Source: Eremomyces bilateralis CBS 781.70 | Lineage: Eukaryota; Ascomycota; Dothideomycetes; Eremomycetales; Eremomycetaceae | Direction of reading: 5' to 3' | Length of the DNA: 64,000 bases | Assembly: GCF_010015585.1 (NCBI RefSeq) | Contig: NW_022985069.1 | Location: 186,001-250,000, forward strand | Shown: piece after piece, positions 1-64,000 of the stretch | Layout: each line of letters begins with the position of its first letter | Position numbering within the stretch: position 1 is the stretch's first letter | The notes under the pieces: model-generated | Told to the model about the DNA's origin: nothing | The model's input: the letters and a program-made list of their open reading frames with translations, nothing else | The model's database searches: none | Made by a program: the position numbers and the translations under genes

Positions 1-644
1 GACGAATACAATCAATTCCCGTGACTAGAGGACCATGGCGAAAGTCGGCAGGCCCCTTGGACCTCCTGGTCAAGAGAAAGCCGACGTCGAACATGCGGCC
101 CACTGATTGGTCAACCCTGCACAACGGGAGAAGACACAGCTGCAGCCCTCTCCCCCCCAGCACCCCAGCCGAGTGGCTCGGCTCTATTACCTCCACGGCC
201 ATGGAATATCTTCGACGGTGACGGAGATCCCCCCAAACCGTGACACCCTGTCTTCCAGCCAAGGCACGGGGCCAATTGGCCAATTACCTCGCCTCGGACA
301 CAGCGGCTAACGCGTCGTCGACATATTGCAGATGGCCCTGGATGAAAATTTTTCGTGGAGGCTGATTGATATGCGGGAGCCCGTGGGGTAACGCATAAAT
401 CATAAATGGAACGAAGCTAACCCGGCGTCTCATGGTTACGACGAGAATCACGAGGTCCCTGGACGCTGGAGACACCGGCTCGGCCGCGAGAGTGGGATTA
501 TATACCACTGGGGGGCCTCCTTTGTCAAGCATGGGGTGTTAGACTGATCACTGAAGCCACTGACGAACACCCGCGACATTCCTCCCCTCAGTATCCAAAG
601 CCTCTATCTACAATTTCCTAGTCTCAACCACCCCATTCTTCATC
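1..644. other. Upstream intergenic region
   Basis: No convincing gene is seen. Short open frames on both strands have no recognisable domain or splice structure. The last 100 bases are rich in C and T and lead to the ATG of the SET-domain gene, which fits a fungal promoter and 5' leader. Confidence 0.5.
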
Positions 645-1220
645 ATGTCTCCCTCCCAAGAAACCATCCCCGACGCCAGCGGTGCAGCTCCGCGCGAGCT
701 CTCCCAAGTCCTCGCCATAAACCGCTCCACCAAAGCCTTCTCCTCCTACGCCGTCTCCCTCGTCTCGCTCCCAGCCGGCGCGCTCTATGCCCCGATCACA
801 ACCGCCACCCCCGGCGTGAAGGCGTACACGTCCGTGCAAGTCTCGGAGACCGCACACATCGAGCTGAACAGCGACCTGGTGTTCTGCAACCACTCGTGCG
901 ACCCGAGCCTAATCTTCGACATGGAGCGGAACGAGGTGCGGGTGGTCGACGAGCGGGCGCTAAAGGAGGGGGAGAAGGTGACGTTTTTCTATCCGAGTAC
1001 CGAGTGGGAGATGGCGCAGCCGTTCGATTGCACGTGTGGGACGGAGCGGTGCGTGAAGAGGATCAGTGGGGCGAAGGATATGGATGAAGAGGTGTTGAAG
1101 CGGTATCGCTTGAATGGGCATATTGAGAGGCTGCTGGAGCAGAGGAGGAAGGAGAGGGGGCAGAATGGAAATGCCAATGGGCATCCTACCAACGGACATG
1201 CGACCAATGGCACGGCATGA
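645..1220 (+). CDS. Small stand-alone SET-domain protein
   Basis: An uninterrupted 191-residue frame begins at an ATG after a CT-rich leader. It carries SET-family landmarks: NHSCDPSL near residues 87-94 matches the conserved NHSC cofactor/knot motif, VTFFYPSTEWEM near 112-123 matches the C-terminal SET aromatic region, and CTCGTERC near 129-136 is a post-SET zinc-type cysteine cluster. The protein ends in a low-complexity N/G/H/T tail. SET proteins transfer methyl groups from S-adenosylmethionine to lysines, but members this small often lack the pre-SET and long insert regions, so the substrate cannot be inferred. It converges tail-to-tail on the Ste50 gene. The SET identity is fairly sure; activity and target are unknown. 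Confidence 0.8.
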   Translation: MSPSQETIPDASGAAPRELSQVLAINRSTKAFSSYAVSLVSLPAGALYAPITTATPGVKAYTSVQVSETAHIELNSDLVFCNHSCDPSLIFDMERNEVRVVDERALKEGEKVTFFYPSTEWEMAQPFDCTCGTERCVKRISGAKDMDEEVLKRYRLNGHIERLLEQRRKERGQNGNANGHPTNGHATNGTA

Positions 1221-1834
1221 GCGGACGGCACAGTGGCAATAGAATATGAGGGACTCGATTGAATGAGACCAACGGGATATACCCAGATACAACGCGAGTG
1301 GATAGTCTTGAAAATCCTAAGGAATTACCGAAAGTTGGGAATTCGGATTGCATCTTCCATTTTGGTCGCAAAGACATCTCGTCCTGAGTGCACTGACAAC
1401 ACAACCCCCTTTCCATCCGCGTTGCTACAACTCGCCATATAACAACCGAGCAAACCGCTAAGAACCACTCTCCAATCTGCTCGCAAGTCGGGCCCGTCCA
1501 AGAACATCGCCAACGTCGCGGCCGAAATCAATCCGAAGCCGACCATCGAGACCCTCTTCCAAACGCCGGTCCTTCCATGCTACAGCCGCTGATCGAAATT
1601 GAAAACAAAAATGGGAAACAATAAAAAAGTTCTTGGTCTCCATGACTCGTGAAACTCCCTGCTGCTGAAACCGAGCAATCGTAGCGCGCCGAAAGATCGC
1701 GCGGATCGAACCAACCCCACCGACATCATTCAAACAGTGAAGTATATCAAACATCGAGATATTTTGGTTCCAAGCCGTCCAACCCCACCGTTCCCCCACC
1801 CGTGCATATCCTCAAATAGCAAAGTCCGCCGAAG
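1221..1834. other. Convergent 3' intergenic region
   Basis: This stretch lies between the stop codons of the SET gene and the Ste50 gene. Open frames here are short and lack domains. It presumably holds both 3' untranslated regions and polyadenylation sites. Confidence 0.5.
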
Positions 1835-3468
1835 TTACAGCACCCCTCCCGGCAGCTCCCCCAGTCCGCCATGCTGCGTCCCCTGATTAATAAAGTTCAC
1901 ATGCCCTTCCTGCGGCGCCGCATGCCTCCTCAGCATGAACATCGGCTTCCTTCCCTCCTTATCCAGCTGCTTGAACAGGATCAACGGCCGCTCATTCAGC
2001 CCCAGGCAGCGCTCCTGGTCGCCATGCACGATGTACAGCGCGTATTGCCGCCAGTCGGCGGTGATGTTGTATTTCTTTAGCGCGACGGGTAGCACCTTGT
2101 GACAGGGGTCATCGATGGAGACGCGGAAGGACTTGAAGATCTCGACCTGCGGGTTGGAGGAGGGGGTGGAGGCGGCGGACGTTTGGGAGGCGGTGCCGGT
2201 GAGCGTGCCAGTGGTGGAGGACGGGGTGCTGGCGCCGGCAGAGGAGGTGCCGAGGAGGGGGGTGGACGCGTTGGCGCCGGCGGAGGGCGTGGGGCCGCGG
2301 TCGGGGAGGATGGTGGAGGCGTTGGACCAGGTGCTGTTGGTGGAGTGGAAGGAGGGAACGAGGTCGTCGGGTTGGTGGGGGGTGCTGCGGGGGAATCCGC
2401 GCGAAGAGCTGCCGCTGCCTTGGAGTTGGGTGTTGTATGGTGCGGGAGACGTCGGGGAGGGCTGGGAGGGATGGTGCGGTGACGGGAGGCCGGATGCGGC
2501 TGCGTCACGCATGCTGGCGGTTAGGTGAGTGGATGCGGCCAGAGCGGCGGCCGAGGGATCGAGGGTGGATGTGTCGCTCAAGGTTCGTCCTTCGTGGATG
2601 GTTGGGGAAGGGTTCTTGGGCGCCGAACTGAGAAAGAGCTTTTTTGTCGAGAATTTTCGGGACAGGCTGCTGGATTTCTCTGAGGCCACGCCGTTAGCTT
2701 GGTCGTCAGGGGTGGGGAGCGGCTGGGATTTCTCTTTCGCAAGACGCGCCAGGGGCAGGAAGTCTTCTCGGAGTTTGCGGTTCTCTTCGAGGAGGCGGTG
2801 GATGTCGTCGCGGAGGATACGGAGCTCGGTCTCGGCGGTTGTGATGCGTTCATCTCGGTCTCGGATGATGCGGATGATGCGAGCCACGTCGTCCTGGGTG
2901 GGTGCGCTGTCTTGGTTGTCTACGGCAGCAGCTGAAGAACGGTGAGCACTGTTCTATCCCGGAGTAGCTGCCGACTTACACTGTGGAACAAAGTCATCCT
3001 CTTCTAAAGGAACGTGTTGCTTGACCTTGATATCGTATACGCTCTTCAGTATCGTCATTCGGTGCCCTATGCTCGCAATTCCCATCTCTTTAAGGTCGCT
3101 CTGCTGCAGCGATATCAATGCCTCCCCTGTTATCGCATTTTCTACGGCGAACCTGTCAGCGATATCAACCATATCCCATCGGCAGGGACCCTACCTATGA
3201 ATGTGTCCTGGTATTGGGGTAACCCCAACGTCGCCAACAAGTCTGCACATAGCTCCGCGGTCCATTGTATGATCAATCCAGTCGGCGACGGGTGGCCGTC
3301 CCGTGAATGGGTATAGGTCGTGGGGGTATGTTCAGTGCTGGGTGGATCGGAGTCGGTGGGCGAGGCCTCGAAATCGGGAGGCGCCAAAGTCGGCGAGGTG
3401 ATGACGCTTCGCTCGTACTCGTCGTCCGCATCCGAATCGGCATGATATGCTGTCGCTTTGTACGACAT
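1835..3468 (-). CDS. ste50: Ste50-type adaptor protein (SAM and RA domains)
   Basis: Three exons can be joined: 3468-3195, 3141-2980 and 2931-1835, with donors GTAGGG and GTAAGT and acceptors GTAG and TCAG, giving 510 residues. A SAM domain spans about residues 67-133 across the first intron. A coiled-coil-prone stretch follows, then a long Ser/Pro/Thr-rich linker. A Ras-association domain runs from about residue 408 to 485. This order is diagnostic of Ste50, which binds the Ste11 MAPKKK through SAM and Cdc42/Ras-type GTPases through RA, feeding the pheromone, filamentation and osmostress cascades at the plasma membrane. A G-gamma subunit of the same pathway lies about 13 kb away. The assignment is strong; the symbol follows the yeast name. 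Confidence 0.92.
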
Positions 3469-4451
3469 GGCGGAGGCTTCCCCACACTAGGGTCGAATGG
3501 GACGGGTGTTTTCGCCTGGTCTCGAGGATGCGAAGGAGTGATAGGGTCTGCGGAGGCCGATGACGCGGTCTGCGGACAAAGAGAGTGACCGCGAGATGAT
3601 GCGTCCCCTCGTCCAGCGTCGTTCTTGGGTGGTGAAGGAATGTGGAGATGCCAAAACGAAACGAGGGCTCGTGATATCTGCGACGTTCGTGGTGTAGAGT
3701 TGGAGATGTTCTGCGCGGGATATAGTAGGGTCCGGTCAAGGTTGGGTATCAACAGGAACGGAGAAGGATGGATTGGCCGTGTGGAGACGAGATGAGACGA
3801 TGGCTTAACTCAAGCGAAGGTGAATGCCTGGATGAATTTGCGAATGAAGAATTGGAAAGCGCTGAAGAGTGGCGTGGACGACGAAACTCCCCGGTCGGAA
3901 CGTGAGACGATGGAAGCGCGACGGATATTGAGGGGGACAGGATGTTGGATAGTGCTGTTGGTGGTGGACTGGTGGTATGTGGCAGTCTATGGTGGGTTTG
4001 GGCCTTTGGGGATTGGCGGTTGGCGCACGGTTCGGGATAGGCGGAGGCCAGAACTCAGAGACGAGGGGTGGAGCGGATACACACTGTCACGCTCTTACCG
4101 TCTCACATAGGTGACAGGAGAGAAATGATTAATGAAGAATGACAATTGATGTGGTGTCCAAAGTACCTGTGTCTGTTGATTGATTCTTCCAGTCGGGTGG
4201 AGAGATGGGGCCGTTGCGGCGAAGATGGAATCGGTGCAGAATGCAGATGCAGGGGAAAATCCTGGCAATAAGGCCGATTCAGCAGTTCGACGGAGTGCGA
4301 ATACCTAGCGCTTAGTTTAGTCCATCTTCGATCGATACGGAGTCCTTTCTTTGTAGAATATCAATGAACTGGAAGACTCGAGCATTGCATAATTGCATTG
4401 GTATGTGGTGTACAAAGCGGGTGGTGTGCTTGAACAGTACTCCCCCATCAC

Positions 4452-4522
4452 CAGTTGACAATTCACAGTTCACAGTTGACAATTCACAGTTCACAGTTCA
4501 CAGTTCACAGTTGTCAATTGTC
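4452..4522. repeat. Short tandem array of CACAGTT and GACAATT units
   Basis: The 7-mer CACAGTT recurs at least five times in direct orientation. It alternates with TTGACAATT twice and then runs as consecutive TTCACAG copies. The array closes with TTGTCAATTGTC, which is an inverted form of the GACAATT element. This looks like a young minisatellite made by slippage. Confidence 0.85.
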
Positions 4523-4583
4523 ATCCTGTGGAACGGTGAAAGTCATCTTCCGGAATACAACATGTGGAATACTGCCTACTGGA

Positions 4584-4603
4584 GTACTGGTACGTACCAG
4601 TAC
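4584..4603. repeat. Perfect 20-bp palindrome
   Basis: The sequence GTACTGGTACGTACCAGTAC is identical to its own reverse complement. It could be a binding site for a dimeric factor or a cruciform-prone relic. No flanking element explains it. Confidence 0.85.
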
Positions 4604-4909
4604 GGACAGCATCTATCACGAGACGAATATTAAGAGCGAATATGAAGAGCGAGTATTAATAGCACAGGCACGACAGGAACGGATTATTGCCCGACTATTG
4701 ACCCCTCTGCATACCGCATTTGGCTAGGATGCTGCTCCTTCACCCCCTCTGGCCTTGATATTCCGTTACGGTACTCTTCAGCAATCAGCACCCATGGGGA
4801 ATACTAGGGATCAGGATTCAGGAATGGAGCCAGAATACTCAAGCATAGTTCGTAACGTCTTACGGTTGTTGGCAAATAATAGATAGTCTGATAGCCAACC
4901 GGGGCAGCC

Positions 4910-4932
4910 TACTGTACCAAATATGTACAGTA
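4910..4932. repeat. Inverted repeat with 8-bp arms
   Basis: TACTGTAC and GTACAGTA form perfect arms around a 7-base AT-rich loop. It shares the GTAC-rich word use of the palindrome about 300 bases upstream. Confidence 0.75.
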
Positions 4933-5497
4933 CATAGCTAATTAGTCGACCAGCTGTGTATCCGGAATGGGAATCCCTGCCCGAGCACGCCTGTATCAGA
5001 ACAAAGTGACTGATACTGGAATCAGCAACAAAACATTCACTCCATCACTTTACTTCGGATCTAATCACTTCGGATTCAACCAAACAATCACGATGTGGCG
5101 GCATTCCATCTCTCGACTGTGATTCTGTTGCCTCCGAATCATCGACCAATCCCCCAGAATCTTCAACCTTATTCCGGAACTTGGCTCGGTTCACCTGTTG
5201 CCATAACCTGCGGACCTCACTCGCTCCCTCAGCCAAACCCTCGTCTGTTACCATCCTCGTATCATCTTAACACGCGAGAGGATCGGGAAAGGATACCTTA
5301 TCGACTACACCTCCTCCAAGCTACCCAAGTAGAATCCTATCATCATCTATCCTCGGCGGGAACCAAAATAAGTTTTGCTGGTCCAAATCAACAATCATTT
5401 CCTTCGACTATCTGTCCTCCCCCCCGACGAATCTACACCCCCCCCCAGGAAATACTTCTACCACATACCTCTCCCAAACCCCTGCATCCACACAACC

Positions 5498-5926
5498 ATG
5501 GCCCCCGTCACTGTCTCCTCCTCATCCCTCTCCTCCGGCCCCACCACTCGCCGCGCCCCCCAACCCCTCCCCGCCGACCTACGCGCCTCCCTCACCTCCG
5601 CTCTCCTCGCCCAGAACTCCATCCCCCGCATCCACCAGACCCTCTCCCACGAGCTCGCCTCCTCGGGCTGGACCAACGCGCTGCGCGAACACGTGAAGGA
5701 GCTGCTCCGCAGCGGGCAAGCGCAGAGCTACGGGGAGGTGATGCGGTTGGTTGTTGAGGGGGCGTTGAAGGAGGAGGGGGGGAAGAATGGGGAAGAGGCG
5801 AATGGGGAGGGGAATGGGGTGGCACAGGCGGAGGTGATTAAGATTCCGGAGAAGGCGGTGAAGGAGGGGTTGAGGGTGGTGAGGAAGGAGTTGGAGAGGG
5901 TGTGTGAGGTGGTGGTGGACAATTGA
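5498..5926 (+). CDS. Small protein of unknown function
   Basis: The frame is open further upstream, but the ATG at 5498 follows a long C/T-rich leader and is the likely start, giving 142 residues. A Ser/Thr-rich N terminus is followed by a predicted helical region at about residues 25-85, which includes an LRxxL...IPRIHQTL segment and an alternating charged/aliphatic pattern. A Gly/Glu/Asn-rich linker and a final amphipathic helix (about 112-140) complete it. I recognise no catalytic motif and propose no function. Codon use is C-ending in the first half, like neighbouring genes, which supports real coding. No intron is needed. Confidence 0.6.
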   Translation: MAPVTVSSSSLSSGPTTRRAPQPLPADLRASLTSALLAQNSIPRIHQTLSHELASSGWTNALREHVKELLRSGQAQSYGEVMRLVVEGALKEEGGKNGEEANGEGNGVAQAEVIKIPEKAVKEGLRVVRKELERVCEVVVDN

Positions 5927-6899
5927 GGGGGGATAGTGGTTCGGGCGGAACCGAGGGCATCTCGTCGAAAAGATTCGGATGGGATCGCTGGAATGCAGAC
6001 AGTGTCGGAGCAAAGTCACACATGGAGTTGCGGCGTTATGGGAACGAAGTCCCAGGACAGTCAAAATTTATTGCGACGGGACTTGGATGGCAGCGGCATT
6101 GGCGGAGTCAACGGATTTTACAGGATTCCCATACCTACAGGTACTTCCCTTACTTAACCGTGTCTATCAGGATGAAGGGTTGTCTGCCTATATATATCAG
6201 TCAGGCGGCGTTGATGGACCATGGGAAACCGCGAAGATTGAATGGATTTCATGTTTCAAGTGGCAATTGGTATCTGGTGATCTTGTCTCTTTGCTTCTGC
6301 GATCGGTCCTTTGGGTTTCGGCGGTTGCATCTTCTATCGACGTGGGAATCGGCTCATCAAGATGCCTTCTGAAAGAGCTTGGGATATCGTGTTGGAATGC
6401 CGGCGTTCTAGACCAGGTGTGGTCGTCCTGCTCTTCGCACGGGTGTCAGGTTCTGTCCTGACTTCCGCGGCGCACCATATCCCATCACGTACGCGTGTCT
6501 GAACGATATTGGCTTCATCCTCTCACGCACCTGCTATGCCGCCTCGTTTGTCCAACGATCGGAAATGCCTCCGTCGGGGCGCCGCATACATTCCCTCTAC
6601 CGGGTCGTACTGCCAACGACGCCAATTCCATATCGAACCACTTTACATTCCACGCGCGCAACGGGTACAAATTCAAACCTATTGTATCCCTCGCGATTCC
6701 CAGCCTCTCACTCTATCCGTCCTTTAAAAGTCGCGTTCAACCGTACATCCAGCCTCATCAGACTACGTTCGACTAACCTAGCTCCCGTGCAATACCGAAC
6801 CTGTCCGAGCCGTTGGGTACCACGGGATACCGCATGCGCATCGACATCTGAGGCAGCCTACCGGAACAAACTTTTGTACCCCACGGTATCGACGCAAAC
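5927..6899. other. Intergenic region
   Basis: Several overlapping open frames of 60-160 codons occur on the + strand, but they show no domain, no consistent codon preference and no splice structure. I treat the stretch as the 3' end of the preceding gene plus the promoter of the next. Confidence 0.45.
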
Positions 6900-7409
6900 A
6901 TGGAGCCCCATCACCCAGAGTCGGCCGATGCGGGACGGATGCGTCGTCGACTACAAATAGTGCTGCCTGCCACGGTCATTTTCGGTGGGCTCTATCTTCT
7001 TTACTCCTCCCCATGGGTCCTAAGTCCTGAATCTTTATTATCCTGGCTTGAATGGCACTCTACCCGTGCTGGTGACCATCTTTCCTCTGCTCCCGATTTC
7101 AGTCTCCCCCGAAAACTGCTTGGTTCCACTGAATGGTCTCGTCCCTCCGAAGCCGACGTCCTTCAAACCATAAGGTCCTCCACCATCACCTCCTCGATCT
7201 ATAGCGCTCTAATCCTTGGCTCTCTCGCCCTCTCTGCCTACACGATCGCGAACTGCCTCCGCCCGAACCCCGCCACCCGCGACCAAGAAACCCTCTACAT
7301 CCGCGCCCTCCGCCGCCAATACCTCGACTCCGGCATCTGCCCCGTCTGCGCGCGCGAGTTCTCGGCCCCCCGCCGCGACTATGACGCGCCTCGCGAAGAC
7401 ACTGAGTAG
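6900..7409 (+). CDS. Putative two-pass membrane protein overlapping the next gene
   Basis: A 169-residue frame starts with ATG and ends with TAG. It has one hydrophobic segment near residues 18-40 and another near 95-117, then a basic stretch and CPVCAREF close to the C terminus, a possible half zinc site. A membrane location is inferred; the family is not recognised. Its last 29 bases overlap, in another frame, the ATG and signal-peptide codons of the secreted protein downstream, which is unusual for two nuclear genes on one strand. Either the transcripts overlap, this frame is not translated as drawn, or it is spliced differently at its 3' end. Confidence 0.5.
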   Translation: MEPHHPESADAGRMRRRLQIVLPATVIFGGLYLLYSSPWVLSPESLLSWLEWHSTRAGDHLSSAPDFSLPRKLLGSTEWSRPSEADVLQTIRSSTITSSIYSALILGSLALSAYTIANCLRPNPATRDQETLYIRALRRQYLDSGICPVCAREFSAPRRDYDAPREDTE

Positions 7410-8062
7410 CCTGCTGCCCGCGCTCGCGGCGCTCGTCAGCGTCACGGCCGCGCAGGCGACCCTGGTTGACACGCTGTTTCCGCATCTGCTGATCCCCGTG
7501 CATCATAAGTATCCGGATACGGCGTATGGGACGCAGTTTTTTGGGGAGGTGGGGACGTATCCGAACGGGGATGAGATGGGGCACTTGGTATGTGTCTTCC
7601 CCCCCCGGGCACCACCGACTGGGCGAGTCTATATCTTGGATATTCTAACGGGTCTCCCAGGTCGACATGGTCATTCTCTTCGACATGCCCGACGACTTCA
7701 AGCGCAACACCTACCACCACTGCAGCGTCGCCTTCCACCTCGACAACGTCACCGACAACTGGAGCGTCGAACCCCCCGAGCCCGCCGACGCCCGCTACTC
7801 CTTCCTCGTCTACCAGCTGCAGACGCTGCCGGACATCAACGACACCTGGAACACGGCGCGCAGCTTCGGCGAGCGGCCGGCCGCGTCGATCCATATTAGT
7901 CCCGGCGGGGAGGTCGTGGTGGAGAGCGATCAGTTGGCGTGTGGTGGGGGAGAGTGGGATACGGCGAGTTTTATTATGATTCCGACGGATGATCGGGCGA
8001 AGGTGTGGTGGTATGAACTGTCGGATCCGGTTAATGGGATTACGTATCAGATGTTTGAGTGA
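7381..8062 (+). CDS. Secreted protein with But2 C-terminal-like domain
   Basis: Two exons, 7381-7587 and 7661-8062, join in frame (donor GTATGT, branch TCTAACG, acceptor CCCAG) to give 202 residues. Residues 1-24 form a clear signal peptide ending near VTAAQA. The rest resembles the fungal domain named after ubiquitin-3-binding protein But2: it starts with FPHLLIPVHHKYPDTAYGTQ, the typical FPHL(I/L)VPV...PDTAYGT opening, followed by predicted beta strands with several Asp/Asn-rich turns. Proteins of this family are usually secreted or wall-associated with no known activity. The start codon lies inside the 3' end of the upstream frame, so its promoter must lie within or before that ORF. Confidence 0.78.
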
Positions 8063-8699
8063 AGGGGCCTCGATAAGAAGGCTTTGGCGTACGGGCGAGA
8101 TATGGTTGTTTAAGGAGAGCATGGACAGGGCTGAGAATGTTAGGGTATGGGTTAATTAGTGGATTGAGGAAATATAACTTGGAAATTTACGTACTCTGGC
8201 ATGGAAATCCATTTCACCATTTAGATTTGATGTAATTCCATGCATTGACTCGCTTGAAGTACTACTTCACCTAGATCCGCAGAATAAGAATCTTTATAAA
8301 TCGTCACCAGAGACTAATGCTTGATATACCACATGGGTAGCCTATCCTAAGAACCGAGCATTTAGGACCATATAATCCTCGATTCAGATCCACTCTGATC
8401 ATGAACGAGCAGCAACTTTTTCTACACAGCAGGGTCAACCACTGAGGGGCGGAACCATTCGAAAGAGTGAACAGCATCAATATTCCAATGACGACAAACT
8501 AGACAGGAGTATCGCACGCTCTCAGAAAACCGTTCCAATATGTGCCACGCCTCCGCTTGAACGGATGCACCTGTACACATGTACAAAAAAGCCCTATCGA
8601 AAACACCGCACAACAACGTACCGACCAGGCCCCGTAACCTGTCACAAATCCAGCTAGATACAGCAAACAAAAGGTATGCCTACACTGAACTAAGCGCCA
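8063..8699. other. Convergent intergenic region
   Basis: This region separates the 3' ends of the But2-like gene and the sorting nexin gene. It is more AT-rich than its flanks. I see no gene in it. Confidence 0.5.
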
Positions 8700-11156
8700 T
8701 CAGTCCCCCAACGGCATCCCTTCCACCTCCTCGCTCAAGCCCCGCCAATTGTCTGCCTGCAACTCCGCGTACTTCACCCGCTCCTGGCTCCAATCCTGGT
8801 GCAGCCGACTGACGTTGTACTGGCTCTGCTGGAAGTACACCAACTCGTCCCGCACGCACTCCTTGATGAAGACGCCGCGCGCATGCTGCGCGACGATGGA
8901 TTGTTTGTCCTACGAAACTAATCAGCAACATGCCACGGTGCCCCCGCACATGGGAAACCATGTATCCTCGAAACGTACCTTCACGATCGCATCCTCGACC
9001 TTCTCCGCCTCGCCCGGCTTCACCTGCCCCGCAGGCTTCGCGCGGATCGTCTGCAACTTCGCCTCGCTGGCCTCGATCCGCCGCTCGAGCTGGGGGATGT
9101 TGTCCTTGTCCAACCGATCGCGTCGATCGAACAGGTCGCGCAGGCTAACTAGGGCGTCACGGTGGCGCTTGAGGTCTTCAAGCGCGCCTTCCTCCCACGC
9201 CTTGGCTTCGTCTTCGAGGAGGGCCTGGGACGTGGAGAGGTGCTTTGCTGCGGCGTTGAGGCCGTCGTTCAGGAGGGGCACGTCGTTGGTGTCGACGGTG
9301 TAGGTATCGGCTGACGCCTCGGTTAGGGCGGTGAGTCCGCGGGCGAATCGGTTGTAGTCGGCGGCGACTCCTTGGTTGCGTTTTGCCAAACGCTCCAGAA
9401 GGCTGCAGAGGGTGACGTAGAGATCCGTTGAGCGCCGAACGCCGGAGCGAGCAGTGTCGAAGGTTTCTTGGAGGTTGGGTGACAAGGAGTCTTCGAGACC
9501 GGGAGGCAGCGCTTTCCCGGTGAACTCTTCGACCACTGTGATTGATGCTTGTTTGCGCCACACAGACAATTCCTTGACGTGCGTTAGTTGACTAGATTCC
9601 AGAGTATCCTTGTGAACTTCATACCGTAGGAACCGTTAAGAACATGATGACGAGCTGCTCTTGATTTAGCACAGGGTGCCTGACCAAAGCGTTCGCGAAT
9701 CGCTGCAGTCCTCTTCGCCTCTTCTCAATAAAGCTATCATCGGACGTCATATAGTTCCCATTGACTACTAATCAATTAGCATTCATCCTTCGCGCCTCGG
9801 AGGTCTCCAAACCGTACTTGCAACTCGTTTAGGGGGTAGCAAAGGAAGTTGCCGGAACGGATACCGCTTCTGGAGGCAGTCCAACAACCAAACAAAGTCA
9901 CTGTATCTGCGAATGACCTTGCTGTTCCTCCGCGCACTCGTCACCTGGTAGTTCCGATGCTGGAACATGAACGGCCCCTCCTTCTCCGATAACGACGTGA
10001 CCATGATCGCCTCCTCCGGACCTTGCGTCGACGGCCGGGGACGACCGAAGCCCGACCTACCAAGCTCACCGTGATCGTCGTCTCCGCCACCACTCCCTCC
10101 AGCGATGCCAAATCCGGCCGGGAGACCCGAGGCCGCAAAACCTTCATTCGCGGCGCCATTATAGTTCCCCCACGACGAGGCGCTTGACGCGCCCTGGCCC
10201 GTAGCGCGGCTGGTGGGCGGCGACGAACCGAACGAACCGGACGCGGTGGTGAAGTTACTGGTCGTCCGTACCGGCAAGGTGCCCGTGCTGGACTGATGGG
10301 CAGTTGTAGGAATCGGGGGGTGTCGGTGGCCCTGATGCAGTTCGGGGCTACCCCATGGATCGGATTCGGGGAGGGCAAAGGCGGGTCGTTGCGTCGCTGG
10401 GGAGCGGATGGGGGTCGACATAATGGGGGAATCGTCGCGCGGCGGTCGTTCTGGGCTGTGCGAGAACGCATCGTCCGCGCCCTCGGTGACTTGTGGTTTG
10501 CTCATGTCGGGCTTCGGCGCGGGGAGCAAACCATCGAGTCGTGGTTGAGGTAGATCTGCACGTAAATCAGTATCTGGAAGTCGTCGATGCTCGTCTCACG
10601 TACTCCTTCTCCGTTCGTCCACGCCGTCCAGACTGACATCATCTCCTTCCTCCGCCAATCCCACCAGAGCTAACAATACCCAAAACTCATTCGCCGTCAA
10701 CGCCGCATCTCCACGACCCGTGAGGCCCATTATATCCCATATCCTCTCCCCGTTCGCCGCGCCCACCGCCTGTGACACCCACTCTTTCAACTTCGTAACG
10801 CTGGGAACCCCTCCTTCCGTATCCAACCGTCCCCAACCGTCCCGATACGACTCCGGAACCTCCGATTCCCTAAGGAGGTTTCTAACCAGCTCACTCCGCC
10901 CGGCCTTCTTCGGCGTCGGCAGCCCCCACGGCGAATGCTCATCACCGTTACTCTCGGGCTTGGCGAACCCGTTGCTATCGTCGGCGAAGAGGCTAGACGA
11001 GGGCATTCGCACGGGAGACGGGACGGCGGCGGTGCCGTTGGTGCCCCTTGTTGAGCCTTTCGAGGGGGTGAAGAAGGCGTCGTCATCGTCGGCAAAGAGG
11101 GAGGATTTGGGGCGGTCGCGGTCGGTGCCGGGCGGGGAGGTGCCGAAGAGGGACAT
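8700..11156 (-). CDS. mvp1: Mvp1-type sorting nexin (PX-BAR)
   Basis: Five exons are supported: 11156-10604, 10555-9818, 9764-9625, 9572-8979 and 8909-8700, giving 744 residues. The N terminus is Ser/Pro-rich with repeated SSLFADD words, followed by an EH-like helical region at about 85-180. After a long low-complexity linker, a PX domain (about 375-470) contains RRYSDFVWLLDCL and the downstream proline stretch that bind phosphatidylinositol 3-phosphate. The C-terminal region (about 485-744) is a helical BAR domain. This is the architecture of yeast Mvp1/SNX8, which shapes retrograde carriers from endosomes in retromer-linked recycling. Family assignment is strong. The frame extends upstream of the chosen ATG, but that part lacks family features. 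Confidence 0.9.
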
Positions 11157-12074
11157 GGTGAAGGATCGATAGGGGGTGGTGACTAGATGGGACGAGCGGG
11201 TAGGATAGAAATGGAATATATACCGGGATCGAGGGTGGTATAGGACTATGTGCAGCTCTTGTCGTGACGCAGTTCGATGATACCTGCGGCAGGGTGGCTG
11301 GCAGCACGCGCCTCGTCCGAATACACGTGGATCTGGGAGCCACGAGCTTTCTGTCTTTAAATGCACAACTTCTTGCCGTTCTTTATCGCACGGACGATGC
11401 CTCCGTCGGATTCCCCCAGTCGGGCTATTCTCGCAACTGCTATGCAGGTAACACTCTTCGGTGAGTTCAATCTCCAGGTCAGGACGGGAGTAGACGCTCA
11501 CGGGAGCTTGGACCAACGATACGTCTTGACCGGGAGCCGATCACAGCGGTAGGTTCGGAGTTCGTTAGATATCAAGATTCAAAGCATAATTAGCGAATGA
11601 AAGCATAGAAAACACGTTAAATTACAGATCAGTTTAGTATTCAAACTATTCCTTATTGCACAAATCACAGGTGCAACACGGAGGCACAGTAAGATCGCAT
11701 TGGATATAGTTCTGCGGGTGCCCTCATCCCTCCGTCCCGTAATCTCCATGGTCATCACCGCAGTATCCCCCTCTTATCACTGACTAGCAGACGCCAGCTT
11801 ACCCTTCCGCGGGCAATAATTCCGAACCACTCGACTGGGAGTCGCAATCGTCCTGAAGCTGAAAGCAGCAGAATAGCATTGCGACTCGAAGACATGCTCC
11901 TATGCATGGATCGCAGTTATATAGCAGATATCCTCCCAAGAGCATCATATAATACATACATCCTCAAATAAATCGTCACGAACGCCATATAGCAAAGCCC
12001 CAGTAACACGCCACCGTCCCCCCAATCCACCATTTCACTCCCTCATTCAAGTTGTGGTTCCACATGACCGTCAC
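11157..12074. other. Intergenic region
   Basis: This stretch lies between the start of the sorting nexin gene and the end of the bHLH gene, both on the minus strand. A CACGTG E-box occurs near 11325 in the presumed mvp1 promoter. No other gene is supported. Confidence 0.5.
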
Positions 12075-14373
12075 CTAATCCCCTCCCAACGCTCCCACCC
12101 GCCGTCTCAGCTCCTCCAACTCCCTATCCTTCTCCTCCAGCACCCGTCGCCGCTCGTCCGCCTCTGACTGCAGCAATCGGATGTACGCGATCGCGCTTTC
12201 CACCGTCGCCGCCTTGCTGTTCCCCGCCAACTGCTGCGCGCCGCCTTTCCCGCCCTTCTCCGCGCCCTCGTCTACATCCTTGCCAGCCGTTCCGCCGGCT
12301 CTAGCACCTGCATCCGCAGCGAGGAACTCAGGGGACGCGTTCCCACTAGCGAGGCCGGAGACGCTCCCCCTGCGGGATGCGTTGAGGATGGGGCTTTGCG
12401 GGAGGAGGGACTGCATTTCGACGAGGGCGGAGTTGATGCGGTTGCGGCGGCCCTGCTCGGCGAGCTTGTGGGAGGTGCGCTTGGAGGTGAGGCCGCGGGA
12501 GAGGGTTTCGGGGTAGGGCCCGGCGAGGGCGGTGCCTTCGAGGATGTGGTGGTAGTTGGATTTGGAGGCGAGGAGAATGGCGTGGGCTTCGGGGGTGATG
12601 GGGCCTGGGGAGGTTAGTGGCTGGGAACGACGGAAGGATATTGCTGCGGGAGGGAATGTACGTACCTCCTTCGGGTAATAGTGGTTTGATGCTAGGACTT
12701 ATCTTGGGCCGTAGCGCCGGACTGGCCATAGTTCCGCCACTTACACTGCCCCTCTTTCTACCATTTGCTTTGCCTCCATTTCCAGGAGTTTGGCCGGTCG
12801 TTGAGGCAGCGGAGAGCCTCGGCGTTGCAGACGACGGCGTAGCCAAAGGAGAGGCCGTGAGGAGGGGGCTAGATTTCCCCGGGGTATTCGCGGGGATATG
12901 AAGTTGATCCAATTCCGGACGCTTGGCCGATGAGAGACGTGGCGTGTTGGAGGCAGAGACCGGGCCGTTGGCCGGTCTGGAGGTGGAAATGCTGCCGGAA
13001 CCGGGCTGGGTCCGGCTCGGTTCCGCTGCCGCTTCGGGAAGAATCAGATCATCCAGCACGAAGGGCTCGGGGTTTTGCCGCACGGTTTGTGCTGCGCTAT
13101 TCGGGGAGAGAGTTGGGGACTGGTAATGCGATGTAGGAGGCATAGCCACCTGATGTGACCGCAGGAGACTTGCCGGCGTGGCTGGGGCGAGATGTGACTG
13201 ATTGAGGGGGCGGTGACCCGACTTCGCCATGATGTTCGGACTCGGCGCTGCGGAGGCCGGTTTCGGCGGCGGCCCCATCACTTCGGTCAGCGGCTCGGGC
13301 GAGATGCTGTCGCCATCCGAGCCGCTGCGGCTGCCCGGGAAAGAGAACGACGGGACCGACGCCGGGGAAAGGGGGGCTCGCGGATGCGCGGACTGGCCTA
13401 GCAGCGCCTGGACTTCGCGGGGTGGCAGCGTGGTCGAGGCGCCTTTTCGACGCTGCGGTTTGACGATGGGCGATTGGCGAAGGCGGGGGGTAGGCGCGGC
13501 GGAGCGGGAGGCGGCAGCGGTGGCTTTGGGTGCACGGACAGCGCGTTTGGGTCGCGAAGGGGGGGCGGGGATCGGGTGGGAGGTGGTGTTGTCGAACATG
13601 TCGACGTCTTCTCTGGCGTCCGCTCCGGGCGAACTGGTCGAGGCGGCTTGCGACCTCCTGCCATAGATGCGACTATGATCACCTAGGCCCATCAGTGCGG
13701 GCGACGCAAGGGGACTGAACAGTGGGCCGCCAGAGCTATAGTCGGAGGGCGCATAATTTCGGGAATCGTTGGACGGTACCACCGGCGACAGGAGAGGGGT
13801 GAATTGAGCCTGAGAGGCAGTTAGCATAAGAATGCCGGCTGGACGATGAGGGATACCAACCACGTCGTTTTTGCGCATGAACTGCTGTTCGACTATGGAG
13901 CGCGTGGCCGGATCCAATGAATTGATGTATATCACGGCATCCGCAGCCGTCAACTCCATGCTTGTGGGTGTTGGCGGCGCCATTCTCTGCGGCAGATAAC
14001 CGTGTTCCTGTGTCACTCCAAACTTGTTCCCTAACTGCGGGCCGCCGTTCCCATACTGCGGTTCAATATGAAAGTCCATAAATTCCTGTCCTAGGTGCAA
14101 AGTGCCATTTCCATTCCCCTCCTGCTGACTCGGCCGACGCTCGTTCCCCTCGTTGGTTCCGTCCATCACATTCTCCTCGGTCTGGGACACCAAATTCGAC
14201 AGGCCCTGCGCACCCGGCGACGTCCCGAAGGCCTGGTCGAAATGCAGATTGGCGAAGTCGAACTCGTCGAGCCCGTCGGGCAGGCCAACGAAATCGAAGT
14301 CGGATGGCTCCATGGTCGAGAGGGAGGGGAATTGGTCGGATTCTACCCATGCCGACGCCGGGTCTCCATTCAT
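12075..14373 (-). CDS. palcA: bHLH transcription factor of the PalcA/NUC-1/Pho4 type
   Basis: Exons 14373-13861, 13809-12666 and 12604-12075 give 728 residues. The first intron is exactly 51 bp and free of stops, so a 745-residue read-through form is possible. The DNA-binding region begins near residue 594: KRTSHKLAEQGRRNRIN has the H598/E602/R606 triad typical of E-box (CACGTG) binders of the Pho4 and NUC-1 branch. Helix 1 is followed by a Gly/Ala-rich loop of about 60 residues, helix 2, and a Leu/Glu/Arg zipper at the end. The rest is Ser/Pro-rich with an N-terminal acidic region. NUC-1/PalcA factors switch on phosphatases and phosphate transporters during phosphate starvation under Pho80/85-type control; that role is inferred from family. 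Confidence 0.85.
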
Positions 14374-16276
14374 CCTTTGCGATGGAAGGGACGGATGATG
14401 TTCGATGAGGATGGAGAGGAGAGGTCGTCGGGGATTAGGTTGAGTGAATAGCGATCGGGGCGCAGTAGAGGATGTTGGGGTAACGGATGGCTTTATTGCC
14501 TTATTGGTTACCAGGCTAATTCTTACCTTAAATCCCGTCCTATAATGGTCGGATGTTGAGATGTGGGATTTATCTCATCCCTGGCGAATGGTGGGGGTGT
14601 GCAGTCACTACGGAATACAGTGGGATGTGTCCTGCACGAAGAAGCATTTGCCGGCTCCACAACAATGGATGGTGAATTCACTAGCGATTTAGGATGCGAA
14701 AATTGTCGATTTAATGGCTTCCTAACGATTGGGCTGCCATAATTATGATTAGAGGCATTTGGATGATGACTTGATGAGTGCACCGGATAAATTTTGTGTC
14801 ATGACCGGAGTAGCGTCCCGATGTGGTGAGGCGGTGATGTCGTGATGGTGATGATGAAGTGTGGGGGTTTTGCCGGTTTGAGGACAGGAACCCATATTCT
14901 TCGACATCGCTATTCCCTTCAATTTGAAACAATTAAACTCTCTGAATCTTCTATTCGCCCATTGGCACTTCAATCGATGCTCTAGTCATGACTAGACTGT
15001 GAAACCGAGGTTTGGGGAGGCCATTTTGGGGAGAGACTAAAAAGGGTGAAGGTCGTAGTTCAACCTCATCTTCGTTGTAGGCTATTAATGGTGGCGATGT
15101 GCCGCTCCACTCAGCTTTTGGCTGCCGCCATCGGCACAAGAACATAATAGCCGTGAATATGTTAGCGACCGGGGTTCGATATCCAGATAAACCGGCCATA
15201 GGATCGGGGAATCGGGATATCGTAGGACGGTAGTTATAGAGTTCACGGCTCATTTACATTTCAGTAAAGTAATAAGAGGAGCACTGAAGCAACTACTTAG
15301 CTAATCATTGATCCTGAGCGAAGTACCTGCGCAAGTAGGCCCTCAGGCGTATATTTACGAACATCTTTGTCATAATTAGCTGTTCGCGGGTTGAAGTCGA
15401 TTGGGGTGCAGCAAATGACCTGACACCCAGCCACTCACGCGAGGCGGTCGGGACTGCCAATCTGCCCATGGCTGCGGATGCTTGCTGGGAGCTTCTACAT
15501 GTCTCTGATCTTTAGGTTTGTTGGATTGATTGTTGGAGACTGGTTCCCAACCACCGGAACCCTAGTGAGTGCGGCTCGTCTCCACGCCAGTGGACAGACA
15601 CCAGGCCTGATGTCCTCGGCGGGTTTAGGGTGGGGTTTCTGGAGCAGCTCATGTATCTGCGGTGCTGAAGAAACTGAACCAGTCGGCGTTCGTGGCTCCG
15701 CTTGGGTTAAATCGCTGAGACATTCGGTACGGGATGGGAGAGAGCGATGGGCTTGTCCGGGAGCCTTATAGCAAGAGAGCTCGACCATGCTCTGGGCATG
15801 TAGATACAGTGCACAATGTCATCACCTTACACTTCTCCCCTCACCAGCATATACAGCAAACCAGCATATACAGCAAACCAAAGGGCCAACGGAATAGGAA
15901 ATTGGCATTGACAATAACGCTAGATAGACCATTAAACTCCAATCGGCGCGGAACTTTAAGTCCGCAATAGAACCCTATATCATACATCTCGCATCGAGGA
16001 TTCGGGGCCCCCAGAAGCGTGGCTCCCTGCTCGGGACGTATCCGACGTTCGCCTCCGTTACCAAGAACCCCTCTCAATCCTCTCAACCAAGACACCTTCT
16101 CAATACCATGTTCCGGTGAACATGGCCCAACCCGGGTATATTTTGGGGGGCGACAGGGAGGGAGCAAGGACGGGGCGCGGAAAGAAACGGCGGTGGGTTG
16201 GGTACGGGTAGTGAGGGCGATTGCAACCGCCATGACTATGAGCGCATGGCAGCTCGAGAGCTCATCAGTCCGTGTT
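14374..16276. other. Long intergenic region
   Basis: About 1.9 kb precedes the bHLH gene on the minus strand. It contains a 17-bp direct duplication at 15844-15880. Open frames are short, without domains or splice logic. It probably serves as the bHLH gene promoter and the 3' end of the G-gamma gene. Confidence 0.45.
15844..15880. repeat. 17-bp tandem duplication, 2.2 copies
   Basis: CCAGCATATACAGCAAA occurs twice without mismatch and is followed by CCA of a third copy. It is a recent slippage product. Confidence 0.9.
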
Positions 16277-16741
16277 TTACATGACGCTACAGCAACCGTT
16301 GGTCTGTTGCGGTGCGTATGGGTCTTCGCCTTTGCTGACCTGCAGATGTTCGTTAGTCAATCGTTCTGGATCTCGTCCAAGCGCGTCGCATCGAGACGTC
16401 GCGATGGAGACTTACCGTTCCCCATCGGCTGGGTACCATGAAGTCCTTCGGTTCTTTCTCCGTGAAGTTGATCAAGCTAACGACATTGGTCAGCCTTGTT
16501 GTTCCGCTTCCATCGATGCGCTGCGGCACCACGTATGAAGTCGACGGGATGTCGAGCTTATGAGCCAGGGAAGGGATATCACGTACTCTTGCGCCGCTTC
16601 CGACACGGGTATCCGTCTCCGCTCCAAGTCCTCCTTCAGTCGGGAGTTCAACTCTGTCAATCGTCGCAGTTTGAGCTCGGCCATGCTTTGCTTCTTGCTC
16701 TTGCCATCCGCTGCGCGCAATTCGTAAGGTGTGGACATCAT
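16277..16741 (-). CDS. gpgA: Heterotrimeric G-protein gamma subunit
   Basis: Three exons, 16741-16587, 16476-16416 and 16339-16277, join (GTACGT/TTAG and GTAAGT/GCAG) into a 92-residue protein. It starts MMSTPYELRAADGKSKKQSM and continues with the LKLRRLTELNSRLKEDL coiled coil that pairs with G-beta. It contains the DFMVPSRWG segment and ends in CCSVM, a CaaX box (CSVM, Met favouring farnesylation) preceded by a second cysteine suited to palmitoylation. These are the hallmarks of fungal Ste18/GpgA, which tethers the beta-gamma dimer to the plasma membrane for pheromone and developmental signalling. The frame is open upstream to 16858, so a longer N terminus is possible; two adjacent ATGs at 16741 and 16738 fit the family length. 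Confidence 0.93.
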
Positions 16742-17668
16742 CTTGAGGAGGGGGCGTCCGGAAGGATCGAATATATGACGGCTGAGTGGTGTGAGAAAAG
16801 GTGGGGCCGGTTTTGAGGACGGGCAGGAATGTGGTTCAGGAGCGTTGATGGCTACCAAGGTCGAAGGGCGTGAATGAAGCTCGGAATAGAAGTAAGGGTT
16901 TCAGTGGCGCAAGGATTCAACCTGGATGATTCGACAATAGTCAGCGTCGAGGAATAGTTGCGATGTAAATATTGCTCATCGCTTCCATGGTGCATGATGG
17001 CACGAGGGTTGGTGTCACGGCAACTCACTCTTCAGAGTCAACGTGAGGGGGTCAACGCACTTTCACGACGTCGGAACCACGGTCTCCTACAGTTCAGGTA
17101 TCTGGCATTCGAATCAACGCATTCAATGATGGGCGCGTGCAAATGGGGGTGAGATTCAGGTGGTGGATCCTGTCGCGACAAAATGAGTGATGTGTTGTCG
17201 AAGGGGGAATTCCAATGGGGTGGCCTGTGGGACAAGAGTCAAGAGGTGAAGGGAGGGAGAGATGGAGGACGAGCGGCGGGAGAGCGGCTTGTCCCAGGTG
17301 TCCGGGGTTCTCCCAATGCGGCACGGCGCAGAATCCGAAAGGGCAGAACAGCCAGTGAGACGCGGGAGGGCCTTCACCGACAATGGAGATTTTGATGGCC
17401 CCGTCAATTTGATTTCAGGTATAAAAGCAAGGTACAGAACGCTGATGGAGGAGTTTTCCAGGATGATACTGCGTTGTTTAACTTCGTGCTTATTACTGTT
17501 ACATGGAGCAAGGGAAACAGCGACTGCGACATGCGACTGCCGCAGCGGGATGATTCTAATTTCCTATGGATGAAATGAATGCCGACGCTGGAGATTGGAG
17601 ATTGGGGATTAGAGATTGGTTGCTCGGTTGCCCATGCGAACCGATGGCTGGGCTGTCTGCGCCAGCGT

Positions 17669-17674
17669 CACGTG
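17669..17674. promoter_or_regulatory. E-box CACGTG
   Basis: The site reads TCACGTGG. It could bind bHLH factors of the Cbf1/CpfA type. It lies about 370 bases before the eIF3a start codon. Confidence 0.45.
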
Positions 17675-17718
17675 GCTCGCGAGGCTTCAAGGCTGCAAGG
17701 CTACAGATTAACATCTTT

Positions 17719-17729
17719 CACGTGACTCA
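17719..17729. promoter_or_regulatory. Overlapping E-box and Gcn4/CpcA-type element
   Basis: CACGTG at 17719-17724 is fused with TGACTCA at 17723-17729. TGACTCA is the canonical half-site pair for Gcn4/CpcA bZIP factors, and CACGTG is a bHLH site. The overlap means the two factors could exclude each other. The function is inferred. Confidence 0.45.
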
Positions 17730-17861
17730 CTGTCAGGCACTAAGGCATCTCGCTAAAATTCCTCCAAAAAGTGAAAAGGGTGAAGGAACGTGAAATGCAA
17801 AGTCTTGGCACCCGATCACTTCGCCAAGTTGCAAGGCGCACCCAAACCAAGTGAAATCACT

Positions 17862-17965
17862 CTCACTTTGACCTCTCACCTCTCACCTCACCCTCCCCTT
17901 CACCTTCTCCCATCTCTCTCTTCCCTCTTCCTCTCTTCCTTTCTTCATCTCTCAATCATACTTGC
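17862..17965 (+). promoter_or_regulatory. Pyrimidine-rich tract in eIF3a leader
   Basis: Nearly 100 bases consist almost only of C and T, with repeated CTCACCT and CTCTCTTCC words. They end about 80 bases before the eIF3a ATG. Such CT tracts mark promoters and transcription starts of strongly expressed fungal housekeeping genes. Confidence 0.6.
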
Positions 17966-18045
17966 TCTCCGAGGCAATCTCTCAACTTGAGCATCGCACG
18001 AGAAACTTCGATTTTGAATGATCTCATCTGCTCCAGTTGCCCATC

Positions 18046-21000
18046 ATGCCTCCTCCGTCCCATAGTCGGCCGGAAAATGTGCTCAAGGTATGTGATCATC
18101 ATATCGTCCACAAATCCGCGTCGGACCTATTCCGATACTGATAATTCTCGCAGAGAGCGCAAGAACTCATCGGCGTCGGCCAGTCCCAGGCCGCGCTGTC
18201 CATTCTTCACGAACATGTCACCTCCAAACGCACGCGCAGCCAGCCCATCGCCTCGCTCGAGCCCGTCATGATTCTCTTCGTCGAGTTATGCGTGGAACTC
18301 CGACGCGGCAAACTCGCGAAGGATGGTCTGTACCAGTACAAGAACACCGCGCAGAACACGAACGTTGGCACCATCGAAGTAAGTCCCAGAAACTCACTCA
18401 ACCCACGCCGGTCGATGCGCACATGCTGATGGCCACAGTTGGTGTTCAAAAAATTCATCGAGCTCGCCGAACACAAGGTCGCCGAAGCCCAGAAGAAAGC
18501 GGATGAAGTGCAATCCTCTCTGGAGTCCAGCGAGACCGCCGTTGAGGATCTCGAAGCCATCGAGACTCCCGAATCCATACTCCTGTCCACCGTGTCGGGC
18601 GAACAGTCTCGCGACCGCACCGATCGAGCCATTGTCACCCCGTGGTTGAAGTTCCTCTGGGAAACCTACCGAACCGTCCTGGACATCTTCAAGAACAATG
18701 CCAGGCTCGAAATCATGTATCAGGGCACGGCGCATCAGGCGTTCGCGTTCTGCTCCAAGTATGGACGAAAGACCGAGTTCCGCCGACTGTGCGAGCTGCT
18801 CCGCAACCATCTGCAAAACGCGGCCAAGTTCTCGTCGCAGATGAACGCCATCAATCTCAGCGACCCGGACACCCTCCAACGTCATTTGGATACCCGTTTC
18901 CAACAGCTCAACGTGGCCGTCGAGCTCGAGCTGTGGCAAGAAGCATTCCGCAGCGTCGAAGACATCCACAACCTCATGAACCTGAGCAAGCGACCCCCGA
19001 AGAACGTCATGATGGCGAACTATTTCGAGAAGCTCACCCGCATCTTCCTCGTCAGCGAGAACTACCTGTTCCACGCCGCTGCTTGGAGCCGCTACTTCAG
19101 CCTCATGCGTCAGTCGCAGGTGATGGTTGCATCCGGCCAAGGCCTCAAGAAAGACAACCCTGCAATTTCGGACGCCGATATGGTCCGCGGTGCTTCTTTC
19201 GTGCTGCTCTCCGCACTGGCAATTCCTGTCATCAGCACTTCTCGTTCTCGCGGGGCCCTCGTTGATGTTGATGAGGCCAAGAAGAACAAGAACACCCGTC
19301 TCACCAGCCTTCTGGGCATGTCCACCGCACCCACTCGCGCCGGACTTTTCAAGGATGCTCTCGCCAAGGGTCTTCTGAAGCGTTGTCGTCCTGAAATCCG
19401 GGAGCTGTACCGCATTCTCGAGGTCGATTTCCATCCCTTGTCGATCTGCAAGAAGATTTCCCCCATCCTAGCGCAGATTGGCAACGATCCTGAAATGGAG
19501 AAGTACGTTCTGCCGCTCCGACAAGTCATCCTCACGAGGCTCTTCCAACAACTTTCCCAAGTCTACGAGTCCGTTGAGCTCAGCTTCGTCCTCAATCTTG
19601 CCCAGTTCCCCGAGCCCTTCCAGGTCACCCGCCCCCAGGTCGAAAAATTCATCATGAACGGCTGCAAGAAGGGCGACTTGGCCATCCGCGTGGACCACGC
19701 CACTGGCGTTCTTACCTTCGATTCGGACGTCTTCTCTTCCGCCAAAGCCCTCCACCCCGGCGCTGCTGCTGGCTCTGCTGAGTCCGAGACGAGCTCGGTT
19801 CAGCGATTGCAGAGCACCCCGGCAGAGATTGTTCGCTCTCAGATCCGCCGTCTCGCCAAGTCCCTGTACGTCACGTGCCAATATGTCGACCCCAGCTTCA
19901 ACGAAGCGCGACTCCGAGCGAAGGAAGCAGCGCACTCGCGTACCAAGGCTGGAGCGGAACAAGAGCATCGCGAGACACTGGCTCGCCGCGACGTCATCGA
20001 ACGCAAGAAGCAAGCTGCATCCACGGCTTTGGCCTTGAAGGAGCAGGATCTTGCCGCCCAGAAACGCCGACGAGCTCAAGAACTGATGGCGGCTGAGCGA
20101 GAGCGACTCCAAAAGGAACTGGCGGATCGCAACGCGAAACGCCTGCAAGCTGAAAAGCAGAAGGTTCAGGAAGAAGAGGCCCAGCGTGCTTTGGAGGAAC
20201 TCACCAAACTTGGCGGCAAGGGCATCGATTTGACTGGTGTGGATCTGAAGGACCTCAGCTCGGCCGAGATCCGCCAGATCAAGCTCCGTGCGTTGGAGAA
20301 GGAGAAGAACGAGCTGAGCGAGAAACTTCGCGTCACTGGCAAGCGGATCGACCATTTGGAGCGTGCCTTCCGCAAGGAAGAGGTCAAGCATCTGCCCGAA
20401 GATTACGAGCAGCAACTTAAACGCGACCTGGCCGCATACGAGAAGGCCAAGGTGGAGACTCTCCGTGACTCGGAGGAGAAGCACAAGGAGGACGTCGCTC
20501 TGAAGCACCGCTTGAGCCGTCTTCTCCCCACCTACGAGACCTTCCGCGACGACATCCGCCAGCAACGACGCGCCGAGTTCGAGAGGCGCCGCAGGGAAGC
20601 GGAGAGGGAGCTGCAGAGGAAGATCGATGCACGCAAGAAGGAGCACAAGGATCGCAAGATCCGCGAGAAGCGCGAGCAGGAGGAGAGGGAGAGGATGGAG
20701 CGCGAAGAAGAGGAGAGGCAACAGCAGGAGGAAGAAGAACGCGCACGTGCCGAGGAAGAGCGTCGTGCCCAGCTGCTGGAGGAGAAGGCCGAGCGTGACG
20801 AGCAGAGGAAGTATGTTCCACACCTCTCTTTCAATTGGACCGTGTCATTAACGCGAATCAGGAAACTCGACGAGGTCGCTGCCCGACAACGCCAGCGTGA
20901 AGAGGAAGCCGAAGCCCGCCGTGCCGCCCAACGTGCCGGTCCCCGTGGTGCCGCCCCACCCGTTCGTGCCCCCGAGGTTGCCCCTCTCGCGGGCGCCGGC

Positions 21001-21522
21001 GGGCCACCCCGTCTCAACATCGCCCGCAAAGAAGGCCAACTCACCTGGCGAGAGAAGGAAGCTCTCCGAGCTGCCGGTGGTGCCGAAGCCGCCACTCCCG
21101 CCGAGACCGAAACCGCAGCGCCTGCGACCGAGACATCAACCGAAGAACACCTCGCGCCACGTCCCGGGAAATTCATGCCGCCTGCCCTTCGCGAAGGCGG
21201 TGCCCCCAGCGGCGGATGGCGAAGCCGCGAGGCCTCGCATCGCGGGGAGGGAAGCGGACGAGAGGAGAGCCCTGCCGCGGTGCCGCGCGGACGATTCCAG
21301 CCGCCTGGCGGACGAGAGGGCGCGACCGGACGCTGGCAACCGGCGGGTCGAAGGCCGGATATTGGGGAGAGGAGCGCCAGCGGACGTGGCGAGGGAATGG
21401 AGCGCAGCGGAAGCGGACGTGGGTTCAGTCGTGATCGGGGAGAGAGCCCACTTCCGCCTCCGAGCGGGGCGCCGGCGGAGGGGCGGTATCGACCGGGTGC
21501 GTTTAGGCAGCAGAGGGGCTAG
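18046..21522 (+). CDS. tif32: Translation initiation factor eIF3 subunit a
   Basis: Exons 18046-18087, 18154-18378, 18439-20810 and 20862-21522 give 1099 residues, close to the usual fungal size. The N terminus ([20 protein letters not shown]) and the helical repeats that follow match eIF3a/Tif32. A PCI domain lies at about 330-500. The middle (about 530-880) is a long Lys/Glu/Arg coiled coil (spectrin-like), and the C-terminal region is Arg/Gly/Ser-rich with repeated R-G-E words. eIF3a scaffolds the eIF3 complex on the 40S subunit and guides mRNA recruitment and scanning. The third intron (20811-20861) is 51 bp, in frame and stop-free, so the frame also reads through it. Identity is secure. 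Confidence 0.95.
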
Positions 21523-22295
21523 GAGATGCAGAGGACGCGGTGCAGTTTCCCTACAGGCTCTCCGTAGGTGTTGATTATTTGGAGGCCAAGATGAAGAGGA
21601 AGGCCTTGCAGTTTCTACCCAGAGACGGATTATTCGTTGGTCTTGACGGCGGACGAGCCATGGCTCCCGTTTCCGCACGATATCAGGACCCGATGTTGCG
21701 GTGTTCCCCAAGACGCCGCTTTTATTAGGACAGGCGGATGTGCAGCTGCGCACTTTCATTTCGCTTCGTCGACTGTCTGTGCATAAAAAATTGAATTCTC
21801 TCTAGTATCCAGATTCTAATTTGTCCGATTGTCGATTTTCAATGCTTGATATGTGATGCTCGATTGTAGGAGGGTGAAAAGCACTGGGGAGATGGTGGTT
21901 CCAGGCACCAACTGCGTCTTCGACCATTGCGGCTTCAATCTCACCGGATCTCACCCACCCATTTTCCACCTCCGCCATATCCACTCAAGTCACAAGGTCA
22001 GCACAGCATGATCCTCCGTTTCGAAGCTTGACGCATTTTCCCGTCCGATTTCCACCCGTTCCATTCGTTCCCTCCGCCGTCTTTGTGTGTTCCATTTTGC
22101 TTTTGTTGGGGCCCTCGCCCATCTCGTGTTCGGCTCTCACCACCGAGAAATCGTCAGAGCTCCAGGTTCCTTGCACGGTTACCATCGATATCCTGACAGT
22201 GAAAATTATTGTTGCTGCTGCTGTTTTTCGGAGCGGATCTCATGCCTGCGATCCGAGGGTTAATTTGATTGCCGGGTAGTATACGAGAGATACAA
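21523..22295. other. Intergenic region
   Basis: This is the eIF3a 3' end and the promoter of the FHA-kinase gene. Frames are short on both strands. A GTTGTTGCTGCTGCTG-like triplet run lies near 22209. No gene is supported. Confidence 0.5.
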
Positions 22296-24654
22296 TGTCG
22301 CCGCCGAAATCTGGGAAGAGGGTCTTGGTGAGTTAGCCGTGCTTACCGCATTTCCAAGCAGGAATTGGGATGGATATCAATAGTGCTTCATGAAGAGCAC
22401 ACTGCTGACATTTGTGTTCTATAGCCATCGTCGTCAACTGATGAGTTCTCCGAGGCTCCACAGCCGCTCAGGCGGTCCAAGCGAGGGAAGCATGACGGAA
22501 ACGAACCCGATGACACCAGCGCAATCCACACTCCCTATAAGAACGCAGCCCTCCCCTCGCCAGTGACCAACAAACGGTCGACATCCACCGACGATGCCGC
22601 CAGACACGACGGCACGGCTACCCCACCCAGCCAGCTGCTCACGAACAACGGCCTCGCCAGCCCCGAGCGCACGAAGCCCTCCGCCCACCACAGCGGCGCC
22701 TCCGTCGGCGCCGTTTCCTCCCCCCCGCAGGACACGCAGCCGTTCTCGCAGTTCATCTACCCGCCGAACGACCTGACCTATGAGGTGGCGGACGAGGAGT
22801 CCGAGGGGGTATGGGGGTATCTGGTGCCGGTGGACCGCACGTTCGGGGAGCCGTTGGTGCTGAGGCGGCGGGGGGCGTGTCCAATTGGGGGAACGCCGCT
22901 GGGTCACACGGATGGGAGGCAGAGGGTGGAGAGGGGGGCGTATCTGACGGAGGAGAAGGAGTTTGATAAGAAGAAGGTGGAAGGGGTGGCGAGTCGAGGG
23001 TATTTGATCGGGAGACACCCGGAATGCGGTGAGTAGACTACCTATGAAACGTGTCGGTGGGAGACAAGACTGACGCATTGAACCCCACAGATCGGATCAT
23101 CGAAGGGCCCACGGTGTCGAACCGCCATTGCCTCATATTCAGCGAGAACAAAGGCGGCGGCGCAACCGCCGTGATCGAAGACCTGTCGACCAACGGTACG
23201 TACGTCAACGACACGCTGGTCGGCCGCAACAAACGCCGCGAGCTCAGCACCGGCGACGAGATCTCCATCGTCGAGGAGGCCCGCGCCATCTTCCGCTATC
23301 CCCGCAACCGTGAAACGAACCGCTTCCGCCAGCAGTATGCGATGCAGGAGCAATTGGGAAAGGGGCATTTTGCGACGGTATATTTGTGCGTGGAGCGGTC
23401 GTCAGGGATGCGATATGCGGTGAAGAAGTTCGAGAAGCGAAGGGGGCAGGGCGAGCGGAGTAAGGTCGAGGGGCTGCAGCAGGAGATTGCGGTGTTGATG
23501 GGCGTCAGTCATCCGGGTCTGCTGTGCTTGAAAGATACTTTCGATGAGGAGGACGGGGTTTATATCGTGTTGGAGCTCGCGCCAGAGGGGGAGCTGTTCA
23601 ACTGGATCGTGATGAAGCAGAAGCTCACGGAGACCGAGGCGAGGAAGGTGTTCGTGCAGCTATTCCAGGGCCTCAAGTATTTGGTGAGTAAGGTAGCTTT
23701 TCAGTACGTTGCTAGAGTCTGACCCTGTGCTAGCACGACCGGAATATCGTCCATCGAGATATCAAGCCGGAGAACATCCTTCTCACTGATAAGAACCTGA
23801 CCATCAAGGTCGCCGATTTCGGCTTGGCCAAGATCATTGGCGAGGAGTCCTTCACCACCACTCTCTGTGGAACTCCATCCTACGTCGCGCCCGAGATTCT
23901 CTCTCCAACCCCTCAACGACGCTATACGCGGGCGGTGGACATCTGGTCCGCCGGCGTCGTCCTCTACATTTGTCTCTGCGGTTTCCCCCCATTCAGCGAT
24001 GAACTCTACAACCCGCAAAACCCCTACACCCTCGCGCAACAAATCCAGAAGGGCCGATTCGACTACCCCAGCCCCTACTGGGACACCGTCGGCGACGCGG
24101 CCCTCGACCTCATCGACCGCATGCTCACCGTCGACGTCTCCCGCCGCATCGACATCGACGGCTGCCTCGAACACCCCTGGACCACTGCCCAGCCCTTCGA
24201 GACCTGGGACTCCCAGGGCGCCTCGCAGGCCTCCCTCTCCTACTCCGGTAACAGCCAAGGCTTCCCCAAAAGCGCCGAATCTTTCGCCTCTCTCGGCTCC
24301 CTGACCTCCCGCGTCGGCCACCTCGGCTTCGAAAACCGCCGCCAGGTCGGCCGCGAACGCACGCTCCTCGCCGCCCTTAACGACGTCACGGTCAGCCATG
24401 TGATCGACGATCAGGCCGACGGGCGGAAGACGCCGATCAAGGTGTTTCAGAAGAACGCGGGGGGTTCAGGGGGGAAGGCAGGCGCGTTGCAGCAGAAGAA
24501 GCAGAGGGAGGCGAAGCCGGGCGCGGGGAGGGACCCGGCGGAATTCATGGGGTTGGGTGGCGCGGTGGATCAGACGTTGTATGAGGATGAGGAGGGGAGT
24601 CGGTACCCGGATTCACCGGCGACTATTGGCGCGATGAGGGGGGAGGGTCAGTGA
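22296..24654 (+). CDS. chkB: FHA-domain checkpoint kinase (Chk2/Cds1/Rad53 family)
   Basis: Exons 22296-22328, 22425-23028, 23091-23683 and 23734-24654 give 716 residues. After a disordered Ser/Pro/Thr-rich N terminus, an FHA domain (about 200-280) shows GRHPECG, the SNRHC core and LSTNGTYVN, the residues that bind phosphothreonine. A complete Ser/Thr kinase domain follows: LGKGHFATVY glycine loop, AVKKF lysine, HRDIKPENI catalytic loop (from about 417), DFGLAK, and the GTPSYVAPEIL activation segment. A single FHA before the kinase is the Chk2/Cds1 layout, whereas yeast Rad53 has two. These kinases relay ATM/ATR signals in DNA damage and replication checkpoints. The C-terminal 170 residues are low in motifs. 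Family is certain; the Aspergillus symbol is by analogy. Confidence 0.88.
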
Positions 24655-25428
24655 GCGACTGGACAAAGTGTGGGATTCATCCGCGATTGCATCTTTGCGT
24701 GCAGCGGTTTTCATATCAGTGGGAACATCCTGGCCCGATATTGTGTATCTCGGTATACACACGGTCGTTTGGGAGTTTATACATTGTTGTCCCTGGGCGA
24801 TTTCCAGGACACCTCAAAATCGGAGTAGTGGTTATATGGCGCTGGATCAGAATTTGCAAGCCGAATGGCTTTTGTGAGACTGGTCATCTCGTTCGGCGAT
24901 GACTTTGACTCTCTACCACTGGCGAGGAGCTCAATCAATTCTCTAGATAGTAGTCTACTAGCTTCTCTAGCATGAGCATCGGAAAAATACCCCGTCATCG
25001 GAATGAGTAATGTTCGAAGCTTCTTTCGGACTTTCGATTTGTCACATCACACACTGAAATGACCAGAGTCTACAAGTTAACAGTACTACTTCAAGACTGA
25101 GGAACGTGGACATGTATGAGTTTGGGATGAACGGTCTGTCGACCAGCGTTCCTGCAACATAAGCCAATCGGAATAGTTCTAGTTATTAATGTAAAGAAGT
25201 AACTACTACTTTCCTAGGATTCTTGCAGCTCACCACTCCTATTTTAGCTGGATAGCATACAGGCACCATACCTGGATTGAGGAATTGCGTGCTTCGTTCG
25301 AGGTGCTCATCGCTGAGTCAGCATCGTGAACCTCCAGTATCGGGTACTTCGTCTTGACTTCGTACTACTTCGGTTTCTATGCCACTGGCAGGCAACTGAA
25401 ATCTATCAGTGACTACACAAGATACGCC
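24655..25428. other. Intergenic region
   Basis: This is the 3' end of the checkpoint kinase gene and the promoter of the FMO gene. It is AT-richer than the genes. The FMO frame is open back to 25354, but the ATG at 25429 directly precedes the conserved dinucleotide-binding fold. Confidence 0.5.
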
Positions 25429-27867
25429 ATGACAACACTCCCAGCGTCCGTAGCTATTGTTGGAGCCGGACCCGGCGGCCTCACCGCTGCGAAAGCCCTC
25501 CTCTCCCTTCCCAACCATGCATTTCGAGTCACCATCTTCGAGCGGCAGAGTCGCGTCGGCGGCATGTGGGCTTTATCACGGACGAGTAGCCTGAGCGAGG
25601 GCAAAGTGAGCAAGGAGATGATGACGAATTTAAGCCGCTTTACCGACGCGTTTTCCGACTTGGCCTGGGAAAATGTCGAGTTGGATTCCGATCAGACGAA
25701 CGGTAAGCGGACCGGCCAGAAGGTCGAGCCTCCGATGTTTCCAAGAGCTTGGCAGGTAGGACGGTATTTGCAGGAGTACGCAAGGCGGTATGTCCCGGAG
25801 GAGGTGGTGAAGTTAAACTGCGAAGTAGTCAACGCCGACCGCGTTGATGAAGCGGGCTCGATGAAGTGGAGGGTCAGGTGGCAGCATCCGCATACAGATC
25901 CTATCACCGAGGATTCAGTCACGGTGGACGAATCCTGCGGGCTATTCGATTACCTGATCATCTCTTCGGGATTCTTTGACAAACCCAGACCTTTACTACT
26001 CAAGGACCACTTTCCAGCCAGTGGATACGACGCCAGTGTTGGGGACGTGAAGATAATCCATAGCACGGCTTTCCGCAGCCTGGAAAGCATCCTACCCAAT
26101 GGAGTACCATCCTCTGGAAAAATCGTGGTTATAGGAGGGGGCATGTCTGGGGCTGAAGCTGCTGCAAATGCCGCCTTTTTCCTCTCAGATGCTGCATACT
26201 CATCTCCAACCACCTCCTCCAAAGCAGAGCTAAGGGAGTCGTTGGGCTCTCGTAATGGTATTCAAATCCACCATGTGGCCAGTAGGCCGTTCTACAACAT
26301 GCCTAGATATCTCTCGGTCCCCCGACCGTCCTCTGAGAAGGCTTCAGAACAGGCCTTCCCATCCTTCTTACCAGTTGACCTCGTCTTCTATGATCTATCA
26401 CGCCGACCTGGCAACACTATATCTGCGAATACGGGTCGAGTGCCGCCAGAGACGACGAAGTCCACGCACCGGTTCTTGCGGAGCTTCGTGGGCGATCAAT
26501 CCGATCTGAGCCAGGCTCTTGTCGCAACTGAAGAAGAACTCGGGAAAGCAAGTTACGTTGCAATTTCGGATACATACGCTGAGTTCGTTCGGAGTGGGTT
26601 AATCGTTCCTTTGAGAGGGACGGTGACCCGCTTGGAAGAACAGAACATCGAGGATACGCGCACTAGCCTGTCCGCGTCGATCGTGGATGCCAATGGCACC
26701 AAGCCCCTAAATGACGTGGTGGCAGTCATTCACGCTACTGGGTTCCGTTGTCATTCAGCTCTGACATGGCTCGATCCGGCTGTCCTAGCGGACCTCGAGT
26801 ACAGCAAAGACTCCGAACGCCTTCCCCTCTTCCTGCAAGACCACGCCGTGTACAATGACGTGGTTCCGAATCTCGGCTTTGTAGGGTTTTACGAAGGTCC
26901 TTTTTGGGGCGTCATGGAGATGCAAGCAAGGCTTCTCGCGGACCGTTTCCTGGCCTTGCAACAGGAGAAGGCGCCAAAGCCAGGCATGCTTGACCGGGCT
27001 GAGGAGCATGCCAAGTTTGAGGAGCTCAGAGCTTCGATTCACAAACAAGACAGGAATGTGCCGCAATTTTGGCAAGGGGATTATGTTGGTATCGTGGAGG
27101 ATTATGCCCAGTTCATGGGAATCGAAAGAGAAGACGAGGGTTTCGGTCTGAATGGAGATCCAAGTCCATCTGTGCCAGCACGATTTACTACCAAAACTCC
27201 GACCACAGCATCGGACACCCAAGTCACACTTCAAAGTCTTCATAACATCCTCGATAGAGACCTAGGCTCACCTGGCTCGTCCAGCCGGTTCCTCTCCTGC
27301 GCACTTTTCCGCGCTTTACAAGGCGACTGGCTGATCCACCGCACTGTGACTTCCGCTTTACCTACCTTTCCTTCCGGCCTCCTTGAAGGCACCGCAACAT
27401 TCTACCCTCGCTCACCCTCTTCGGCCGGCTATGCCGCTGAATATTTCTACGAAGAGAAGGGCACGTTACTTATGACCAACGGCTACGAAGTCCAAGCATC
27501 TCGACAGTACGCCTACCGCCTCAGCGACGGAGTGGGCCACCGCACCGATGTCGCCTATGGGGAGCTGGGCCCGGAAGCGGAACGCGGTAGCAGAGACGGT
27601 ATTACGGCGTGGTTCGTCAAAGAGGACCGCAGTGTGGATTACCTGTTCCATCGCGTGCGTTTGGATGGTGCTCAGAAAGATTCACAGGCGTTCTGCAACG
27701 CAACAGGATCCCATCTCTGCGTGAAGGATACCTATGAGACCGAATACAAGTTCGAGTTCGATGGGGTGAACGTGAAGCGGTTCAACATCAAGTATCACGT
27801 CAGCGGGCCGAGTAAAGATTATACCCACGACACTTGGTTTCAGCGGGCGCAAAAGGAGGGAGCCTGA
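25429..27867 (+). CDS. FAD monooxygenase fused to a DUF6314 domain
   Basis: This single-exon gene encodes 812 residues. Residues 8-30 form the FAD Rossmann motif VAIVGAGPGGLTAAKALL. RVGGMW near 44-49 is the usual second contact. A second GxGxxG (VVIGGGMSGAEAAA, about 228-241) fits NADPH binding, and HATGFRCHS (about 437-445) resembles the C-terminal FMO ATG motif. From about residue 620 to the end lies a separate domain starting RFLSCALFRALQGDWLIHR, with beta-rich repeats resembling DUF6314. The first part should oxygenate a small molecule; the partner domain may bind the substrate, which is inference. No tailoring enzyme or synthase gene adjoins it, so a biosynthetic cluster is not indicated. 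Confidence 0.82.
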   Translation: MTTLPASVAIVGAGPGGLTAAKALLSLPNHAFRVTIFERQSRVGGMWALSRTSSLSEGKVSKEMMTNLSRFTDAFSDLAWENVELDSDQTNGKRTGQKVEPPMFPRAWQVGRYLQEYARRYVPEEVVKLNCEVVNADRVDEAGSMKWRVRWQHPHTDPITEDSVTVDESCGLFDYLIISSGFFDKPRPLLLKDHFPASGYDASVGDVKIIHSTAFRSLESILPNGVPSSGKIVVIGGGMSGAEAAANAAFFLSDAAYSSPTTSSKAELRESLGSRNGIQIHHVASRPFYNMPRYLSVPRPSSEKASEQAFPSFLPVDLVFYDLSRRPGNTISANTGRVPPETTKSTHRFLRSFVGDQSDLSQALVATEEELGKASYVAISDTYAEFVRSGLIVPLRGTVTRLEEQNIEDTRTSLSASIVDANGTKPLNDVVAVIHATGFRCHSALTWLDPAVLADLEYSKDSERLPLFLQDHAVYNDVVPNLGFVGFYEGPFWGVMEMQARLLADRFLALQQEKAPKPGMLDRAEEHAKFEELRASIHKQDRNVPQFWQGDYVGIVEDYAQFMGIEREDEGFGLNGDPSPSVPARFTTKTPTTASDTQVTLQSLHNILDRDLGSPGSSSRFLSCALFRALQGDWLIHRTVTSALPTFPSGLLEGTATFYPRSPSSAGYAAEYFYEEKGTLLMTNGYEVQASRQYAYRLSDGVGHRTDVAYGELGPEAERGSRDGITAWFVKEDRSVDYLFHRVRLDGAQKDSQAFCNATGSHLCVKDTYETEYKFEFDGVNVKRFNIKYHVSGPSKDYTHDTWFQRAQKEGA

Positions 27868-28144
27868 TTTCGTCCGGGCTATGTTTTGCGCTTTCGTTGA
27901 GACCGCTCAATCCGCCGGAAGATGAAGGACCGCTCATCAAGACGTAATTCGCAGCGAGCCGGAAATGACGACATTTATGAATTGGTCCATAATGAAGAGG
28001 TGTATTTTGAAGAGCACAACCTTGGAATCTATAACACAATGTATTGAAACTCTATGAAAATTGCCAATTCCGGTCGTGGGACTGCACGCTAGCCAGAAAG
28101 CATAGGGCAAGGCCCAAAGCTACGGCAATATAAGCGGTAAAAGG

Positions 28145-29143
28145 TTATAAGGAGGTTTCTAGGAGGGCTTCCACTTCCGATAAAGGCACGCAATCCGTCT
28201 TCATATCAGATACGGTCGAGTCAGTCGTTACGACCTGAATTTCTCCCACGCCGGCCGCCTTCATCGCTCGGACAGCCTTAGGATAATTCAACCCAACTTG
28301 ATCGATCCCGTGAGAGTCGTCCGAAAGCGTGAATCTCCCCTTCATCCGCAAATATTCTTGCATGATCTCGACACACGGATACGGCTCATCCATGCCTTTC
28401 CGCAATGCGCTAGAATTGACCTCCAAGATCAACCCGTTGTCCGCGGCGAATTGAAGATTCCGAATGACTTTGCTCCACACAGCACTTCCAAGAGCTCGAA
28501 TGCTCCCATTGGGGTTGTTGCTGTACAGTCTAATTAGGTCAAAGTGGCCGACAACCGGCGGCTTGAGTCGCTGAAGGAGCTCATATTGTTCGTCGAAGAA
28601 GATGCAAAACAGATCTACGTCGGTTCCACCGCAGGCATCCCTTGCCTCGACGTAGAGTTCCTTGGAGAAATCAATTGGGATGGTTTTGACATGGTGGATA
28701 GAACCCATGTAGAAGTTGAAGTCTGATCGTTGAGACACGTCATCGTCGGAGCAGATCCCATAGTTGAGAATGTCTTCAACCAAGCCAACATAGTTGGGAG
28801 TGACGAATTCACTCTCGAAGCCAATCAGGATGCTGATCTTGTCTGCATACTTTTCCCGAAGTCGCAAGGCCTCTTTGAGATATGCCCTGAAGAGCTGGTG
28901 GAGGATGTCCCACGAATAATTTTCAGCAACCTTTCGAGCATCAGATCAGTGACTAAACATTAGAAAATGGCAGGCGTCGGTGCTAACCTCTTCAGCATAC
29001 AAATGCTCGTTCGGCCGTGGGATATGTTCGGTTAAAGCAAAGGTCCGAAACCCTTTGTTTACGGCCTGCTGAATGACCTCTTCAAGAGTATTCTTGGCAT
29101 GGGCGCAGAACTGCCCAGAATGACTATGATGTGAAAACGGCAT
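28145..29143 (-). CDS. his2: Histidinol-phosphatase, PHP type
   Basis: Two exons, 29143-28988 and 28930-28145, give 313 residues. The N terminus MPFSHHSHSGQFCAHA holds the HxH metal motif of the PHP superfamily, and LTEHIPRP, GFESEF, MGSIHHVK, GHFDLIR, LEVNSSA and LSDDSHG are the further metal-ligand blocks in the expected order. This matches fungal HIS2, which removes phosphate from L-histidinol phosphate in the penultimate part of histidine synthesis in the cytosol. The intron donor is GTTAGC and the acceptor AAAG, both slightly off consensus, but the join restores a conserved frame. I found no perfect TGACTCA element just upstream. Confidence 0.93.
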
Positions 29144-29724
29144 TCTAGAGAGCGGTGAAAACAAATCTAGACAGTTTTAAGAAATGTAGAAGAGTCTGTA
29201 TTCATCAGAAAGGAATTGAAATCACTTTAGACCATTTTGATGGAGTCTTGCTTTGTTGATCAATTGAGACCTGTGGTGACTGGAAATGATGGATAGTTAC
29301 GGATAATGTTCGGTCGAGTATCCGCTCAATATGATAGCCTCGCTCCAACACATTTCGCCGGTGCATCCCCTTGAAGTGTCCGATTCTATGTCAGTTCCAA
29401 CACTCCGAGATGCGTTTGTAATCTCTTCGTATTCTGGTTGCCAATGCATGTGCCTGCAGCCAGACAATCGCGGAATCGAATCTATTGAAAGGGTCAGATC
29501 CCCATTCAGGCACAGTGCTCCGACTGGCAATGTCAGTGTAATTGCACGACTATTTCGCTGGCCGGGTGGCAGAGAAGGTATTGATCTCGTATCTGTAATA
29601 TAACTCTAGACGTAGTGACATGTCATACGAATCCGGCTGTGAATATTGAAAGCCATGGTCCAGGTCCTCCAGGACGTAGATTAGGGCTTCATCACGCTCC
29701 GGAACTCCTGGATAAAAACCTGGC
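29144..29724. other. Intergenic region
   Basis: This is the promoter of the histidinol-phosphatase gene and the 3' end of the LRR gene, both on the minus strand. No gene or repeat is evident. Confidence 0.5.
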
Positions 29725-31568
29725 TCAGTCCAGAAGCAACGTTGCGAACTTCACCAGTGCATTGTCTTTGGCCTCCTCGTTCCAGCTCTCCCGTGTGATT
29801 CGTGTAGGTCGAGCACACGATCGTGAGCACGATGTCCGTCGGAAAGGAACGAGAGCGGGGAACCGTCCTTCATTAACCAAAGGCTGGAAAGAGTACGCCA
29901 CAATGTCTCCCAAGAAGAAGAATTCGAACCATTCGCTTCCGGGTTGGACGAAGAATTTGCCACAAGCGGAACAGTGGTGGTGGACCACGAGCGGTCGGCC
30001 GTCCAGTTTTGATTGTTTCGCGCATACGTCTGCAGTCGTAGAAACTTCAAATGCATTTTCCGGCCGCGTAGCTGCTCGTACAGTGTGTGCAGCAGCAGCT
30101 TGCAATCCACTTGCAAGCGGAGTAGGAAGGTCGAGGCCTTGGCATCCTAAAATCTCCCAAATCTCCGAGGCCGTACGCGGAGGGCAATCAGTGTAAAACT
30201 GGTCGAAACTGAGCAACTCACGCGAGATGCGGCGGAGGGATAATTCCCTCAGTGATGGCGCCCTGTGCTTCTGGGGTATCGTACTATTAGATGTTTCTCC
30301 TGATGCGGATTCTGCATCTATTTCCCACGGTTCCCTTAACAGCGAAAGTGGCGCCGGATCTGCTGTTGAGATTCCCGATGGCTGTATTTCTGTGGGTATT
30401 GAATCGACGTCCTGCTGATCGAAGTATAAAGGGGGTGATGCAGCAAGAAACGTCGGTGGATGCCTAGAGAAATCCTTGCTTCTCACTTGCTCAACTGACA
30501 CTCCTTCCAAGGACTGGGTGACCCGACACAGCAATTTCATTGATAATGACATGTGCTCGGCCGTCAAGGTCTGACCCCGGTCTTTGGCTTGGCAGCCTTC
30601 CAGCTCGAGAAATGGATTCATTGAATAGTTGAATATCCGAAGTTTTCCATACAAGTTAAGAGCAGGCTCTTCCCAACCAGGGAGGGGTTGTTCCGCCTTG
30701 AAGAGGCTGAGCAGCTCAAATGGAAGCCATTTCAAGTTATTGCAAGAGACATTAAGCTCTTCTAGATTGTAAAGTTGGCCAATGGAATTCGGCAGTTCTT
30801 CGAGACGATTGTTGCGAAGGGAGAGTACCGTGAGATATTGGAGGTTAAGCATTCCGACTGGGAGGGACCGCAACCCATTATTGGCTAGAAATATATTGAG
30901 TCTCGGGGCAATCGACTCATAGCCGGGCGAAGGCGGTCTGTCCACCGTTTTGGGGTGCCGGATAACAGTCTCCAGTGGTTTGAATGTGGAAGAATGGAGC
31001 TCGCTCAAACCCAGCCGCCTACGAACAATTAGCTCCCTCCTGCTGAAAATAGGAAACTGCTTTCAAGGGTGCATGGCCAGACGTACGCAAGGTCAAATAT
31101 TTCCTCATTCTTCTGAACAGCTTTCGATATCAACTCCCTGGCGCACAGCTCGGAGGCATCGTAGATGGACTCAGGGAGTGTAGGCTCCTCAGCATCGTTG
31201 TCTAGCTCGATTAGATCGGAGCTGCAATCCATCCATACGGCACTGTCAATTTTCCTCGACATCGATCGTTTCCTCTTGACAGCCTGATTCCATAGGCTCC
31301 GACCGTGGGCATCGTTCATCGGTTTGCTAGACTGCTGCCACCACGGACCATGAGACTGCCGCTTGACCCTTTCCACGGGATCATAGTCTTCTAACCCTAT
31401 GTCTGGATTATCATCGCTGCTAAATATGGGTGGGTCGCTTGGGAGTGTGGTATCAAACGAGCGTTTGCGGGAGGAGCGTCGCGATAGGTTTGGTGGCCGT
31501 AGAAACGCGTCGGATCGGCTGGGCTCAAAGCGAGGCAGATCGTCATCGGATGCAGGTGCATCGGACAT
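29725..31568 (-). CDS. Leucine-rich-repeat protein of unknown role
   Basis: Exons 31568-31087 and 31018-29725 (GTACGT/CGTAG) give 591 residues. The first 110 residues are Ser/Arg/Asp-rich and likely disordered. Around residues 200-270, three or four consecutive leucine-rich repeats can be read (for example LTVLSLRNNRLEELPNSI and LEELNVSCNNLKWLPFEL). A long region follows with an HHCSACGKFF cysteine/histidine motif near residue 510 and a second SCSRSC pair near 565, which might hold zinc. The repeats suggest protein binding. I do not recognise a named yeast counterpart and assign no function. Confidence 0.8.
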
Positions 31569-32056
31569 GATTAATAACCGATTAGAGAGTCAACAATATG
31601 GATAAACGAATGTGGCAATATGAGTAGAATAAGATTGAGGATGTCTGATTGACTGGTGTTGGGCAACTTGAGGTGGGAGCCTGGGAGGGGAGTTCAGTTG
31701 AGGTTACGCGTTGCGATTTAACGCGACACGACAGAGAGGAGCCCGCAAAATTAGTTATGGATTATTTGGTTGCCGCTAATTGCCGTAGTGTGCTCGGTAT
31801 CGAAAACCGGAAAATTGAATTGTCACATCCACCCCCTGAGCAATAGTGTATAACTTTATATTGACATTCATAGTTCTGTTAACTAGCCGTTGCGAGAGCG
31901 ACGTAGAACTTACAGTACAGATATCCGAAAAAATTATCTCACTCGCCTGGCGAACATTTTCCCCTGGACAGCCACCACGAACGACATTAGGGGAGGTCAT
32001 CTAGGATAAATCACTCCCACGGTCTCGCACAGCATCACCGATTCGAAATCATAACT
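31569..32056. other. Intergenic region
   Basis: This is the promoter of the LRR gene and the 3' end of the regulator gene. It is AT-rich in its second half. Nothing else is supported. Confidence 0.5.
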
Positions 32057-34816
32057 TCACACTAGCTCCTCCACAGATGATGGAATGGGAAAGGACCTTT
32101 TTGCCATACGCCATGCGGTTTCACTAAAGCTCGAAAACACCGTCCATGCCGGCGTGATGGCCTTGAACAGCTCCGCAAAGCTGCCAAGCAGTTGCGGACT
32201 ATATGCCCGCGAAATGGGAAGCCCAGTTGGACTTCGATACTGGTTCAATTGATGATTCATAGGATCAGAATCAGACTGGATGCCCGCGAGCGCCCAGACC
32301 ACGACCGCGGCATGATGAAGCGCGATGAGCGCCATGAGGTTGAACTGCGCGCGGACGGTCTCGTCCAGGGTAGATTCCTCGGATAGGAGACGCCAGATGG
32401 CGATGGCGTGGTCGAGGGCTTGGGTGGCGGATTCGGATTTGGCCCATTTGTAGGTGCGCTCGACGGAGGTTTGGTAGGCGGAGGACTGGTTGCCGCCGAT
32501 TTCGTAGGAGAGGAGGTGGAGACTACGGATGTCGGCGCGGAGGCGCAGGAAGCTGAGGTGGTAAAGCAACCGGGCGGCGAGGAGGGTGCTGCGGGTGCGC
32601 ATGTTGGGCTGTATGGGTTGATTGCTGGTGAACGATTGGTTCCATCGTGATAAGGCGCTGATAGTCCTGTTGAAGTCCTCGCGGAGGTTGCTCATCCGTC
32701 GAATCGTTTGTGTGAGCGACTCTTGGCTCGGAGGGGAGGAAGAGCTAGCAATTCTAGGAGGATGGTTCTTCATTGCGGAGCTGGTGTTCTTATTGATAAG
32801 ATGACGAGGCTCCAGGGCAGAGGTACTGATTGGTGCCGATGTCAATGCTCGTGGTATCGAGATTAGGTCGTCAATGCCGGTCAATCGATGAGCCATGTCT
32901 GCATCGTGTGAAAATCTCCAAACGGACTCTTGAAGACCAACGAGAATCAAGCCGTTATCAGCAAAGTGAAGAGACGGAAGAGTCTCATCATACTCCATTG
33001 CAATCCGCACGAGGTCCGAGAAATATAGGCCGCTCGGGCGCCGTAATTGCCACAGCTGGCTGGTGCCTTGATCGTATTTGGAAGATCCACTGGTCCACGT
33101 ATCGTCCGGACAGGGGAGTTCAAGATTGATTTCTTCTGATGAGAGCGTAGGCTTGGTGTCGAGCAAGATGCTTAAGAATATGTCAGCTCGTAAGATACCG
33201 AACGCCAGCCTCTTCTTGAGTTCCGAGCGTATCCATGCATCCGTTGGTAGCTCCGAGCATATGTAATTTTCTTCGCTGTTTCCGTCATAGGGCCGTTTTG
33301 TCCGGCGCGACTCGCTGAAGACATTCATCTTGCGAGCCCGAGCGATCAGGATACTTCCTAGGTGCTGCGCATTTGAGAATCCTTGCTTTTGACAGAAATA
33401 TAACGATCCCACCATGGTCAATAACATGGATTGAAGAATCCAGTTCAAAGATTCGTCCTGATCCTCTTCCAAAGGTGCTGTGACCAAAGCTCGTCGCAGG
33501 GCGTCTTGCAAGTGCAGTCCGAAGATGTTCCCCGATCGCTCGCTGTACATGGCTCCAATGGAAGCCAGTGTCAAATATAGAACAGGTGGTGCAAGGTCGC
33601 ACTTGAATCCGCGAACCCAGAATAGCGGCCAAAGAGCATGGAACCTTGTAAAGTAGAGCTTAACAAAGTGGTGCAAGAGATGAGGCATATCTGACTCTGC
33701 CAATATGGACTGGTTGATGCCAAATACCCCAGCCACCGTGGCCGACATTGAATTCCAGAATCGAGATCGTTTCTCCACGTTCCGCGATGCAGCTGTTGAC
33801 GAATGATTGAAAGCAAAGGTGATCAGCTGCTCGATCGTAGATGCCCATTTCTCCACATTCCCGGGCTTGGACGGGATCCCCTGGGTTGGGGTTCCAAGTA
33901 CAGGCTTTGGAAGTCGAGGGACAAAAGTAGGGGATGGTTGGTGGGATACACTAGGAAGAGAAGGGGAGAATGGAGTTTGACTTTCGTTGAGGGGCAGTGC
34001 TACCGGTAATAGGGATCGAGCCACGTGTGAGATATCGGTGATAGGAACAATTCTCTGAGAGGTCGCTCCCAGGCGGAATTGGGAGGGTCCAACGGCCAGA
34101 GAAAGGGCTTCTGGAGTTGGTTCCACAGGGTGCTCCAAATCAAGTAGGAGATTTGGCTGAGCATACAGGTCCTCATGGCGCCAAGGCCAGCCGGTCGGTT
34201 CCAACCAATTCCCTGAATGCCATATATCTTCCATGACAGCATCTAGGGAGTCGCTTGCGATTTCGAGCCTTTGCGTACTGGAAAGAAAGTCCGAACTCGA
34301 AGAGAAATCGGAACCTGACAGCTCCCAGGGTCCAATTGGAGAGGTGAGTTGATCTATGAGTGCTGAATTCGAGCTAGGAGTATCACTCCTTATCGTCCCT
34401 ACCGGGCTGGTTTCAGAGCGGCCGACTGATATCTGCCTAGATTTCGACTCTTTTATGTAGTTCCTTCGACTTAAGCGTCCAGTCTCGCTATCGGGCTCGT
34501 ACGAACACGGATGATCGGCGTTGAGACACGATGAGCATGGAGTGCCTCCGGAGCATTTTGCCTTGGCCTTTTTGCAGCGAGCGCAGGCTCGTTGACCCCG
34601 TCTTCGTCCATCTTCGGAGTCGTGGATCCGAGAATGCCTCTGGAGGAGGTCGCGCCGCCGGAAGTTCAAATGGCATATCGGACAGACATGATGGGGGCCG
34701 CCTTCGTGGTTATGTCGATGCCGGGTTAGAGAGTCGCGAGATTTGTACTTTTTACCACATGTCCCACAAACAAAGTTGTCTGCTCCAGAGAATGCTACTG
34801 ACTCTGGTGGTGCCAT
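32057..34816 (-). CDS. Transcription factor with two C2H2 fingers plus a Zn2Cys6 cluster
   Basis: An uninterrupted 919-residue frame starts at the ATG just before the fingers; the frame also extends to 34960, but that part looks non-conserved. Finger 1 uses C17, C20, H33 and H37, and finger 2 uses C45, C48, H61 and H65. A binuclear cluster follows at once with C78, C81, C88, C94, C97 and C104. The middle (about 420-720) carries the helical fungal-specific factor domain, including LYFTRFHALWPLFWV and MYSERSGNIFGLHLQDALRR. Such dual-class factors exist in filamentous ascomycetes and are often accessory regulators. It is divergently placed from the zinc finger-kinase-HET gene across 2.3 kb, so co-regulation is possible but unproven. 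Confidence 0.88.
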   Translation of the reverse strand: MAPPESVAFSGADNFVCGTCGKKYKSRDSLTRHRHNHEGGPHHVCPICHLNFRRRDLLQRHSRIHDSEDGRRRGQRACARCKKAKAKCSGGTPCSSCLNADHPCSYEPDSETGRLSRRNYIKESKSRQISVGRSETSPVGTIRSDTPSSNSALIDQLTSPIGPWELSGSDFSSSSDFLSSTQRLEIASDSLDAVMEDIWHSGNWLEPTGWPWRHEDLYAQPNLLLDLEHPVEPTPEALSLAVGPSQFRLGATSQRIVPITDISHVARSLLPVALPLNESQTPFSPSLPSVSHQPSPTFVPRLPKPVLGTPTQGIPSKPGNVEKWASTIEQLITFAFNHSSTAASRNVEKRSRFWNSMSATVAGVFGINQSILAESDMPHLLHHFVKLYFTRFHALWPLFWVRGFKCDLAPPVLYLTLASIGAMYSERSGNIFGLHLQDALRRALVTAPLEEDQDESLNWILQSMLLTMVGSLYFCQKQGFSNAQHLGSILIARARKMNVFSESRRTKRPYDGNSEENYICSELPTDAWIRSELKKRLAFGILRADIFLSILLDTKPTLSSEEINLELPCPDDTWTSGSSKYDQGTSQLWQLRRPSGLYFSDLVRIAMEYDETLPSLHFADNGLILVGLQESVWRFSHDADMAHRLTGIDDLISIPRALTSAPISTSALEPRHLINKNTSSAMKNHPPRIASSSSPPSQESLTQTIRRMSNLREDFNRTISALSRWNQSFTSNQPIQPNMRTRSTLLAARLLYHLSFLRLRADIRSLHLLSYEIGGNQSSAYQTSVERTYKWAKSESATQALDHAIAIWRLLSEESTLDETVRAQFNLMALIALHHAAVVVWALAGIQSDSDPMNHQLNQYRSPTGLPISRAYSPQLLGSFAELFKAITPAWTVFSSFSETAWRMAKRSFPIPSSVEELV

Positions 34817-35777
34817 TGAGGTCCGTTGTAAAAAATATTGTGCATGACTAAATGACGAGAAGCTTGAATTGAGTGCCAATGAGATGTAAAGAAAGGTTAT
34901 GCTACGCGGATTTACGAACGCCTCTTGCGAAGTATCACCAGAGAGTTCGCAGATATCCACCAGCGCAATCGAATAAGTAGTATGTCAAATGTGTCTCCAT
35001 TCACGATATGGTCCGGAGTGAATATTTTGTCTGGGAGATCCAGCTGGATCGTTCGTGGCGGATTTAATATGTGGCGCGACGCCTGCGAGCGGCATAGCAG
35101 ACGCAGCTCTCCCTGGCAATGGCAACGAAACATTTGGCCGAAGACCGAAGCACTCTGCGCAATATCGGACTCCCATCCCGGCACCACGGAACCCCTCCAT
35201 CAAGCCCGGACCCTCCGCCAAAATCAATGCTTTCATGGTATGAATGGAATGCTCCCTTTTCCAGACGAATCGGGTTCCGGCGAGAACGCGCGTACATCAT
35301 CCGAACCAGTATATAGGGCTAGAAACGAACTAGGCGAGGGAAATTGGCAGACTTGCAAGCTCGAATTCGACCACGATACAAGGGTGCTCAGTAGCAAGTG
35401 GGAGGAATATAATAGCGTTGGTGTGTTGGATGATGGAACGTAACGGATGAAGGGAGAAGGAAGGGATTCCTTCTGTATCCCGATGGCGATATCACAACCC
35501 CACAGGGCGATAGCCATTACCCATATGGATCGCCTTAGCCCAAGTGAGGGCAATCAATGAACGTGACATCACGGGGTAAGATTTAACTGAACCTATTGCC
35601 GTCGTCGATGTTGATGTAGTACCATGTGGTAGTGGTGGCATTGCCAGTTGACGATGCGATCCAGGGAGGCCCCACACCCCACAGCCGAATAACTTCCAAG
35701 ACTCTCGGCATTTGATCAGTTACGGGACTATACGGTACCATTATGCGCTATCGCTACCGAGAGGGTTGAGCGGGCGA

Positions 35778-35796
35778 AATAATATTGAATATTATT
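35778..35796. repeat. AT-rich inverted repeat
   Basis: AATAATATT and AATATTATT are perfect 9-bp arms around a single G. In AT-rich DNA this may be chance. Confidence 0.6.
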
Positions 35797-37084
35797 AAAG
35801 ATGTTCAGGATTTCCTGTTTGGTTGATGATACAGTAAGTTAGTGTTTCCTATCTAGTCATCAGGGAATCCAATTCTACCTAGCTACCTAAAATCAGGCAG
35901 CCATATTCGTATTCCAACATCAGCTCCCAATCGCCACGCAATCACAACAATTTCACAACATTCACTACTTCCATGCAAAAATCGCGCATTGAGGGGCAAT
36001 GCTTCAAAGGTTTATGATCTGAGCGTTCTATGGAAACGATCAAGATCAGTTGGATTTGTTGTTCACCAAATTGAATCCTCCTGACCTTTCCGTCTGGGCT
36101 GCGACCTGCGCCCTCCAGCCTTCCAGCAACAGGGGGTCGAACATCCAAAAGTCATTGGCGATGCTGTTATTCTCTGGCAGTTCCTTAATTTGGCGTTTTA
36201 CTGTGTCTCCTAAACATTTGGTTCTCGTGAAGGAGAGTAAGTCTCTGGCCCTAGACCCAGATATACACCGCTTGTTCGATGCTTGCGATTTTCGAGGCAC
36301 CGGAATTCTGAAGTCCTAGTCAACAAATTAGACTTAATTAGTTGCTTTCTCACGTGCTTCAGCATACTTATCTGGAATGGCTATGATATCATTATTATTA
36401 TTAGGGCTTGAATAGAATATCCCGAAGGCCATGAGTTCGAGGGAGTGTCGCAGCACACCATCCGACTGTTCCTGTCGGGTCGGATTCGGTGTCTCCCGTG
36501 GTGGCAGTGCAAGCAGGGCTGGGGAAAAGATACAGGTACTGACTGCGCAAAATTATTAACGCCTCAACCAACACTCAAGGCGACGGGGAGAAGTGTTGGA
36601 GACGCATCAAGGTGCTTCTCAGCTCTTTAATCAGGGAACCAATAACGCCGTCTGAAGAATTATCTAGTCTCGAGTCTCCTGGAAACGGAATCAACGGAAG
36701 CTAACAGCATCAAGCTCGGGATGGTGTGCAACCATCCCGAAGACGAAGCATAGTAGGTTAACAGTTAGCACCGCCTCCCTCAAGTGCACGACTGGATGTT
36801 GGACATCAAACCAACGCTGAAAGTCATCTATTGGCATATTCGATCCATGGAAGTATGTCCAAGCTGGCAGTCGTAAGGTTGTTATATGGCACATGGTCTG
36901 CCTCTCATGTTGTTTACAATACTTCGTCCCAACCTAAGAGGTCGGGGGTCGATGCAACATGGCCTTCCGCCCTCGTTGAGCCTCTTCATAGCATTCCGCC
37001 TTATTTCAGCAGCATTTCCTTGGTCCATTCTAGTCTTTTGAGATCCGTCGTCCAAGTCCGTTTGTTTCCTTCAAGTCATTTTCT

Positions 37085-37105
37085 ATGACCGGTCAGAAAT
37101 CTTGA
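37085..37105 (+). promoter_or_regulatory. Upstream ORF of six codons
   Basis: ATG ACC GGT CAG AAA TCT TGA ends 20 bases before the main ATG of the zinc finger-kinase-HET gene. If the transcript starts upstream of it, the small ORF would be met first by scanning ribosomes and could lower translation. The transcription start is unknown. Confidence 0.45.
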
Positions 37106-37125
37106 CCGACCCCATACGGTCTCCC

Positions 37126-40100
37126 ATGATGGATCGATTCTCTTCAGAGCAGCTTGAATATTTTCAAGATGGGCAAAACGATATCGATGGCAATCAACAG
37201 CAAGGCCTTGTGGGACAGAACCTAAATTCCTATATGCCGAATTCGCCATACCGGTTTGGGATGCCTGGGTCCTCCGTTCCAAGTCAAAATGCATCTCCTT
37301 TCCTCTTTAGCCCCGGTCCTACCTACTCTGAGCAGTCTCATGCGCAAAACCTTAGCAACGTACCTGCCCAACTCCGAGTTTCCACACCATCTTCAACTTT
37401 CCCGCCCCTCTCTTATCACCAGAGTCCTGCTATAGGCTTGATGCCTGGACTACCACGGACAGATCTCAGTCCGGATCAGTCATGGTTTGGTGACCCGAAT
37501 CTGTTGGTATGTTATCTAGAGGACTTCTTCCCTACCATCACACATTTCCCCTAACTTGGGTACTAGTCCATATCATCCTCGACTGGGCTGTCCGATACCC
37601 TTTCTACCCCCGTTTCAGGACAAGGGACCGTATCCACCTCTAACAATAGTTCCCTACCACCCTTAAGCCTTCCCTTTCAAACAGAGCCAGTTAACAAACA
37701 GACACAACCGGGTCTGGGCCACGCAATGAAACGACATGCAACGGAATCTCCAGCCGAGGGAAGGAAGAGACAAAAACACAACGTTTCCGAGCCAGAAAAT
37801 TCAGTTCACGGACAGAACATGAATAAGTGGAAGCAGCGAGGGCATGGGCAGCGCGAAAACCGTCAGCATGGTGTGCACAATTCACAGCCTCCACCCGGAT
37901 TGGAGGGTTGGTTCGAGGATATGGTAAAGGCCAGTTGGAAAACCACAAATAGGTCTCCCACCAGAGAATGTTTGTCCGGCATTGCGAAAAGCTTCAACCT
38001 GTCGCTCGAGATGGTTGAAGTCTGGACTCACAAGCTCTGTATGGACCAGTCTATCCCCTCCGGCGTAGATCCGACACTGTTATCCGCTCATACGCGGAAC
38101 CTTAACTCTCCGAATCGAAAGCGAGCGACCTCGGCCCCCAGCTCGCCATTGTCGGGCGGCGTTGTGCTTGACCACGAGCTACGGACACGGCTCGAGAAAT
38201 ATGTCCTCGATGCGCAGAGTAAAGATTGCAAGAAAACAAGCAGAAACCCCGATGGCATGTTCCATTGCACATGGAACTGCGGCTACACCACCAACCGGAC
38301 GGATGACTGGCAAAAGCACGAGGAAATCCGCCAACCCCAGAAATTCTGGATTTGTCAGTTTTGCTCGCGCGAGGAGGCAAATATCGCACATAGGGATGAC
38401 AAGATGGTGGAACATCTAGTCGCAAAACACAAGGAAGACCTTTCCCCAGGCAAGCCCTTGGATTCGAAAGGTCTGAAGGGACTTGCAAGGGAAAAGCTAC
38501 CGACGATGCACGTACTACAGTATCGAGAATCTTTCATTCTGCGCTGTGGTTTCGGTGGCTATAAGTTCAAGAGCTGGGACGACAGGAACAAGCATCTCAT
38601 TGCCCATTTCCGTGGAACAATCGAGCCGTCCTCCGCGTTTCCTGCGAACTGGTTAATGCCATGGCCGGACTATATGTCAGACGGATGCAAAAGACGTGAT
38701 GATGCTTCGCCAACGATGAGGAAAGGGAAGAACGCCGCCCCATCCTGGGAAAAGGGAGACCCGGGATACTCTAATTCGCACAATCGTACGACCAGCGAAG
38801 GCAACCCGGCCTTCCCCGCAAACTCCACTGAACACAACCAGCTTTCGTCCTGGGTTTCAGAAGACCTTAGCTTCATGGACCTTGGAGGCACGAAACTGGA
38901 AAGTTCGACTGCCGGCCTTCGCATTCTCGACCAAAACTTCATCTCTCTTCGTACCATTGCGAAACTTGGCACCGGCGTCACGGCCGAAGTAGACAAGGTT
39001 CGGGCTGAAGACGGAACGGAGTACGCGAGGAAGATGGTGAAGAACCCTCGACGACGCCCGTCGATAATGCAAAGATTGGTGCACGAATCACATATCATGC
39101 GGTCCATGGCGCACGAATCCCTCGTAACCTTCGTTGCTCTGGTTCAAGAAGGCGAGAGGCTGTATCTTCTCATGACTCCAGCCGCCGAACTGGATCTGGA
39201 ACAATTCTTGAGAGGAGAGGAGTCCAGGGTTGCCCTGGAGTCAAGTTTGATTGATCTCTGCTCGTCTGCAGCGGAAGGCTTGTCCTACATGCATCGCCAT
39301 CAAGTATACCACCGGGACCTCAAACCAGCGAATATTCTGGTTCACAATCGGAAGCTGTTGCTCGCCGATTTCGGTTTATCTTATCGATCGAAGGATGAGG
39401 TTAAATCGTCCATTCGCAACGCACCCTCCCCGATGTATGCCGCCCCCGAAGCCGCTCGAGGATCTCCGCACGGAATGCAGTCCGATGTTTTTTCACTGGG
39501 ATGCGTCTTCCTCGAGGTTCTTGCCGTGCGCCTTGGTGAATCTGTGGGCGACGTCCACGCGGCACTCGGCATGTCCAAGGACACCGGTCGACGCGCAACA
39601 TATCGTGAAAAGATCGGAGAGATTATGGATTGGATCTCTAGCCGATGCTCGCCCCAAGAGCTCGATCGAAAAATGTGCGACCTGGCTAGAGCTATGATGG
39701 ATCCGCTACCTCAACGCAGGCCAACCGCTACCCAGGTTCTCGAGACATTGCACCAGCTCCAGGTTCCAGGCTTGCATGGCGCTTTGGAGAACCATCCTGG
39801 CCTTGTTTCATCGCCAGTCAATTCCGAGGAAACTGGAGCTGTCCAAAGTTTGGGGCCGTCAACCTGGTGGACAATTAAGTTCCAATTGCAGAACTATTTC
39901 CTGGCTCTGAGCCAGATTGTCCGGTTTGACTCACATCGAATCTCCCACGGCCCAGGCAATCCGATTGCATTTGGAAACGATACAATGCAGTCATACCCAG
40001 CACGATTGTTAGACTTGAGCCAATATACTCCAGAGGAGGAGAGAGTTCGACTAGTTCTGGCTTCCATGGTCAAACCGTCCGCGGCCTACGTGGCTTTGAG

Positions 40101-41292
40101 CCATATATGGTCACCATCGGACGAGATCTGCACAACGCGTCAGTCGCTTGCACAGTTTGAGAGAGCAATCCATTGGAATATTCTTCCGTTGAAAGTTCAA
40201 GACGCATTGCGAGCAACAGTCCGGATGGGATGGAGATATCTCTGGGTCGACACTCTCTGCATTGTCCAAGATGATGAAAAAGAGCGGCAAGAAGCGGTGT
40301 TAAAGATGTCGCGGATTTACTCAAGCGCCATAGCGGTCATCATCGCCATATCTGAGCTCGATAGTCCCACTGGTGCAAACGACTCGGTTGCAACATCCAC
40401 GCTGTGGTCGCCAGCGAAATCAAAACCCTTCACTTCGGGATCCTTCACACTTGTCCACCGCTCTAAAGAGACAGCCAGGTATTCATTATCGCAAGCTTCC
40501 AACCCGACCGCGTCTGTCTTAGATAGATTCACGGTCAACGTGCAATCTGACCCGCAGAATAGTTCATCACGATGGTGGATGATCCAGAAAACACCAATAA
40601 TTAGGTCAATACAAAGCACGTCTTGTGGTCCATACCCCCATAAGCCCTGCCGAGTCTGTATCGGTCGCAGAGTCCGGCGCGCAACACGGCTTCTGCAGAC
40701 TCTGGCGCGGCTTGTCGGGCAAACCAAAGGAGTGAGTACCACTACTTCGAAGCCATATGACATCCCTACTAACGGAATCCAGGCTGCCCGAAGGACGCAT
40801 TTGCGGCAGAAATCCATCACCGGTGAAGCCAGCCCCGGCGCCCAAGTCCAACCAAGCCCACTGTACACCGATGTCATTGGCATCGGCGGCGGCGACTGCG
40901 GCGGATTCGACGACAGCTCTCTATTCCCAACGCGCCGGGACTTCTCCGGCCTTGGTGTGAATTCCGCATACGGGGCATACGTCAGCGCACCGAATCCACT
41001 CCCTCCATCCGATGAAGATGAAGGCTATCTCAGCGCGTCGGAGCATTGCTCCTTAAGCGATCGCGACCTAATGCGCGACCTAGACGAAGGCACGGATTTG
41101 GGAGAGCTAGACAATTTGGCGCCAGACGTGCAGGCCGAGCTTCGTGCGTGCATCGGAATTGGGATGTATACCATGCCTGTGGCAACTGCGAGTGTCGATC
41201 CGGAGCATGTGAAATGGTGGAATCTGAATGATGTTAGCTCGTGGGTATCGACGATTGAATCTTCGGTCTCGGACGTGTGTGACCTGATTTAA
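37126..41292 (+). CDS. Zinc finger, protein kinase and HET domain fusion protein
   Basis: Exons 37126-37506, 37567-40731 and 40783-41292 give 1351 residues. The third exon join removes a stop-free 51-bp intron and is the least sure. After a disordered N terminus, a helical block (about 245-290) and C2H2-like fingers (about 359-460, with FHCTWNCGY and ICQFCSRE) are followed by a complete Ser/Thr kinase domain at about 585-860: LGTGVTAEV, YARKMV, HRDLKPANIL, DFGLS and the SDVFSLGCVF helix. From about 966 to 1056 the protein shows the first two HET blocks, YVALSHIWSP and RYLWVDTLCIVQDD...IYSSA. The third HET block is not recognisable. HET domains drive cell death in fungal non-self recognition. 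A kinase-coupled sensor or effector is inferred, not shown. Confidence 0.8.
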
Positions 41293-41674
41293 CCCTTTCC
41301 CACCTGTGGATCCGTTCATTTCGTTCAGAGGTGAAGGGGTTTTTTTTTATTTGACTGAGCGTTCCCAGCCGAGATACCCGTCTGTTTTTCCTGAACATGT
41401 TCTCTTATATGACGACAATGCGGCATTTCATAGTCCCTGAATATATCACTAGAATCTATAACCATATAGGGAATACCGTACATTGAGGGACCTCGTAGTA
41501 TCGTACCCTTCGCGTCCCGAATTGTGCCAAGAGCACTTTTCGGGGCAATGCCCAGTCTATCCGAGATCTAACCATAGTCTAACCATTGTCCATAGACGCC
41601 GAGCCCCGATCCATATCTAGCCGCGTCTCGTTAAATTATCGCAATGAACCGTCAAGGCCTGGATGGCAAGCTCT
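41293..41674. other. Convergent intergenic region
   Basis: This region lies between the 3' ends of the kinase-HET gene and the Met8 gene. A run of nine T follows the kinase-HET stop after about 45 bases. No gene is seen. Confidence 0.5.
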
Positions 41675-42496
41675 TCACCCCGCCCGAATCTGCGCGAGTG
41701 ATGGCACGTTGGCCTCCTGATAATGTCCCAGAAGTTTCTCCATGTCGCCGTCGTCCATATCACATAGATCCTCCAATGGCCATGCCTCGCAGACCTTCGA
41801 CATCCTTCAAGCGACAGTCAGCACTCATCATCCCATCTACACCAAGATGCTCACCATTTCATCCGCTTCGGCCCCTCCTCCGCCGTCGTTGCCACCTCCC
41901 TCAACTTCCTCCGCAGCTCCCCCACCTTCAGAATCGCCGCTCCCGCATTCTCCGGCAACCCCTCCGCCACCTTGCGCCTCACAATATTCGCCATCTTTGG
42001 CCCGTTCCCGTTCGTGCTGACCATGATCTGCAGCGGCCCGTCGCGGTGCACGCTGCCGAAGTAGAAGTCGCACTCGGGCGGCACGTCCGCGATGTTCGCG
42101 GGGATGCGCCGCGCCTGGCAGAGCTGGTAGACCTCTGTCGAGGCGGCGGGGTCGTCGACGGCGCAAAGGACCATGGCGGCGTCGTCGAGGTCGGAGGGCG
42201 CGAAGGGGCGGTCGATGTGAGTGACTTGGCCGGCGGCGATGCGGTGGGCGACTTCGTCGTTGAGGCCGGAGCGGGGGCAGACGACGGTGACGTGCGCGTC
42301 GGCGTTTAGGACGTGGACGATGCGGCCGGCTGCGACCTGGGATGGAGATATGTCAGGAACGTTGAACGGAAGGGATTTGTTTCGATGGAGGGGCAATTAC
42401 CTCACCACCGCCGATGACGAGGACATTCTTCCCTCGAACTTGCCAGGCGAGGATCAAGGATCCTCCACCTTGGATCTCGGGATATTTGCTGGCCAT
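41675..42496 (-). CDS. met8: Precorrin-2 dehydrogenase / sirohydrochlorin ferrochelatase (Met8 type)
   Basis: Exons 42496-42401, 42336-41855 and 41804-41675 give 235 residues. The N terminus has the family opening with GGSLILAWQV and the NAD-binding VLVIGGGEVAAGR. ANIADVPPECDFYFGS and ISTNG-like MVSTNGNGPKMA are the substrate-site blocks. Met8 enzymes oxidise precorrin-2 and insert iron to make siroheme, the cofactor of sulfite and nitrite reductases. The chosen ATG is the one adjacent to the conserved start; the frame is open to 42667. The TGA comes straight after a run of four G (in GCGGGGTGA), and the adjacent frame stays open for about 18 further codons, so the exact C terminus deserves care. 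Confidence 0.88.
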
Positions 42497-43791
42497 TCTC
42501 GCGACGGACGGGACATTGCTAGATGAAGGAGGTGAAGCTTCCGTGGAATTGTTGTCGAGAACCCTGGGCCACATGTGGGGAGCATCCGCAACATCATATC
42601 TGCCGTCATCGCTGGATCCTGGGCGTTTGACCTCGCCTTCGTTTGAATTTTGATAGTTGGGCTTCATATTTACTAGCTACGTACCGGTATCTACTACATC
42701 TACAGATTGCATTCATACTCTGTTTAACAGTCTAGGCAAGTTTGCCTATGTTCCGATGGGTAAATATAGGCGCAGGTTGCTACGTTTTGTAACGTAGTCA
42801 CTCCTGTCAACCAAGCACTCGAACAACGATTGTGACCACATGATCCGTCTTTTACTCTCCCGTAGATATATGGCTTGATGGTGGTATTAGGATAGTTTCT
42901 AGGATATCGAATATTTTCAATATTTCTACACCAGCGTCTCACAATGGAGCGGTGGGCCAAAACGAAGTCACAGTGCAAGTGTGGGATCAAGCTGGAATTC
43001 TGACCAATTTTGATTTCTATTGTGAGCGAAAAGCTAACGGAACACCTCGGTGAAACTTGGGGAGAAGGGGGAGGAAAGAAGTGAAACATTGTGTCATTCG
43101 GACTTTTGTGTGTGTGTGAAATCCATCGTCATACCCATCGTGAATGCAACCATGCCACACCATCCGTGGCGTCGAATAGGGCGAGTGCCTCATCTCGTTT
43201 CGCGAGGAGAGAGAAACCCGTCCAATAATGCAACGACGTGCCGTGGAGCATGTGTAATTCTCGCTCATTCATCACAGAAGCCACGAAGCTTTTAATATCT
43301 CTAATCGGTGTCTATGACGGTTCGAGGCAGGGGTTCGTGGATCGCGTGAAAACGGGAAGAAGCCGAGCGGTAGTCGTTCGTGGGAAAAGTTTCGTTTTCC
43401 GGTTCGAAAAACCCCGCGATCGTGAATCCCATGATAGAAACCAAAACACGGAAATCGAGTCTCGCTTCTGAATCCGAAGAGAGATTACCTTTTTCCGAGG
43501 CATCCGCGCCGGTTTCTCTGACGAAGTGAACGTGCGCGAATCGCTTTCTCAAAAGCAGCGACCATTCGCAGATTCACCTCAGAGACATGCAGCGCGATCT
43601 ATGCAGACGGGGTATTTTGAGACGATTAAGGACTTCGGGTCGGTCTGTCAAGTCCTGACGAAAAGAAAAGCCGATGAAAACCGATGATGCGAATCCGAAA
43701 CAGAAAAGGGGAAGAAAAGGGAAGTTGCACGAGTCTATTGCGCAGAGATGGCCGCGAGGGGGCCGGTTCGTGGGTCTTGAAGGGACGTCGT
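42497..43791. other. Intergenic region between met8 and ded1
   Basis: About 1.3 kb forms the Met8 promoter and the Ded1 3' untranslated region. The half next to ded1 (43.0-43.7 kb) is purine/pyrimidine-skewed and gene-free. No RNA gene is recognised. Confidence 0.45.
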
Positions 43792-45963
<2,172 letters not shown>

Positions 45964-47197
45964 TTTGAATCGGTCGGTCGTTGCTTGAATGACTGGTATC
46001 GAATGGTTGCAAGAGTTTTTACTTGGTGTCGATGCTCAGTGGCAAAGCTTTTATTTTGATCGAGAGTTGTGTGTTGAGTCGAAACGGAGCACAACAAAAG
46101 ATTTGAGATTAGCGAGAAATCCAAACGTTCGTCTGGAGGCGTCTTCGCAAGAGAAAAGCAGAGTTCCTTAGAAGGCTGCTTTTGCTTAGGATGGAAACGA
46201 AAACGTGTTTTGGTTGGGTTCGTGTTCTCGTCGAAAGGAGAACGAACAGTGGCAATGTCAATCGACGTTCAGGTCGACAGGCAGAAGCAAAGCCCAAGCA
46301 AAAGCACCGAGTGGGGAATAGATCAGACGCAACTTTCCCTGTAGAGACTGACAGGAAAAGCAGAAATGAAAGGAATGAGGAGTATTGAGGTGAATTTTGG
46401 ATGTCGAGGAGAAAGGGTGTTTGGGGAGAGAGTGATGAAGGTTTTGAGAGAGAGGGAGAGAAGTGATGAGAAAGTGCTAAGAAAGTGCTGGTGCAAGAAA
46501 TTTTGGGGATGGCCAGTGGGTACTTTTACGGGGGTTCAGTGTATTGAAAAATACTAAAGTCTTTGCCCCCAAGCAAAATGCCCCTATAATTTTGCCTAAA
46601 GGGGAATGGTCAGTGTCTTAGCTGTCACGAAAAGTGACAAGTCATGTGTTCCAGGCACTTCCAGCCCGAAAGATGCGATGACTTGGACGGTACACTTCAG
46701 CTGAGTTCAGGACAAGCAAGTCGATTACAGGAGGAACCGCCCAGGTACTCAACCGATCTCTCTGAACCGTTGATTGTAATATCTTTGTCCACAAGACCCA
46801 AGACCTAAAGCCTTGTTTACTAACTTATAAAATCGGAATCTATGTATTGTGGACGCCTCTTCACTGTTGAACAGTTCCGCCACAAGTAGATGCACTAACC
46901 AACTGATGGTGTCGCCTCAGTTAGCCTTGGACTCGTTATGACGCCATCTGATGGACTTGTAAAATGTAAATGGTATATCTCAATCACCGTAGTCAAAATG
47001 GAGTCCTGGAAACAAAAAGATCTGCGTCATCATCATCGGAAGCACTTCTTGAAAGTTGAAGCAGTCCTTGAAAGTTGGAACACTCCTTCAAGGCTCTCTT
47101 GCAAGATCATAGGAATAAGGCATCTACGCTTGCGCGTGTGGGACGAGGTTTAAGAAGATCAGGAGTCATCGTTGGTTATTCAAGGAGTCGATATTTA
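45964..47197. other. ded1 promoter/leader and intergenic region
   Basis: The first 500 bases are probably the Ded1 leader, which is often long and regulated. Around 46565-46610 is an imperfect inverted arrangement of CCCC...CAAAAT and ATTTTG...GGGG. Beyond it lies the 3' flank of the cyclophilin gene. No other gene is supported. Confidence 0.45.
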
Positions 47198-47568
47198 TCA
47201 AGCCACGCTACCCTTCTCTCCCCAGGTCGCCGCGGCTGGGCTAGGCTTCTGCACTCTGAGAAACCCATACACGAGACCAAGGATAATAGCCAGGAAAAAC
47301 GCCTTTTGCAACAGCGTCAACCCTTCGCCCAGCTCACCGTGTCCCTCCTTTCCGCCGACGGGCTTCGTCTGCGCCTCCGACCCCTCGGTCGTCGACATCG
47401 GTCCCGGGTGGTTGAGCGGCGACTCCGCGACATCTAAGGACTCGCCCGCGATCATGGTCTCCGCGCTGCCGACGAGATCTTGGGCGGAGAACAGAAGTAA
47501 GAATCTCAACGTATAAGAGCAGCAGATGGGGAAACACGACAATGTGAACGAGAAATTTATAGCTCCAC
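47198..47568 (-). other. Alternative 3' coding region of the cyclophilin (membrane-anchor tail)
   Basis: An open frame runs to a stop at 47198. It can be joined to the cyclophilin exon ending at 47690 by an acceptor CCCAAG near 47483 inside repeat unit 2. This would add EEDLVGSAETMIAGESLD and, further on, a hydrophobic segment (LLQKAFFLAIILGLVYGFL) followed by a short basic/polar tail. The product would be a cyclophilin anchored by a C-terminal membrane segment instead of a soluble form. The join keeps frame and has sensible codon use, but it is inferred. Confidence 0.5.
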
Positions 47569-47681
47569 GCTTCCAACGAGATCTTTGGCAGGGAACAGAA
47601 CTACAGAAGTAAGAATCTGAACGTATAAAGGCAACGGACGGGGAAACACGGTGGATGTGAACGAGAAATTTATAGCTCCGC
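47465..47681. repeat. Tandem duplication at the cyclophilin 3' end
   Basis: Unit 1 spans 47681-47569 (113 bp) and unit 2 spans 47568-47465 (104 bp), read on the minus strand. Both start with G(C/T)GGAGCTATAAATTTCTCG and end with GATCTCGT(T/C)GG(A/C)AGC. They share most bases, with a few substitutions and a short deletion in unit 2 that removes the AG acceptor present in unit 1. The unit carries a stop codon, an intron-like tract and an acceptor, so the copying multiplied possible gene ends. Confidence 0.88.
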
Positions 47682-48546
47682 GCGAATACCTTCTTCGGGT
47701 ATGTCCAACTCGCCGCTCTTGGCGATGACCACGGGCACTTTGGGCGTGTCGCCTGAGCCCTTCTTGACGTTCTGGACCTTGTCGACGATCTCGTAGCCTT
47801 CCAGGACTTCGCCGAAGACGACGTGGCGGCCGTCGAGCCAGGAGGTAATGGCGGTGGTGATGAAGAATTGGCTGCCGTTCGTGTCTTTGCCGGAGTTGGC
47901 CATGCCTAGACATGTCAGTCGCTCCGCGTTCCCTATCATGACTGGCATTCTTACTGAGAAGGCCCTTCTTGGTGTGCTTGAGCTTGAAGTTCTCATCGGG
48001 GAACTTGTTGCCGAAAATGGACTTGCCGCCAGTGCCTAAACTCGTTAGAATCCCAATTCGAAGTCTTGAAGAACCGCCTTACCATCGCCATTGGTGAAGT
48101 CCCCTCCTTGGATCATGAAGTCTTTGATCACACGGTGGAAAGTAGATCCCTCATATCCAAAGCCCTTCTCGCCAGTAGCCAGAGCTCTAATTTCGATCAG
48201 TTCGGGTCCTTGCGTGTTGTGTTTGCCTGGTCTTACCGGAAGTTATCCGCAGTCTGTCGCGCCAATTAGCTACATCCTTTCGAGAGCATTGGGCATTTCC
48301 TTACCTTGGGGACAGTGCCGCCATAGAGGCCGATCACGATGCGGCCGAGTTCCTCATCGCCGTGCTTGATGTCGAAGTAGACCTGCTCATGTTCAGCACT
48401 CCGACTAACAGCGCACTTCAACGATTTCCCCTCACCTTGCTTGTGATCTTCGGGCCCTTCGCTGCTTCCGACGTCTGCGCAAAGAACATGACAGCGAAGG
48501 CCAAGATGGCCAGCACCGAAAGGACGAACCTAGGGAACGAAGGCAT
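47670..48546 (-). CDS. cypB: Secretory-pathway cyclophilin (peptidyl-prolyl isomerase B)
   Basis: Six exons, 48546-48436, 48382-48305, 48253-48237, 48186-48083, 48035-47955 and 47905-47670, give a 208-residue form. The third exon is only 17 nt. Residues 1-28 are a signal peptide. The cyclophilin fold is complete: [22 protein letters not shown], and [12 protein letters not shown] with the Trp that contacts cyclosporin A. It should catalyse proline isomerisation during folding in the ER. In this form the protein ends EEGIRAEL, not a canonical HDEL. A donor (GTATTC at 47689) lies before that stop, so splicing into the duplicated region could give EEVLFPAKDLVGSVEL or a membrane-anchored tail. The gene shares a 0.4-kb divergent promoter with uS13m. 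Confidence 0.93.
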
Positions 48547-48937
48547 GGTGAACGATGGAAGGATGGGTAGCTGGAGTTACCCAAGAAAGAGTGGCACGAT
48601 TTCTTATATGGAGGAACGAAGCTCCTTTTCAATCAACAGGAACTGGTCTGAAACGCTTTTGTCACAGATCGTGCTTCTGCAGGTCTTTATCCAGAAGGAC
48701 AAGTGGTTTCGACCGGGACTCTGGGACTGGAGTAGTCTAGCTCTTGACAGGGGCTGCAGAGGAGGCTAACCCGAATGTGTATTTGTCACGTGATCAATGC
48801 CAAGCCATACAATGCATCCTTGACACCAAAGTTGGAGCTCGTCACGGAGGATGCGATGATCGGAGTATCCGAGGAGCAGAGCCTTAAATATCGCTATCAA
48901 CCGTCTCTGAAAGTGTCGTGAAAGACAATTGGTCAAG
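48547..48937. other. Divergent promoter of cypB and uS13m
   Basis: This compact 391-bp spacer separates the two start codons and contains one TCACGTGA site. No gene is found. Confidence 0.6.
48786..48793. promoter_or_regulatory. TCACGTGA element
   Basis: This perfect 8-bp palindrome around the CACGTG core is the preferred Cbf1/CpfA-type site. It sits about 240 bases from cypB and 150 from uS13m. Use by either gene is inferred. Confidence 0.45.
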
Positions 48938-49470
48938 ATGGTATATTATCTAAGAGCCGACTTGCGAACCACACTGACATTTCCAGGTCTTCATCCTCGG
49001 GAATCCCTTCCTGGATACCCTCCTCGTCAAGGTGATTACACTCCATCGTCGCCCGTATGAGGTTGCCTGGAGCGAAATGCACTGACGCCGCGATCAGAAA
49101 GCCCTCGAGTCCTTCTATGGCATCGGCCCCGTGGTCTCCCGCAATGTGATGGCGCGATTCCACATCCACCCCACGATGAAGGTTGGCTCATTGAAGGACC
49201 AACAGCTCTTGGAACTCAATGCGCAGCTATCGACGATGAACATCGACAACGATTTACGGCGGGAGATGAGGGACAATATCAAGAAACTGAGGGATATTGG
49301 CTGCTATCGGGGGAAACGGCATGCGATGGGTCTCCCGGTCCGTGGGCAGAACACAAAAAACCAGGTAAGAAACGGTCGTCCGTATTGCTGGGTAGTTTAC
49401 AGATGCTGATCTCCATTTGCAATAGATCAAGAGCGCACAGCGGTTGAATCGGATCGAGAGGAGGAATTAG
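48938..49470 (+). CDS. sws2: Mitochondrial small-subunit ribosomal protein uS13m
   Basis: Exons 48938-48940, 48987-49031, 49098-49364 and 49426-49470 give 119 residues. The first coding exon contains only the ATG; the next begins VFILG, the classic start of S13. FYGIGPVVSRNVMARF, the DLRREMRDNIKKLRDIGCYRG region, and RHAMGLPVRGQNTKNQ match the uS13 fold, which contacts the decoding head and bridges to the large subunit. Absence of an archaeal/eukaryotic N-terminal extension and the overall length fit the mitochondrial form (yeast Sws2). No separate targeting peptide is visible, as is common for this protein. The start-codon intron (48941-48986) is required to obtain the conserved N terminus. 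Confidence 0.92.
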
Positions 49471-51260
49471 ACGATTGGAGGCGCTCCAGCAATTCTACGC
49501 ATGTTGTTTCGCATCTAGCTAGGCGTTATTGGGTCGGTCACTCGAGGAGAAGGATTGTCGGCAACTGGGCACAGATAGCCACGCATTATATGGAATTGGG
49601 AGAGCAAAAATATGCGCCCATCACTCAGCAGCTTTGCCTGAGACATTGTACAATAGATTCCACTCGGACGTATGAGCCTCTATCATAGGCAATACAAATT
49701 ACAGCTACATATGTGTACCCATTCAATTCGATTCCCATCAAAATCGCGGTTTCAACATCAAGGCGTCTACGCAAAGACGAAATGTACTGCCAATCATTGC
49801 GCTCCTCTCCACAGGCTCCGAAGAACCGCGAGAGCACCGCACCCAAGATCGATAGTTGGTGGTCTGTTCTCCACTCCACGTGACGATTCTCGATATCATA
49901 GAACCTGGAAGGGCCTCCCTCGAAAATGCTTTTGTGGGTGTTGTTTTTTTGCGTTGTTCATAAAGAAGAAGAAGAAGAAGAACAGGAAGAAGGCTCGCCA
50001 AAGTTTTTTTTAAAGAGCGAGGAAGTATTGCACAGATGGATTCAATGGTCCGCTGTAGCACATCCCCGATAAGAATTAATTATGGTATTCCACCTTGGGC
50101 TTGAAATTTAGAAGAAACACACTGAACTCCACGCTCATGCTGTGATATCAGATTTTATGGGAATTATGATCTTTTGATGTCCTATTACACCCTCCCTAAC
50201 ATGACCAATCTAATCAGTGGCGCGGTCGTGCTGATTTAGGCTGCTCCGTCGCCTGAATCGCCTATATTCTTCCTTAGTGGTAGGGTCACAATACAAACCT
50301 CGAAACTAGTTTAACAACAAACCCTTGGGAGACACTGCAGTTATTGACATTCAGGTTCAGCCACATGTGGGTACAGACATCGACACCGAATGATGATAGG
50401 AACACAAACCGTGGTCCTCAGACTCGCCCCCATATCCCGAAAGCAAGGGGTCCTTCTCAAATAGACTTTGTGATTCCAGCGCAGCAGCACATGCAGTGAG
50501 TTTAAAAAGAGGGGGCTGCCAATGTCACACGTATGGCACCTGATAATAGAGCTCGAGATACTTATATGAATTCGCCAAGCTTACCAGGAGAGGTCCCGTG
50601 TACGAATATCTGACGACGAAGACGGGTACGAAAGACTACGTAAACAGTCACGACGTAGGAAAGGAATGATTACGATTATACGTATTCCTATCCAGTCTCC
50701 AAGACTCCAATGTCAGATCCATAGCTCTGGGTCGAAAGGTGATCGTGCTTGCCTATGGCATTAAAGCAATACATACGAAGTACTCCGTAAACACTGCAGG
50801 TTTTAGTTACACGTTCCGCTCCTTTCCTTGCAATATGCAGTGGTCCGCTGTCCAAATGTACAGCACTCGGGTCCGGACTCAGGCGGTAAGTCATAGTGCG
50901 CCCAGGAGCACGCAGCCGGGAACAGAGGAACCCAGAATGATTTAATAGCAAGAGCGGCTCTTTACTGTTACATCTGTATAAACCATCTTAGGATGAAATA
51001 AGTGCGAATTGTGATACTTCCATCTGACTGGAGGACTGCCTTTTCAGTTCGGAGCAATACTTGGGGAACCCTTTCCCCTAATCCATATACGGAAACCCAG
51101 ACTCTCCAACCCCATGATTCCATCAACGGATGAACAACATCCAACATAAACTTTCCCCGCCAAAACCCTCACCACGTCGCCACCTCCACTCAATCTACAA
51201 TCCTTTAGACTTCATGTCGCTCGCTAATTCCCATTATCCATCTTTGAAGAGGTTTTCCAC
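49471..51260. other. Intergenic region
   Basis: About 1.8 kb without a supported gene. A GAA-type microsatellite lies at 49963-49982 and the rest is patternless. A CACGTG occurs at 49877-49882. The last 200 bases are likely the leader of the next kinase gene. Confidence 0.45.
49963..49982. repeat. AAG/GAA trinucleotide microsatellite
   Basis: About six and a half AAG units run without interruption. They are flanked by T-rich DNA. Confidence 0.85.
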
Positions 51261-54217
51261 ATGCCGCCGGCCGGAAAGTCTCAAGCCGACCTCCAAGCCC
51301 AGCGGAAAAAGGTATGGCACAACGCGTTGCTTACTCGACACCGTCCGCTAATCGTATCTTCTCCTATAGCTCATCAACTCGTATCAGGAACTCTTAGAGT
51401 ATGTCCACATCCTTGATAGGTCGCTCTTGTTTGGAAGGATGATGCCTAATGTCTACCCAGGGAATTCTCGAGCGAAGAGCTCCGCAATGTTGGAAACTAC
51501 TCCCTAGGCCGTCTTATCGGCAAAGGATCGTTCGGAAAGGTGTACCTGGCCACTCACAAGCTCACCAATGGTTCCAAGGTACGATGGAGGAGACCCGAGT
51601 GGTATACAATCAAATCACTAAACCGATCTAGGTCGTCCTCAAGTCCGCTAGGAAAGATGACGCGAATCTCGCCCGCGAAATCCACCACCACCGACAATTC
51701 CTCCATCCTCACATCGCGCGTTTATACGAAGTCATAGTCACTGAGAAGCTTGTATGGCTGGTGTTGGAGTACTGTCCAGGTCCGTGTGTATCATTCAATA
51801 TGCTCTTCCAGCTCTGACGAACCGAATACAGGGGACGAGCTCTATACCCATTTGCTGAACCATGGCCTGATGGAACCGTCCAAAGTCCAGCGCATTTTCA
51901 CACAGCTGGTCGGCGCCGTCGCATACGTACACCAAAAGTCATGCGTTCACCGAGATCTAAAACTGGAAAATATACTGCTAGACAAGCATGGGAATGTCAA
52001 GCTGGTCGATTTCGGATTCACTCGGGAGTACGAAGGAAAGTCGAGCTACCTTCAGACTTGGTGTGGCACCGTGTGTTACAGCGCGCCGGAAATGTTGAAA
52101 GGGGAAAAATATGCCGGCGAAAAGGTCGATGTCTGGAGTCTGGGTATCATACTGTATGCGTTGCTATGCGGCGAGTTGCCGTTTGATGAAGATGACGAAA
52201 CCGCTACGAAAACACGAATATTGAAGCAGGAACCGAAATACCCCGACACCCTTCCACAGGGCGCGAAAGATCTGATTGCCTCCTTGCTGTCGAAGCGACC
52301 GCTTCTACGACCATCGCTTTCAGACATTCTCACGAATCCGTGGCTTGCGGAGCATGCGCCTCATCAAGTTCATATCCTCAAACTTCAGCAGCCGGAACCG
52401 TTTTCCACGGAGCTCGAGACGCAGACGCTGGCGAGAATGAAGAGCGCGGGCGTCAGCATTGACATGGTGATCACGCACGTCCTTGAGATGCACTGTGACG
52501 CCTTGGCTGGATGGTGGGCCTTACTGATCGAGAAGGAGGAGCGAAAGGCGAAGCGGCTCGAGCGGAAGCGAAAAGAGCGGGAGGCGGAAGTCAAGAGTCT
52601 ACGTCGATTGAGTGCAGCCAGCAGCCGTCTGGAGCGCATGGCACCAACCATTCGAGAGACGGATGAAGAGGGTCTCCATACCGTCCTGATGGGCGATCCT
52701 CCGAAGTCAAGAGGCCGGAATCCCAATCGATTGAGTTCTCGTAGGTCTACCACTCTTCAAACTTGACATTCGCTAATGCTCTCACAGAAGCCATGGTACC
52801 TGATTTGCCAAATGTTCAAGAGACTTCCGTATCCCCGCAAGCAGAAATTGAAAATTGGCCACCACCTCCCATCGACAAAGATCCGAGGCCTACCCGTCGA
52901 TCCGCCAGTTCATCAAGATCCCGTCCTCCTCTTCCGCCCAAAGAGCGCCGTGTTTCCCGCGGCAGTATGCTTCACCTTGTCACCACCAACGCGGACCTTG
53001 CGCCTTCGAATGGTATTTCCAACAACGGCGCCATCACGAAGCGTCGCAAATACCAACCGCCTCTCCTAAATCAATTCCTACAACTTAAGCACTGGATCAA
53101 GGAGTCCGCCAAACGCACCCGCAGCCCTTCGATTAAGTCATCCAATCCGAGCTCCAAATCCTCCCCGCAATCCCAACAACCCGCCCCTCGCCGCCACAGC
53201 GCCGCGCTCCGTCAAGGCGACCAAATCCACCGTCTCTCCATCACCCGCCCCGCCCCCGAAACCCCCACACGGCTCTCCCGCCCTGACCTCCCCTCGCACG
53301 CCCGCGGTTCAGGCCCTCAGCGCCCGCGCATCACCACCTCCACCACCCCCGTCGGCATGCACGCCAAGCCCCGCCCCTCCCTCTCCCCCTCCCCCATCAC
53401 CCCGCACGCCTCCTACCGGCGCTCCTCCGGCCTCCGCGGCCGCAAATCCACCTCCAGCTCCGTCTCTAGCATCCGCAGCTTCCACCACGCCCACACCCAC
53501 AGCAAAACCAGCTCCACCTCCTCCGCCTCCGCCTCCATCGCCTCCCCCGTAGCCTCCACCGCCCCCGCTGCCGCCGCCGCCCTTCTCGGATCCGGCGCCG
53601 TCCCGCCCAATGTCAACGGCACCAGCGGCAGCGGCTCGACGTCGCCGAACGCGTCGGTCCTCGCACCGTCCGGCAGCGCGGGCGCGAGCGCGACGGGGCC
53701 GTTCGGGCGCGACGGACCAGTGCGCAAGTCGGCGCCGAAGCCGCTGCTGGCGCTGAGCGAGAGCGCAGCGGCGTTTTCGAGCCTGCCGCCGCCGAGTCCA
53801 GGGTTGATTTTCACGAAGCGGAAGCGGAGTCCGTTTAAGGGACCGGTGTTGGGGTTGAGTGCAATGGGGGGGAGTCCGGGCGGGAGGGCGCGGGTGGGGA
53901 GTAATGAGGGGAGTCGAAGTGGGAGTGTAGGGAGGAGGAGTGGAGAGGGGGTGATTGAGGAGGAGGAAGAGGAGGGGGAAGACGGGGAGTTGGTAGAGGA
54001 TGTGGACGAGGATGGAAGTGGGAGTGTGATTGTGAAGGGGGTGGGGATGGGAGGGATGGCGTTCCTCGGCGAGGAAGAGGATGAGGAAATCGAGGAAGTG
54101 GACGTGTTTAGTCCGGTGCAGGACGGGGAAGAGGTGGTGGTGGTCGAGCCCGGGGAAGATGTGGAGGAGGCGATACGAAAGGAGAGGGAGAAGGCAAGGA
54201 TGGCGGCGAAGGTGTAG
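51261..54217 (+). CDS. CAMKL-type Ser/Thr protein kinase with long disordered tail
   Basis: Exons 51261-51311, 51370-51398, 51461-51578, 51632-51779, 51832-52740 and 52788-54217 give 894 residues. The kinase domain (about 33-295) is near the N terminus: IGKGSFGKVY, VVLKSA, HRDLKLENIL, DFGFT, WCGTVCYSAPEML and DVWSLGIILYALLCGELPF. This is the SNF1/KIN-like (CAMKL) group. A lysine/arginine-rich coiled coil follows at about 375-405. The remaining 480 residues are Ser/Pro/Ala-rich and end in strongly acidic blocks. I cannot name the yeast counterpart with confidence. The second half has a strong shift in base use (C-rich third positions, then G-rich), a common feature of disordered tails here. 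Confidence 0.87.
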
Positions 54218-56550
54218 CGAAGGACCTGGCATGCGATACGTTGTTGTACTATTCTGAGCCCCTGGGAGGGGACATATACCCTGTTTTGGTGTTCTTCATT
54301 TGTTCCCCCCCTCCGATCCCTTTGTCACTTCTCTTCTACCGTATGTTTTTACGTCCCTAATTATTCGGGGTCAAGCGAGTGTCAGTCTACCCATCCTGTC
54401 TACGGCTGTATCACCTTTTGTTTATACCATAAGATAATCCAATTCTGAGAGCTTGCAGGTCTATCCGATTCTCGCTGCTGGCGGTGAGAGCGAGAATCTT
54501 CGCTCCCCACCGCTACCCTCCGCTGTTACACCAATAAATAGCACAATTGGCCATCCCCACCACGTGTGTAACGCCTGGATACGATGTTCTCTAGGGTTGG
54601 AAATGGCGGTGCGGTCGACTGCTGGGTCCCCAAAGTGATCAAGTGTGCGAGAACTCTGGATCGCAGTCGGTCCTTAAGGTACTCAAGCACATTATTGCTA
54701 CACCTTTCGTGATGTAAGGCACTATGATGCCGTTAAAACACAGGGCGCCCTGATGAGATTACTGGCCTCGATGTTACATCCGCTGATCCGCATAATCTCG
54801 TGGACCCGGAAGGATTCTATCGGCTGCCGCCCTTGGTCGTACAACGTATGTGAGCGTGCTGGCCACTGTCGATCGGTCAAGCCGCAACGAGATTTCTCCA
54901 TTCGTGGGCGGAGCCAGGCGGTCGCTCCAGGCAAAGTTCATGGGCAATGATCGAATGATGTTTGCGAATAAAATGACTGGTGCGACTTCAAGCCGTCATT
55001 GGAGAATCCCACAAAGCAAGGACGCCATGCCTTCCCGACGATACGTCCCGTCCGCAGCAATAATGCCTTAAGAATTGATAATCGACATGATAAAAAGGTG
55101 TCCAAGCGAGATTGGCAACGTCCGAGTCCTTAAATATGTCTACCTGCATGCAAGTATTTCTGTACAACATGTAGGTCGGTGAAGTTGTATTGTCTCAGAC
55201 TCGAAGAACAATGTCAAGTCGTCAACTGACCGGCGAAGTAAGGATGCCCCTTTCATCCTCTTCATAGATCTACTTTGGGAAACCGTATCCCGTACTTCCT
55301 CTTCGTCTTTATCGATAGTACCTGCTTCTGATGTGGCCTTTTCCAATGATATCCCGTCTTAAGGTCGCTCAACGGCTGCAAGTAAGCAGCCGTCCCGCAT
55401 CAAGTCCCCCGAGATCGCACCGTTGAGCTAGGAAATATGAAGAGAACAACGCTGCTTGTTCAAGTATCGAAAAAGCGCCATCGCAAAACAAGAAAGCAAT
55501 GTTGCACGACGTATCCGTATATTCGCTCTCATTGGACCCTACCGGCATCATCCCTTGAATCCCTTCGCCATCCCACCCCAGCGAGGATCTTCCCGTGTGA
55601 GCGTTGAGCTGTGGGCAATCAACTAGGCAGGGCAGTCCTGGGGACGATGGGGTTCCCATATTGGGCAGGTCGGTGCAACGGAGCAAGGCTTGTATCCCAT
55701 GAGTTTGCACGGCTACACGAAACTGAGGCCAGGGAAGGGGATAGCTTCGATGGCGGCATAAATACGAAAGGAAATCGGGTTCGTGATCCTGTTCCTACAG
55801 GATTAGTCTCATTGTCCAGTCCATTCACTTCGCATCGTCTGCAAGGAATACATAAAGCGGTGGTTGTGTGCTTCCACTTTGGACTGTCATACCACGCCGT
55901 ACACCTCGCCGACAACTGTCAATTCATTCAAGTCTATCCAAAAGCTGCAGTGTCATTCATCATCTCAAATCATTCCATAACCCCTTCAAAAAAGTTACAT
56001 CAAATCCGACGATCAAGTTCTAGCGTCTCTTTTTGTCCACACTTTTTCGCTTCTGCCAAAGCAACCCTGGTCTCACGTACCAATAATAGCTTCTGATAAC
56101 CATCGGCCCCGTCACTCGGCAGCTCCACTGACAGCGGGGATTGACTGACCCTCGCCCGGTCCTATCGCCAATCTAAGCCGACGACGCCGTGCCAAACTGC
56201 CAATAAATCCTACCTGGCCTCCAGCGTCGCCACTATCTCACAGGCTGGCCCGAGTCACCTCGACCGCTTCCCCATATCCAATTCCACTCGTCTCGAGGAT
56301 TCCGATTTCACTCCATAAGACTTGGTCCCTGCCGGCGACCATGACGAGATCCTACAACTGTTCCCACGATATCTGATCCCAAGCTACCCTCTGCGCGAGC
56401 CGGAACTGCGAAGCGGAACTCTCGTGTGAGGAGTCGACCGCTAGAGGGAAATCTTAAGGTCTAGGATAAGACAGACGAAGGCAGAAGCAGCCGGCTCGAC
56501 AATATTCACGGCTATCGGTGAAAGAGGTGGAAGGAGGCTTGCCGGCGATC
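54218..56550. other. Long intergenic region
   Basis: About 2.3 kb lies between the kinase gene and the permease gene. Frames up to 160 codons show no domain and no splice pattern. The segment before the permease start is probably a long promoter, as expected for a nutrient-controlled transporter. Confidence 0.45.
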
Positions 56551-58466
56551 ATGGACTACAATGACCGAACAATCAATATGAAGATGTACACACCGTCCTC
56601 CACCGAATCGCCCAGAAGAGCCTCACTTCCTCCCGACTACCTGGCATATGAAGGTGACACTAGAGACCCAAAGCTTCCCTTATCCCGGCGCATCATCGAC
56701 AGTTTCAAAAGAGACCCGGCACATGTCCACACCATCACACCACGGGGAGCAGTAGGTAGCGATGGGAAGTTGTTCGACGTCGAGGGCGCTGCTGAGGCGA
56801 CGGCGACGTCGCCTTTATTGCGGAAGTTGAAGGGAAGGCATTTGCAGATGATTGCAATCGGAGGCTCAATAGGTGGGATAAACATATCTGGAAACCCGTG
56901 GATGCATCGGCTGACTGGATCCAATAGGAACTGGTCTTTTCGTCGGATCAGGAAGTGCGTTGGCACAAGGTGGCCCAGCTTCATTATTGCTGGCTTTCTT
57001 GTTGGTTGGGATCATGATGTATTGCACCGTCCATGCTCTGGGGGAAATGGCGGTGCTCTTCCCCGTCGCTGGATCCTTTTCCGCATATTCCACGCGGTTT
57101 TTAGATCCAGCCTGGGGGTTCGCCATGGGTTGGAAGTATGTGTTGCCCCAAGTCGGTCTTAACCAAAGACATCGCTGACTTCCACAGCTATGTCCTCCAG
57201 TGGCTCGTCGTTCTACCCCTCGAGATCGTCGCCGCCTCGCTCACCATTGAATTTTGGAATCATGGCAGGATCCACAGCGGTGCCTGGGTTGGCATCTTCC
57301 TCGTCCTTATCGTCATCATCAATCTTTTCGGGGTCAAAGGCTACGGTGAAGCGGAATTCGTTTTCAGCATTATCAAGATCACCGCGGTCATCGGCTTCGT
57401 CATCTTAGGCGTTATCCTCAACCTGGGCGGGGGTGAGGACGGCTCCTACATTGGCGGTCGCTACTGGCGCGATCCTGGCGCCTTTAATAATGGCTTCAAA
57501 GGCCTCTGCTCCGTCTTCGTTGTTGCTGCCTTCGCCTTCGCAGGGACCGAACTGGTTGGCCTTGCTGCCGCCGAAACCGCGAATCCGCGTAAATCACTTC
57601 CGACCGCGGTTAAGCAGGTCTTCTGGCGTATCACCCTCTTCTACGTCGTCTCCCTTCTGCTTGTGGGGCTACTCGTCCCCTACAATGATGAGCGACTCCT
57701 TGGGAACCCCGAGCTCTCTATTGACACGAATGCCTCGCCTTTTGTCCTCGCCATTCAAAACGCTCGCATCGAAGGCCTCCCCTCCGTCATGAACGCTGTA
57801 ATCATGATTGCGGTCCTCTCCGTTGGCAATTCATCCATCTACGGCAGCTCGCGCACATTGGCCGCGCTCGCCGAGCAAAACCAAGCGCCGCGAATTTTCG
57901 CCTATATCGACCGACAAGGTCGCCCCATCGTAGGTATCGGCCTCGCGTCCGCACTCGGCCTGCTCGCCTTCCTGGCCGGCACCAACCGGGAACAGGACGC
58001 CTTCAACTGGATGCTCGCCATCTCGGGCCTATCCAGCATCTTCACCTGGGGCTCCATCTGCCTCGCGCACATCCGCTTCCGCAAGGCGTGGAAGGTGCAG
58101 GGCCATACGCTCGACGAGCTGGCGTTCCGCAGCCAACCCGGCGTGATCGGCTCCTGGATTGGGTTCATTTTCAATGTGCTCGTCCTCATCGCCCAGTTCT
58201 GGATCGGGTTTGCGCCGGTGGGATACGCCGACAAGACGCCGCGCGAAAACGCCGAAGCTTTCTTCTCCGTCTATCTGGCCGTTCCGATCGTCATCGCGTT
58301 CTATCTGCCGTACAAGTTGTGGCTGCGCACGAGAGTCGTGAGGAGCCATAATATGGATCTCCATACCGGGATTCGAGAGCTGAATCTTGCAGAGCTCGTG
58401 GCGGATGAGAGGGCGGAGAGGAAGTCCTGGCCGAGATGGAAGCGATTCTACAAATACTTCTGCTAA
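56551..58466 (+). CDS. Amino-acid permease of the fungal YAT/APC family
   Basis: Exons 56551-56872, 56928-57135 and 57188-58466 give 602 residues. After an 85-residue hydrophilic N terminus, the first membrane helix carries the family motif IAIGGSIGTGLFVGSG across the first intron. About twelve hydrophobic segments follow. PVAGSFSAYSTRFLDPAWGFAMGWNY and the later GTELVGLAAAETANPRKSLP block are diagnostic of Gap1/Agp-type permeases. The C-terminal tail is short and basic. It should import amino acids by proton symport at the plasma membrane. Substrate range cannot be told from sequence alone. Confidence 0.93.
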
Positions 58467-60314
58467 TGAAGCTGTAGCGTCGAATACTTGTTCTCTCGCC
58501 TAGTTGGCTATTTAGGTTTGGTTTTCGGTCTTTTCGAGTTTTGATGAAACGAGCGTAATGAGTTATGGCGCATGTACAGGCTGATGGAGCAGTCTTCCGC
58601 TACTAGATATGGCCAGGATTTTTCGGCGATATGGGTCTAAGATCATGGTATGACACGCCCCAACGATGGATGACGCTTGATATGGGACGATTCGTTTAGA
58701 CGATCCGACCGGACCTCATTTTCCGGCTTTGTTATCGGCTAACGCATGTACGGGAGAGGAATAATTAATAGTACATCCCTCAAACTCATAATATCTCTAA
58801 AGGAAAACGGGGATCAGTACTGCCACCATAGACAGTGATTGGGAGTCAGTACGTTTGCAATATATTGTAAAATTGATCCAATGGAGTGTCCGACGCCTCT
58901 CTACCAACAAGCACCGAGTTTACTGTCAACGTGAGAGTAATCTCGAGATTTATCTCCTACCTTTCATAGAAAGACTCGTTCTGTTCAAAGCAGAGGCTAT
59001 GCGAACCTCTCCCTGATTCAGTCGTACCTGATCCACTTGGGATCTAGGCCATCATCCACTGCGCTCTTTATGTTCTGCTAGTTCTGCACGGCATCCTTCA
59101 GGGTTTTTGTAACAGACATGTCATGCTTCCTTCACATGACAGTCGGGGCACTTGTCCATATCAACCAGTCGCTCTTCTTTCTTGCATTCGCTACCCTTCC
59201 GGACGAAGTTGTCACGGTTGTGAGCACAGGAGTAGTCGATTTGGTAACGACATATTGTTGTGACCACTGGTGGTTTGGGTCGACTCACTGCAGGGGGAAA
59301 CGCTTGTCCAGTGCTAATGAGGCAAGAAAATGACTGTTGAGGCGTCGGCTATAGTCCTACACTAACAAGCAGGAGGATTGCGAGATAATTATACTCTAAT
59401 GCGAGTCATCCATTGACTGGAACTCCATTCCCATGCTAGACAGTCTGTACCCTTTCTCGCAATGTCACTGTGACTCGGTGCTTCCTTTATCTATCAGTCC
59501 CTCAGAAAAGTGCCCAGGACTTCCTAATCTTCCCAGGCGTATTCATACATATGCTCCACATCAGTGAACCAGCACGCCTCTATACGGCAGGCTTTTACTA
59601 GGCACAAATGGAATGGTTTCTCCAGATTGTCGTCGCAGAGATGGGACTTTGATTCATCTATCAGCTCCCCAGGTTGTTTACAGTCGCAGTTTTCCTGCAC
59701 GAGGAACCGCGTGGGGTGGAGCAGGCCCATTGGATTATTTAGTAACACATCGTTATCGTTTCAGGTGTGGGGATCGATGGTAGGTTTTGGAACCGACTTG
59801 CTGGTATACTAGGGTCAATGGGAGGTTCGATCAGTGAATGTGCCAGTCTGAGTAGTGCCTGTCATGACTGTTGTCCCTGAGTTTTTATACCTGGCCATTC
59901 TACGTTTCTCCAGATACTTTGTCCTAGTTATACTGGCATTCCGGTAGTCATATCTTGGTTTTACATGTGCGTGTGGGGCTATGACTGTCTGTGATGATGA
60001 GTATTCCAATATTTAGGCACTTCAAGTGAGATTACTTCCAATACACGCGAACCTTTATTTTATTCTTTCAGGAGAAAAGTCCTATAACACAGTATTAAAT
60101 CTTCCAGATAATTAACTAGCAAGCACCGAGCTACATTCACGTAATCATCAATTATATTTCTAATTGTCCATTGGCCACACTCACTAGCACTGAACCTACT
60201 TCCACACAGACAGAGTTCTTCCGTACACTACCACCCTCTAGATCCAACTTATACCGCATAACAAATAAGTCCTGGATATTCTGAGCCAGTACTCCGAACC
60301 AGTCACAAAGAAGA
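58467..60314. other. Gene-poor AT-rich stretch
   Basis: No convincing gene is seen. A 74-codon minus-strand frame at 59524-59748 is cysteine-rich (ENCDCKQPGE, SHLCDDN, FHLCLVKACRIEAC) and might be a relative of the two small proteins that follow, but its spacing does not match them. Confidence 0.4.
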
Positions 60315-60539
60315 ATGTGTTATTCTATGGTCTTCCATCGTTGCGGACATCGGTTCAATACAGATCAATTGACTCGCTGCGCGTGTCACAACTTTGCCAG
60401 CGCCATGGTTGATTATTGTGATGATTGCATAAGAGAACGGTCAAATCTCCACAGAATCTTGAAGGGACCCACCAATGGGGCCACCAACGGAACCATTCGG
60501 GAGGCAGTCAACGGTTCCCAAGGGTTCCCAATGGTGTGA
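60315..60539 (+). CDS. Small Cys/His-patterned protein A
   Basis: A 74-residue frame starts MCYSMVFHRCGHRFNTDQ. Cysteines and histidine lie at C2, C10, H12, C22, C24, C35 and C38, with CGH at 10-12, CxC at 22-24 and CxxC at 35-38. The second half is a low-complexity N/G/T stretch with repeated TNG words. No signal peptide is present. The pattern could hold zinc. A second frame 1.1 kb away on the other strand has the same layout, which argues that both are or were real proteins. Function is unknown, and the small size makes the call tentative. Confidence 0.5.
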   Translation: MCYSMVFHRCGHRFNTDQLTRCACHNFASAMVDYCDDCIRERSNLHRILKGPTNGATNGTIREAVNGSQGFPMV

Positions 60540-61404
60540 ACCACACAGCGTCCAATGATAGACCTAGTTCTACTTCGAAGACTTGATTGACTTATCAATC
60601 GTGGGGACCGACTTGGATCAAATGGGATTTGACAAGAATGGAAGGATTACACAGGCACTGGGGCCTCAACAATGCTTTATACCTTCTATTTCAATACTGT
60701 AGTCCGGGGGATGGAGAGCAATTCTAAGTCTCGGATGTTAAGCTCAATTATTCAAGTTTAAATCGATACTGAGTAGCACTAATATGACTAGTCCCTAGAG
60801 GTGAATCCAAGTTCTATAAGGCACCGTGTGGGCATAGTGTGAGGGGAAATTAAAATACTTCAAGCCTGATCACAGTGATCTATATCTAAATATGACTTGG
60901 CTAAACAAATAATACGGTATTTAAGCCCCTTAGGTCCTTCTGTAATGATTGTCAGTGCTGCTGCTCCATACGAACTGAATTTCGATGACGATCAAAGTTA
61001 ACATTATTGTAAACGAGTGAAGTATTTTTTTCTTGATCATATAATTACGTGTAGGAACTGCTAGGAGTCATGCTGGATCATTTTTGTTAGAGTCCCAATT
61101 GTCCCCCAGGATATGGAAGAGTCACAATCTGCTAGCATGATTTACCTTCTCCGAAAAGAGGCATAATGTTATGTCGCTCACAGAGGGCGGTAGAATTTAG
61201 TATCAGAATATTCCCATGCAGTTTGGGGTTGACAAGATTAAGTTGCTATTTCATCCTATGAGATACACCATCGATTACATGTGATCAGCTGTCCCATTTC
61301 GACACCATAATCTTCTCCATATTCAGCCTCCTATTGGCTTTCATGAGATACAGTAGGATTGGAAGCATCCTAATACAGGTCTTCAATATCCGCGGAGACT
61401 TGAC
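60540..61404. other. AT-rich spacer between the two small Cys/His ORFs
   Basis: Nothing recognisable is found here: no long frame, no repeat above chance and no splice structure. Confidence 0.45.
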
Positions 61405-61566
61405 CTATCTTTGCGTCTCATCATTATCACCATATACCTGTTTTACGGGCGCACAAATGGAACATAGCCTGGCTCTAATGATATCCATATCGCTCTTGCA
61501 TGGACAGGTTGGGTGGCGGGCATCTTCCTTGTGCCCACACTCATACGTGACGTGGAAGTCGCACAT
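61405..61566 (-). CDS. Small Cys/His-patterned protein B
   Basis: A 53-residue frame starts MCDFHVTYECGHKEDARH. The pattern is C2, C10, H12, C21, C23, C35 and C38, differing from protein A by only one residue in one spacing. The frame is open further upstream to 62031, but that part lacks the pattern. A GTATAT donor-like site follows the CxxC block (near KQVYG), so the C terminus might be spliced to something downstream. Zinc binding is inferred; function is unknown. Confidence 0.5.
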   Translation of the reverse strand: MCDFHVTYECGHKEDARHPTCPCKSDMDIIRARLCSICAPVKQVYGDNDETQR

Positions 61567-62498
61567 CGCGGCAATGAAATCCTGGGGTATTAGAGTCGGG
61601 GAGCTGAGTACGCGAGAACGTGAGAGGTGCTTGCTGAATAAGGATCCAACCACTGCGGGTGCCGAGCAAAAGGTATATGTACTCCTTAAAGTGCAGGTGG
61701 TGGATGCTGAAGCAGCGAAAGTAGAAGGAGAGTGGAGTTTCATGACTTTATAAGAGCCAGTCGAGGATGTGAAGAACTTAAGGGCAGGTATGACTTTTGC
61801 AGTGACTTCCGTCAATGACTCACAATGGATATCATAATTAACGAGACATAGGATTTGCGACTCATTGGGACTCTGAACAAAAGCTCGTGATATGCTTCCT
61901 TCACAGACTTGGGTGCAGCATCTAGAGTTGAGGTCACAGTCCATATGGCATTTTACAGAAGCATGATTTCTCGACAACACATTTGGATTCGAGTTGGCTA
62001 TAATGATTGTTTGCCAATGACTTAAAACCATCGGAATAAGTCGGCGGACATAGAAAGCTCGTTCTCCCTAATTGAAATCGAATTCGAAAGACAGGCGGAT
62101 AAATGTGACAGATACGTACTCAGTACGGAATATAACTGGACCCCATTCAGGGGAAGATCAGCAACGAAGCGAAAAGCTCGTGAGTTCTGAGTGAGTGAGA
62201 CTGTGAGTGAGTCGCGCTCAGTCAGCATGGTCCAGCGGACGGCAAGCACTAACAATGTCGATTCTGGGGATGGGCTCCATTATTGTCTTTGAACCCCCCA
62301 ACGTGAAAATCGCTTTCATTCATCAAGTCTACCGGTATTGAAACGCCCAGCCCACTTGTCCTTGGCCTCATGATCCGAGGTCAACAATAGGAGTTTCTTC
62401 CATGACTAACTAAGCTGTGTTCGAGGGGGCACGGCAGTCCGGTCTCCTTCACAGCTGATGTAACAGATAATCGGCTTGCACTGCGCCTTTGGCAAGCC
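61567..62498. other. Intergenic region
   Basis: A minus-strand frame continuous with small protein B covers part of this stretch but shows no conserved pattern. The rest is the presumed promoter of the phosphatase gene. Confidence 0.4.
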
Positions 62499-64000
62499 AT
62501 GACACGACGATTGGTGCGCATGCTCGCCTCCCTGGAATGGAGGATCGTGGGATATCGGCTAACTGGAGGATTTTTAGGTGCGCGCAAGCGTCAACCTCGG
62601 GGTACTCCTCGTCGTTATCCTCACCCTTATTTTCTTCCTCGACAACCGCTACCGAGTCCTCCCCAACTCCATCCACAGTCACCTTCCCCTCCACCACCCC
62701 GGCCTCGTGATCACCGACCTCACGATCAAGACCTGCAACAAGGCCAACCCATTGTCATCATGCCGCCTCGACCCAGATGAATGGCACCGCATCGAGAAAG
62801 ACCTTTACCTCGGATCCAGCTGGACCAAGCAGGCGTTTGTGCACATCCGTTCCGCGCGCGAAGAGGAACTGGGCCTCAAAGATATGGTTGTCATGGACGT
62901 GCGGGTGGGGAGGTTGGATCCGTCGGTGGGTGAAAAAGGGCAGGAGAACCAGAAATGGGAGTCCCGGCCGGGCGGCGTGTGGATCAAACTCAGTTCCAAG
63001 CGGCATGACAGCGATTCCAAGAAGGCGGTCACGGCGGTGGAGGTGCTCTTCGGTGCCGATGCGGCCGACCCGCGACCGAGCTGGGAGCTCAAACCACCGT
63101 TATTGCTGGACATGTCGTTAGAGGCGGCCACCCCTCGACTCACTGTCCAAAGAGGTTCAACTCCAAGAACTATTGAGAAGCCCACTCCTCGCGTGCGGAG
63201 AGACGGGCGGTTCAAGATCATGCAGGTGGCCGATATCCATTTCAGCACGGGAATGGGCGCGTGTAGAGACCCGGAACCGCCGGAACCGCATGGTGGAAGG
63301 TGCGAGGCGGATCCAAGGACTCTTGAGTTCCTCGGCAAGATGCTTGACACGGAGAAGCCAGACTTGGTTATCTTGAGCGGTGACCAAGTGAATGGCGAGA
63401 CGGCACCGGACGCACAGACCGTATGTATCCCGTTTGCGACGATTGTCAGATGGGCGCTAACAAGCAGCCAGGCCATCCTAAAGTTCGCGGATATCTTCAT
63501 CCAGCGCCAAATTCCGTTCGCAACCATATTTGGAAACCACGATGACTTTGAAAAATCCTCCCTCTCCCGCCAAGCGCAGATGTCATTGATCCATGCTCTA
63601 CCCTTTTCGCTCAGCGAGGCTGGGCCGGCTACCGTCTCCGGCGTTGGCAACTACTACGTCGAAGTTCTTGCGCCCGGCACCAGCACGCACTCCGCGCTTA
63701 CCATCTACCTCCTCGATTCCCACGGCCACAGCGGGAACGAGGGCTACGACTACATCAAAGAAGACCAAATCAAGTGGTTCAAAGCTACCTCCCGCGCGCT
63801 GAAAGATCAGCATAAGAAATATACCCACATCCATCTAGACATGGCGTTCATCCACATCCCCCTCCCCGAGTACCGAGAGGTCGGGAAACCGGTGCAAGGC
63901 TCCGTGACGGCGGGCGGGGACGACCAAAATAATGGCCAGGTAGTTTTCGGCGACTGGAAAGAGCCCGTCATGGCGCCGAATAAGAACACGGGTTTCCGCG
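62499..64000 (+). CDS. dcr2: Dcr2-type metallophosphatase, truncated by the window end
   Basis: Exons 62499-62513, 62578-63420 and 63472 onward are open to the window edge; the gene is incomplete here. The N terminus MTRRLVRASVNLGVLLVVIL has a basic start followed by a membrane anchor at about residues 8-28. A luminal or cytosolic beta-rich region follows. The calcineurin-like phosphoesterase core shows MQVADIHFS (metal-binding DxH, about residue 218), LVILSGDQVNGE and FGNHDD, then LLDSHGHS. This matches fungal Dcr2 phosphatases; the yeast enzyme acts on Sic1 and on the stress sensor Ire1. The first donor GTGCGC is off consensus, but the join preserves frame and yields the anchor. Confidence 0.88.

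What the first reader, a model, noticed from the sequence alone, without database searches (positions are those of the whole stretch)
37126..41292. Zinc finger, kinase and HET domain combined in one protein
A C2H2-like finger block, a kinase with all catalytic residues and a partial HET domain lie in one frame of about 1350 codons. HET domains are cell-death modules of fungal non-self recognition, usually paired with NACHT/STAND or other N-terminal parts; a finger-kinase-HET order is one I do not know as a described class. The HET part keeps its first two blocks but I cannot find the third, so it may be divergent or decayed. The gene sits next to a dual-finger regulator in a gene-poor block. 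This is my best candidate for an undescribed system, for example phosphorylation-gated incompatibility signalling.
Basis: partly seen in the sequence, partly recalled or inferred. Interest (0 to 1): 0.75.

Follow-up and report, generated by a model that had tools for sequence, protein, structure and literature searches.

The report
Fungal finger-kinase protein with truncated HET
One fungal gene joins a worn DNA-binding module, an intact-looking protein kinase and the front part of a fungal cell-death (HET) domain that lacks a residue thought to matter for activity, so it looks like a patchwork signalling protein rather than a working new self-recognition system.

Summary
One gene (37126-41292 +, two introns, 1351 aa) carries a finger block, a kinase with the canonical catalytic residues and a partial HET domain; one uninterrupted exon spans all three. 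It equals a deposited gene model of Eremomyces bilateralis (Dothideomycetes, not Eurotiales). The finger block is related to finger blocks of homeobox-C2H2 transcription factors in the same genome, but fingers 1 and 3 each lack a zinc ligand. HET blocks 1 and 2 are intact and modelled with confidence. Block 3 is at best a remnant: its near-invariant glutamate is lysine. In a control HET that residue sits in the helix where TIR enzymes carry their catalytic glutamate. Each half of the architecture recurs in this genome: finger-kinase on contig C24, and kinase-HET with a complete HET on C20. The window protein was the only one seen with both kinase and HET among listed database hits. Most likely this is a chimeric, nuclear-type kinase whose HET core is an adaptor or is decaying. 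Phosphorylation-gated incompatibility is not supported for this gene; the C20 gene is the better place to test it.

The parts
37126..41292 (+). whole coding region from ATG to stop; P0001, 1351 aa
   Evidence: identical to deposited model P152DRAFT_183460; residue map verified
37507..37566 (+). intron 1, 60 bp, GTATGT...TAG
   Evidence: frame analysis and agreement with P0001
40732..40782 (+). intron 2, 51 bp, in frame, GTGAGT...CTAAC...CAG
   Evidence: absent from P0001
37729..37779 (+). bipartite nuclear-signal-like stretch, residues 182-198
   Evidence: position; the pattern itself is recalled, not a tool result
37891..38037 (+). degenerate homeodomain-like stretch, residues 236-284
   Evidence: MAFFT alignment with paralogues only; no Pfam homeobox match up to E 10
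38260..38334 (+). finger 1, residues 359-383, last zinc ligand missing
   Evidence: alignment with paralogues; the C24 and C2 paralogues also lack it, C26 has it
38347..38430 (+). finger 2, residues 388-415, ligands present
38539..38610 (+). finger 3, residues 452-475, second cysteine replaced by glycine
   Evidence: C24, C2 and C26 keep CGFC
38953..39744 (+). protein kinase domain, residues 590-853, with glycine loop, K616, E634, HRD D711, N716, DFG D728 and APE
   Evidence: Pfam E 8.9e-44; motif positions; the meaning of the motifs is recalled
40087..40392 (+). HET domain core, residues 968-1069, blocks 1 and 2
   Evidence: Pfam E 4.3e-21, profile 1-100 of 146; AlphaFold2 block means 66-93 over residues 940-1057
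40564..40611 (+). possible remnant of HET block 3, residues 1127-1142 (R, W, Q kept; E to K)
   Evidence: two MAFFT alignments; the pattern R.W..Q arises in 430 of 20000 shuffles of residues 1071-1182; pLDDT under 50
40783..41289 (+). C-terminal tail, exon 3, without a Pfam domain
   Evidence: clear coding signal

Best explanation
A single chimeric gene, so far seen only in this species. A finger module of the homeobox-C2H2 transcription factor kind, with a likely nuclear signal, is joined to a protein kinase, and the front two thirds of a HET domain follow the kinase. Shown: the gene model, the domain anatomy, the kinase motifs, the incomplete fingers, the intact HET blocks 1 and 2, and the lost or changed block-3 glutamate. 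Inferred: the protein works as a nuclear kinase; its worn finger module is a docking surface; and the HET core is a non-catalytic interaction module, like TIR adaptors without the glutamate, that multimerises the kinase or brings it to other HET proteins. It is not a cell-death executioner.
Against: No orthologue from another species, so no measure of constraint on the HET core. Residues 1070-1182 show no clear coding signal, which fits decay as well as a linker. The search of PDB with the window HET model gave no significant match. Nuclear location rests on a recalled pattern. No expression data.
Confidence: 0.45

Rival explanations
1. Decay: the gene is in effect a finger-kinase signalling protein that acquired a HET domain by fusion; the HET part is degenerating and contributes little.
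For: HET truncated at profile position 100 of 146; block-3 glutamate lost or changed; annotated frame not the best-scoring frame in residues 1070-1110 and 1110-1182; a finger-kinase protein without a HET match in its frame exists on C24.
Against: The frame stays open for 1241 codons; HET blocks 1 and 2 are well kept and modelled with confidence; exon 3 behind the HET has a clear coding signal.
Confidence: 0.37
2. Phosphorylation-gated cell death: the kinase controls an active HET executioner in the same chain, for non-self recognition.
For: Kinase motifs are complete and HET is present; a second kinase-HET protein with a complete HET exists in the genome.
Against: The block-3 glutamate is lysine or absent, and block 3 is not folded in the model although it is in the control. 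Most HET genes are not incompatibility genes (4 of 132 in Podospora, PMC10890737, passages).
Confidence: 0.08
3. Artefact: two genes, a finger-kinase and a HET fragment, read as one.
For: The kinase and HET matches are 343 bp apart, room enough in principle for a boundary; no transcript data here.
Against: Exon 2 runs unbroken from residue 128 to 1182 through all three parts, and the deposited model is one protein.
Confidence: 0.04

Closest known systems
Fungal homeobox-C2H2 transcription factors (for example MoHOX members drawn with C2H2 motifs, PMC2779367 figure legend)
   Same: Related finger block behind a homeodomain-like stretch; own-genome members on C26 and C6 have a true Pfam homeobox
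   Different: Two fingers incomplete, homeodomain not recognisable by Pfam, and a kinase plus HET follow
Kinase-HET protein on contig C20 of the same genome (L033)
   Same: Kinase followed by HET in one gene
   Different: Complete HET (profile 1-146 of 146) with RGWVLQE, no finger block noticed, divergent kinase
Finger-kinase protein on contig C24 (L013, L037)
   Same: Homeodomain-like stretch, finger block and kinase in one frame
   Different: No HET match in its frame; kinase only distantly related
HET-domain NLRs (HET-NACHT-WD40: het-d, het-e, het-r) and HET-lectin BH (PMC10890737, PMC10197012, passages)
   Same: Carry a HET domain
   Different: HET is N-terminal there and C-terminal of the kinase here; no nucleotide-binding domain or repeats here
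TIR proteins without the catalytic glutamate (adaptors such as MyD88, PMC9153377 passage)
   Same: Works-like analogy only: a TIR-like fold without the glutamate, acting by association
   Different: No homology claimed beyond the distant HET-TIR relation; here the kinase is on the same chain

Membership tests
HET domain (PF06985) | Pfam score above the curated cut-off | tested here: met
   76.2 bits against 22.5
HET domain (PF06985) | conserved blocks 1 and 2 | tested here: met
   YVALSHIWS and YLWVDTLCIVQDD aligned with 20 other HETs
HET domain (PF06985) | block 3, R-x-W-x-x-Q-E, with its glutamate | tested here: not met
   RWWMIQK at best; so the report files it as a partial HET domain, not a complete one
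Protein kinase (PF00069) | Pfam score and catalytic motifs | tested here: met
   150.3 bits against 31.7; motifs located (their sense is recalled)
Homeobox-C2H2 transcription factor | sequence relation of the finger block | tested here: met
   genome search E 1.7e-8 (C24), 1.2e-6 (C2), 0.0076 (C26); pairwise BLASTP
Homeobox-C2H2 transcription factor | complete zinc ligands in the fingers | tested here: not met
   fingers 1 and 3 each lack one ligand
Homeobox-C2H2 transcription factor | recognisable homeodomain | tested here: not met
   no Pfam homeobox match up to E 10; alignment resemblance only
Fungal NLR (NACHT or NB-ARC with repeats) | nucleotide-binding domain and repeats | tested here: not met
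   no such Pfam match in P0001 up to E 10
TIR / nucleoside deoxyribosyltransferase fold | fold of the HET core | tested here: inconclusive
Vegetative incompatibility (het/vic) gene | incompatible alleles and cell death on co-expression | not testable with these tools
   one strain only; no population or expression data

The most novel reading that the evidence does not exclude
Kinase-HET proteins are a small, undescribed class of fungal immune-type signalling proteins in which a kinase and a TIR-like HET domain sit on one chain. The C20 protein is the form with a complete HET. The window protein is a nuclear, catalytically dead form whose HET core recruits or restrains other HET proteins while its kinase phosphorylates them.
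Probability: 0.13. Interest if true: 0.7.

Novelty: new variant of a known kind. Interest (0 to 1): 0.35.

Why it matters
HET domains are among the commonest domains of filamentous fungi, yet how they cause cell death is unknown (PMC10890737, passage). Proteins that join a kinase to a HET domain would give a handle on upstream control, and a natural HET core without the block-3 glutamate is a test case for adaptor against enzyme function. The value of this single gene is modest, because its HET is truncated and it is known from one species; the kinase-HET gene on C20 is the more useful one.

Tried and rejected
Considered and rejected: (1) two genes read as one, since one unbroken exon spans all parts. 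(2) ABC1 and Kdo kinase-like annotations, below Pfam cut-offs. (3) Other near HET-kinase pairs as fusions: six of 102 HET matches have a kinase match within 8 kb (seven rows). I read four loci: C20 is one gene with both; on C16 and C13 the kinases look like separate MAP-kinase genes (recalled look); on C6 HET and kinase are in separate frames about 4 kb apart with finger and other frames between. The C23 pair is on opposite strands and was not read.

Limits: one search scored 7994 candidates and listed 120 of 484 hits, many of them bacterial kinases; reach only relatives that share exact words. The genome is searched without regard to introns, so split kinases can be missed. The codon-usage test covered ten segments, not every residue, and was trained on six window frames whose ends I chose by eye. 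The BLASTP E-values are for single pairs with composition correction off. The kinase tree has 25 rows; two of 24 kinase loci (L011, L058) gave no row; 3 of 22 inner branches were starred, none around the window gene. The sense of kinase, nuclear-signal and finger motifs is recalled.

Full report
Identity and gene model. The window is G000:C3:186001-250000 of a 26.6-Mb assembly. The frame of the finding, spliced at a 60-bp intron (37507-37566) and an in-frame 51-bp intron (40732-40782), equals protein P0001, P152DRAFT_183460 of Eremomyces bilateralis CBS 781.70, 1351 residues; each residue maps back to the window. The taxonomy is Dothideomycetes, Eremomycetales. Exon 2 holds fingers, kinase and HET without a stop; the other five frames of 37567-41292 have 22 to 48 stops each. 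A codon-usage score trained on six other window frames was applied to ten segments. The annotated frame scores highest in eight: exon 1, residues 128-225, 226-300, fingers, kinase, linker, HET core and exon 3. In residues 1070-1110 two other frames score higher; in 1110-1182 two antisense frames score slightly higher.

Domains. Pfam finds Pkinase (residues 590-853, E 8.9e-44) and HET (968-1069, E 4.3e-21, positions 1-100 of 146); zf-C2H2 stays below its cut-off. The kinase has the usual motifs (positions; their sense is recalled). Its best matches in the same genome are on C7 (91.6 bits), C1, C23 and C24. In a 25-row tree it falls with C24, C7 and the Delitschia kinase-like protein P0027 at 91/85, below the tool's star threshold, so this is a hint only.

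Fingers. Searching the genome with this region finds C24 (E 1.7e-8), C2 (1.2e-6) and C26 (0.0076) beside itself; the C24 region in turn finds C2 (7.2e-45) and the window (6.6e-9). The C26 and C6 loci carry a Pfam Homeobox_KN (E 4.3e-8 and 5.0e-17) ahead of a finger block of the same make, so I place the block with the fungal homeobox-C2H2 transcription factors (MoHOX proteins drawn with C2H2 motifs: PMC2779367, figure legend). In the window protein finger 1 lacks its last ligand (as do C24 and C2), finger 3 lacks its second cysteine (kept in C24, C2 and C26), and the homeodomain-like stretch is not recognised by Pfam up to E 10. A KR-x10-RKRQK stretch at residues 182-198 looks like a bipartite nuclear signal (recalled pattern).

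How unusual it is. Of 102 HET matches in the genome (143 kinase matches), six have a kinase match within 8 kb. Reading four of the loci leaves two genes with both domains: the window gene and one on C20, minus strand. There a frame of at least 968 codons holds a kinase followed in frame by a cysteine-rich HET flank; a 68-bp GTGAGT...CTGAC...CAG intron leads to a complete HET with RGWVLQE. Pfam on that product: HET 1-146 of 146, E 3.4e-26; Pkinase E 1.4e-20, partial. The finger-kinase pair recurs on C24. In the protein database the window gene is the only one among 120 listed (of 484) hits with both kinase and HET domains. The finger region finds only itself (1 of 1120 candidates). The HET region finds five other proteins, all with HET and none with a kinase domain. 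Five paper searches for kinase together with HET showed, in listings and the passages read, no kinase-HET class. Kinases are known as N-terminal domains of fungal NLRs (PMC4986451 table; PMC10197012 passage).

Neighbourhood. Upstream on the other strand is a regulator with C2H2, Zn2Cys6 and Fungal_trans domains; downstream lie a sirohaem biosynthesis gene and a DEAD-box helicase. In the frames that I looked at nothing suggests a linked incompatibility partner.

Conclusion. The gene is a true multidomain fusion. It most likely acts as a nuclear-type kinase with a HET core that is a non-catalytic adaptor (0.45) or decaying (0.37). Gated cell death by this gene is unlikely (0.08), an artefact very unlikely (0.04).

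Noticed in passing
L033, G000:C20:74949-79500, minus strand: A second kinase-HET gene with a complete HET domain, including RGWVLQE: a better candidate than the window gene for kinase-controlled HET signalling.
   Followed up: partly
L037, G000:C24:148385-150298, plus strand: A homeodomain-like stretch, finger block and kinase in one 638-codon frame, without a HET match in that frame.
   Followed up: partly
P0122 model me290ec115ebf, residues 377-385: In an intact HET the block-3 W-x-x-x-E falls in the helix between strands C and D, where TIR NADases carry their catalytic glutamate; best structural neighbours are nucleoside deoxyribosyltransferases and SARM1, at low Z.
   Followed up: partly
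L018, G000:C2:354773-355429, minus strand: A 669-codon frame with the same finger block, a further finger-like stretch and a second homeodomain-like segment near its end.
   Followed up: no
window 25330-27867 +: A flavin monooxygenase-like domain and a C-terminal DUF6314 lie in one 845-codon frame.
   Followed up: no
   Followed up: partly
G000, whole genome: 102 HET matches in a 26.6-Mb assembly, several of them in frames interrupted by stops.
   Followed up: no
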